Positions 1 through 39,083 of a stretch of 39,083 bases of DNA are shown in pieces. A program made the translations under genes and the position numbers. Source of the DNA: an uncultured Eubacteriales bacterium (GTDB taxonomy: Bacteria > Bacillota > Clostridia > Christensenellales > RUG350); the NCBI GenBank assembly GCA_900315995.1, contig ONBF01000016.1, positions 1 through 39,083 on the forward strand, read 5' to 3'. Below the pieces are notes generated by a model. That model was not told the DNA's origin. It did no database searches and saw only the letters and a program-made list of their open reading frames with translations. Within the stretch, counting starts at the first letter, position 1. The number at the start of each line of letters is the position of its first letter.

Positions 1-45
1 TTATTGTTTTTTGCTTTGTTTTCCAAAACCGTTTCAAGAGACGTG

Positions 46-133
46 TCGATTGAAATCGAACTTTTGAGCTTATAATTAATTTTCTGATTTATCCTCTCCG
101 GAAAATTTTTGTATGTAAAACGCGTGAAACATT
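46..133. repeat. Diverged 88-bp direct repeat, copy 1
   Basis: It aligns without gaps to 776-863 at about 60 of 88 positions by eye. Conservation is strongest at the right end (CGCGTGAAACATT identical in both) and in the middle (CTCC-GAAAATTTT), and poor between. The ungapped equal length argues for a common origin, but AT-richness inflates the match. Confidence 0.45.
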
Positions 134-775
134 AAAGTACTTGGTATGATAATTGTTTTTATGATTAACATAGTTTATTTGCGACTTTATAAAGTCAAAA
201 AAGGCGACTTAAAAATTTTGCGGTCGCTTAAAATAAACAGAAAAATATTTGGTCGTTTATATTGTAAAAACGATTACACTTTCTTAAAAGAAAGGTAACA
301 AAAGAAAATTACGGAGTTTTTATGTCACGTTTAATATATCGCGCTATTTTCAGCATTTCTCAAATAAAGATACTATCATATTCGATGTGAAGATAATTTC
401 TTTTGCGCCCACTGTCAACGAACGCGCTTTTTCAAACTCGTATATGTGTGTATGCGCTCGCATTAAGCAAATGTAAATCGAAAATACACGTTGGTGGCGA
501 AATGATAAAAAGCGTCGCGGTATTACATAATACGACGTTCTCTGACGTTATTTATCCGTTATTATTCAAATAGTATTATTAATGTTTGCAAAATTGCAGA
601 TGATTATAAAGACAAACATAATAAACCGAAGATTCGATAATTTTTGGGAAGTCTTGTTTTTCGGTGCGAAGAAAGCATATATCGTATGTTGACGCCGAAC
701 TGAAATTAATTTACCGATTGTTGAAATGATTATTGTGTATTTGAAAACAACCGAGATTATCATTAAGTAAAAGTT

Positions 776-863
776 TCGATTTATATCGGAGTTTTGAATA
801 GGTTTTGAAAACGTCGGTTTCTCTTCTCCTGAAAATTTTCAGCCGTGAAACGCGTGAAACATT
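776..863. repeat. Diverged 88-bp direct repeat, copy 2
   Basis: This is the partner of 46-133, with the identical 13-base right end CGCGTGAAACATT. It sits only 13 bp before the terminator hairpin at 877-904, which would suit the 3' part of a short transcript. No clear promoter was found in front of it. Confidence 0.45.
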
Positions 864-876
864 TTGTGTGATATTA

Positions 877-904
877 AAAAAGCGTCAACTTTACGATGCT
901 TTTT
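877..904. terminator. Two-way intrinsic terminator
   Basis: A 10-bp stem AAAAAGCGTC / GATGCTTTTT (one G-T pair) closes an 8-base loop. A T-run ends the stem on the plus strand, and the matching A-run gives a T-run on the minus strand. It would insulate cvpA from whatever lies upstream. Confidence 0.6.
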
Positions 905-968
905 ATATCAATATAGAATAAACTCAAACGTATTTTGTTTTCGTTGAGTTATAAGTGCAATATTAGAG

Positions 969-997
969 TTGACGGCGTGAACGTATTCAATTATAAT
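969..997 (+). promoter_or_regulatory. cvpA promoter
   Basis: TTGACG (969-974), a 17-bp spacer and TATAAT (992-997) form a near-consensus vegetative sigma-A promoter 50 bp before the cvpA start. Confidence 0.7.
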
Positions 998-1046
998 AAT
1001 TTCGAGAAATGGGGTAGATGTTTAGCCGTCAAGGAGTTGTCCGCCA

Positions 1047-1775
1047 ATGGGAATTTTTTTAGTGATAATTCTTCTTGTATATACTTTTCTCGGTATGCAA
1101 CGAGGCTTCATAGTAAGTCTCTTTGATTTTTGCAAATACATCGCGGCATTTATTTTGACTATCATACTGTATAAAGTTTTCGCAAGAATCGTTTGCGATA
1201 TAATCGTTATCGACGGATTACCGCTCGATCAGCACTTTATTAAAATTGTTCGGGAAAAACTCGAATCGTTAGGAGGATTGTTTACGGCGGCACCCGACGG
1301 ATATAATACGGAGAACGTGGCGGCGGGATTAAAAGACGCGGGGATTCCGACTTTTTTTGCAAATATTTTGAATCCGATTATTGTAAACGCTCTGTCGGGA
1401 CTGGAAACGGGAATATCGAATATAGTCGCAACGTTTGTGGTAAATACGACAATATATATACTTTCGTTTATTTTGTTATTCATAATATTGGTAGTGGCGT
1501 GTATAACAATAGGCAATATTTTATCGGAAGACATAAATAAAAACAAATATACGGCTACGGTTGATAAAACGCTCGGTACGGCGTTTGGGTTCGTTCACGG
1601 ATTGTGCGTAATATGGCTTGCGCTTGCGTTTATCGGATTTACAAGCGGCATATTGCCGTTTCTTCAAGGGTGGGTAGACGATTCGGGACTTGCGACTTTT
1701 TTACAAAACAACAATCTTATTTTGCTTATCATAAAAGGAACGTTCAACATAAATTCAATGCTCGGTTTATCTTAG
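1047..1775 (+). CDS. cvpA: CvpA family membrane protein
   Basis: This 242-residue integral membrane protein opens with a hydrophobic segment followed by the CvpA-like start (residues 1-40, with the sequence GMQRGFI after the first helix). Further strongly hydrophobic stretches lie at about residues 128-155 and 183-205, and a polar loop fills 60-105. The family is named for colicin V production; its wider role is envelope-related and unclear. The start has AAGGAG at 1030-1035 and the promoter at 969-997. The gene appears to be transcribed alone: a short terminator overlaps its stop codon, and a small gene converges on it from the right. The family call is good; the function is inferred only from the family. 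Confidence 0.8.
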   Translation: MGIFLVIILLVYTFLGMQRGFIVSLFDFCKYIAAFILTIILYKVFARIVCDIIVIDGLPLDQHFIKIVREKLESLGGLFTAAPDGYNTENVAAGLKDAGIPTFFANILNPIIVNALSGLETGISNIVATFVVNTTIYILSFILLFIILVVACITIGNILSEDINKNKYTATVDKTLGTAFGFVHGLCVIWLALAFIGFTSGILPFLQGWVDDSGLATFLQNNNLILLIIKGTFNINSMLGLS

Positions 1776-1786
1776 CCGAGTTTTTT
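1761..1786 (+). terminator. cvpA terminator overlapping the stop codon
   Basis: The stem CTCGG (1761-1765) / CCGAG (1776-1780) is followed by six Ts. The TAG stop of cvpA lies inside the loop. The stem is only 5 bp, so strength is uncertain. Confidence 0.5.
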
Positions 1787-1943
1787 AACGATAGTCTTTC
1801 TGAAATTTTGTAATATTTCCGTTACACGACGGGCAAATTACGGAATTTTTTTTACAGTTTTCACAAAACGTTTTTCCGCAGTCTGTACAGTATGAAAAAT
1901 CTGCGTTTTCTATCGTTTTTCCGCATACGGTGCACTTAAACAT
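1785..1943 (-). CDS. Small zinc-ribbon protein
   Basis: This 52-residue frame starts with ATG at 1943 behind a good Shine-Dalgarno (AAGGAG, read on the minus strand). It contains four CxxC pairs: C4-C7, C19-C22, C27-C30 and C37-C40. That is enough for two zinc ribbons or one treble-clef-like fold. The sequence resembles the short 'zinc-ribbon' proteins common in Firmicutes, which have no settled role. The gene ends only 9 bp from the convergent cvpA stop and diverges from murB with 48 bp between them. It is shorter than most gene-finder cutoffs. I am fairly sure it is real because of the cysteine spacing and the ribosome site. Confidence 0.75.
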   Translation of the reverse strand: MFKCTVCGKTIENADFSYCTDCGKTFCENCKKNSVICPSCNGNITKFQKDYR

Positions 1944-1991
1944 AAATTTCTCCTTATTCTAAGTTTACGTTACTATACGTAAAATATTCGT

Positions 1992-2933
1992 ATGACGGAT
2001 ATTAAAAGATTACTCGGTTATACGGGGATAGAAAGACGTTTTGACGTAAAACTTTCGACTTTCACAACGGCAAAAACGGGTGGGACGTGCAATGTTTTGT
2101 ACTATCCGAAAACGTTGGACGAACTCGAAGCGTTAACGTTTGCAATCAATTTGAATAAAACACAATATCTTTTGGGGCGCGGCAGTAACGTACTTGCGTC
2201 GGACAACGGCGTAAGTGTTGCCGTAACTACGCTTAAATTCAATAAAATAACCGTTTTGGGCGAACGTATAATCTCGGAAGCCGGCGCGCTTATTAAAAAC
2301 GTTGCGGAAATTGCCGAAAAACACGGACTTTCGGGGCTTGAAGCACTTTCGGGAATACCGGGAACCGTAGGCGGTGCGGTAGTTACGAACGCCGGTGCGT
2401 TCGGCGTTGAAATGTGCGACGTGTTAGAATCGATAACTGTTTTGGATTGCGGAAAAATCAAGCGTATACCGCTCAAAAATATAAAATTCGCATACAGAAC
2501 GAGTATTGTGAAGAACTCGAAAAGTATGATAGTTATCGAAGTCGTTTTCAAATTGAAAAAAGAAGACATTAACGTTATCGGGAATAAGATGCGGGAGTAC
2601 AAGGAAAGACGGCTCGAAACGCAGCCGAGCGGCGCAAGCGTGGGCAGTATTTTTCTGAAAACCGACGACGGAATCCCCGCCGCGAAACTTATCGAAGGCG
2701 CGGGGCTTAAAGGGCTTAGCTTAAACGGAGCGACGGTCAGTGAAAAGCATTGTAATTTCATAATCAATAATTCTCGCGCAACCACAAAAGATTATGTTAA
2801 TCTTATTGATATTATAAGGCAAAAAGTGTATAATCGGTATATGACGTTATTGAAAACGGAAACAGTGTATTTTGGAGTAGATGATGAAAATTCTCGCCGA
2901 TTATCATACGCATACGACTTACAGCCACGGTAA
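1992..2933 (+). CDS. murB: UDP-N-acetylenolpyruvoylglucosamine reductase MurB
   Basis: MurB reduces UDP-GlcNAc-enolpyruvate to UDP-MurNAc with NADPH and FAD, the second committed step of peptidoglycan precursor synthesis in the cytoplasm. The FAD-binding domain shows GRGSNVL (62-68) and SGIPGTVGG (120-128). Catalytic residues expected in the family are present: the arginine of YRTS (R169), the serine of GSIF (S219) and a glutamate near the C-terminus (E290). The family would normally end near residue 298; here about 15 extra residues run on and overlap the next gene by 50 nt. No clear Shine-Dalgarno precedes the ATG, but the family N-terminus (LSTFTTAKTGG) supports this start. Confidence 0.93.
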   Translation: MTDIKRLLGYTGIERRFDVKLSTFTTAKTGGTCNVLYYPKTLDELEALTFAINLNKTQYLLGRGSNVLASDNGVSVAVTTLKFNKITVLGERIISEAGALIKNVAEIAEKHGLSGLEALSGIPGTVGGAVVTNAGAFGVEMCDVLESITVLDCGKIKRIPLKNIKFAYRTSIVKNSKSMIVIEVVFKLKKEDINVIGNKMREYKERRLETQPSGASVGSIFLKTDDGIPAAKLIEGAGLKGLSLNGATVSEKHCNFIINNSRATTKDYVNLIDIIRQKVYNRYMTLLKTETVYFGVDDENSRRLSYAYDLQPR

Positions 2934-3633
2934 AAACTCCGTGTTCGAAAACGCGACGGCGGCAAAACGTATGGGGCTCAAAGAAATTGCGATAACCGAT
3001 CACGGATTCAATCATTTTACTTACGGAATCAAACGAAAATACGTTGAAAGCATAAAGCGGGATGTAACGAAAGCCGAAGACGACGCGCTAAGAGTATATT
3101 TCGGAATAGAGGCGAATTTTACGGGGATAGACGCAAGTATCGATCTTAGAAAGGACGAAATCGAAATGTTCGATCTCATTATAGTCGGATACCATAAAGC
3201 AGTGACCGCAGAATCGTTTAAGAGTACAAGAAAATTTATTTGGCGTAACAATATTTCCAAAATTTTCAGACCGTCGAAAGCACTTGTTAAAATGAATACC
3301 GAGATAGTGACGAAAGTACTCAGAAAGTATCCCGTAGATATTTTTTCGCATCCGTGTCTTACGATGAAGGTCGATATGAAAGAAGTCGCCGAAGTCGCGG
3401 CGGAAGTCGGAACGTATATTGAACTTAACGGTAAACGGGAGAGTATGACGGACGAAGAAGTCGAAAAGGTACTCGAAACAAACGCTGTGTTTATCATAAA
3501 TTCGGACGCACACTCGAAAGAACGTATAGGAGAAGTGAGTATTCCGATGGCGCAGGCGGAAAGGGTGGGTATACCCGTCGAACGCATTGCAAACGTCGGT
3601 AGACTTCCCGTATTCAAAAGGATAAAGAGATGA
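2884..3633 (+). CDS. PHP-domain metal-dependent phosphoesterase
   Basis: This 249-residue protein has the PHP signature: YHTHTTYSHG at the start (two metal-binding histidines), ITDHG near residue 39, a central H (SHPC) and SDAH near the C-terminus. The family covers histidinol phosphatases and other metal-dependent phosphoesterases, so the substrate cannot be told. There are two ATGs in tandem (2881 and 2884). The GGAG at 2874-2877 is better spaced for the second, which I use. It overlaps the end of murB by 50 nt, and its stop overlaps the whiA start (ATGA), so translation is probably coupled. It occupies the place where many Firmicutes carry rapZ and yvcK. Confidence 0.85.
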   Translation: MKILADYHTHTTYSHGKNSVFENATAAKRMGLKEIAITDHGFNHFTYGIKRKYVESIKRDVTKAEDDALRVYFGIEANFTGIDASIDLRKDEIEMFDLIIVGYHKAVTAESFKSTRKFIWRNNISKIFRPSKALVKMNTEIVTKVLRKYPVDIFSHPCLTMKVDMKEVAEVAAEVGTYIELNGKRESMTDEEVEKVLETNAVFIINSDAHSKERIGEVSIPMAQAERVGIPVERIANVGRLPVFKRIKR

Positions 3634-4565
3634 CTTTCAACGATTCGGTAAAGACCGAAATTATCAATAACTTAACTCTCAACGAGCAGGAACGCGACGC
3701 GTTTGTTACGGCGGTTTTGCGCGCGGGGAATATAAGCGTTGATAGGGGACGCTTATCCGTTGAAATACCTGCGGACGTTGCGGATGTCGCATTGTATGTC
3801 GTTTCCGTATTGAAAGACGTCGGAATCGACGCCGAAATCGAAATAAAGAATAACGAACAGGGCGCGAAAAGATACGTGTGCGTTTCGTCGGCGGCGCGGA
3901 TACTCGATAAGTATAAAGTACTCGGTACAGACGGAAAAAACGTAGTTAAACTTTACAGCGGTATGGAAAACGCGGAGACGGACGAACAGAGTCGTGCGTA
4001 TATTATCGGGTACTTTTTGATAGCGGGTACGGTAAGTATTCCGAGTTTTGAATTAACGAGCAGTAAAAACGGCTATAAACTCGAAATTCCCGTCGTATCC
4101 GAAGACGTTGCCGAACAGTTGAAAGACGCTATGGAGAAACGGGGCGTTGATATTAAAATGTCGGAACGAAGAAATCTTCCGTGTCTTACGATAAGAGACG
4201 CGCAAAGCATAGCCGATTTTCTTTCCGTTACGGGTGCAAACGACGCAGTGTTCGAACTTCAAAACGTGTCTATTATGAAAGACACGAAAAATCAGTTGAA
4301 CAGAGTGAATAATTGCAGTATCGCCAATATGAACAAGACGGCTACCGCAAGCGCAAATCAAAGGGATGCAATAAACAAGATAATCGAATTAAAAGGACTT
4401 GATTATCTCGGCGAACAGTTAAAAGAAATAGCGCAATTAAGACTTGACAACCCGTTTGCGACGCTTGATGAACTCGCAAAACTTTCGACAACGCCTATAA
4501 GCAAAAGCGGTATTAAACACAGATTAAACAAGATAGTCGAGATATCGGACGATTTAAGAGAATAA
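3630..4565 (+). CDS. whiA: Sporulation/division regulator WhiA
   Basis: This 311-residue WhiA-like protein has an N-terminal LAGLIDADG-derived region (residues 1-210, starting MTFNDSVKTEI) and a C-terminal helix-turn-helix (about 225-305). The family hallmark RVNNCSIANMNKT lies at about 226-238. The HTH-like end contains the repeated motif LDELAKLSTTPISKSGIKHRLNKI. WhiA is a DNA-binding protein required for sporulation in Streptomyces and linked to chromosome segregation and division in Bacillus. The gene starts inside the stop of the PHP gene and is followed 44 bp later by the HPr/Crh-like gene, the same whiA-crh order as in Bacillus. Confidence 0.93.
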   Translation: MTFNDSVKTEIINNLTLNEQERDAFVTAVLRAGNISVDRGRLSVEIPADVADVALYVVSVLKDVGIDAEIEIKNNEQGAKRYVCVSSAARILDKYKVLGTDGKNVVKLYSGMENAETDEQSRAYIIGYFLIAGTVSIPSFELTSSKNGYKLEIPVVSEDVAEQLKDAMEKRGVDIKMSERRNLPCLTIRDAQSIADFLSVTGANDAVFELQNVSIMKDTKNQLNRVNNCSIANMNKTATASANQRDAINKIIELKGLDYLGEQLKEIAQLRLDNPFATLDELAKLSTTPISKSGIKHRLNKIVEISDDLRE

Positions 4566-4609
4566 TCCGATTTGCGACGGTCTTATAAAGATAAAAAGGG
4601 GAAAGGAAA

Positions 4610-4852
4610 ATGATTGTCAAAAAAACAACGCTCAATATCGAAAGATTGGGAAGCAGTGAAGCAAGCGTATTTGCGGAAGCTGCAAATAAGTACGCATGCG
4701 ACATTATGCTTGTCAACGGGACGAAGAAAGCGAACGGTAAGAGCATTATCGGTATGCTGTCGTTGACGCTCAAACGCGGAGATCCGTTCATAATTTCTTT
4801 CGACGGCGTAGGTGAAAAAGAAGCGGCGAACGAATTGCTTGCTTTGCTTTGA
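4610..4852 (+). CDS. HPr/Crh-like protein lacking the phosphorylatable His15
   Basis: This 80-residue HPr-fold protein has a conserved C-terminal half. The region around the regulatory serine reads NGKSIIGMLSL (S45, equivalent to Ser46 of Bacillus HPr). The active-site loop that is normally LHARPAT reads LGSSEAS: His15 is replaced by G14, Arg17 by S16 and Pro18 by E17. It therefore cannot accept a phosphate from enzyme I but could still be a substrate for HPr kinase, as for Bacillus Crh. A strong ribosome site (GGGGAAAGGA) precedes it. Its place behind whiA matches the Bacillus crh position. A regulatory role in carbon control is inferred. Confidence 0.85.
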   Translation: MIVKKTTLNIERLGSSEASVFAEAANKYACDIMLVNGTKKANGKSIIGMLSLTLKRGDPFIISFDGVGEKEAANELLALL

Positions 4853-4907
4853 TTGAAAAAGGCAAGCGTAACGTGATTATCTCGCAATTTATGGTAAGGG
4901 AGTGGTT

Positions 4908-7900
4908 ATGAATCCTTTCGTGCATTTACATGTTCATACCGAATACAGTTTGCTTGACGGAGCGGCGCGGATAAAAAAACTTTTCAAAGAGTGTGAAAAG
5001 TTAGGTATGCCCGCCGTCGCGATAACCGACCACGGCGTTATGTACGGCGTGGGCGAATTTATACAAGCGGCAAAGAGTTTGAAAACGTCGGTAAAGCCCA
5101 TTATCGGTTGCGAAGTGTATATTACGGACGATAGGTTTAAGCGCGAAGGCAAAATGGGTGAAAGCAATCACCTTATATTGCTTGCCAAAGACTTAAACGG
5201 ATATAAAAATCTTATTAAACTCGATACGTTCGCTTTTACCGAAGGGTTTTATTATAAACCGAGAATCGACTTTGAACTCTTGAAACAATATCACGAAGGA
5301 CTTGTCTGTTTATCCGCGTGCCTTGCGGGTGAAGTGCCGAGAGCAATACTTGGGGGGAATATCGAAGAAGCCAAAAGAATTGCGAAAAAATATAAAGATT
5401 TATTCGGCGACGATTATTACATAGAAATTCAGGATCATCATTTGCAAGAAGACAAGATAGTTGTTCCCGCGCTCGTGAAAATTGCCGACGAACTCGGTAT
5501 AGAGATAGTGGCGACCAACGATGTGCATTATATAAATAAAGAAGACAGCGAAATGCAACGCGTATTAAACTGCGTCGCTACGGGTAAAAAGATTGACGAA
5601 CCGAACGATATGCAGATGGAGACGGACGAGTTTTACTTGAAGTCATACGAAGAGATGGACGAGTTGTTCCCGAGTTTTACGCGCGCGCTTGACAACACAC
5701 TCGTAATTGCGAACAAATGCAACGTCGTTATGCCGCCTAAACCGCGACTTATCCCCGACTACAAACCCGAGGGTATGACGGCGGAACAATTTTTGAGAAA
5801 ACTTGCGGAAGACGGATTAAAGAAACGGTATCACGAAATAACGCCGACTATACGCGAGCGTGCCGATTACGAATTGGGCGTAATAGAGAGTATGCACTTC
5901 GTCGAGTACTATTTGATAGTTTGGGACTTTATAAATTGGGCGAGAGAACACGATATACCAGTGGGACCGGGGCGCGGAAGCGGCGTCGGGAGTATAGTTG
6001 CATATGCAATAGGTATTACTGACGTCGAGCCGCTTCAATACGGACTTATATTTGAAAGATTCTTAAACCCCGAACGTAACACGATGCCCGACTTCGATAT
6101 TGATTTTTGTTGCGAACGTCGCGGAGAAGTTATCGAGTATGTAACGAACAAATACGGCAAAGATAAAGTATCGCAAATAATAACGTTCGGAACGATGGCG
6201 GCAAAGAACGCCGTTCGCGACGTAGGACGCGTATTTAATATTCCGTACGGTGAAGTTGACGCGATTACGAAAGTAATGCCGAAGATGATAGGTAAAACGA
6301 CTCTTCCGCAAATGCTCGGTAAAGAGAAAACGAAAGACGACGACGGTAACGAAATCGACAACAGTCAGCCCGACCTTATCGATATGTACAACAACAACGA
6401 AACGGCTAAGCGAATTATCGATATGGCTATTAAAGTCGAGGGGACGCCGAGAAACCCGGGCAAGCACGCCGCGGGCGTGGTTATTTGTAAAGATCCGATT
6501 TACGATCACGTACCGCTGCAAAAAAACAGTGACGGAGATATAACTACGCAGTACAATATGATATTGGTCGAGGAATTCGGGCTTCTCAAAATGGACTTTT
6601 TGGGACTTGTGACTTTGACCGACATCAAGAAAGCGATAACGTACGTTAAAGAAGATTACGGCGTGGAGACGGATTTTCATAAACTCGGATACGCCGACCC
6701 GGAAGTATACAAATTCATTTCAAGCGGCAACACACTTGCGGTTTTTCAGCTCGAATCGGGCGGTATGCAAAAATTTATGAGTGAATTGAAACCCGTAAGT
6801 ATGGAAGAAATTATAGCCGGAATTTCATTATACCGTCCGGGACCTATGAGTTATATTCCCGCGTACGAAGCGGGACGCGCGGACAGAAGCACCATAAAAT
6901 ACGATATTCCGCAACTCAAAAACATTTTGGACGTAACATACGGCTGTATCGTATATCAAGAACAGGTTATGGAGATAGTGAAACAGCTTGCGGGATATAC
7001 GATGGGACGAGCGGACTACGTTCGTAAAATTATGTCCAAAAAGAAGAAAGCCGAAATGTCCAAAGAAAAAGAAGTTTTCTTAACGGGCGTTACCGAAGAC
7101 GGAAAACAAGTCGCGGACGGCGTGCTTAAAAGGGGTATCTCGAAAGAGAGTGCCGAAGATCTTTGGAGACGTATGTCCGAATTTGCAAAATACGCGTTCA
7201 ACAAGTCGCATGCGGCGGCGTATTCCGTATTGTCTTATCAGACGGCGTATCTTAAACGGTACTATCCGTTGCAATATATGACGGCTATTATGAACAACCG
7301 CATCGGCAAGCCCGACGATATTATGAAATATCTTATACATATAAAAGAGCTTGGTTTCAAAGTGCTTCAACCCGATATAAATAAAAGCGTCGCAAGGTTT
7401 AAGACCGAAAACGGTTCCGTTCGTTTCGGTATGGCGGGCATAAAGAACGTGGGTGAAAACGCGGTGGAAGAAATAATCAAGGAGCGAAAGGTAAACGGCG
7501 ATTTCAAAAGTTTCGACGATTTCGTAATGCGTTGCGGTGGAAGTATAGTCAACAGGCGAATGCTCGAAAGTATGATTAAGGGCGGTGTGTTCGACGGTTT
7601 CGGGAAGACGAGAGCTTGTCTTATGAGCGTACTTGAAGAAGTGCTTGACCTTGCCAACAAAGAAAATAAACGTAAGCTTACGGGACAGTTCAGTATGTTC
7701 GACGATTTATTCAAAGACGCAGTGTCAACCGTTAATTATCCTAAAATAAAAGAGTATGACGACAAAGTAAAATACGCTTTTGAAAAAGAAATGCTCGGAG
7801 TATACGTTACGGGACATCCGTTAAAAGAGTACGAAGACGTAATGAAACGATTCAGTGTAAACACTGCGCTGATTAACGCGTCGTGCCTATCGGTCGAAGA

Positions 7901-8462
7901 AGACGGCGAGCAGTCGGACAAAAACGAAGAAGAGAGCGGAACGGACGAAGCGATGTTCAAGGACAGACAGCGCGTCAAAATGGCGGGGCTTATAAGCAAC
8001 GTGGAAAGGAAGACGACGAAAAGCAACAACGTAATGGGCGTTGCGACTTTCGAGGACTTGTACGGAACGATTGAACTCGTTATATTCCCGAAAGATTTTC
8101 AAAGTCTTAAAGAGAAACTTATCAATGACAGCATCGTCGTAATAACGGGCGATCTTCAAATACGCGAAAACGAAAAGCCGAAAATATCCGTAAACGGAAT
8201 AGAGCCTTTGGCGGTTGAAAAGCCGAAAGAAGAAATCAAAGAAGTCGGCAAAGAAGTCGTATACGTGCGCCTTGATTCTCGTGCGGAAACGGATGCGCTT
8301 ATCGAGATACTCGAACGTCACAAGGGAGACAATAAGGCGTTCTGTCAAATAGATAAAAAGTTATATGATACGGGCGTGACGGTCGATATTAACGAAATGC
8401 TTATTTGGGAGCTTATCGGGCGTTTCGGCGAAACTAACGTAAAAAAGCAACGCAAGGGGTAA
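4908..8462 (+). CDS. dnaE: DNA polymerase III subunit alpha DnaE
   Basis: This full-length replicative-type polymerase is 1184 residues long. Order of domains: N-terminal PHP (HLHVHTEYSLLDG near residue 7, ITDHG, EVYI), then the family C polymerase palm with the catalytic PDFDIDF (394-400), fingers with NKSHAAAYSVLSYQTAYLK, a helix-hairpin-helix region, and an OB-fold near 1020-1100 (VERKTTKSNNVMGVATFEDLYG). A GTG at 4902 is in frame, but the Shine-Dalgarno AAGGGAG (4896-4902) lies over it, so the ATG at 4908 is the start. In Firmicutes with PolC, DnaE usually extends RNA primers. It lies between the Crh-like gene and pfkA, a common clostridial order. Confidence 0.96.
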   Translation: MNPFVHLHVHTEYSLLDGAARIKKLFKECEKLGMPAVAITDHGVMYGVGEFIQAAKSLKTSVKPIIGCEVYITDDRFKREGKMGESNHLILLAKDLNGYKNLIKLDTFAFTEGFYYKPRIDFELLKQYHEGLVCLSACLAGEVPRAILGGNIEEAKRIAKKYKDLFGDDYYIEIQDHHLQEDKIVVPALVKIADELGIEIVATNDVHYINKEDSEMQRVLNCVATGKKIDEPNDMQMETDEFYLKSYEEMDELFPSFTRALDNTLVIANKCNVVMPPKPRLIPDYKPEGMTAEQFLRKLAEDGLKKRYHEITPTIRERADYELGVIESMHFVEYYLIVWDFINWAREHDIPVGPGRGSGVGSIVAYAIGITDVEPLQYGLIFERFLNPERNTMPDFDIDFCCERRGEVIEYVTNKYGKDKVSQIITFGTMAAKNAVRDVGRVFNIPYGEVDAITKVMPKMIGKTTLPQMLGKEKTKDDDGNEIDNSQPDLIDMYNNNETAKRIIDMAIKVEGTPRNPGKHAAGVVICKDPIYDHVPLQKNSDGDITTQYNMILVEEFGLLKMDFLGLVTLTDIKKAITYVKEDYGVETDFHKLGYADPEVYKFISSGNTLAVFQLESGGMQKFMSELKPVSMEEIIAGISLYRPGPMSYIPAYEAGRADRSTIKYDIPQLKNILDVTYGCIVYQEQVMEIVKQLAGYTMGRADYVRKIMSKKKKAEMSKEKEVFLTGVTEDGKQVADGVLKRGISKESAEDLWRRMSEFAKYAFNKSHAAAYSVLSYQTAYLKRYYPLQYMTAIMNNRIGKPDDIMKYLIHIKELGFKVLQPDINKSVARFKTENGSVRFGMAGIKNVGENAVEEIIKERKVNGDFKSFDDFVMRCGGSIVNRRMLESMIKGGVFDGFGKTRACLMSVLEEVLDLANKENKRKLTGQFSMFDDLFKDAVSTVNYPKIKEYDDKVKYAFEKEMLGVYVTGHPLKEYEDVMKRFSVNTALINASCLSVEEDGEQSDKNEEESGTDEAMFKDRQRVKMAGLISNVERKTTKSNNVMGVATFEDLYGTIELVIFPKDFQSLKEKLINDSIVVITGDLQIRENEKPKISVNGIEPLAVEKPKEEIKEVGKEVVYVRLDSRAETDALIEILERHKGDNKAFCQIDKKLYDTGVTVDINEMLIWELIGRFGETNVKKQRKG

Positions 8463-8526
8463 AAAAGAGTAGCAAATTTATCAAAACGTTGATATAATAA
8501 TTCAGATAAATCAAGAAAGCCGTTTG

Positions 8527-8549
8527 AAACGCGCGGAAAAACGCGCGGA
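8527..8549 (+). repeat. Tandem 11-bp repeat in the pfkA leader
   Basis: AAACGCGCGGA occurs twice (8527-8537 and 8539-8549) with one base between, a period of 12. The CGCGC and GCGCG parts can also pair as a hairpin. It sits 25 bp before the pfkA start, downstream of a possible -10 (TATAAT at 8493-8498), and could be an operator or an RNA element. Confidence 0.5.
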
Positions 8550-8574
8550 CGGCGAGTGTTTTGGGAGAGACAAT

Positions 8575-9537
8575 ATGAAGAAAATTGCAGTATTGACAAG
8601 CGGTGGCGATGCCCCCGGGATGAACGCTTGTATAAGAGCGGTCGTTCGTTACGCAATATATAACGAACTTACCGTATACGGCGTGGAAAGAGGTTATAAC
8701 GGACTTATCAACAACAATATGAAAATACTCGACAGACGTTCGGTCGGAGATATGATTCATAGAGGCGGAACGTTTCTGAAAACCGCAAGGTGCGCGGAGT
8801 TCAATACTCTCGAAGGTCAGCGTGAAGCCGCACGCGTTATCAGAGAACGCGATATAGACGGACTTGTGGTTATCGGCGGAGACGGAAGTATGAGAGGCGC
8901 AAGAGACTTAACGGTCAATTTCGGAATACCCACGGTCGGTATTCCGGGGACAATAGATAACGATCTTGCGTATACGGATTATACGCTCGGTTTCGATACG
9001 GCAGTCAATACGGCTTTGTCGGCAATCAACAATTTAAGGGACACGATGACGTCGCACGACAGAGTATGTATCATAGAAGTTATGGGCAGACATTGCGGAG
9101 ACATAGCGTTGTACGCGGGACTTGCCGGCGGTGCGGAAGAAATACTCGTTCCCGAGATGCCGCTTGATATAGACGCGATTGCGGATAAGCTGAAACAAGG
9201 TGCGTCGCGCGGTAAGATGTCGAGTATGATAGTGCTTGCCGAGGGCGCGGGAAAGGCGGGAGACGTCGCTAAACTTATCGAAGAGAAAACGGGTGCGTCT
9301 ATTCGTATTACGACGCTCGGTCATATTCAACGTGGCGGTATGCCTACTATGGCGGACAGAGTGCTTGCCGCTAAATTTGCCGTTCGTGCGGTTGAACTTT
9401 TGAAAGAAGGTAAAGGCAATCGCGTTATCGGTATTCGCGACAACAAGGTAATAGATATGGATATAGTAGAAGGACTTTCTATGAAACGTGAGTTTGACGA
9501 ATATCTCTACAACGTTGCGGCAGTTCTGAGTTTGTAA
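8575..9537 (+). CDS. pfkA: ATP-dependent 6-phosphofructokinase PfkA
   Basis: PfkA phosphorylates fructose 6-phosphate to fructose 1,6-bisphosphate, the committed step of glycolysis. The 320-residue protein has the short bacterial length. GGDGS at 101-105 has glycine at 104, the residue that marks ATP use, and PGTIDND (124-130) holds the catalytic aspartate; PPi enzymes have GGDD/GGND and K in the second motif. [10 protein letters not shown] and the C-terminal GHIQRGG are also present. A longer frame begins at 8524, but GGGAGA before the ATG at 8575 and the family N-terminus ([17 protein letters not shown]) fix this start. It is followed directly by the PPi-type enzyme. Confidence 0.95.
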
Positions 9538-9586
9538 TAAATACCGCTATTGCGGAAAATAAGTACATCGGAGGATATAAAGATTT

Positions 9587-10843
9587 ATGAAAAAATTGGT
9601 TGGTGCTTGTATATTCGGGCAATCGGGCGGTCCCACGTCCGTTATCAATTCAAGTGCAGCGGGCGTATTCGCGGAAGCGCTCAAACAAGATTGCGTTACC
9701 AAAGTATACGGTGCCGCGCACGGTATAAAAGGTATGCTCAACGAAGAGTTTTACGATATGGGGCAGGAAGATATGAAAGAGCTTCTTCTTTTGAAGAATA
9801 CGCCGTCGTCCGCATTGGGTTCGGTCAGGTATAAACTTGCCGACTATACGAAAGATCCGACGGACTACGAACGTCTTCTCGAAGTGTTCAAGAAGTACAA
9901 CATAAGATATTTCTTCTACAACGGCGGAAACGACAGTATGGACACTTGTAACAAGGTAAGCAAGTTTATGGCTCAATCGGGTTGGGAGTGCAGAGTTATC
10001 GGCGTTCCGAAGACCATAGATAACGACCTTTACGGAACGGATCATTGTCCGGGCTTTGCGTCAGCCGCAAAATACATTGCTACTACGATTAAAGAAATCA
10101 ATCTCGATGCAAAAGTTTACGATACGGGTATGGTTACGATAATCGAAGCGATGGGCAGAAACGCAGGATGGCTTACGGCGAGCGCGGCTCTTGCGGGACT
10201 TGACGGAAACGGCGCGGACTTGATTTATTTACCCGAAGTTCCGTTCTCTATGGAAAAATTCATAAACGACGTCAAAGCCGTTTGCGCAAAGAACGGCAAC
10301 AAATGTATAGCGGTTGTATCAGAAGGCATTAAGTTTGCCGACGGTAAATACGTTTCGGAAGCCACGACGTCCGCGACCGATAAATTCGGACACGCTCAAC
10401 TCGGCGGACTTGCTGCGCGTCTTGCCGACGCTGTCAAAGAAGCAACCGGTATCAAAACGCGTGCAATCGAATTCAGTCTTATGCAGAGATGCGCGGCGCA
10501 TCTTGCAAGCAAGGTAGACGTCGAAGAAGCTTTCAAAGCAGGACAAAAAGCGGTTAAACTCGCGGTATCGGGCGTTACCGATAAAATGGTTATTTTCAAG
10601 CGCGTTATGAAAAACGGAAAGTATACTTGCGTAATGGAGCCTATGGCACTCGAACTTGCGGCGAACACCGAAAAGACCGTTCCGCAAAATTGGATAATCA
10701 AGGACGGCACTTACGTTTCAAAGGAATATATCGACTATGCGCTTCCGCTTATTCAGGGCGACTCGAAAGCACCGCTCGAAAACGGTCTCCCGAGATTTGC
10801 TAAACTTAAAAAAGTAAGCGGAAAAATCAACGACAAAAAATAA
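9587..10843 (+). CDS. pfp: Pyrophosphate-type phosphofructokinase
   Basis: This 418-residue PFK-family protein has the two changes diagnostic for pyrophosphate as donor: GGNDS (113-117) and PKTIDND (141-147), where lysine replaces glycine. Its reaction, fructose 6-phosphate plus PPi to fructose 1,6-bisphosphate plus Pi, is reversible, so it serves both glycolysis and gluconeogenesis. MGRNAGW and the start IFGQSGGPTSVINSS agree with the long PPi-PFK group. It lies 49 bp behind pfkA, and a strong terminator follows at 10863, so the two are likely co-transcribed. The donor is inferred from motifs, not shown. Confidence 0.88.
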   Translation: MKKLVGACIFGQSGGPTSVINSSAAGVFAEALKQDCVTKVYGAAHGIKGMLNEEFYDMGQEDMKELLLLKNTPSSALGSVRYKLADYTKDPTDYERLLEVFKKYNIRYFFYNGGNDSMDTCNKVSKFMAQSGWECRVIGVPKTIDNDLYGTDHCPGFASAAKYIATTIKEINLDAKVYDTGMVTIIEAMGRNAGWLTASAALAGLDGNGADLIYLPEVPFSMEKFINDVKAVCAKNGNKCIAVVSEGIKFADGKYVSEATTSATDKFGHAQLGGLAARLADAVKEATGIKTRAIEFSLMQRCAAHLASKVDVEEAFKAGQKAVKLAVSGVTDKMVIFKRVMKNGKYTCVMEPMALELAANTEKTVPQNWIIKDGTYVSKEYIDYALPLIQGDSKAPLENGLPRFAKLKKVSGKINDKK

Positions 10844-10862
10844 TTGATAACAAAAATGTACG

Positions 10863-10890
10863 GGAACGGCTTACGACCGTTCCTTTTTTT
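10863..10890 (+). terminator. Strong terminator after pfp
   Basis: A 7-bp perfect stem GGAACGG / CCGTTCC with a 7-base loop is followed by seven Ts. It closes the murB-to-pfp block. Confidence 0.9.
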
Positions 10891-10901
10891 GTTAATTAAA
10901 G

Positions 10902-10930
10902 TTGCGGAATATGTTGAAAAATATTATTAT
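10902..10930 (+). promoter_or_regulatory. rlmD promoter, predicts a leaderless mRNA
   Basis: TTGCGG (10902-10907), a 17-bp spacer and TATTAT (10925-10930) end only 7 bp before the ATG at 10938. Transcription would begin at or next to the start codon, and no Shine-Dalgarno is present. Confidence 0.5.
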
Positions 10931-10937
10931 ATAAACT

Positions 10938-12308
10938 ATGGATATTATTAAAGACGATATTTTGGAACTTGAAATAACGGGAATAGGTATGAACGGCGAG
11001 GGCGTCGGGCGTGTTGACGGCGTCGTCGTGTTTGTGCCGTATGCGCTCAAAGGAGAAAGAGTACGAGCCAAAGTCGCGTACGTCAACAAAAAGTATGTAA
11101 AAGCCGCGCTTGTCGAAGTTATCGATAAGTCGCCCGCAAGAATTACTCCGCAGTGTAAAGTGTTTACGCGGTGCGGCGGGTGCGATCTTCAACACATAGC
11201 ATACGAGACGCAACTTGATATAAAAACGAAAAATGTAGACGACGTTATGAATAGGCTAAATAAGTTAAACGTCAAAGTCGAGCCGTGTATTGCAAGTCCG
11301 AAACTTATGGGATACAGAAACAAATTGCAACTTCCGATTGCAATGCGAAAAGGTAAAGTCGAACTCGGCTTTTATTCGGAAAACACGCACAAAGTAATTC
11401 CGATAGATTCTTGTCCGCAATCGTCTTGGTCGGGGAGCGTAATTTCGGCGGTTAAGAATTGGGCGAACGATTACAATCTTACGGTATACGACGAAACGAC
11501 CGAAAAGGGACTTTTAAGACACGTCGTAGCAAGAGAAGTCGCGGGGCGTATTATGATAACGCTTGTGGTGACTTCGTTACGCGTTCCGCACATCGATAAA
11601 CTTATTAAAAATCTCGATAAACACTTTACTGACTACACGCTGTATCTTAACTTGAACGACAGAGCGACAAATGTTATAACAGGCGATAAACTCGAACTCG
11701 TTAAAGGCGATAAAGCACTTATCGGCGAAACGCTCGGGATAAAATACGCTTTGACGCCTTTATCTTTCGCACAAGTGAATACGGGCGTAACGGAACTTAT
11801 TTATCGGCAAGTCGCGGACGCTGTCGGAAGCGACGAAACAGTCGTGGACGCATATTCGGGAATCGGCGTAATGTCATGTATGATAGCGAAGAAAGCCGCT
11901 AAGGTATACGGCATAGAGATAGTGCGAGACGCCGTAAACGACGCGAACGAAACGGCAAAAATGAACGGACTTGATAAGAAAGTCATAAACGTTTGCGGTG
12001 ACTGCGCCGAAGTTTTACCCGATTTAATCAAAAAAGTGCGAGCGGAAAACACGGGTAATATTACGGTTGTACTCGATCCGCCGAGAAAGGGGTGCGACGA
12101 ACGCGTGCTAAGCGCGACGATAGAAAGCAAACCGAACAAGATAATTTACGTTTCGTGTAATCCCGCAACTCTTGCGCGCGATCTTTGCGTTTTAACGGGC
12201 GGCGGCGAATACAAAATAGATACGCTTCAACCGTACGATATGTTTCCGATGACGCGTCACGTCGAGACGGTAACGGTGCTTTCTTATAAAAACACGAGAA
12301 CACTATAA
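10938..12308 (+). CDS. rlmD: 23S rRNA (uracil-5-)-methyltransferase, RlmD/TrmA family
   Basis: This 456-residue enzyme methylates C5 of uridine in RNA with S-adenosylmethionine. It has an N-terminal TRAM domain (about 1-65), then a [4Fe-4S] cysteine set C73, C79, C82 (CGGCDLQH) and C159, a central domain, and a Rossmann methyltransferase with DAYSGIG (305-310) and LDPPRKGCDE (379-388). The catalytic nucleophile is C407 in VSCNPATLARD, and the general base is E443 near the end. The exact target (U1939, U747 or both in 23S rRNA) is not decided by sequence alone. No ribosome site is visible; see the promoter entry just upstream. Confidence 0.9.
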   Translation: MDIIKDDILELEITGIGMNGEGVGRVDGVVVFVPYALKGERVRAKVAYVNKKYVKAALVEVIDKSPARITPQCKVFTRCGGCDLQHIAYETQLDIKTKNVDDVMNRLNKLNVKVEPCIASPKLMGYRNKLQLPIAMRKGKVELGFYSENTHKVIPIDSCPQSSWSGSVISAVKNWANDYNLTVYDETTEKGLLRHVVAREVAGRIMITLVVTSLRVPHIDKLIKNLDKHFTDYTLYLNLNDRATNVITGDKLELVKGDKALIGETLGIKYALTPLSFAQVNTGVTELIYRQVADAVGSDETVVDAYSGIGVMSCMIAKKAAKVYGIEIVRDAVNDANETAKMNGLDKKVINVCGDCAEVLPDLIKKVRAENTGNITVVLDPPRKGCDERVLSATIESKPNKIIYVSCNPATLARDLCVLTGGGEYKIDTLQPYDMFPMTRHVETVTVLSYKNTRTL

Positions 12309-12409
12309 TTAAAGCGTAGTTATGCGGAAGTAAAAAAGTTTTGAAGTATTGTAATTTAGAAAAATGTAAGTTTCAACAAAATATTTCGTGGAAAAGTGTA
12401 ATTTTTATA

Positions 12410-12437
12410 TTGATTTGTCAATGATTTGTGCTATAAT
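12410..12437 (+). promoter_or_regulatory. Promoter of the DUF4143-type ATPase
   Basis: TTGATT (12410-12415), a 16-bp spacer and a perfect TATAAT (12432-12437) precede the gene by about 30 bp. Confidence 0.65.
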
Positions 12438-12467
12438 ACGATTGACAATAGGTTATGGAGATTGAAT

Positions 12468-13832
12468 ATGCTTCAACGAAAAATCTCAGCACGGTTAGAA
12501 GAGTTTTATAAAAACAAACCGCATAAAGCACTCATGATTATCGGAGCACGTCAGGTCGGCAAGACGTATATAATCAATGAATTTGCGAAAACGCATTATA
12601 AAAGTGTGATCAAGGTCGATTTTATTGAAAACCCTGAGTACGCTTCTGTTTTTTCAAAAGCGAACGGTGCGGAAGAGATCCTTTTGCGTATGTCTGCGCT
12701 TTTCGGCGACAAAATGATTCCCGGCAAAACGATGATTATCTTTGACGAAGCGCAGCAATGCAAAGAATTGATTACGCAAATCAAGTATCTTGTGCAAAAC
12801 GGGACGTACGATTATATTCTGAGCGGTTCGTTACTCGGAACGGTCTTTAAGGATATCGTTTCCGCGCCTGTCGGCTATATGGATATCATTGAGATGTATC
12901 CTTTGGACTTTGAAGAGTTTGCGTGGGCGAACGGCGTCGGTAAAAACGTTTTGGATTCTTTGAAAAGAGCTTTTGAAGAAAAAATTACAGTGGACGCCTT
13001 TATTCACGAACGTATGCTGTCGCTTTTCGAGTTATATCTTATCGTCGGAGGGATGCCTGCCGCCGTTTCCACCTACTTGTCTACCAAAAATCTGCGTAAA
13101 GTGGCGGACGAGCAGAATTCGATTATCAAACTCTATAAGCACGATGTGTCTAAGTACGACGAAAAAAACCGTTTGTATCTTAACGATATATTCGATCTTA
13201 TTCCGAGTGAATTGAACTCAAAAAACAAGCGTTTTATCTTGAAAAATCTGAACGAAAAAGCACGTTTCGATAAGTATTACGATAGTTTTCTATGGCTGAA
13301 AAACGCAGGCGTCGCGCTAACTTGTAATGTTGCGGACGAACCGAAAGTACCGCTTCTTCTTTCCAAATCGCAGAATCTCTTCAAATTGTTTTCAAACGAC
13401 GTCGGCTTGCTTTCGGCACAGTACGGAGACGATATACAACTGAAAATATTGCAACACGAAACAACGATTAACTTCGGTTCAGTTTATGAAAACGTTGCCG
13501 CGCAAGAACTGACTGCGCACGGTTATCCGCTTTATTATTATAATAGTAAAAAGTTTGGCGAAATCGATTTTATAATCGAGCGTGACGGCAAGGTTTTACC
13601 CGTCGAGATCAAGTCGGGCAAAGACTACTATCGTCACAACGCTATGGATAACGTATTGGAAGTACCCGAATACGCTATCGACGAAGGTTATGTGTTTTGC
13701 AACGGGAATATCGAAGTGTGCGGTAAAATAACGTATTATCCGATTTATATGATTATGTTTCTATACAAAAAAGAACTCCCGAACGAAATACTGTTTCACT
13801 CCGATTATTCGGACTTAAACGATAATAGTTGA
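12468..13832 (+). CDS. AAA ATPase with DUF4143 (AAA_14 family)
   Basis: This 454-residue protein has an AAA-type ATPase at its N-terminus: Walker A GARQVGKT (26-33), Walker B MIIFDEAQQ (D93, E94) and sensor-like YILSGSLLG. The C-terminal half is DUF4143-like, and near residues 363-385 carries FGEIDFIIERDGK...PVEIKSG, the D...ExK pattern of a restriction-nuclease-like fold. The family is abundant and often mobile in gut Firmicutes and its role is unknown. The start at 12468 is set by GGAG at 12457-12460; an upstream in-frame ATG at 12426 overlaps the -10 box. It is transcribed toward the Type III restriction genes, and 73 bp separate them. Confidence 0.85.
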   Translation: MLQRKISARLEEFYKNKPHKALMIIGARQVGKTYIINEFAKTHYKSVIKVDFIENPEYASVFSKANGAEEILLRMSALFGDKMIPGKTMIIFDEAQQCKELITQIKYLVQNGTYDYILSGSLLGTVFKDIVSAPVGYMDIIEMYPLDFEEFAWANGVGKNVLDSLKRAFEEKITVDAFIHERMLSLFELYLIVGGMPAAVSTYLSTKNLRKVADEQNSIIKLYKHDVSKYDEKNRLYLNDIFDLIPSELNSKNKRFILKNLNEKARFDKYYDSFLWLKNAGVALTCNVADEPKVPLLLSKSQNLFKLFSNDVGLLSAQYGDDIQLKILQHETTINFGSVYENVAAQELTAHGYPLYYYNSKKFGEIDFIIERDGKVLPVEIKSGKDYYRHNAMDNVLEVPEYAIDEGYVFCNGNIEVCGKITYYPIYMIMFLYKKELPNEILFHSDYSDLNDNS

Positions 13833-13862
13833 TATGCGGAAAAGCCCAAACTTTGATATGCG
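13829..13862 (+). repeat. 10-bp direct repeat at the mod promoter
   Basis: TTGATATGCG occurs at 13829-13838 and again at 13853-13862, 24 bp apart start to start. The first copy overlaps the stop of the ATPase gene; the second contains the -35 box of the mod promoter. An inverted repeat AAGCC-AAA / TTTGGCTT (13842-13850 and 13867-13874) overlaps. This is a plausible operator. Confidence 0.5.
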
Positions 13863-13881
13863 ACTATTTGGCTTATATATA
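13853..13881 (+). promoter_or_regulatory. mod-res promoter
   Basis: TTGATA (13853-13858), a 17-bp spacer and TATATA (13876-13881) lie 24 bp before the mod start and overlap the direct repeat at 13853-13862. Confidence 0.55.
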
Positions 13882-13905
13882 AATGAATTAATCGGAGGAT
13901 AAAAA

Positions 13906-15609
13906 ATGCCGACGCTGGAATGGATAGGAAAAGATAAAGTCATAAATCATCATCAAGAAGTGCCGTATCGGATTCTTGATAAAAAGTATACATACAATGC
14001 CGAGTCGTCCGAGAATATGATCATTCACGGCGATAATCTTCTTGCGCTCAAATCGTTGTTGCCGCAATATGAAGGCAAAGTGGATTGTATCTATATCGAT
14101 CCGCCGTACAATACCGGAAAAAAAGAAGGGCAATGGGTGTATAGTGATAATGTCGATGATCCAAGGATAAAAAAATGGCTTGGTCAAGTAGTTGGGGCAG
14201 AAGGTGAAGATTTGTCAAGGCACGATAAATGGCTTTGTATGATGTATCCAAGACTAAAACTTCTACATAAACTCCTTTCATCTTCAGGTGTGATTTTCAT
14301 TAGCATCGACGATAATGAATTATATAGTCTTAAAATTTGTTGTGACGAAATATTCGGTGTAAGTAATTATATTGGATTGCTATCGGTTGAGATTAATCCT
14401 AAAGGGAGAAAGAATTCGGACTTTATTTCTATTAGCAATGATTATTGCTTAATATACGCTAAAAATAAAAAAGACATCTATTTTTTAGAGAATATTCCCA
14501 AAGATAAAAAGGATTTGTCGGTTGATGAAAACGGGAATTTAGTTCATAATAGTGGCAAACGTGTTCTAGTTGGTGAAAATTCATTCAATAATGAAATAGA
14601 AGATTTTAATTCTAAAAAGCATTATACTGTTTACTATAACGCTGAAAAAGACGACTTAGTATTAAAAAAAGAAACTTCATTAAGTGAGATAGATGAGGAT
14701 TTGGTTTCTAAGGGATACAGAAGGTACTATTCCTATTCAGGTGATAAGTTTGTTGAGAATACTTATACCGCTGAAAAAATAGTTGAACTATTTGACAATA
14801 AAGCGTTGGATTTCAAGAACGGAAAAATCTATGAAAAGAATTTTAGTAGTTCTATTAGAATCAAAAGTATTCTTTCAAACAGAAGTTACCAAACTTACGA
14901 TTTAAATGGAAATATTATAGATTATAAGATAGATGTTAAGACTACTTCAGCGGGACAAGAATTAAAGGATATTTTTGAAACTACCGTAACTATTTTTAAC
15001 AATCCTAAAAATAAAGGGTTGATAGAAATATTGATTTCGTTAATTGATAATAAAAATGCTTTAGTCTTAGACTCCTTTGCCGGTTCTAGCACAACTGCTC
15101 ATGCAGTCTTAGATTTAAACAAGCAAGATGGCGGCAATCGGAAGTTTATCCTTGTGGAGATGATGGACTATGCCGAAACCATCACTGCCGAACGCGTCAA
15201 GCGTGTGATCGACGGCTACGGCGAGGGCAACAAGGCTGTTGCGGGACTTGGCGGAGATTTCAGTTATTACGAACTTGGCGAACCACTTTTCAAAGAAGAC
15301 AAAAACTTGAATGAAGAAGTCGGCGAAGACGAGATCCGCAAATATGTCTATTATATGGAAACGAAACTGCCACTCGAAGTGGGCGCGGATGACAACCGCT
15401 ATTATATGGGTAAAGCCAACGATACAGCGTACTATTTCTATTATGAAAAGGACAAGCCCACAACGCTGAACAGAGAGTTTCTTTCAACGGTGAAAACAAA
15501 AGCAAGCGGATACCTTATTTATGCGGACGTTTGCGCTTTGCCAAAAGAAACACTCGATAAAAACGGAATTGTGTTTAAGAAAATTCCACGCGACATTAAG
15601 AAACTGTAA
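13906..15609 (+). CDS. mod: Type III restriction-modification Mod subunit (adenine-N6 methyltransferase)
   Basis: This 567-residue Mod protein transfers a methyl group to adenine in a short asymmetric site and gives the Mod2Res complex its specificity. The catalytic motif DPPYNTG is at 65-71 and the AdoMet-binding motif DSFAGSSTTAHAV starts at D389, the beta-class order (motif IV before motif I). The target recognition region between them (about 80-385) is visibly AT-richer and uses different codons (AAA, AAT, TTA, AGT) from the ends (CGC, GAC, GGC). This suggests that the recognition domain was swapped by recombination. GGAGG gives a strong ribosome site. res follows after 11 bp. Confidence 0.93.
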   Translation: MPTLEWIGKDKVINHHQEVPYRILDKKYTYNAESSENMIIHGDNLLALKSLLPQYEGKVDCIYIDPPYNTGKKEGQWVYSDNVDDPRIKKWLGQVVGAEGEDLSRHDKWLCMMYPRLKLLHKLLSSSGVIFISIDDNELYSLKICCDEIFGVSNYIGLLSVEINPKGRKNSDFISISNDYCLIYAKNKKDIYFLENIPKDKKDLSVDENGNLVHNSGKRVLVGENSFNNEIEDFNSKKHYTVYYNAEKDDLVLKKETSLSEIDEDLVSKGYRRYYSYSGDKFVENTYTAEKIVELFDNKALDFKNGKIYEKNFSSSIRIKSILSNRSYQTYDLNGNIIDYKIDVKTTSAGQELKDIFETTVTIFNNPKNKGLIEILISLIDNKNALVLDSFAGSSTTAHAVLDLNKQDGGNRKFILVEMMDYAETITAERVKRVIDGYGEGNKAVAGLGGDFSYYELGEPLFKEDKNLNEEVGEDEIRKYVYYMETKLPLEVGADDNRYYMGKANDTAYYFYYEKDKPTTLNREFLSTVKTKASGYLIYADVCALPKETLDKNGIVFKKIPRDIKKL

Positions 15610-15620
15610 GAGGTGTTTTT

Positions 15621-18170
15621 ATGGAACTGAAAAGATTTCAAAGAGATGTAATAAACGATCTCAATCGCTATTGTGAACTGTTGAATACTACCAACAGCGT
15701 TTCGGGTGCCTATACAGAGTTTTGGGCGGAGAAAAACGTTCACGTCGGATTCGGTGCAATTCCGCCGTATAAGAACACGATAGAAAACACGCCGCACGTT
15801 TGTTTCAAAGTGCCAACGGGCGGCGGCAAAACCTTTTTGGCGTGCAATGCGCTGAAAACTATTTTTGACAACTTGCCGAGCAAGAAAGCAAAGTTGGTCG
15901 TTTGGCTTGTGCCGTCGGAAGCCATTTTAACGCAAACGCTGAAAAACCTTTCCGATCCGTCGCACCCCTATCGTCAAAAGATTGAAACGCATTTCAACGG
16001 GCGCGTGCAAGTATATGACAAGCAACAAGTTTTGGACGGGCAACAGTTTAATCCAACGACGGTAAACGAACAACTTTGTATTGTCGTAATGAGTTTTGAC
16101 AGTTTCCGTATTCGCAATAAAGAAGGCAGAAAGGTATATCAAGAGAACGGTAATCTTCAATCGTTCACAAAATGTATCGAAACGCCAGACACGTTGATTG
16201 ACAACGTGGATGAAACCGCGCTTATTCAAGTGTTCAATCAACTTTCGCCCGTTGTGATCGTGGACGAAAGCCATCACACGACGGGCGATCTCAGCGTCGA
16301 GATGTTGAGAAATCTCAATCCGAGTTTTATTCTCGATTTGACGGCGACGCCGCGTGAAAACAGCAATATAATTTCTTATGTGGACGCCGCGCAACTCAAA
16401 GCGGAGAATATGGTTAAATTACCCGTTATCGTCTATAATCGTCCGTCGCAAGAAGAAGTGATCGCCGACGCGTTGGATTTGCGAAACAAGTTGGACGAAC
16501 TTGCGCGGTCGAAATCGGACGGGGGATATATTCGTCCTATCGTATTGTTTCAAGCGCAACCGAAGCAGGCGGAGAATAAAGAAACGTTTGAAAAATTGAA
16601 GAAACGGCTTGTAGATAACGGTATCCCCGAAGAAGAGATTGCCATCAAAACGGCGGAAATAAACGAACTGAAAAACATTGATTTACAATCTCCCGATTGC
16701 AAAATCAAGTACATAATTACGGTAAACGCTTTGAAAGAAGGTTGGGACTGTCCGTTTGCGTATATCCTTGCAACTCTTGCAAATAAGACTTCGACTGTGG
16801 ACGTGGAACAGATTTTGGGACGTGTTTTGCGTTTGCCTTATACACAACAAAACGAAAGTAAGTTTTTGAATTTGTCGTATGTGCTGACTTGTTCTAACGA
16901 CTTTCATACGACGATCACAAAGGTTATTAAGGGTTTGAACGACGCGGGCTTTAGTGAAAAGGAATATCGTATTGCCGAAGAAAAGCTGGTTGTCGCACCT
17001 GCGCCGGAGCTTGTTCAAACGCAAATGCAACTTGACGATGATAGCAACGAAGAGGAGTTCTTGCAGTTTGACGACAGCGCACTCAAGAGTATAATCGAAG
17101 AACGCAAGAACACGACGGAAACGACGTCGGCTATTGACACCATGCTTTCCGGTGCGGAAGCAAGCAGTGACGCTTATGACGAAGCGATGAAACAGGCGAC
17201 GGAAGAGCCTGCCGGAGATTTACCTTTGGAGGTGAGAAGTAAAGTGACTACCTACCGCATGTATGAACAATTCAAAGATGAAGCATTATCTCTTGAAATC
17301 CCGCAATTCTTTATCAAAGGATTGCCAAGTCTGTTTACACTTGACGATCCCGACCACAAAGATTTGCTTACCAAAGAAGAACTGACGAATGGGTTCACGT
17401 TGAAAGATAAGGACGCAACTGTTGATTTCAGCGCGGCGCTTGAGTCCGTCGTGGAAGTGGACGTACGGAAAAACGAAAAGCCGAAGCCCGAAAGTCGCGT
17501 AAAAGAGTGCAAGGCTAAGATAAAGGATATGCTTGAAAAAATCGATTGCGTCGCGGGTAGTGATTTGACTGCGTATATTAACCGTATTGTCGAGAATATG
17601 AACGGTGACGAACTCGCCGCAATGGAAAAGAATTTGTATGGCTATTCTATGAAGATTCGTGCAAAAATAGATTGGTTAATAGAAGAATATCGTGTACAGC
17701 GATTCAAACATCTGCTTGAAACGGGCACGGTGGAGTGTTTACCGTCGTTCCGTCTGAGCAGAGAAATCAATCCGGGAAAACCTTTCGGCGCTTTGGATAA
17801 ATCACTGTATGTCGAAGAACAAGAAGTAAACGGTTTTGAATTGCAAGTTATAGAGAAAGTCGCTTCTTTGCCAAACGTTAAGTGGTGGCATAGGAATATG
17901 GAGAGAACGGAATTTTGTATCAACGGTTATCTTAATCACTATCCCGACTTTATGGTTATGACAAACAGCGGCAAGGTTGTTATGATTGAAACTAAAGGCG
18001 AACATTTGACCTCCAACGACGACAGCCGTGCCAAAGCCGAACTCGGCAAGATTTGGCAAGCGCAAGCAGGCGCGAAATATCGTTATTATATGGTCAGCGC
18101 AGAACATATCAACGGCAATCCCGATGCAACGGCGTTGGACGCTTTTTTGCGGATAATGAAAGAGCTTTAA
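15621..18170 (+). CDS. res: Type III restriction-modification Res subunit (helicase/nuclease)
   Basis: Res is the ATP-dependent translocase and endonuclease partner of Mod. The 849-residue protein contains an SF2 helicase core: Walker A VPTGGGKT (64-71), DESHH (215-219), TATPR (241-245) and the motif VI stretch VEQILGRVLRLP near 393-404. At the C-terminus a PD-(D/E)xK nuclease is visible as PDF (775-777), then E790-T-K792. All catalytic parts look intact and the frame is unbroken, so the system is probably active if Mod pairs with it. AGAGGTG precedes the start. The gene ends 73 bp before the convergent hydF stop. Confidence 0.94.
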   Translation: MELKRFQRDVINDLNRYCELLNTTNSVSGAYTEFWAEKNVHVGFGAIPPYKNTIENTPHVCFKVPTGGGKTFLACNALKTIFDNLPSKKAKLVVWLVPSEAILTQTLKNLSDPSHPYRQKIETHFNGRVQVYDKQQVLDGQQFNPTTVNEQLCIVVMSFDSFRIRNKEGRKVYQENGNLQSFTKCIETPDTLIDNVDETALIQVFNQLSPVVIVDESHHTTGDLSVEMLRNLNPSFILDLTATPRENSNIISYVDAAQLKAENMVKLPVIVYNRPSQEEVIADALDLRNKLDELARSKSDGGYIRPIVLFQAQPKQAENKETFEKLKKRLVDNGIPEEEIAIKTAEINELKNIDLQSPDCKIKYIITVNALKEGWDCPFAYILATLANKTSTVDVEQILGRVLRLPYTQQNESKFLNLSYVLTCSNDFHTTITKVIKGLNDAGFSEKEYRIAEEKLVVAPAPELVQTQMQLDDDSNEEEFLQFDDSALKSIIEERKNTTETTSAIDTMLSGAEASSDAYDEAMKQATEEPAGDLPLEVRSKVTTYRMYEQFKDEALSLEIPQFFIKGLPSLFTLDDPDHKDLLTKEELTNGFTLKDKDATVDFSAALESVVEVDVRKNEKPKPESRVKECKAKIKDMLEKIDCVAGSDLTAYINRIVENMNGDELAAMEKNLYGYSMKIRAKIDWLIEEYRVQRFKHLLETGTVECLPSFRLSREINPGKPFGALDKSLYVEEQEVNGFELQVIEKVASLPNVKWWHRNMERTEFCINGYLNHYPDFMVMTNSGKVVMIETKGEHLTSNDDSRAKAELGKIWQAQAGAKYRYYMVSAEHINGNPDATALDAFLRIMKEL

Positions 18171-18243
18171 TATTTGAGAGAATATGCGATTAAGCGTTTT
18201 AAGTCGATTTACTTTGTTTGATAAACGGAAATAATGTTTAATT

Positions 18244-19446
18244 TTATTGATAAACGGGAAGTGAAAACTTCAAAGCTTTGAGACTTCTTTCCAAAATCCC
18301 GTGCATATGCGCGATGGCTACGCCGTAATTGACTATCGGAACGTTCGCATTACGGGCGATGGACAGTCGCGCGTTCATTTCCGCTTCGTTCAGCATACAA
18401 CCGCCGCAATGTACAATCAAGGCGTATTCTTTAAGATCGGACGGGAAATCGTTACCCGAAGTAAAATTAAATTCAAGATTGGCTTTTGTGAATTTTTCAA
18501 TCCACATCGGAAGTTTGACCGTTCCTATATCGTTGCATTGACGGTGATGCGTACATCCTTCCGAGATTAACACTTTATCGCCGTTTTTCAATTCGGAAAG
18601 AGCGGTTGCGCCGTGCACGAGAATTTCGAGAGTGCCTTTGTAACGCGCGAAAAGAATAGAGAAAGAAGTCAAAGGTATACTTTCGTCAACTGTTTTCGAC
18701 ACGGTTTCGAAGACTTGCGAATCGGTGATGACAAGTTTTGGTTTTTTGATAAGATTATCGAGAGTGTTTTTGAGTTCGGTCGGTTGACAACAGACTACGG
18801 CGCAATGAATATCCAACAATTCGCGCAACGTTTGTTGTTGTGGCAGAATCAATCTGCCTTTCGGTGCCGATTCGTCTATCGGCATAACCAAAACAACGGT
18901 ATCGCCGCGTTCAACAAGATCTGCGGCAATCATTTTTTGCTTATTTTTCGGTGTGATGAATTTCCCCAAAAGTTCTTTGAGTTTCCAAACGTTCTCTCCT
19001 GTTTTTGCGCTGACGTATAGTTCGTTTTCTTTCAAAGCGTTGCGTTCTGAAAGCAGATCCGCTTTATTATACGCAATTATAAACGGGGTATTTCTTTCTT
19101 GAAACAAAGAGAGAAGCTTTTTGTCGGTTTCGGTAATTCCCGCGGTCGCGTCCGCTACCAATACGGCAATATCCGTCTTACGTAGGCACGCGACGGTTTT
19201 TTCGACGCGCATTTCGCCGAGTGTTCCTTCGTCATCGAATCCGGGAGTGTCGATTATCGAAACGGGACCCAACGGCAAGAGTTCCATTGCTTTTTGTACG
19301 GGATCGGTCGTCGTCCCTTTGATATCCGATACAATGGAAAGTTTTTGTCCCGTAACGGCGTTTACCAAACTTGATTTTCCCGCGTTGCGCAACCCGAAGA
19401 AGCCGATATTAATTCGTTCTGCCGAAACTGTTTCGTTCAAACTCAT
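18244..19446 (-). CDS. hydF: [FeFe]-hydrogenase maturation GTPase HydF
   Basis: HydF is the scaffold on which the 2Fe subcluster is assembled before transfer to the hydrogenase. The 400-residue protein has a GTPase domain with GLRNAGKSS (18-26), DTPGFDDEG and NKAD, then the metal-binding C-terminal domain with the expected ligands C298-T-H300 and C347-x-x-C350. A longer frame opens at 19548, but the family N-terminus (MSLNETVSAERINIGFFG) fits the ATG at 19446, 10 bp behind the hydG stop. The Shine-Dalgarno is weak, so translation may be coupled to hydG. It is the last gene of the minus-strand hyd operon. Confidence 0.95.
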   Translation of the reverse strand: MSLNETVSAERINIGFFGLRNAGKSSLVNAVTGQKLSIVSDIKGTTTDPVQKAMELLPLGPVSIIDTPGFDDEGTLGEMRVEKTVACLRKTDIAVLVADATAGITETDKKLLSLFQERNTPFIIAYNKADLLSERNALKENELYVSAKTGENVWKLKELLGKFITPKNKQKMIAADLVERGDTVVLVMPIDESAPKGRLILPQQQTLRELLDIHCAVVCCQPTELKNTLDNLIKKPKLVITDSQVFETVSKTVDESIPLTSFSILFARYKGTLEILVHGATALSELKNGDKVLISEGCTHHRQCNDIGTVKLPMWIEKFTKANLEFNFTSGNDFPSDLKEYALIVHCGGCMLNEAEMNARLSIARNANVPIVNYGVAIAHMHGILERSLKALKFSLPVYQ

Positions 19447-19456
19447 AATGCTATAC

Positions 19457-20914
19457 TCAAAACCGAAAATCTCTGTGATCCGTGTTAATGATTTCCCGAA
19501 TATTACGTTCCGTAATCGTTCGTATTTTTTCATTGGGGATGCGCGCAAGTTCGTTTTCTATCATTTTATATCCGACGGTTTTTGTTTCGTGAGAAGCATA
19601 ATCTTGAAGATATTCCGATAAAGTCATCAACGCGTTTGGATGGCAGCAATTCAAAATTTGTCCGCTTTTACATAAACTCATAAAGCGGTCACCCGTACGT
19701 CCTTCGCGATAGCAAGCCGTACAAAAAGACGGGATGTGTCCGTTTTCTATCAACCAGCGAACGACTTCGTCGAGAGAGCGTTGATCCGAAACGTCGAATT
19801 GTTCCGTGTCGTGCGGACGATTTTCGGCGGAATATCCCGCATAACCGCCCACGCTTGTTCGCGATCCGCCGCTTACTTGTGAAATTCCGAGACGCAAAAG
19901 GCGGGAGCGCGTTTTTTCCGTCTCACGAGTGGAAATGATTATTCCGGTGTAAGGGACGGCAAGGCGAATACACGCGGTAATCTTGGCAAACGTGTCGTCG
20001 TCTATTCCGCCGTCAAAATTGTTCGGATCGATACCGTCGGCTTGTTTTATACGGGGGACGCTGATTGTATGCGGTCCGACGCCATAAACGGCTTCGAGAT
20101 GTTCCGCATGCATCAATAGTCCCGTAAATTCGTATTTATAATTTTCCAACCCGAACAAAACGCCCAAACCGACGTCGTCTATTCCACCCTCTACTGCGCG
20201 ATCCATTGCTTCGGTATGATAAATGTAATCGTGTTTCGGACCCGTCGGATGCAAAGCAAGATATTTCTCTTTATGATAGGTCTCTTGGAAAAGTATATAT
20301 GTTCCTATGCCCGCATCTTTAAGTTTACGATAGTTTTCAACGGTTGTAGCGGCGATATTGACGTTAACGCGACGTATATCTCCGTTTTTGCTGTGGACGC
20401 CGTAGATAGTTCCGATACAGTCGAGTATATATTCAATCGGATTGTTTACGGGGTCTTCGCCCGCTTCGATTGCAAGGCGTTTATGTCCCATATCTTGCAA
20501 GGCGATGACTTCTTCTCTGACTTGCTCTTGCGTGAGTTTTTTGCGCGGTATATTATTGTTTTTAATGTGATACGGACAGTATACGCAACCGTTTACGCAG
20601 TAATTGGAAAGATACAAAGGCGCGAAGATTACGATACGATTGCCGTAAAATGCAAGTTTGATTTCTTCCGCGATTTTTTCGATTTCCCGATTGATTTCCG
20701 AATCTTCCGATGCGAGCAAAACAGAAGCTTCTCTATGCGTTAAACCACGGCATTTGTATCCCGTTTTACATTTTATCGGGCGCGCTTTTTCAAGGATTTC
20801 GCGGATTAGCGGAAGATCGTTTTTGTGTTTTTCGGCATAGGCGAGAGTTTCTCGAATCTCGTTATCGTTTATAAACGTTTCCGCATACATTGACTTCGGG
20901 TCATAAATTGGCAT
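19457..20914 (-). CDS. hydG: [FeFe]-hydrogenase maturase HydG (tyrosine lyase)
   Basis: HydG is a radical SAM enzyme that cleaves tyrosine to give the CO and CN ligands of the H-cluster, with p-cresol as by-product. In this 485-residue protein the SAM cluster motif is C106-x3-C110-x2-C113 (CVNGCVYC). The C-terminal region has the cysteines of the second, dangler-iron cluster (FCTACYREGRTGDRF). The start has AGGAGG well placed. It sits between hydE and hydF with 25 and 10 bp gaps, and all three share one transcript. Length and motifs agree with the true HydG rather than the related ThiH. Confidence 0.96.
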   Translation of the reverse strand: MPIYDPKSMYAETFINDNEIRETLAYAEKHKNDLPLIREILEKARPIKCKTGYKCRGLTHREASVLLASEDSEINREIEKIAEEIKLAFYGNRIVIFAPLYLSNYCVNGCVYCPYHIKNNNIPRKKLTQEQVREEVIALQDMGHKRLAIEAGEDPVNNPIEYILDCIGTIYGVHSKNGDIRRVNVNIAATTVENYRKLKDAGIGTYILFQETYHKEKYLALHPTGPKHDYIYHTEAMDRAVEGGIDDVGLGVLFGLENYKYEFTGLLMHAEHLEAVYGVGPHTISVPRIKQADGIDPNNFDGGIDDDTFAKITACIRLAVPYTGIIISTRETEKTRSRLLRLGISQVSGGSRTSVGGYAGYSAENRPHDTEQFDVSDQRSLDEVVRWLIENGHIPSFCTACYREGRTGDRFMSLCKSGQILNCCHPNALMTLSEYLQDYASHETKTVGYKMIENELARIPNEKIRTITERNIREIINTDHRDFRF

Positions 20915-20939
20915 TTCGGCAGCCTCCTGAATTTATATT

Positions 20940-21995
20940 TTAAGTTGTTTTTACGGGATCGCCACGAGACGTGACAATACGGTATCCGATGGAGTCGATT
21001 CGCTTTTTGAGACAAGCAAGACACAGTGTCGGTTCTTCTTCCGTGCAAATCTTTCCATCATATAATATGTAATTTGTTTTTGCGGAAAGCGGCGAGATAT
21101 TCGGCATAACGACGTTTGCGCCCGCCGAAATTCCGCGTTCTCTTCCGTGTGGGGTGACGGTGGCAAGTGCCGTTGTCGCGGGAAGTAAAACGCTTGGCAA
21201 AATAAGTCTGATAACGGATAAAAGAAAAATCGTCAATTCGGCAGTACCGCTTTTCATATTGCAAAAGGGTGTGTTTTTGTGTGAAATGAAAGGACCTATT
21301 CCGCACATTTCGGGACGAAACGTTTCAAGGAAAAAAAGGTCTTTTGCAATAATTTCAGGCGTTTGATACGGCGATCCGACCATAAATCCGCAACCGACTT
21401 GATAGCCGATTTCGCGAAGATTATATAAACATTGTATTCTGTTTTCAAATGAACAGTCCACGGGGTGAAGTTTTCCGTAATGAACTGCGTCCGCGGTTTC
21501 GTGGCGCAAAAGATAGCGATCTGCTCCCGCTTGAAACAATTTTCGGAAACTTATTTTTCCGCGTTCGCCGAGAGATAGCGTAATTGCGCAATCGGGATAG
21601 AGTGCTTTTACAGTCGAAATCAAATCGCAAAGCAAATCATCGGTGTAGAAAGAGTCCTCTCCGCCTTGTAACACAAAAGTTCTGATTCCCAAAGCGTACC
21701 CACTTTTGCAACAAGCAAGTATATCTTCCGCCGAAAGACGATACCTTTTGCATTTTTTATTACTTCGACGAATACCGCAATAAAAGCAATCATTTTTGCA
21801 GTAATTGCTTATTTCGATCAATCCGCGAACGTAAACGTCATTGCCGTACACGCTTTTGCGGACGTTTTCCGCATGTTCTTGTAAGAATTTTGCGGTTGTA
21901 TCCGTTCTGTATCTTATAAGCTCCGCATATTCTTCGACTTTGAGACTATGTTGCTCCGCAAGTTTTTTCGCGAGAAAAAGCGATCGATTATTCAT
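20940..21995 (-). CDS. hydE: [FeFe]-hydrogenase maturase HydE
   Basis: HydE is a radical SAM protein acting between HydG and HydF in building the dithiomethylamine-bridged diiron centre. The 351-residue protein has C66-x3-C70-x2-C73 (CKNDCFYC) near the start of a TIM-barrel, plus FVLQGGEDSFY and SLGERG, both usual for HydE. Its ATG overlaps the stop of the upstream regulator (ATGA), so translation is coupled. Context with hydG and hydF removes the ambiguity with biotin synthase and PylB. Confidence 0.95.
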   Translation of the reverse strand: MNNRSLFLAKKLAEQHSLKVEEYAELIRYRTDTTAKFLQEHAENVRKSVYGNDVYVRGLIEISNYCKNDCFYCGIRRSNKKCKRYRLSAEDILACCKSGYALGIRTFVLQGGEDSFYTDDLLCDLISTVKALYPDCAITLSLGERGKISFRKLFQAGADRYLLRHETADAVHYGKLHPVDCSFENRIQCLYNLREIGYQVGCGFMVGSPYQTPEIIAKDLFFLETFRPEMCGIGPFISHKNTPFCNMKSGTAELTIFLLSVIRLILPSVLLPATTALATVTPHGRERGISAGANVVMPNISPLSAKTNYILYDGKICTEEEPTLCLACLKKRIDSIGYRIVTSRGDPVKTT

Positions 21996-22237
21996 TTTGA
22001 AGATAGCGCGGTTTTAACGCTGAGTCCGGGTATCGATCCGATTTTGCCGGCGAGTGAAGAAATAATATCCTGTGGCGCGTCGAGCGCAATGCAAATTACG
22101 TTAATGTTTTTTTCTTTATAAGGTATTCCCATTCGCCCGATAATAAACTGACGATATTCGTGAAGAATATCGTTAAGTTTATCCACGGATTCTTGTTTTT
22201 CCACTATGATGCTGATAACAGCTACTCTCGTTATAAT
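21992..22237 (-). CDS. TM1266-type iron-only hydrogenase system regulator, non-AUG start
   Basis: This small ACT-fold protein is about 81 residues long. It belongs to the family found with hydEGF and called a putative iron-only hydrogenase system regulator (TM1266, TIGR03959). The core reads LNDILHEYRQFIIGRMGIPY...GKIGSIPGLSVKTAL. The first canonical start is a GTG at 22204, but it has no ribosome site and would drop the first beta strand (TRVAVISIIVE), which the family needs. A strong GGGAGG at 22245-22250 stands 7 bases before an ATT at 22237 (ATA codons on either side), and no ATG lies between it and an upstream stop. I therefore place the start at ATT. It overlaps hydE by 4 nt. Confidence 0.8.
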   Translation of the reverse strand: MITRVAVISIIVEKQESVDKLNDILHEYRQFIIGRMGIPYKEKNINVICIALDAPQDIISSLAGKIGSIPGLSVKTALSSK

Positions 22238-22366
22238 TATTTTACCTCCCGATATATTTCGTTATTATAAAAAATCGCCGTACGACAAAAAGTACGGCAA
22301 TCAAAAAATATTTGAATCGACGTACCTTTCGCGCAGCTTTCGCTTTGAGTCAGGAACAACATTTTT
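22238..22366 (-). promoter_or_regulatory. hyd operon leader with transcription attenuator
   Basis: The 5' leader (about 120 nt, minus strand) contains an intrinsic terminator: stem GCCGTAC (22298-22292) / GTACGGC (22283-22277), then GA and six Ts ending at 22269. An upstream segment CGAAAGGTACG (22331-22321) can pair with CGTACTTTTTG (22296-22286) over 11 continuous pairs with two G-U. That antiterminator helix uses the terminator's 5' arm, so the two are exclusive. Upstream still, AGC-GAAA-GCT forms a small hairpin. The architecture is that of a riboswitch or protein-bound attenuator. I could not match it to a known class. Confidence 0.6.
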
Positions 22367-22395
22367 ATCATACAAACGTATCTTGAATTTGTCAA
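22367..22395 (-). promoter_or_regulatory. hyd operon promoter
   Basis: On the minus strand, a perfect TTGACA (22395-22390), a 17-bp spacer and TATGAT (22372-22367) give a strong promoter. It would start transcription near 22360, upstream of the attenuator-like leader. Confidence 0.8.
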
Positions 22396-22450
22396 GTGAG
22401 TTTTTATTTTTTCGGCTTGGTTTTTTATCAAATCAACGAGTAAACTACGC

Positions 22451-22478
22451 TTGACGTAAAAAACAAATATAATATAAT
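22451..22478 (+). promoter_or_regulatory. Promoter of the YdeI-like gene
   Basis: TTGACG (22451-22456), a 16-bp spacer and TATAAT (22473-22478) stand 61 bp before the ATG at 22540. It diverges from the hyd promoter. Confidence 0.65.
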
Positions 22479-22539
22479 TAAAACAGACGGGGAAAAACCA
22501 CGATAACATTGCAAGAGGCAAAATTATAATCGGAAAACA

Positions 22540-23106
22540 ATGGATAAACAAATTTTGTACTGTAAAGACCGCAAAGAGTGGCGGGAGTGGCTTAGTACAC
22601 ACTTTGAGACGGAAAGCGAGATATGGTTCGTATTTCCGACGTTATCGTCGGGAGAAGTCGGCGTTACTTATAACGACGCTGTCGAAGAAGCGTTATGTTT
22701 TAATTGGATAGACGGACAGGCGGGAACTTTGGACGATACGCACCATATACGCCGATTTACGCCGAGACGAAAAGGAAGCGCATTTTCAAGACCGAATATC
22801 GAAAGACTTATTTGGCTCGATAAGCATAATATGTTGCACGAAAGCGTCAAAAAGTCGGTTAAAGATATTATAAACGCGCCGTTTGTCTATCCCGAAGATA
22901 TAATCGACGCGATTAAAAGCGATAAAGTCGCGTGGAAAAATTACAATGCTTTTACGGAGCCGTATAAGAGAATAAGAGTTGCATACATCGACGCCGCGCG
23001 CAAACGTCCCGATGAATTTCAAAAGAGACTTGATAACTTTATTAATCAAACGAGACAAAATAAATTGATAATAGGTTACGGCGGAATAGAAAAGTATTAT
23101 AATTAA
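22540..23106 (+). CDS. YdeI/OmpD-associated family protein
   Basis: This 188-residue protein matches the family annotated as bacteriocin-protection, YdeI or OmpD-associated. The typical pattern is visible: W-REWL near the start, EIWFVF, YNDAVEEALCFNWIDGQ (46-62), RFTPRRKGSAFSRPNIER and a C-terminal helical end. It has no signal peptide or membrane segment and should be cytoplasmic. The molecular activity of the family is not established, and the name comes from indirect phenotypes. It is expressed from its own promoter divergent to the hyd operon; the ribosome site is weak (CGGA). Confidence 0.8.
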   Translation: MDKQILYCKDRKEWREWLSTHFETESEIWFVFPTLSSGEVGVTYNDAVEEALCFNWIDGQAGTLDDTHHIRRFTPRRKGSAFSRPNIERLIWLDKHNMLHESVKKSVKDIINAPFVYPEDIIDAIKSDKVAWKNYNAFTEPYKRIRVAYIDAARKRPDEFQKRLDNFINQTRQNKLIIGYGGIEKYYN

Positions 23107-23342
23107 GTGAGAAATTGCGCTAAATCATTTCAAACCCGTACTTCGTTTGAGTGAACGCATATGTCGAACTGCCATTACAAAGGACGTAAAAGCGTTGAAA
23201 ATTTTCGACGTACTCGACAATATAAAAGCGGTTTGTTAGGCGTATACACTTACACCGTATATGACGGTGTGCCGAATTATAAAGAAATGAAATGATATGT
23301 GATTTTTTGAAAAGTCAGAGATATAAAAAGGGGAGATAGGTT
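23107..23342 (+). other. Intergenic region before the MATE gene
   Basis: It contains an open frame of 44 codons (23161-23295) without a ribosome site and a hairpin ACACCGT / ACGGTGT near 23252-23270. There is no T-run after the hairpin. I see nothing else that can be named; it may be the remnant of a lost gene. Confidence 0.35.
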
Positions 23343-24707
23343 ATGATAAAAAAGATAGTTATGTCATTTAAGAACATCAATTATAAATTGTTCATTTCAC
23401 TTTTGATTATGGGACTGGTTCCGACTTTTTATACAACTTTAAGAATTTTTTGGCTTGGAAATTTACCAGGTGAATGGGCGTATTCAATAGCAGGACAGTT
23501 ATCTTGGATTAATTTGATTTATGAAGTTATTAACGAAGCGATAATTCTTCCGTTATTCTATTTTGTCGGTAAAGTTTTGATAGATAAAAAAGAATTAACC
23601 AACAGAATAAAAACAGGTTTGATAATAACGCTTGGCATATATATAGTTTTATCAATAGTGATATTAACGTGCGCAAAACCTTTGTTGCAAGCAATGGCGA
23701 CGGACGAGACGATTATCGACGCGAGCGCAACGTATATAAGAATAGAGGCAATAGCAAATATTTTCGGAATACTGTTTCAGTTTGCGCTGGTAGGACTTAT
23801 CACACTCGGGAAAGACAAATCGGTTTATGCACTTACCGGTGTTAAACTGTTGCTTTGCGTTGTAGCGGATTTGTTTTTGGTGTCGTCGCTTTCATGCTCT
23901 GCAAATCTCGGAGTTAACGGTATAGGAATATCCAACATAATAGTAAATTGCATTTTGTTCGGAGCAACGTTGATTATATTAACTAAAAACGGCATTAACA
24001 TATTTAATAAAGAAAAACTTGATTTCAAATGGGCAAAAGAGTTTGCCAAAATCGGCGGAATATCGGGAGTGGAATCTTTTGTCAGAAACCTTGCGTATAT
24101 GATTATGATTGCAAGAATGGTTAACGTCGTTAACGAACAAGGTACATATTGGGTTGCAAACAATTTTATTTGGGGTTGGTTGCTGTTACCCGTTATTCAG
24201 CTGGGAGAGTTAATAAAGCAAGAAACGTCGACGAAAAAAGACGCGGTAAAAAACAATACGCTCGGCTATTTTGCAATAACGTTTATAACAATATTAATAT
24301 GGTGCGCGTTTATACCGTTATATAAACCGTTTATGCAATATGTTTTGAATTTCGACGAAGTGGATAAATTGTTTGGGTTAGTAATGGTGCTGTTCGGATT
24401 TTATATATTATATGCAATTCAAAACGTGTTTGACGCAACATTTTACGGTCTTGGAAAAACACATTATATGTTGTTTGAATCTGTTGTGACAAATTCATTG
24501 TATTACGGAACGGCATTTATACTGTATGTATGTGGCGTTTGGCAGCCGACTTTGATAGGAATAGCACTATTATTCGGTATAGGAAACGCATTTGATACAA
24601 TAGCGTCATTGGGAGCGTATTGGTTTTTATTAAAGAAAAACCGAATTAATATATTAAACGTTGAGAAAGTTGTGCAAGAAAATGAAACAAATACACGTCG
24701 AATATAA
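23343..24707 (+). CDS. MATE family efflux transporter
   Basis: This 454-residue protein has about twelve hydrophobic segments in two similar halves, the MATE layout. Typical pieces are YEVINEAIILPLFYFVGK in the first half, NLGVNGIGISNIIVN between the halves, and YAIQNVFDATFYGLGKTHYMLFESV in the second. MATE proteins export cationic drugs or metabolites in exchange for Na+ or H+; the substrate is unknown. Loops are short and the protein is basic inside. GGGGAGA before the ATG is a strong ribosome site. The gene is visibly AT-richer than its neighbours, with TTA, ATA and AAA codons common, and may have been acquired horizontally. Confidence 0.85.
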   Translation: MIKKIVMSFKNINYKLFISLLIMGLVPTFYTTLRIFWLGNLPGEWAYSIAGQLSWINLIYEVINEAIILPLFYFVGKVLIDKKELTNRIKTGLIITLGIYIVLSIVILTCAKPLLQAMATDETIIDASATYIRIEAIANIFGILFQFALVGLITLGKDKSVYALTGVKLLLCVVADLFLVSSLSCSANLGVNGIGISNIIVNCILFGATLIILTKNGINIFNKEKLDFKWAKEFAKIGGISGVESFVRNLAYMIMIARMVNVVNEQGTYWVANNFIWGWLLLPVIQLGELIKQETSTKKDAVKNNTLGYFAITFITILIWCAFIPLYKPFMQYVLNFDEVDKLFGLVMVLFGFYILYAIQNVFDATFYGLGKTHYMLFESVVTNSLYYGTAFILYVCGVWQPTLIGIALLFGIGNAFDTIASLGAYWFLLKKNRINILNVEKVVQENETNTRRI

Positions 24708-24755
24708 AACGCACAGTCGAGTTTATAACGTCTTTATTGACGTAAAGGGGAAGAT

Positions 24756-25337
24756 ATGAGAGTGATACTTGCCACTAATTCAAAACGTCGTCACGATATA
24801 TTCAATACGGTCGGGATAAAGTACGAAGTCGTTACAAGCGACGTCGACGAAATAAGCAACGCAAAAAAGCCCGACGAATATGTAAAAGAGTTATCGAAAA
24901 ACAAAGCCGAAGCGGTTTCTGAGAAGTTAAAAGATAAAGCGGTCATAGTATCCGCGGATACGATAGTTTATATGGACGGAAAGACGTACGAAAAGCCGAA
25001 GAACAAACGCGAAGCGTTCGAGAGTATGAAAGAGATGTCGGGCAAGAAGACGTACGTTTATACGGGTATGACGGTAAAGGATACGTATCAAAACAAGACG
25101 GTAACTTTGTGCGACGTATGCGCGGTTTTCGTAAGAGAAATGACGGACGACGAAATAAAGTGGTACGTCGATAATCAAGAAAATATTTTGGATATAAGCG
25201 GGTATGCAATGCTCGGAAAGGCGGATTTATTCTTGGAAAAAATCGAAGGGGACTATAACACGCTGTTCGGAATATCTCCCGCGAAAGTTTACGAAGTGCT
25301 TAAAAGTTTCGGATATAAATTAGCGGATTTTACTTAA
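24756..25337 (+). CDS. maf: Maf-like nucleoside triphosphate pyrophosphatase
   Basis: This 193-residue Maf/YhdE-type protein hydrolyses unusual or modified nucleoside triphosphates to monophosphates. The phosphate-binding start LATNSKRRHDIF (a variant of S-x-RR), the catalytic SADTIV near 66-71, the lysine in YEKPKNKREA and KKTYVYTG are all visible. The end IEGDYNTLFGISPAKV fits the family. Within the family it may be dTTP/UTP- or other-specific, which the sequence does not settle. GGGGAAG precedes the ATG. It lies only 3 bp before the BioY-HAD fusion, which has a phosphatase domain related to other nucleotide-cleaning enzymes. Confidence 0.88.
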   Translation: MRVILATNSKRRHDIFNTVGIKYEVVTSDVDEISNAKKPDEYVKELSKNKAEAVSEKLKDKAVIVSADTIVYMDGKTYEKPKNKREAFESMKEMSGKKTYVYTGMTVKDTYQNKTVTLCDVCAVFVREMTDDEIKWYVDNQENILDISGYAMLGKADLFLEKIEGDYNTLFGISPAKVYEVLKSFGYKLADFT

Positions 25338-25340
25338 AAA

Positions 25341-26618
25341 ATGAAAGGGAAGCGACACACGTTAAATCTTGCGTATATTGCAACGGGCGCGGTGCTTATC
25401 ACCGTTTGTTCGTGGTTAAGCATACCGACCGCCGTACCGTTTACGATGCAGACGTTTGCCGTATTTGCCGTCCTGTGTATGCTCGGCGGAATACGCGGAA
25501 CGGCGTCGATAGTCGTATACATACTGCTCGGCGCAATAGGTTTGCCCGTCTTTGCGGGATTTCAAAACGGCGCGGGCGTAATTATGGGCTTGACCGGCGG
25601 ATATATATTGGGGTTTGTGTTTATCGGACTTATTTATACGCTGTTTGAAAAACTTGTCGGCGCAAAGTTTCCGATTACGATAACGGCGTTAAGTATCGGA
25701 CTTGTTGCGTGCTATGCGTTCGGGACGGTTTGGTTTATGCGTATGTACGCAAAAGACATCGGAGATATAGGTTTGGGTGCAGCGCTTGTTACTTGCGTAC
25801 TGCCGTTTATTATACCCGACGTCGCAAAGATGGCTCTTGCGCTCGTTATATCGTCACGCGTCAGAAAATACATTGTCGCGCCGATTGATAAAAAGGAACG
25901 TAAAGTAAAAGAATTAAATATCAAAGTTGTGTTTGTAGACGTAGACAACACTCTTCTCGATTTCGACGCGTACGTAAAGAGCACTATGAAAGAAGGCTTT
26001 AAGGAGTTTGCCCTTAAACCGTATAAAGATTATATGTTCGACGTGTTTACGAAAGAGAACGACAGGCTGTGGCATATGATTGAAGATAAGACGTTGACGC
26101 TCGAAGAATTGAGAAAAATGCGGTGGAATCTGATATTCAAGTTACTTGACGTTGACGCGGACGGCGAAAAGTTCGAGACGTATTTCAGGGACAAACTGAA
26201 CGACAGCGCAATCGTTATCGACGGAGCAATCGACTTTCTTAAATATTTGCACGAAAAGTATATCGTGTGCGTTGCGAGCAACGGACCGTACGAGCAGCAA
26301 TCAAAGCGACTTAATCTTGCGGGTATGTCGGACTACATCGATTATACGTTCATATCGGAAGATATAGGGGCGAACAAACCCGACAAAGAGTTTTTCGACG
26401 AGTGTATGAAAAGGCTTAATGACGGTAGGGATATAAGAATAAATCCCGACGAGTGTATGATGATAGGCGACTCGTTATCGTCCGACGTCGCGGGCGGAAC
26501 GGCGGCACAAATGAAGACGTGTTTATTCGAGCGCAAAAAGAGCAATAAGAACAAAGGCGTCGATATAAAGCCCGACTATACGATAAAAACTTTGAAAGGA
26601 ATAAGCGATATAATATAA
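25341..26618 (+). CDS. BioY biotin-transporter S component fused to HAD phosphatase
   Basis: One unbroken 425-residue frame joins two families. Residues 1-178 form a BioY-like membrane domain with PFTMQTFAV (33-41), GLPVFAGFQNG (67-77), GLTGGYILGF (83-92) and IIPDVAKMALAL (158-169). A basic linker (KKERKVKEL) leads to a HAD hydrolase: DVDNT nucleophile loop (D200, D202), ASNG (S313), K346 in GANKPD and GDSLSSD (D377, D382). The HAD part resembles YjjG/YfnB nucleotidases with a helical cap. BioY normally binds biotin in an ECF transporter. No stop or ribosome site is seen between the domains. The start has no clear ribosome site and lies 3 bp behind maf, so coupling is likely. Confidence 0.88.
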   Translation: MKGKRHTLNLAYIATGAVLITVCSWLSIPTAVPFTMQTFAVFAVLCMLGGIRGTASIVVYILLGAIGLPVFAGFQNGAGVIMGLTGGYILGFVFIGLIYTLFEKLVGAKFPITITALSIGLVACYAFGTVWFMRMYAKDIGDIGLGAALVTCVLPFIIPDVAKMALALVISSRVRKYIVAPIDKKERKVKELNIKVVFVDVDNTLLDFDAYVKSTMKEGFKEFALKPYKDYMFDVFTKENDRLWHMIEDKTLTLEELRKMRWNLIFKLLDVDADGEKFETYFRDKLNDSAIVIDGAIDFLKYLHEKYIVCVASNGPYEQQSKRLNLAGMSDYIDYTFISEDIGANKPDKEFFDECMKRLNDGRDIRINPDECMMIGDSLSSDVAGGTAAQMKTCLFERKKSNKNKGVDIKPDYTIKTLKGISDII

Positions 26619-26620
26619 GT

Positions 26621-26923
26621 ATGGAAAAGGTAAAAATAACTGTCAAAAAAATCACGAGATACGACGATCTTATTAAAGAGTACGAAAATCCGATAGAGCA
26701 CGCGTGCGACCTTAAAGTTGGCGATACGTTTATATCGGTTGACGGATTAAAACCCGACGGGTTTTGCGACAGTGCGTGGGGAGTAATCGAATCGTTTGTA
26801 AAAGAGCTTGCGTTGGGCGGCGGAAACTTTTATGACGGTTGGATGAAAAACGAAAAGTCCGCAATGCTTTCATGTAACGATGGGTTTCGTCCCGTAACGT
26901 TTCTTATCGAAACGGTTAAATAA
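26621..26923 (+). CDS. TIGR04076 family protein
   Basis: This 100-residue protein matches the short TIGR04076 family: KVKITVKKI at the start, CDLKVGDTFIS (28-38), PDGFCDSAWGVIESFVKELALGGG and, near the end, CNDGFRPVTFLIE. The spaced cysteines (C28, C49, C85) are family-typical and might bind metal, but no function is established. It starts 2 bp behind the BioY-HAD stop with no ribosome site, so it is probably translated by coupling. Confidence 0.8.
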   Translation: MEKVKITVKKITRYDDLIKEYENPIEHACDLKVGDTFISVDGLKPDGFCDSAWGVIESFVKELALGGGNFYDGWMKNEKSAMLSCNDGFRPVTFLIETVK

Positions 26924-26934
26924 AGGAGATTGAT

Positions 26935-27297
26935 ATGCGAAAGAGAATACTCGAATACCGACGTTTTATCGACGGTTTACTTAAAAATTTCGGAGCGGAT
27001 ACAAACGTCGAAGACGTAATCGAAAATCACTTGACACAAATACGTTTTTTTCAACACGAAAGGCTGATACACTTGCTCGTGACGCTGGCGTTTGCTTTCT
27101 TCACGCTTATTTCGGTGTATGCGGCTGTCGTTAAGTCTTATATGTATTTGCTTGCGGTGGCGGGCGGATTTCTTATACTTCTCATACCGTATATAGCGCA
27201 TTATTTCATACTCGAAAACGAAACGCAAAAATTATATAAGCAGTACGACGAACTCGAAAAGATAAGAAAGGAAAAAGCAAAAAACGAAAACATATAG
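26935..27297 (+). CDS. Two-helix membrane protein, unknown function
   Basis: I do not recognise this 120-residue protein. It has an N-terminal helical, charged part (1-42), two membrane segments at about 44-66 and 69-92 with a short link, and a charged C-terminal helix (LYKQYDELEKIRKEKAKNE) that could form a coiled coil. AAGGAG is well placed. It follows the TIGR04076 gene by 11 bp and ends 45 bp before rubrerythrin, so it likely shares their transcript. Confidence 0.75.
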   Translation: MRKRILEYRRFIDGLLKNFGADTNVEDVIENHLTQIRFFQHERLIHLLVTLAFAFFTLISVYAAVVKSYMYLLAVAGGFLILLIPYIAHYFILENETQKLYKQYDELEKIRKEKAKNENI

Positions 27298-27342
27298 TAT
27301 AAACTCCGTTTAGTCGGCAAGACTTATTTGCGGAGGGTGCAT

Positions 27343-27936
27343 ATGGAATTGATTAAAAGTAAAACTTATCAGAATTTGGCGAGAGCGTTTTCGGGAGAGT
27401 GTCAGGCGAGAACGCGTTACGAGTTTATCGAATACGGCGCACGCAACGAAGGATACAAGGCGCTTGCGGAACTTGTGGACAACGTGGTGTATAACGAATT
27501 TAACCATGCAAGGATGTTTTATACTTATATTCAAAAGGCGAGTGACAAGCAGGCGGACAACATAGAAATCTGCGCGGGTTTTCCGTTCAAAGAGAAGTGG
27601 GATCTTGTGGAAAATTTAAGGCTCGCCGCGGAAGACGAAAGGCTTGAAGCGGAGAAGATTTATCCCGAATTTATGAAGACGGCTCGGGACGAAGGTTTTG
27701 ACGAAATAGCCGAACTTTTCAAAAACGTTATACAGGTCGAGACGTGTCATATGAAATTGTTCGAGCAGTTATACGAACAGTTAAGCACGGGTACGATGTA
27801 TAAAAAGGAAAAGCCGATAAAATGGAAATGCGCCTCGTGCGGATATGAAGCCACGGCAAAAGAAGCGTGGGAGATATGCCCTTTGTGCAGAGAAAAGCAG
27901 GGCGGAGTTATGCTTCATATATCGTCGGGAGAGTAA
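27343..27936 (+). CDS. Rubrerythrin
   Basis: Rubrerythrin protects anaerobes by reducing hydrogen peroxide at a diiron centre. The 197-residue protein has a ferritin-like four-helix domain (1-145) with ligands in GECQARTRYEF and NEFNHARMF and again in AEDERLEAEKIY and ETCHMKLFEQLY. A C-terminal rubredoxin-like domain follows, with paired CxxC motifs (KCASC and CPLC). The ATG at 27343 is fixed by GGAGGG. In the leader CTCCGT (27305-27310) can pair with GCGGAG (27331-27336), which would mask the ribosome site. A terminator follows. Confidence 0.93.
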   Translation: MELIKSKTYQNLARAFSGECQARTRYEFIEYGARNEGYKALAELVDNVVYNEFNHARMFYTYIQKASDKQADNIEICAGFPFKEKWDLVENLRLAAEDERLEAEKIYPEFMKTARDEGFDEIAELFKNVIQVETCHMKLFEQLYEQLSTGTMYKKEKPIKWKCASCGYEATAKEAWEICPLCREKQGGVMLHISSGE

Positions 27937-27941
27937 TGAAG

Positions 27942-27969
27942 AAAAGATACCTTGTCGGGTATCTTTTTT
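27942..27969 (+). terminator. Terminator after rubrerythrin
   Basis: The stem AAAAGATACC / GGTATCTTTT with a 6-base loop runs into a T-run ending near 27969. Confidence 0.8.
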
Positions 27970-28001
27970 ACTCAATCGAGCGATAAAACGCGTCAATGGA
28001 A

Positions 28002-28030
28002 TTGCGTTAATTTTCTTATTGTGATATTAT
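28002..28030 (+). promoter_or_regulatory. P-type ATPase promoter, predicts a leaderless mRNA
   Basis: TTGCGT (28002-28007), a 17-bp spacer and TATTAT (28025-28030), preceded by TG one base before the box. The -10 ends 9 bp before the ATG at 28040 and no Shine-Dalgarno fits between them. The layout matches that of rlmD. Confidence 0.5.
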
Positions 28031-28039
28031 GTATTCATT

Positions 28040-30442
28040 ATGAAGACGACAAAAACCATTGACATTGCAAGAGTTAAAAAAGACGTAAACGAAGGACTTT
28101 CGACAAATGAAGTCGAACAGAGAGTTTCGCAAGGACTTGTCAACGTATCCGACGTAAAGACGGATAAAACGTATTTCGGAATACTTGTAAAAAACGTTTG
28201 TACTGTTATCAATCTCATTTGTTTCGTAATAGTAGCCGCCGTGCTGTACGTCAAAGAGTACGCAAGCGCGCTGTTTGCGATAATTTTCATTGCCAATCTC
28301 GTAATAGGAACGGTTCAGGAAATGAAAGCGAAGCGCACGATTGATAAATTATCGCTTGTTGCAAAACCCGATTTGACCGTCGTGCGAAACGGTGAAAAGG
28401 TTAAAGTCAAAGCGGAAAATATAGTCGTGGACGATATAGTATACTACGGCGCGGGCGAACAGATTGTAGCCGATGCCGAATTTATAAACGGATATGTGGA
28501 AGTCAACGAGTCTATGCTTACGGGCGAATCGCGACCGATAAAGAAACACGCGGGAGATAAATTGTTTGCGGGAAGTTTCGTGTCGGCGGGCGGCGGATAT
28601 GCGCGCGTTATGAAAGTCGGTAAAGACAACTATATCGAAGGGCTGTCCGCAAAAGCGAGAAAATTCAAAGCGCCGAAAAGCGAACTTGTCGTATCACTCA
28701 ACAAGATAGTACGAATTTTGTGTATTATACTTATAGTACTCGGAATACCGCTGTTTATTCTCAACAGTACACGCAACGACGGAGATTTGACGATAGCCGT
28801 TACGCGTACCGCGGGATCTTTGGTCGGTATGATACCTGCCGGGATGTTTCTTTTGACGAGCGTTGCGCTTGCGGCGGGGATAGTCAAACTTGCGCGCAAA
28901 AAGACGCTTATTAAAGATCTTTACGGAATAGAGATGCTTGCGCGAAGCGACGTTTTGTGTTTAGACAAAACGGGCACTATCACGGACGGCACTATGAAAG
29001 TCGAAAACATCGAACTTTTGAGTGATACCGGCGTTGAAATCGAGAAAGTACTCAAAACGTTGATAACCGCGACTAACGGAAGCAACGCGACAGCCGTTGC
29101 CATAAGCAAATATTGCGCGAATTTCGAGATGCTTAATTATTCGGAAGCGTTGCCGTTCTCGTCCGAACGTAAAAAGTCAGCGGTTGAAACGGAGATAGGA
29201 ACCTTTGTTCTCGGCGCGAGCGAATTTGTACTGTCCGAAATGACGGATGAATTCAGAACGAAACTTAATTCTTATATGAGTAAAGGGTTGCGTGTTTTGA
29301 CGCTTGCGTCGGGCGGAAGTATTAACGACGGAGAACTCGTCGGAGAATTTAAGCCCGTTGCGCTTATAGTTCTTTCGGACTGCATAAGACCGGACGCGCG
29401 CGATACGATAGCGTGGTTTAAGGAGAATAACGTAGAAATAAAAATCATTTCGGGCGACGACCCCGTAGCCGTATCGAGCATAGCGGCGCAAGTCGGCGTC
29501 GTAAATGCGGAACGGTTCATAAATCTCGAAGGATTGAGTGAAGACGAAGTAAGAAAAGCCGCGAAGGAGTTTACCGTGTTCGGCAGAGTTACGCCCGAAC
29601 AGAAATTCTATCTTGTGAACGAGTTAAAGAGAAACGGTAAGACGGTCGCTATGACGGGAGACGGCGTAAACGATATTCTTGCGTTCCGAGAAGCCGATTG
29701 TTCGATTGCAATGGCGGAAGGAAGCGAAGCCGCTCGTCGCGTCGCCACGGTTGTTTTGTTAAATTCCGAGTTTTCGGTTATGCCCGACGTAGTCGTTGAA
29801 GGAAGACGTGTTATCAATAATATTCAAAAATCCTCGTCGCTTTTCCTTATGAAGAATATTTTTACGATATTTTTCACGATAATCATTATGTGTATACCCG
29901 GCGCGACATATCCGATTACGCCTAACAGACTTGTTCTATATGAGTTCGCCGTAATAGGTATCCCGTCGTTTATGCTTGCATTGCAACCCAATAAAGAAAT
30001 AATAAAGGGGCGATTTATTGTCACCGTTATGTCCGCCGCCGTGCCGTATGCGCTTGTTTTTCTGTTCAACGCGTTATTTACATATATACTCAAAGGGCAG
30101 TATGCGTTGAGTTATGAAGATATGCTCGTGTACAGTATGAATTATATAGGTTTCGTCGCGCTCGTTGCGTTGTCGCTACCGCTTAACAAATACAGATTTT
30201 TCCTTTGTTTCGGTTCGGTTATCGTCATAACGCTCGGCACGATAGTTTTGCCGAAAGTCAAACTCGGGGGAAATCCGATACTCGATATAGAAATGATAGG
30301 CGGAACGGACATACTGATACTTTGCGCATTGATAGCGGTTGCCGCGCTTTTGCTTTTCGCCTTTATAAAACTTTCGGATTTACTGACGAACAGATTGTTC
30401 GACAGCCAAACGGGACGGCTCAAAAGCAAACTTAAAGAATAA
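28040..30442 (+). CDS. P-type cation-transporting ATPase (HAD-IC family)
   Basis: This 800-residue membrane ATPase has the P-type signatures: LTGES (160-164), the phosphorylated aspartate D309 in DKTGT, and GDGVNDILAF toward the end of the catalytic domain. Membrane helices flank these at about 45-100, 220-290 and 600-790. It lacks the N-terminal metal-binding domains of heavy-metal pumps and resembles the CtpE-like / type II group. The M4 motif that is PEGL in Ca2+ and other type II pumps reads PAGM (266-269), so a calcium-binding glutamate is missing and the ion is uncertain. It converges on a Na+/Ca2+-type antiporter gene. Confidence 0.88.
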   Translation: MKTTKTIDIARVKKDVNEGLSTNEVEQRVSQGLVNVSDVKTDKTYFGILVKNVCTVINLICFVIVAAVLYVKEYASALFAIIFIANLVIGTVQEMKAKRTIDKLSLVAKPDLTVVRNGEKVKVKAENIVVDDIVYYGAGEQIVADAEFINGYVEVNESMLTGESRPIKKHAGDKLFAGSFVSAGGGYARVMKVGKDNYIEGLSAKARKFKAPKSELVVSLNKIVRILCIILIVLGIPLFILNSTRNDGDLTIAVTRTAGSLVGMIPAGMFLLTSVALAAGIVKLARKKTLIKDLYGIEMLARSDVLCLDKTGTITDGTMKVENIELLSDTGVEIEKVLKTLITATNGSNATAVAISKYCANFEMLNYSEALPFSSERKKSAVETEIGTFVLGASEFVLSEMTDEFRTKLNSYMSKGLRVLTLASGGSINDGELVGEFKPVALIVLSDCIRPDARDTIAWFKENNVEIKIISGDDPVAVSSIAAQVGVVNAERFINLEGLSEDEVRKAAKEFTVFGRVTPEQKFYLVNELKRNGKTVAMTGDGVNDILAFREADCSIAMAEGSEAARRVATVVLLNSEFSVMPDVVVEGRRVINNIQKSSSLFLMKNIFTIFFTIIIMCIPGATYPITPNRLVLYEFAVIGIPSFMLALQPNKEIIKGRFIVTVMSAAVPYALVFLFNALFTYILKGQYALSYEDMLVYSMNYIGFVALVALSLPLNKYRFFLCFGSVIVITLGTIVLPKVKLGGNPILDIEMIGGTDILILCALIAVAALLLFAFIKLSDLLTNRLFDSQTGRLKSKLKE

Positions 30443-30470
30443 AAAAAGGACTCCCGACGGAGTCCTTATC
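30438..30470. terminator. Shared two-way terminator
   Basis: A perfect 9-bp stem AAGGACTCC / GGAGTCCTT (30446-30454 and 30459-30467) with loop CGAC is flanked by seven As on the left, which become a T-run for the minus-strand gene. On the plus strand the following run (ATCTTTT) is weaker. It ends both convergent genes. Confidence 0.8.
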
Positions 30471-30483
30471 TTTTGCCGAAATT

Positions 30484-31524
30484 TCAATAAATCGCTATGA
30501 CGCCCGTAACGTTTAAGACAAGCAGCGTGATATAAACGGCGTATATCGAAAGCAGCATTACGCCTTGAAAGCGGCGGTATTTCTTGAATATAAGCGACGG
30601 AATAAGCGCGATACAAGCAAGTAATAAACATACGGGCATATCGAGCCTTAACGATTGAAGACCGACGGGCAAAGCACCGCCCGAGATTATTGCGCATAAT
30701 GGAAGTATAAGCGTAATATCGATAATATTTGCGCCGATTATGTTGCCGACGGAAAGTTCGGATTTTTTTTTGGAAATCGATACGATTGTCGTTACGAGTT
30801 CGGGAAGCGATGTTCCGACCGCTACGAGCGTTACCGCAATAATTCCCGACGGAACGCCCAAACGGACGGCAAACTCCGTGCCGTAATCGACCAAAAGTCT
30901 TGCGCCCGCCACTATTGAAACGGCTCCGACAATAAACAGTATTACGTTTTTTACGATAACTTTTTTGGGATAGTTCCGTTTTGCGGAAGTGTCAGGTTTG
31001 TTTTCGTCTTGTGCGGAAACTTCACGAATACCGTTTTCTTTGTTCTTTTCAAGTCTTTCTTTTGCCATATTACGTTTTGCGGACAATAAGTTTTCGACTA
31101 TAAAAGCGACGAATACGGCAAGAAGAACAAGACTTAAATACACGTTAAGCGAGCCGCTTATGCACAGTAAATACAGTATTCCGATTGCGCCGATTAAAAG
31201 CAAACTTTTGGCGAGATAATCTTTTATTGAGAACAGCGCGGGAAGACAAAGCATCGAGATACCCATAATAAGTCCGATGTTTGCGACTACCGAGCCTACC
31301 GCGTTGCCGACCGCCATATCGGCGTTGCCTTGCCCCGCCGCTATTGCGGAAACGAGAATTTCGGGGAGCGTCGTCGCCAAAGACACGATAGTCGCGCCTA
31401 TTATAAACTGCGGTATGCGTAAAGCCTCGGCGACCCAGCTTGCCGCGTCCACAAACAAATCTCCGCCTTTAACGATAAGCGCAATACCTATTATCAGTAA
31501 AAGTATAATCAAAAATATATTCAT
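30484..31524 (-). CDS. CaCA-family Na+/Ca2+ antiporter (YrbG type)
   Basis: This 346-residue protein has two homologous five-helix halves. The alpha-1 repeat is GATIVSLATTLPEILVSA followed by GNAVGSVVANIGL (residues about 43-84), and the alpha-2 repeat is VAVGTSLPELVTT followed by GNIIGANIIDI (about 225-270). Both contain the glutamate and asparagine that bind Ca2+ in the family. A long charged loop (about 145-187) separates the halves, as usual. It probably extrudes Ca2+ using the Na+ gradient. The ribosome site GGAG and promoter (31551-31579) are clear. Confidence 0.9.
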   Translation of the reverse strand: MNIFLIILLLIIGIALIVKGGDLFVDAASWVAEALRIPQFIIGATIVSLATTLPEILVSAIAAGQGNADMAVGNAVGSVVANIGLIMGISMLCLPALFSIKDYLAKSLLLIGAIGILYLLCISGSLNVYLSLVLLAVFVAFIVENLLSAKRNMAKERLEKNKENGIREVSAQDENKPDTSAKRNYPKKVIVKNVILFIVGAVSIVAGARLLVDYGTEFAVRLGVPSGIIAVTLVAVGTSLPELVTTIVSISKKKSELSVGNIIGANIIDITLILPLCAIISGGALPVGLQSLRLDMPVCLLLACIALIPSLIFKKYRRFQGVMLLSIYAVYITLLVLNVTGVIAIY

Positions 31525-31550
31525 AACAGTCTCCGTAATTTATGCTATTA

Positions 31551-31579
31551 ATGGTAGCACACGAAAAGATACAAGTCAA
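31551..31579 (-). promoter_or_regulatory. Antiporter promoter
   Basis: On the minus strand: TTGACT (31579-31574), a 17-bp spacer, TACCAT (31556-31551). It stands about 27 bp before the ATG. Confidence 0.65.
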
Positions 31580-31592
31580 CCGCAAAAATCGG

Positions 31593-31621
31593 GTGACTAA
31601 ACGTGAATAAAAGTTTATAAT
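31593..31621 (+). promoter_or_regulatory. ade promoter
   Basis: GTGACT (31593-31598), a 17-bp spacer and a perfect TATAAT (31616-31621). It is divergent from the antiporter promoter, and the two -35 boxes are 13 bp apart, so one regulator could affect both. Confidence 0.6.
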
Positions 31622-31641
31622 ATCAGCATAAGGAGAAAACA

Positions 31642-33261
31642 ATGGATACGACGAAATTCGATCTTATTTTGAAAAACGGAACAATCGTTGATACACTTAA
31701 AAGATTGACGTATATTGCGGACGTCGGTATAAAAGACGGCGTTATAAAAAGGATTGGCAGTATAAGCGGTGAAAACGAAATCGACTGTACGGGAAAGTAT
31801 GTTGCGGCGGGTTTCATAAACGCACACGTGCATATTGAGTCGTCTATGGCTATGCCTTCGGAATACGGGCGCGCTGTCATTAAACGCGGTACGACTTCGG
31901 TTATTTCGGATCCGCACGAAATAGTAAACGTTAAAGGGGCGGAAGCCTTAGACGAATTTATCAAGATGTGCGAAGACGCGCCGATAAACATATATACCGT
32001 CGTTCCGAGCTGTGTTCCGGCAACGCCTTTTGATACCAACGGCGCAGGTTGTTTTACGGCTGACGATATGAAGCCGTTTGTTCATAGAAAAGGAGTGGTG
32101 GGCTTGGGAGAAGTTATGAGTTGCGGAGAAGTTATCGACGGAAATCCGTCAATGACGGCAAAACTCGAACTCTTTAAGGACAAAACGATAGACGGACACG
32201 CGATAGGTATGACGCCCGAAGAAATGAAGATATACGCGAACGCAGGAATAAGCAACGACCACGAGTGTAACTCATATGAAGACGTTAAGATGAGATTGGA
32301 CGCGGGGCTTAGGGTGTACATAAGAGAAGGCAGTGCGTGTAAAGCCGTAACACCGATAATTAAAAACATACTTGAAGATAAAGCGGATATAAACAGTTTT
32401 GCGTTTTGCACTGACGATAAACATCTTAAAGATATCGAAGAAGAAGGGGATATTGATTTTTGCGTAAGAAAAGCAATCGCACTCGGTATGAGTCCGTTGG
32501 ACGCGTTCACGATAGCGTCGCTTAATCCCGCTGAATTTTATAAACTCGGTAACGTGGGCGCGGTGGCGGAGGGTTACGCAGCCGATCTTATAATTATCGA
32601 CAGTCTCGGCGACTTTAAGGTTTTGAACGTAATCAAAAACGGCAGATTGTATATCGACGATGCCACGAAAACGCCATACATACCCGACAGTCTCAAAAAC
32701 ACGGTTATTCTCGGAGATATAGACGAAAGCAAAATAAATCCGCGAGACGATATAGCGATACGGCTTATTCCGAACACTGTGCTTACCGAACGTGAAACGC
32801 CCGACAAGTCGGGAACTATTGCGGTCGTTGCCGAACGCCACGGAAAGAACGGAAACGTTGCGTCTTGTTACGTAAACGGTTATGGGATAAAGAACGGCGC
32901 AGTCGCAGTATCCGTCGCGCACGACTCTCATAATTCGGTTACCGTAGGCGATACTAAGAAAAGTATTTGCGTCGCGTTAAACAGACTTAAAGAAATAGGC
33001 GGCGGACTTGTGGTCGTTAAAGGTGATAAAGTGGTCGGCGAACTTGCTTTGTCAATCGGCGGACTTATGTCGGAGTTAAAATACGAAAAGATTATCGAGA
33101 AATCGGAAAAGATATACAAGGTAGCAAGAGAACTCGGTATAAATAATCTCGGTATAGACCCGTTTTTAACGCCGTCGTTCATATCTTTACCCGTAATTCC
33201 GCACATAAGACTGCTTGATACGGGATTATTCGACGTGGATACGATGCGACTGATGAAATGA
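31642..33261 (+). CDS. ade: Adenine deaminase
   Basis: This enzyme converts adenine to hypoxanthine and ammonia in purine salvage. The 539-residue protein is an amidohydrolase: a small N-terminal beta domain (LILKNGTIVDT), the metal-binding AGFINAHVHIESSM (H62, H64), SDPHEIVNVKG, HAIGM and CTDDKHLKD, then a C-terminal Ade-specific domain (VAERHGKNGNVA, SVAHDSHNS). It is slightly shorter than the E. coli and Bacillus enzymes (about 575-590) but shows no internal gap. AAGGAG precedes the ATG. It is likely a single-gene transcript, as an AT-rich palindrome with a T-run follows. Confidence 0.93.
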   Translation: MDTTKFDLILKNGTIVDTLKRLTYIADVGIKDGVIKRIGSISGENEIDCTGKYVAAGFINAHVHIESSMAMPSEYGRAVIKRGTTSVISDPHEIVNVKGAEALDEFIKMCEDAPINIYTVVPSCVPATPFDTNGAGCFTADDMKPFVHRKGVVGLGEVMSCGEVIDGNPSMTAKLELFKDKTIDGHAIGMTPEEMKIYANAGISNDHECNSYEDVKMRLDAGLRVYIREGSACKAVTPIIKNILEDKADINSFAFCTDDKHLKDIEEEGDIDFCVRKAIALGMSPLDAFTIASLNPAEFYKLGNVGAVAEGYAADLIIIDSLGDFKVLNVIKNGRLYIDDATKTPYIPDSLKNTVILGDIDESKINPRDDIAIRLIPNTVLTERETPDKSGTIAVVAERHGKNGNVASCYVNGYGIKNGAVAVSVAHDSHNSVTVGDTKKSICVALNRLKEIGGGLVVVKGDKVVGELALSIGGLMSELKYEKIIEKSEKIYKVARELGINNLGIDPFLTPSFISLPVIPHIRLLDTGLFDVDTMRLMK

Positions 33262-33270
33262 CTTAACCGA

Positions 33271-33300
33271 TAAAAAATTTACAAAATTTGTAATTTTTTG
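33271..33300 (+). terminator. Weak AT-only terminator after ade
   Basis: The inverted repeat around TTACAAA / TTTGTAA is flanked by A-runs and T-runs (about 33271-33299). It is GC-poor, so stability is doubtful. Its end overlaps the -35 box of the next gene's promoter. Confidence 0.4.
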
Positions 33301-33327
33301 TAATATATCGATTATTTGATGTATAAT
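33298..33327 (+). promoter_or_regulatory. Promoter before the small membrane protein
   Basis: TTGTAA (33298-33303), an 18-bp spacer and TATAAT (33322-33327), giving a leader of about 145 nt before the ATG at 33481. Confidence 0.55.
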
Positions 33328-33480
33328 ATATGTGTACGGGAATAAAGATATATTGTTCCGAAAACGTAAAGCTTTGCGTGTACGTTTAAGTTTATCGTCA
33401 AAATTTTTCGTTCGGAAATTGAAGAAGACGAATAAGTTAAAAATTGCGTGTTTACGCTGATATATAGGAGGTATTGGAAT
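33328..33480 (+). promoter_or_regulatory. Long, structured 5' leader
   Basis: A 7-bp helix TTCCGAA (33356-33362) / TTCGGAA (33411-33417) encloses an inner 7-bp helix AAACGTA / TACGTTT (33362-33368 and 33381-33387, sharing one base with the outer one). The ribosome site AGGAGGT lies about 50 nt after it. No terminator-like T-run is inside. The structure may have a regulatory role, or may be chance. Confidence 0.35.
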
Positions 33481-33708
33481 ATGGCAACAAAACTCGGCAA
33501 GAATTTACCGCTGATCGCAAAACTTATCCTTGCTCTTCCCGTACTCGATATCTTTTGGGGTATCGTTCGTATTTTGAGAAGTGCGGATAAGCATAACACA
33601 GTCGGTATCGTACTCGGTATCATTATGCTTTTTGTCGGTGCGGCGATTTGGTGGTTAGTTGACTTCATCTGCATTTTGCTTACCGGCGACATTATTTGGC
33701 TGGACTGA
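33481..33708 (+). CDS. Small hydrophobic membrane protein
   Basis: This 75-residue protein has two predicted membrane segments: ILALPVLDIFWGIVRIL (17-33), possibly an interfacial or re-entrant helix, and VGIVLGIIMLFVGAAIWWLVDFICILL (41-67). Only the loop between them (RSADKHNT) and the N-terminus are polar. I do not recognise a named family, though small proteins with this PVLD-x-W-G-I-x-R pattern are common in Firmicutes. The strong AGGAGGT before 33481 excludes the earlier in-frame start at 33448. A terminator follows. Confidence 0.75.
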   Translation: MATKLGKNLPLIAKLILALPVLDIFWGIVRILRSADKHNTVGIVLGIIMLFVGAAIWWLVDFICILLTGDIIWLD

Positions 33709-33729
33709 TAGAAGCAACGAACGAAATGG

Positions 33730-33758
33730 GCGTTACGTATTATCGTAACGCTTTTTTT
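33730..33758 (+). terminator. Strong terminator
   Basis: An 8-bp perfect stem GCGTTACG / CGTAACGC, 6-base loop and seven Ts. Confidence 0.9.
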
Positions 33759-33822
33759 CCGTAAAACACGGAACGACGTATAATATAACAGTTTTTAACA
33801 ATATAACGATTTCGGAGAAACA

Positions 33823-34008
33823 ATGATAGATAAGAAACATCTTATGCGATTATCGGATAACGAAGACGAAGACGCTTTCGATCCGATAGATTATACTCTT
33901 TCGGATCTTGACGAAATGGAAGAAAGCGCGACTTCGTCCAAAAGGAAGTATAAAGATTTCTATGACGACGTCAAGACCGAACGAAAACTGAATAAAGAGG
34001 ATTGGTAA
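33823..34008 (+). CDS. Small acidic protein, unknown
   Basis: This 61-residue, strongly charged protein is rich in D and E in its first two thirds (DNEDEDAFDPIDYTLSDLDEMEE) and in K at the end. It has no membrane segment or signal and no recognised family. TTTCGGAG is well placed before the ATG, and a TATAAT lies at 33780-33785. The gene ends 1 bp before the next start, so the two proteins probably act together; the next is a membrane protein. Confidence 0.65.
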   Translation: MIDKKHLMRLSDNEDEDAFDPIDYTLSDLDEMEESATSSKRKYKDFYDDVKTERKLNKEDW

Positions 34009-34009
34009 A

Positions 34010-34411
34010 ATGAAAAAGATTAAAAGGGCGATTATATTGTCAGTCGTATTGCTGTGCTTTGCGTCGGCAGCCGTTATAACGGGCGGAATAATGTTCACTT
34101 CTCAGCTTAACGATATTACGCATATTAACGTACCCCGTCTTGTTACGGGCTTTGCGCTTTTGACGGCGGGCGTATACGTTATCAAATTCGGTTTGGCACT
34201 GTTGGTATCGTCAAGCGCATACAAGTATGTATATAAAGCGATTGCGGTCTATAATATGAGAAACGTAAGAGATATTGCCGTTAAATATCATATGTCCGCC
34301 GAGAAAGTAAAGGTAACGATTCAAAATATGTTCAACAAAGGAATAATAGCGAGTTATAGTTTTGACCAAACGGGGACGGAAATAGCGGAAATAACTTTTT
34401 CGGAACAATAG
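34010..34411 (+). CDS. Membrane protein with winged-helix-like C-terminus
   Basis: This 133-residue protein has two membrane helices (about 8-30 and 44-66) and a cytoplasmic tail from 70. The tail NMRNVRDIAVKYHMSAEKVKVTIQNMFNKGIIASYSFD has the pattern of a winged helix-turn-helix (helix, turn around HMSAEK, second helix, then a beta hairpin). Similar tails occur in small clostridial membrane proteins of unknown function. GAGG is correctly spaced before the ATG, only 1 bp after the acidic protein's stop. A strong terminator follows. Confidence 0.7.
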   Translation: MKKIKRAIILSVVLLCFASAAVITGGIMFTSQLNDITHINVPRLVTGFALLTAGVYVIKFGLALLVSSSAYKYVYKAIAVYNMRNVRDIAVKYHMSAEKVKVTIQNMFNKGIIASYSFDQTGTEIAEITFSEQ

Positions 34412-34428
34412 ACGCGCAAAACGCAAAG

Positions 34429-34460
34429 CGGCGCGGAATTATTCCGCGCCGTATGTTTTT
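34429..34460 (+). terminator. Strong hairpin terminator
   Basis: A 10-bp GC-rich stem CGGCGCGGAA / TTCCGCGCCG with a 3-base loop is followed by TATG and five Ts. Confidence 0.8.
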
Positions 34461-34492
34461 ACGGATACAGTATATTAATTACGTCGAACAAC

Positions 34493-34522
34493 TTGACAAA
34501 TCCGTAAAGTCGGTGGTATTCT
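34493..34522 (+). promoter_or_regulatory. feo operon promoter
   Basis: TTGACA (34493-34498), an 18-bp spacer and TATTCT (34517-34522). I see no convincing Fur or DtxR box around it. Confidence 0.55.
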
Positions 34523-34564
34523 ATGCCCGACAAAATAAGTAGGAATTAAAACGGGCGAAGCAAT

Positions 34565-34846
34565 ATGAGCAAAGAGAAGCAAACGAAAAGAACGCGTATC
34601 GAAGTCGGTGAACAAGGACACTTATCCGATCTCGAAGTGGGACAGAAAGCGAAGGTGCTTTTTTTGCATAACGACAATGCGGCGTTAAGGCGCAGATTGC
34701 TTGATATGGGAATAACGAAAGGCGTCGAGATACTCGTTAAGAAGATGGCACCGTTTAGGGATCCCGTATCTATCGAACTCAGGGGATACGAGTTATGTAT
34801 ACGCCGTAAAGAAACGGAAAATATCGACGTGGAGGTGATTAAATGA
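34565..34846 (+). CDS. feoA: Ferrous iron transport protein FeoA
   Basis: This 93-residue protein has an SH3-like FeoA domain from about residue 19: LSDLEVGQKAKVLFLHND, RRRLLDMGITKGVEI, and the C-terminal IELRGYELCIRRKETENIDV. An N-terminal charged extension of about 18 residues precedes it. FeoA is a cytoplasmic partner of FeoB and may modulate its GTPase. The ribosome site is poor, which leaves the exact start uncertain. Its stop overlaps the FeoB ATG by 4 nt. Confidence 0.9.
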   Translation: MSKEKQTKRTRIEVGEQGHLSDLEVGQKAKVLFLHNDNAALRRRLLDMGITKGVEILVKKMAPFRDPVSIELRGYELCIRRKETENIDVEVIK

Positions 34847-36804
34847 AAATCGCTCTCGTCGGGAATCAGAATTCGGGTAAAACCACGCTTTTTAATTTAC
34901 TCACAGGCTCAAATCAAAAGATAGGCAACTGGCCGGGCGTTACGATAGAGCAAAAAGTCGGCACAATTAAGCGAAGCGAAGATGAACTCGTTGACCTTCC
35001 GGGAATTTATTCGTTAAGTCCATATACTCTCGAAGAAGACGTGTCGAGAAAATTCGTATACGGTGAAGACCTTGACCTTATTATCAATATCGTTGACGCT
35101 ACGTCGCTTGAACGCAGTCTTTATCTCACAACTCAACTTATGGAACTCGATACGCCGATAGTCGTTGCGCTCAATATGATGGATATGCTTGAAAAGAAAG
35201 GAATAACCATTGATACGCAAGAACTTGCGAAGCGTCTCGGCGTGGACGTTATACCCATATCCGCATTGAAGAACACGGGAATCGAAGAACTTCTTGACTA
35301 TATCAAAGCAAAGAGTTTCATACACAGCGATATACATACCTACGACGAATATCTCGAAGAACGCGTACACGAAGCGGAAGCCGTCGCGGACGGTAAACAT
35401 AAACGGTTTACCGCCGTTAAACTTCTCGAAGGGGACGTAATGTTCGGCACGGCTTCCGATAACATCATTACGGCGCGAAACGAGATAGCCGAAAAGTACG
35501 GTATGGACGTCGAAGAGATAATAGCGGCGGAGAGATACGACTTTATAACTGACTTAAAAAAGTATTGTTTGCGCGTAACGAAACGTAACAGCGTAAGCGA
35601 TAAGATAGACAAAGTGTTGTTGAACAAGTGGGCTGCGATACCGATATTTATAGTTATTATGGCGACTATGTACTTACTTGCGGTAGGTGTCGTCGGAATA
35701 CTTTTCGGAGACGTGTTGAGCGACGCGATTGACAAACTCGGCGCGCATATAGGAAACAGGCTTGAAGAACTCGGCGCGTCCGACTGGGCGGTAAGTCTTG
35801 TAGTGGACGGTATGGTGGGCGGTATAGGAGCGGTACTCGTGTTTATTCCGCAACTTATCGTATTGTTTTTTTGTATAGCGGTACTCGAAACGAGCGGATA
35901 TATGTCCCGAATAGCGTTTATACTCGACAAAATATTTATTAAATTCGGTTTGTCTGGGAAGTCGCTTATTCCGTTTATCGTCGGCACGGGCTGTTCTGTT
36001 CCGGGGATAATGACGAGCAGAACGATAGAAGACGAGAACGAACGCAAGATGACAATTATGCTTACGCCGTTCGTTCCGTGTAGCGCAAAACTTCCGATTA
36101 TTGTACTTTTTACGGGTTTCTTTTTCGACGGAATATTGTCGGCGGTTATGGCGATTGCGATGTACTTACTTGCGGTAATTATAATTATCGTATCGGCGGT
36201 CGTAATGCGAAAATTCATTTATCGTACCTCGCCCAACACGTTCATATCCGAACTTCCCGAATACAAAGCGCCCAATATGAAATTCGTTTTGCGCGACGTA
36301 TTCGATAAAACGTTGGCGTTTATAAAGCGTGCGGGAAGTATAATTTTCATTGCGTCCGTAATCGTATGGTTGCTTACGTCGTTTAATCTGAAATTCGAGT
36401 ACGGCGTACCCGTCGAACAGAGTATACTCGGCGGAATCGGTTCGTTATTCTCGTGGCTGTTCTATCCGATGCTCGGCACTGACAGTCCGCTTGCGACCGT
36501 CTCCGCGCTTCAAGGAATAATTGCGAAAGAACAGGTTGTTTCGTCGATGGAAGTTATTGCGGGTGTCAGCGGCGGCGAATCGGTGTTCGCAAGTACGGCG
36601 TTCGGTTTTTTCACGGCAAGCTCCGCGATTGCGTATACGGCGTTCAATCTGTTTTCTGTTCCGTGTATAAGCGCGGTTGCCGCTATGGGCAGAGAATTAA
36701 AGAGCAAGAAACGGCTTTTGTGCGTAATGGCGTTTCAAATAACGCTTGCGTTTGCGCTTTCGTACTTAATAAGACTTGCGGGTCTGTTGATAACGGGGGT
36801 ATAA
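34843..36804 (+). CDS. feoB: Ferrous iron transporter FeoB
   Basis: FeoB imports Fe2+ across the membrane under GTP control. The 653-residue protein has an N-terminal G domain: G1 GNQNSGKTT (7-15), G2 NWPGVTIE, G3 DLPG, G4 NMMD and G5 SALKNTG. A helical GDI region follows, then the membrane part from about 265 to 650 with two Gate-like halves. The conserved GTGCSVPG contains C384, a proposed metal-path residue. GGTG gives a good ribosome site inside feoA. It forms an operon with feoA and the small Cys-rich protein, whose start lies 1 bp after the stop. Confidence 0.96.
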   Translation: MKIALVGNQNSGKTTLFNLLTGSNQKIGNWPGVTIEQKVGTIKRSEDELVDLPGIYSLSPYTLEEDVSRKFVYGEDLDLIINIVDATSLERSLYLTTQLMELDTPIVVALNMMDMLEKKGITIDTQELAKRLGVDVIPISALKNTGIEELLDYIKAKSFIHSDIHTYDEYLEERVHEAEAVADGKHKRFTAVKLLEGDVMFGTASDNIITARNEIAEKYGMDVEEIIAAERYDFITDLKKYCLRVTKRNSVSDKIDKVLLNKWAAIPIFIVIMATMYLLAVGVVGILFGDVLSDAIDKLGAHIGNRLEELGASDWAVSLVVDGMVGGIGAVLVFIPQLIVLFFCIAVLETSGYMSRIAFILDKIFIKFGLSGKSLIPFIVGTGCSVPGIMTSRTIEDENERKMTIMLTPFVPCSAKLPIIVLFTGFFFDGILSAVMAIAMYLLAVIIIIVSAVVMRKFIYRTSPNTFISELPEYKAPNMKFVLRDVFDKTLAFIKRAGSIIFIASVIVWLLTSFNLKFEYGVPVEQSILGGIGSLFSWLFYPMLGTDSPLATVSALQGIIAKEQVVSSMEVIAGVSGGESVFASTAFGFFTASSAIAYTAFNLFSVPCISAVAAMGRELKSKKRLLCVMAFQITLAFALSYLIRLAGLLITGV

Positions 36805-36805
36805 A

Positions 36806-37009
36806 ATGAAATTTATAGATATTGTCATAATTGCGATAAGCGTACTTTTAATTGCGCTTGTCGTGTATTTTGCGTTTATAAAGAAGAAAGAGCATTGTAC
36901 GGGCTGTCCGTATAAAAAGCGGTGCGATAATCAAAGCTGCGGAGTGAAAGACGAGACCACCGAAAATAAAAACGCGACTGCCGATAAAAATCAAAATAAG
37001 AAGGAATAA
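36806..37009 (+). CDS. FeoB-associated Cys-rich membrane protein
   Basis: This 67-residue protein has one N-terminal membrane helix (about 4-26) followed by KKKEHCTGCPYKKRCDNQSC, with four cysteines in the pattern CxxC...C...C, and a hydrophilic tail. Proteins of this type are regularly encoded behind feoB in Clostridia and may help iron handling at the membrane, but this is not proven. It is translated right after FeoB with a 1-bp gap. Confidence 0.85.
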   Translation: MKFIDIVIIAISVLLIALVVYFAFIKKKEHCTGCPYKKRCDNQSCGVKDETTENKNATADKNQNKKE

Positions 37010-37084
37010 CCTAAACAAAACCTTTCCAAATATTACCGCTTGAAACGGCATATCCCGTATTGTAAAATAGTTATGTGGTGGGAT

Positions 37085-38014
37085 ATGAAAAAGATATTTG
37101 TTTTTGTATGTTTGATTGTTATATCGTGCACAATGCTTTTCGGTTGTAAAGACGAGAAAGTGCGCGAGCTTGACGGCATTAAAGCCGCGGATAACGAAAT
37201 CGACGAAAGCGTTGCCGAAACGTCTTGCGCGGAAGACGAAACCGTACCCGACGAAGACAAAGCGGAAGATATTGAGAGAGCGGAAGAAGCGGAGTTTGTA
37301 GTCGAGCCGATTGACGAGATTGAAGACGAAACCGAAGACGGAACGAAGTTGCGTGACGAGGAAAAACAGAAACCCGAAAAGTTTACATACAATGTTCAAG
37401 CACTTGTGTCGCTTAACGTGCGTGATAAAGCGGGAACGGACGGAAAGGTGCTCGGAACGTTAAACGCGGGCGATAAACTGCCGTACTATACAAAGTGTAA
37501 TAACTGGTACGAAGTAAAGTACAAAGACGCACACGCTTACGTTTCGGCTAATACGCAATATTCGCAAAAAGTGGACGTTGACGCGCAAGACAAAATCGAA
37601 AAGGCAATAAGCGTGGGGCTTACGCTACTCGGCACGCCTTACGAATACGGCGCAACGCGTGTTATCGACTACAATTTCAATAGGATTAAAAGCTTTACGG
37701 GCAGAACGTTCGACTGTTCGTCGTTCGTTCAATACTGTTTCTATACGGGCGCAGGCATTAATTTGTACGGCGACAGTCGGACTATGAGCAAGCAGGGCGT
37801 AACTGTGAAATCCGAGAACATAAAACGCGGCGACGTAATATTTATGACGAGTACGGCAAGACAGTACAAGACGGGAATAGAACGTATAGGACACGTTGCG
37901 ATATATATCGGTGATAATAAGATATTACATACTTTCGGCACGGGCGGAGTGAGAGTGCAGGACTACTCGTCGTTCTGGAAAGGACGTACTATCGTTATTA
38001 AACGTATGCTTTGA
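37085..38014 (+). CDS. Lipoprotein with SH3b and NlpC/P60 domains
   Basis: This is a 309-residue exported peptidoglycan hydrolase candidate. A signal peptide with lipobox LFGC puts the lipidated cysteine at 21. Residues 22-98 are a long, very acidic linker (runs of E and D). An SH3b domain spans about 101-160 (LNVRDKAGTDGKVLGTLNAGD), and an NlpC/P60 domain about 168-309 has catalytic C211 in FDCSSFVQYC, H270 in RIGHVAIYIG and H282 in ILHTFG. NlpC/P60 enzymes cut D-Glu-diamino-acid bonds in the peptide stem. The earlier in-frame ATG at 37040 would precede the signal peptide, so the ATG at 37085 behind GGTGGGAT is preferred. Confidence 0.9.
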   Translation: MKKIFVFVCLIVISCTMLFGCKDEKVRELDGIKAADNEIDESVAETSCAEDETVPDEDKAEDIERAEEAEFVVEPIDEIEDETEDGTKLRDEEKQKPEKFTYNVQALVSLNVRDKAGTDGKVLGTLNAGDKLPYYTKCNNWYEVKYKDAHAYVSANTQYSQKVDVDAQDKIEKAISVGLTLLGTPYEYGATRVIDYNFNRIKSFTGRTFDCSSFVQYCFYTGAGINLYGDSRTMSKQGVTVKSENIKRGDVIFMTSTARQYKTGIERIGHVAIYIGDNKILHTFGTGGVRVQDYSSFWKGRTIVIKRML

Positions 38015-38123
38015 TTGACGACAGCACGAAACGACGTAATGCCGCACGGCGTGAGAAATTATCGAAATACTGATTTATTGTATAAAACAAATTTTAACGC
38101 GTTATAAAAGTTACTTAATTGAG

Positions 38124-38152
38124 TTGACAAAAGCAAATCGTTGATATAAAAT
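38124..38152 (+). promoter_or_regulatory. tRNA-Leu promoter
   Basis: TTGACA (38124-38129), a 17-bp spacer and TAAAAT (38147-38152), 13 bp before the tRNA. Confidence 0.6.
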
Positions 38153-38165
38153 ATCACTACCGATT

Positions 38166-38249
38166 GCGGTCATGGCGGAACTGGCAGACGCGTACGTTTG
38201 AGGGGCGTATGGTTATACCATCCGGGTTCAAGTCCCGGTGACCGCACCA
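38166..38249 (+). tRNA. tRNA-Leu (anticodon GAG)
   Basis: The acceptor arms GCGGTCA (38166-38172) and TGACCGC (38239-38245) pair fully, followed by A and an encoded CCA (38247-38249). The anticodon stem is TACGT / GCGTA with loop TTGAGGG, giving anticodon GAG (38200-38202). A long variable arm (TGGTTATACCA) marks it as class II. The T arm (CCGGG TTCAAGT CCCGG) is intact. It reads CUC and CUU codons. Confidence 0.96.
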
Positions 38250-38279
38250 ACAATAAGGCTTTATTAAATATTTAAGGAG

Positions 38280-38316
38280 TATCTCTTATGGTATGATTAT
38301 CATAAGAGATATTTTT
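38280..38316 (+). terminator. Terminator after tRNA-Leu
   Basis: An 11-bp perfect stem TATCTCTTATG / CATAAGAGATA with a 10-base loop is followed by TTTTTATTT. Confidence 0.8.
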
Positions 38317-38391
38317 ATTTAGGAAACTCAAAGGACATAAAAATACACTCTTGATTTTAATTATGTGTTAAAAAATGTAAAAAAAAAGGTA

Positions 38392-38420
38392 TTGACACGA
38401 TTAATTTTATAATTTATAAT
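38392..38420 (+). promoter_or_regulatory. Consensus promoter of the surface protein
   Basis: A perfect TTGACA (38392-38397), exactly 17 bp, and a perfect TATAAT (38415-38420). The leader has a small GGGC / GCCC hairpin (38439-38452) and AAAGGAG before the start, indicating strong expression. Confidence 0.85.
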
Positions 38421-38468
38421 CTAATTAAAGGAAAAAGCGGGCGGTTCAGCCCAAAGGAGATAAAGCTT

Positions 38469-39083
38469 ATGAATAAATCAAGATTAATATTTAACAAGAG
38501 ATTGCTTGCGATCGTTATAAGTTTCGCGCTCGTATTGGTATCGGTAGCAAGCCTTACGCTGTTGCGCACGGTTGACGTAGCGCACGCAGATCCGACGGAC
38601 AGCGACACGTCTTGGTACGTAGGACACGACAGCGATACAGAGTACACGCTGACTACGCCCGAACAGCTTGTGGGTTTAGCTGCTATTGTCAACGGTGGTA
38701 CGGAGTTCAGAGGAAAGACGATAAAACTCGGCGCTGACATAGATCTTGACGGGCATTATTGGATACCTATCGGTTTTTATGGTGGTTATTTTGCGGGTAC
38801 GTTTGACGGACAAGAGTATACGATAAGCAATATGACTGTTAATACAACTGTTGACAATTCGGGACTGTTCGGTTTGGTTAACGGAGCAACGATTCAAAAC
38901 GTGACGCTTGCTTCAAGTTGTTCGGTAACTTCGACTGCAAATAACGTCGGTGGCATAGTAGGTATGGCAGATACCGGCACTGCTATTGAAAACGTAACAA
39001 ATAACGGTAGCGTAACGGGAACGGGAAATGACAAATACAATGTTGGCGGGATAGCGGGTTTGATTGTCGGCAATGTGTCGATA
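38469..39083 (+). CDS. Secreted GLUG-repeat surface protein (3' end outside the window)
   Basis: The first 205 residues are present and the frame is open to the window end. A signal peptide is seen: positive start MNKSRLIFNKR, hydrophobic core (about 13-31) and an AHA-D cleavage pattern near residue 40. After it, the text LTTPEQLVGLAAIVNGG and IKLGADIDLDGHYWIPIG, followed by FAGTFDGQEYTISNM, is typical of GLUG-motif proteins. Repeats VGGIVGMAD and VGGIAGLIV with N/T/S-rich spacers (NVTLASS, NVTNNGSV) follow. Such proteins build beta-helical surface adhesins in gut Firmicutes. Cell-wall anchoring cannot be judged because the C-terminus is missing. Confidence 0.88.
   Translation, partial: MNKSRLIFNKRLLAIVISFALVLVSVASLTLLRTVDVAHADPTDSDTSWYVGHDSDTEYTLTTPEQLVGLAAIVNGGTEFRGKTIKLGADIDLDGHYWIPIGFYGGYFAGTFDGQEYTISNMTVNTTVDNSGLFGLVNGATIQNVTLASSCSVTSTANNVGGIVGMADTGTAIENVTNNGSVTGTGNDKYNVGGIAGLIVGNVSI

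Follow-up and report, generated by a model that had tools for sequence, protein, structure and literature searches.

On the minus strand of the window (the whole stretch of DNA that was analysed, 39,083 nucleotides of contig ONBF01000016.1 from an uncultured Eubacteriales bacterium), the leader of the hydrogenase-maturation operon belongs to a conserved RNA that is widespread and found in many Clostridia and their relatives. Comparison of related leaders makes it very probable that this RNA is a conserved structured attenuator of transcription, in which the 5' end of the mRNA folds into a conserved sensor hairpin of 37 nt. An attenuator with two mutually exclusive folds in front of this operon had been suggested by a first-pass annotation of the window alone, and the comparison of relatives supports that suggestion. 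To our knowledge, little has been established about how assembly of the [FeFe]-hydrogenase active site is controlled, and TM1266, encoded by the operon's first gene, is described only as a 'putative regulator'.

The leader and the operon in the window

The following features, all on the minus strand, make up the leader and the operon.

22367-22395, minus strand: promoter TTGACA-17-TATGAT, read from the sequence (TTGACA at 22395-22390, 17-nt spacer, TATGAT at 22372-22367)
22321-22357, minus strand: sensor hairpin of 37 nt (33.4 bits with the R1 model, the sole match in the genome; covariation)
22352-22354, minus strand: 5' strand of helix P1, CCU, pairing with AGG at 22327-22325 (C-G/U-A and U-A/C-G exchanges in relatives)
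22325-22327, minus strand: 3' strand of P1, AGG, common to the antiterminator (covariation; own-versus-swapped test)
22335-22344, minus strand: P2 hairpin, AGC-GAAA-GCU (two-sided A-U/G-C and G-C/A-U exchanges in relatives)
22345-22351, minus strand: 5' side of the internal loop, GACUCAA (consensus GACAYNA; alignments A1 and A3)
22328-22334, minus strand: 3' side of the internal loop, GCGCGAA (consensus GNGUGAA; alignments A1 and A3)
22321-22331, minus strand: 5' strand of the antiterminator, CGAAAGGUACG (fold of the window leader; own-versus-swapped test)
22286-22296, minus strand: 3' strand of the antiterminator, CGUACUUUUUG, overlapping the 5' arm of the terminator (fold; own-versus-swapped test)
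22269-22302, minus strand: intrinsic terminator (5' arm 22302-22292, loop 22291-22284, 3' arm 22283-22273, U tract to 22269)
22245-22249, minus strand: Shine-Dalgarno sequence GGAGG, read from the sequence
21992-22237, minus strand: TM1266-family protein, 81 aa (TIGR03959, 115 bits; PF21699, 111 bits; start by alignment)
20940-21995, minus strand: HydE (TIGR03956, 546.7 bits)
19457-20914, minus strand: HydG (TIGR03955, 869.8 bits)
18244-19548, minus strand: HydF (TIGR03918, 560.4 bits)

Transcription is predicted to start at about 22360 on the minus strand, which gives a leader of ~125 nt. The promoter, the terminator stem, its T6 tail and the GAAA-loop hairpin (AGC-GAAA-GCT, 22344-22335) that the first-pass annotation described are all present on this strand. 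The 7-bp core of the terminator joins GCCGTAC (22298-22292) to GTACGGC (22283-22277) and can be extended to 11 pairs, two of them G-U, and the GA-T6 that follows ends at 22269. Equally present is the pairing over 11 positions that had been claimed to exclude the terminator fold: CGAAAGGTACG (22331-22321) is complementary to CGTACTTTTTG (22296-22286) on the minus strand, and folding of the same 91 nt yields -24.9 kcal/mol for the antiterminator and -23.8 kcal/mol for the aptamer together with the terminator. The window leader is balanced between two nearly isoenergetic, mutually exclusive folds. A possible ligand-binding part had also been placed upstream; a conserved sensor does lie there, but GACTCAAAGCGAAAGC, singled out as a segment of it, is not a separate element: it supplies the 5' half of the internal loop and of P2 within a single hairpin, the conserved unit being the whole of 22357-22321. 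Taken alone, the window leader is only moderately more stable than its shuffles (z -2.2, 6/200), so that one sequence could not have settled the reality of the feature; the comparison with relatives does.

The operon order is TM1266, HydE, HydG, HydF. The start codon of TM1266 is ATT (22237-22235, minus strand), 7 nt after GGAGG, at the position where relatives have ATG, and no in-frame ATG, GTG or TTG start is found upstream of it; the ATT is either a start codon of a rare kind or the result of an error in the assembly. A DNA methylase and a ResIII/DEAD helicase (13906-18170, plus strand), which run convergently to the hyd genes, form a probable type III restriction-modification pair. At 25341-26618 (plus strand), a BioY biotin-transporter domain is fused to a HAD hydrolase in a single frame of 425 aa (Pfam).

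The sensor hairpin and its partner strands among relatives

Relatives of HydE were taken from 396 genomes of the order and 80 named contigs, and the leaders that precede TM1266 have in common the block CCUGACAYNA-AGN..NCU-GNGUGAAAGGUGCG. The motif is a hairpin of ~37 nt that consists of P1 (NCCU/AGGN), an internal loop (GACAYNA/GNGUGAA) that is conserved and mostly purine, P2 (AGN/NCU) and a variable tip. In an alignment of 34 leaders made by MAFFT, blind to structure, 87% of the cells in P1 and P2 are paired and six of the seven pairs are altered on both sides, with 34 two-sided changed cells as compared to 11.1 in shuffles; shifting the partner by one to three columns lowers the paired cells to 59% or less. 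The same result is obtained with 67 distinct sequences (64 two-sided changed cells vs 20.3), so the covariation among relatives that the first-pass annotation had proposed as a check is found in both helices of the sensor. P1 comprises only three or four pairs, which counts against the explanation that we consider best. The lengths of the P2 loops vary by single bases among relatives, which indicates that the block is non-coding. Thus, the element that one would look for in a riboswitch, a conserved structured aptamer with covariation in a 5' leader, is found here.

The same holds for an expression platform that shares bases with the aptamer. A terminator that reaches the score cut-off is present in 64 of the 68 aligned leaders, usually at a distance of 30-130 nt downstream, and in the relatives' leaders the 5' arm of this terminator can base-pair with the sensor's 3' part. 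For 61 leaders, pairing GAAAGGNNNN with the terminator arm of the same leader gives a mean of -14.3 kcal/mol, compared to -11.2 kcal/mol when arms are swapped among leaders and -8.5 kcal/mol with shuffled arms; none of 5000 permutations reaches the observed mean for the own arms, a count that is not a strict probability because the leaders are mutually related. After subtraction of row and column means, the match to the own arm still amounts to -3.08, with a permutation standard deviation of 0.35. Where the sensor ends in GGCGAA in place of GGUGCG, the terminator arm is usually altered to fit. A good promoter is found just upstream of the motif in the 68 aligned leaders (score 10.5 vs 8.05 shuffled), and its -10 box usually lies 4-9 nt before the first modelled base, so that the predicted transcript appears to begin at the sensor or close to it.

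Distribution and gene contexts

Covariance searches that were blind to genes were run at three levels (297 genomes from the order, 391 from the class and 398 from the phylum), and the matches stand almost only before H-cluster maturation genes. All 11 matches above 27 bits in the order (window included) do so, as do 12 of the 13 above 26 bits in the class (window excluded), the lone exception, L180, lying inside a coding sequence. Beyond the class, true matches were obtained at L223, L224 and L238. Detection is incomplete: at E 0.02, a match was obtained in 18 of the 40 HydE genomes of the order, a few of these matches being probably chance, and several of the non-matching HydE genomes bear variants of the motif that are visible by eye. 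Variant leaders whose internal loop is longer by one base on its 3' side, or which have CUGAUACAAAAGG... (L106, L118, L098, L124, L127, L128), are mostly missed by the model, and there may be a second subtype of the motif. The contexts in which the motif was found are the following.

TM1266-HydE
TM1266-HydG
HydE without TM1266 (L170)
HydG without TM1266 (L179)
aspartase (aspA)-HydF (L196)
TM1266-FecCD-FecE-HydE-NifH-like-NifD/K-like-binding protein (L197)
the same as L197 but without HydE (L198)

Genes of a single pathway have this RNA in common, both in the commonest unit, which begins with TM1266, and in separate hydE, hydG and aspA-hydF units. The aspartase fits such a regulon, as the dithiomethylamine ligand receives its nitrogen from ammonia-lyases (PMC11736057). 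TM1266 itself was found in 35 of the 35 motif-bearing genomes tested, usually directly behind the motif and, in G435, G689 and G678, at another place. The source genome has one copy of the motif by the model and no second copy by DNA similarity, and the motif is absent from the genome's own [FeFe]-hydrogenase gene (C45).

Several matches were set aside. The weak ones (20-26 bits) without hyd genes are apparently chance; L227 stands before an aspartase but, like L180, lies inside a coding sequence and was left uncounted; and chance probably also accounts for L225, a 28-bit match between yicC-like and remA-like genes. A weak second copy of the motif (19.7 bits) lies between TM1266 and hydE in L202 (G572; 8716-8748, minus strand), with no terminator apparent before hydE. 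The operon of G135 and G532, with the motif in front, encodes TM1266, a FecCD permease, a NifH-like protein, two nitrogenase-component-1-like proteins and a binding protein, with HydE in G135. In these genomes, the FecE-type ABC ATPase carries a C-terminal TM1266 domain (PF21699; L197, 5213-6286, minus strand; L198). The arrangement resembles that of MetN, an importer ATPase with a substrate-sensing domain.

Mechanism, alternatives and relation to known systems

Given that the AGG of P1 also belongs to the antiterminator, a stabilised sensor should favour the terminator. An effector that stabilises the hairpin would hold this AGG and keep it from the antiterminator; the terminator would then form and switch off the maturation genes, whereas without the effector the antiterminator would form and RNA polymerase would read on. 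Such OFF logic, deduced from the exclusive pairings, is probable. With less certainty, the conserved internal loop would itself bind the effector, a small molecule or a metal ion that would report the supply or completion of H-cluster assembly; the RNA would then represent a new riboswitch class. The conservation and mostly purine composition of the internal loop favour a direct ligand, as does the presence of the RNA before hydE, hydG and aspA-hydF units without an adjoining TM1266 gene. Direct ligand binding by this candidate riboswitch is the reading we prefer to control through TM1266, although we consider the chances that it is correct to be evenly balanced. The complete chain of attenuator, OFF logic and a direct ligand related to the H-cluster is about as likely as not to hold. 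More tentatively, a new riboswitch class could directly sense a compound or metal species that is specific to H-cluster assembly, be it an intermediate of maturation, some iron species or a by-product, and, when this is abundant, shut off maturation, the iron/siderophore-type transporter and the nitrogenase-like operon. Two candidates for the ligand were considered and rejected. The FecCDE-type transporter makes iron attractive, but OFF control would mean repression of the maturases, which need iron, just when iron is ample; SAM is disfavoured by the aspA-hydF unit and by the G532 operon, which has neither HydE nor HydG.

Could the sensor be the binding site of a protein instead? TM1266, a small ACT/NikR-C-like protein encoded by the first gene in most of these operons, usually directly behind the motif as pyrR is behind its own attenuator, might bind the sensor as an anti-antiterminator, probably when loaded with a ligand or metal of its own, and cause termination. 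We regard this main rival as rather unlikely. The presence of TM1266 in every motif-bearing genome tested is what a protein effector would require, and to that extent it counts against direct ligand binding, but TM1266 is common with HydE anyway, which makes the co-occurrence weak evidence. A single hairpin with an internal loop is a common shape for protein sites; the Pfam scan detected no DNA-binding domain in TM1266, so some output is needed; and the weak second copy of the motif in G572 lies between TM1266 and hydE. Conversely, no residue position cleanly separates the TM1266 proteins of motif loci from those of non-motif loci, TM1266 is also present without the motif in the Synergistaceae loci L100, L105, L110, L111 and L114, and the TM1266 domain at the C-terminus of an ABC ATPase suggests ligand sensing rather than RNA binding. 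The two readings could also be combined, with TM1266 as a ligand-carrying RNA binder. Control by something else acting in trans, whether a small RNA or an RNA-binding protein other than TM1266, would be compatible with a sensor that is conserved while its tip varies; it appears improbable given that no candidate gene accompanies the motif into all its contexts.

Two further alternatives are very improbable. In leader-peptide attenuation, a ribosome stalling on a short ORF (ATG at 22362) would select the fold, and an open frame (ORF 22237-22602) does span the window leader. Among relatives, however, no conserved short reading frame is found: the single-base differences in P2 loop length break any frame, conservation tracks base pairs and not codons, and an ATG at the predicted transcript start leaves no room for a ribosome site. 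Alternatively, the conserved block, which in most leaders begins 4-9 nt after the -10 box, might be a DNA operator at the transcription start, with the RNA fold being incidental. This is hard to reconcile with the compensatory changes in both helices, with the antiterminator that matches the terminator leader by leader, and with the variable length of P2.

A conserved attenuator before the three maturases, the aspartase and the transporter with a TM1266 domain names a regulon and predicts its logic, namely that the effector leads to termination, and an RNA of 37 nt allows a direct test of the binding of a ligand or of TM1266. The regulon would also place the TM1266-Fec-NifHDK-like operon in the same physiology, a clue to an unexplained nitrogenase-like system.

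As the first-pass annotation had supposed, no known RNA family matches the motif. The window has no match among the 4227 families of Rfam 15 at gathering scores and only chance-level matches over the leader at E<=10, and 20 related loci gave no cis-regulatory match. In the open-access literature, we found no published description of the RNA, an earlier one being possible in the subscription journals and supplements that mostly lie outside that search, and no papers that connect HydE and HydG with a riboswitch in this way or deal with TM1266 regulation. Hydrogenase genes are unmentioned in the main texts of the two GC-IGR surveys, whose riboswitch candidates were likewise found by comparing leaders (PMC8632094, PMC11109978).

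Among known systems, the T-box leader (RF00230) similarly involves a choice between terminator and antiterminator in leaders of Bacillota; unlike it, the motif has no T-box match in Rfam. Small OFF riboswitches that act by termination (preQ1, NAD+ and SAM classes) are comparable in that they have a compact conserved sensor and use bases of its closing helix in the antiterminator as well, but none of their Rfam models matches and the motif is a candidate only. PyrR acts by stabilising an anti-antiterminator (PMC4347634), and the PyrR attenuator of the Bacillus pyr operons (RF00515), like the motif, has a 5' hairpin with a conserved internal loop that serves as the anti-antiterminator and, as we find here, overlaps the antiterminator. 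As in the system proposed here, the regulator gene comes first, several transcription units may have the RNA, and the effector leads to termination. The PyrR attenuator differs in sequence, structure and regulon, RF00515 does not match, and the motif's effector is not known to be a protein. Thus, the anti-antiterminator logic is already known, whereas the sensor and the regulon appear to be new.

Follow-up and report, generated by a model that had tools for sequence, protein, structure and literature searches.

BioY, the biotin S-component, and the HAD phosphatases of the YjjG/YfnB type are the described proteins closest to the gene reported here. According to PMC11109136, an S-component topples onto the ECF module to deliver its substrate, and the contact is made by a relatively conserved AxxxA motif in helix 1; some BioY proteins transport without an ECF module, and C-terminal extensions have been proposed to limit toppling in related receptors. 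The substrates of YjjG given in PMC8475336 are dTMP, dUMP, UMP, and noncanonical pyrimidine derivatives. Among the papers listed by literature searches on BioY, S-components, or ECF transporters, none pointed to a fusion of BioY with a phosphatase.

The gene in question lies in the window, by which we mean the whole stretch of 39,083 nucleotides that was analyzed. By the ORF listing and its translation, it is a single open frame from ATG to TAA coding for 425 aa, with a BioY half and a HAD half and, as the first-pass annotation had claimed, no stop between them (Table 1). We think it probable that this frame represents a genuine but private fusion of two adjacent, co-directional genes, bioY and a YjjG-like HAD gene. 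It belongs to a tightly packed row (MATE, maf, bioY, YjjG-like HAD, TIGR04076), in which the fused gene is separated by 3 bases from maf on its 5' side, exactly as annotated before, and by 2 bases from the TIGR04076 gene on its 3' side, all on the same strand. Region 26621-27297 (+), 3' of the fusion and on its strand, codes for the TIGR04076-family protein and then for a 120-aa protein without a family match. In the window, every RNA family stayed below its gathering score, and a promoter scan gave 24 candidates against 22.5 expected, i.e., the chance level.

Table 1 Coordinates of the fused gene, its parts, and its immediate neighbors (positions in the window)
Feature	Position	Strand	Evidence
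BioY-HAD fusion ORF	25341..26618	+	One frame; Pfam and NCBIfam matches
BioY domain, residues 1-180, six-helix S-component	25341..25880	+	Pfam, alignment, model
Linker codons 181-193 (PIDKKERKVKELN), read as a former spacer	25881..25919	+	BioY ends at about 180, HAD starts at 193
HAD-IA phosphatase domain, YjjG/YfnB-like, residues 194-425	25920..26615	+	Pfam, NCBIfam, YfnB 3ed5, alignment
maf, nucleotide pyrophosphatase family	24756..25337	+	Pfam Maf, 155 bits; TIGR00172 above cut-off
TIGR04076-family protein	26621..26923	+	85.1 bits (cut-off, 33)

The two halves of the protein

The earlier assignment of residues 1-178 to BioY held, since the Pfam BioY model (PF02632) matches residues 30-176 with 126.8 bits (cut-off, 25) and is covered from position 2 to 140 of 140. 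In an alignment of 40 sequences, comprising the BioY half and 39 homologues with 49-64% identity to it, the BioY half carries all 37 invariant columns, among them P159, D160, and K163 of the PD-x-x-K end motif, T85-Y88 (TGGY), and P69-F71 (PVF), residues which, on our reading of this alignment, appear to define the BioY family. The predicted model is confident over about residues 10-178 (pLDDT block means of 75-98 for residues 11-180) and has the six-helix S-component fold; its top PDB match by Foldseek is L. lactis BioY (4dve), with a TM-score of 0.78 by target length, and by profile the BioY half matches the same structure with an E value of 1.6e-13. Helix 1 has A17-VLI-T21 instead of a strict AxxxA, the alignment consensus being A17-x-x-x-A21, and Thr at the final position is also present in several relatives, including the nearest one, L060. 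To judge from the invariant columns that it keeps, the BioY half looks functional.

The HAD half, too, turned out as annotated, with all four motifs located in invariant columns of its alignment. Pfam Hydrolase (PF00702; 83.9 bits, cut-off 26.4) and HAD_2 (71.3 bits) match residues 194-394, and TIGR01549 scores 47.1 bits (cut-off, 23.3). The motifs read DVDNT (200-204), SNG, KPD, and GDSLSSD, which we take to be, respectively, DxDxT, the motif II Asn, the motif III KP with its Lys, and the acidic residues of motif IV (GD...D), and the motif set of HAD subfamily IA is complete. All 17 invariant columns of an alignment of 23 sequences, 22 of them standalone HADs, are kept in the fusion, including D200, D202, T204, the SNG asparagine, KP, and GD(x)4D. 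The HAD half therefore looks functional as well, as far as sequence can tell.

The label YjjG-like stands in part: the best curated family is NCBIfam TIGR02254 (YjjG_YfnB; residues 195-424) and the best PDB match is B. subtilis YfnB (chains 3ed5, E value 6.5e-26, and 3i76), but the TIGR02254 score of 153.6 bits (155.7 in a second scan) lies below the curated cut-off of 159.9, which the nearest standalone HAD relatives exceed (L032, 170.9 bits; L003, 163.2 bits). Because the score falls just short of the YjjG cut-off, the substrate of the HAD half is uncertain. The structure prediction, suggested earlier as a way to examine domain packing, worked well for the BioY half; for the HAD half (pLDDT block means of 30-67), the model input contained hardly any HAD relatives, and the result says nothing usable about packing. 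A search of viral contigs with the HAD of the window returned no relatives, and one with the HAD alignment returned two distant ones. Also in the window, an 800-aa P-type ATPase (28040-30442, +) passes the general HAD-IC model but, of the models listed, none that is specific for a transporter.

Occurrence among related genomes

The same two-domain architecture was looked for in several genome sets and in 80 BioY loci and was not found again. The whole fusion was used as the query for protein searches in 61 genomes of relatives, 396 of the order, 391 of the class, 3 of the family, and 41 of the family with the nearest HADs. Some genomes belong to more than one of these sets, and the genome of the window itself is part of the first four. 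Matches were listed only below 1e-15 for the order and 1e-40 for the class, and below 1e-40 for the 41 genomes. Among the matches listed in these sets, one across both domains occurred in the window's genome only; at the E-value thresholds used (1e-15 and 1e-40), a fusion that had diverged strongly might have escaped notice. In a second collection, the best 80 of 337 confirmed BioY loci, matched through the BioY part, contained no fused HAD. A BioY match was present in 354 of 398 genomes of the phylum, with normal lengths except for a few among the matches listed, and of 108 other BioY frames, 107 measured 164-209 aa and one measured 268 aa.

Several candidates for a second fusion were rejected. 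The long BioY frames in G1068 (581 aa), G202 (619 aa), G253 (423 aa), and G946 (360 aa) have their excess length upstream of BioY and tails of only 4-32 aa after the BioY match; in G1068 and G946, the two longest listed for the phylum, the upstream part is open sequence with no fused domain. For L072 and L091, the match extends beyond residue 178, but no HAD was found there, and the 87-aa tail of the L004 BioY gave no HAD match. The last protein (L004:1246-2049, minus strand, in genome G037) has 87 extra residues at its C terminus, where Glu, Asn, and Val are abundant.

The fusion is thus on record in a single draft genome, whose genus is represented by no other species and whose family is represented by three genomes from three genera. 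Both protein families are well known; their arrangement in one protein is new and was found once. Separate bioY and HAD genes in relatives had been named beforehand as an observation that would speak against the fusion; relatives do have them separate, but this does not make the present junction false.

The junction: gene fusion or sequence error

The basic linker noted previously between the two domains is indeed there (residues 184-190, KKERKVK). Both other reading frames have stops at the junction, and the open frame is therefore not a chance open stretch. The nearest BioY proteins terminate close to the position that aligns with residue 180, and the column of N193 holds Met in 19 of the 22 standalone HADs, 14 of which have no inserted residues (L045 has Met at 194); the fusion reads AAT and ATC here (codons 193-194), with no Met start. 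The stop of bioY and the start of the HAD gene are thus both missing, which favors a genuine fusion of adjacent genes. We read the 13 codons 181-193 as a former intergenic spacer that now probably serves as the linker; within it, a AAAAAGGAAC stretch at about 25890-25899 resembles, by eye, a ribosome-binding site.

We regard as unlikely, if still to be reckoned with, the explanation that two separate genes were joined in the contig by an error, either a consensus indel or a short collapsed deletion. The confinement of the fusion to one genome would agree with it, as would the lack of a following HAD in all 108 other BioY frames. How easily such an error could arise was gauged from the 700 possible single-base edits in the stretch from codon 170 to codon 199, counting those which end BioY at ≤200 aa and those which give the HAD a start lying 3-14 codons ahead of V199. 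The former numbered 324 and the latter 31, and only 1 of the 700 restored both together; if the in-frame GTG197 is allowed as the HAD start, 319 of the 700 edits restore two genes. The case for an error by a single-base change hence depends on GTG197, yet with a start there the catalytic DxD would be preceded by no more than Met-Phe-Val, a shorter lead than nearly all of the 22 relatives have, and the first strand would be shortened; by eye, GTG197 has no clear ribosome-binding site. A deletion, for its part, would also have to keep the frame intact.

Cellular context and comparison with known systems

The genome of this uncultured, gut-type bacterium (G000; 1.31 Mb in 73 contigs, 97% complete) has one BioY and one close YjjG-like HAD, plus two weak ones (44 and 30 bits). 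Outside the window, it has one EcfT, coded after two ABC ATPase genes and before a tRNA pseudouridine synthase gene; one biotin ligase domain; and one biotin carrier domain beside carboxyltransferase, OAD-beta, and PYC_OADA genes, i.e., a biotin-dependent decarboxylase. Biotin is hence used, and with the EcfA-EcfA-EcfT operon, the biotin ligase, and the biotin-dependent decarboxylase coded elsewhere in the genome, ordinary biotin uptake is to be expected; the ECF ATPase and the biotin ligase that the first-pass annotation did not see in the window have their genes there. The protein coded at 20940-21995 (minus strand) of the window is HydE, the radical SAM maturase of [FeFe]-hydrogenase (546.7 bits), with a weak bioB match, and is not a biotin synthase.

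In the 80 related loci, no maf was found beside the BioY genes and no YjjG-like HAD adjoined them, two HAD matches lying 2.5 and 3.5 kb away. The commonest neighbor was biotin ligase, with 13 of the 58 neighbors scanned (among the 25 most frequent of 66 families; the 58 were same-strand ORFs chosen by hand from 141 neighbor ORFs). Since a BioY-HAD neighborhood is not conserved, a functional link between the two is without support, and we see no sign of selection for the combination. The idea, put forward in the first-pass annotation, that uptake is coupled to dephosphorylation fares no better, as biotin is not a phosphate ester, no HAD adjoins bioY in the 80 loci, and no other fusion turned up.

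The same observations weigh on the broader proposal that coupling was selected, for example, by placing the HAD activity at the ECF complex or under its control. Both domains are intact and each is the sole copy in the genome, and in the sensor histidine kinases described in PMC11109136 the S-component fold is joined to output domains in the cytosol; against the missing neighborhood, the single occurrence, a substrate lacking phosphate, and the prevalence of biotin ligase among BioY neighbors, we nonetheless hold selected coupling to be improbable. We give similarly little credence to one gene yielding two products, a separate BioY and a separate HAD, through an internal restart at GTG197 or through cleavage of the linker: GTG197 is in frame and residues 184-196 have low model confidence, as expected of a flexible stretch, but no good ribosome-binding site is seen by eye just upstream of GTG197, and the usual start position of the HAD is lost. 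That the protein is a transceptor-like enzyme, in which toppling of the S-component on biotin binding governs the substrate access or the activity of the tethered phosphatase, strikes us as highly improbable.

Under the private gene fusion that we favor, loss of the bioY stop and the HAD start would have made one polypeptide out of two genes of a tightly packed row. Together with the shared EcfA-EcfA-EcfT module, the BioY half would still serve as S-component for biotin, and the imported biotin would feed the single biotin ligase and the decarboxylase. The HAD would hang on the cytosolic C terminus of BioY by the short basic linker and may go on hydrolyzing (noncanonical) pyrimidine nucleoside monophosphates, possibly completing the work of Maf; the maf gene upstream would fit nucleotide house-cleaning. 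The fusion would have no consequence other than to tether the phosphatase to the membrane on its inner side. The membrane-anchored cytosolic phosphatase envisaged by the earlier annotation accordingly survives in conditional form: both domains are identified, and translation of the entire frame would entail the anchoring. The best reading is that one polypeptide carries two activities brought together by a chance fusion of neighboring genes, and we take them as independent because related BioY genes have neither maf nor an adjacent HAD beside them and most commonly have biotin ligase instead. Elsewhere in the family, in genome G001 (L156; G001:C35:40000-51000), a separate YjjG-like HAD gene adjoins a cytidylate-kinase-like gene and a second HAD gene, a neighborhood that fits a role with pyrimidine nucleotides.

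If real, the fusion is a natural test of the C-terminal cargo that an S-component tolerates while toppling and docking on an ECF module that it shares; it also exemplifies the fusion of neighboring genes in a small (1.3 Mb) genome. By itself it reveals no new pathway, and it is most likely a private merger, not a new system.

Set beside L. lactis BioY (4dve), the protein shares the whole BioY domain and the six-helix fold and adds a C-terminal extension of 245 residues with an enzyme domain. With the YjjG/YfnB family (B. subtilis YfnB, 3ed5/3i76), it has in common a full-length match over residues 195-424 and the same motifs; it differs in that the N terminus of its HAD is joined to a membrane protein, with no free start, and in its score of 153.6 against 159.9. 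The overall plan recalls the 5TMR sensor histidine kinases, in which, as presented in PMC11109136, the S-component fold is likewise followed by a soluble cytosolic domain. Compared with the 5TMR receptors as that paper depicts them, the fusion is without the extra N-terminal helix H0, its first helix starting at residue 6 and corresponding to BioY helix 1; it keeps the conserved BioY residues; and its output is a metabolic HAD rather than a kinase, cyclase, or chemotaxis domain.
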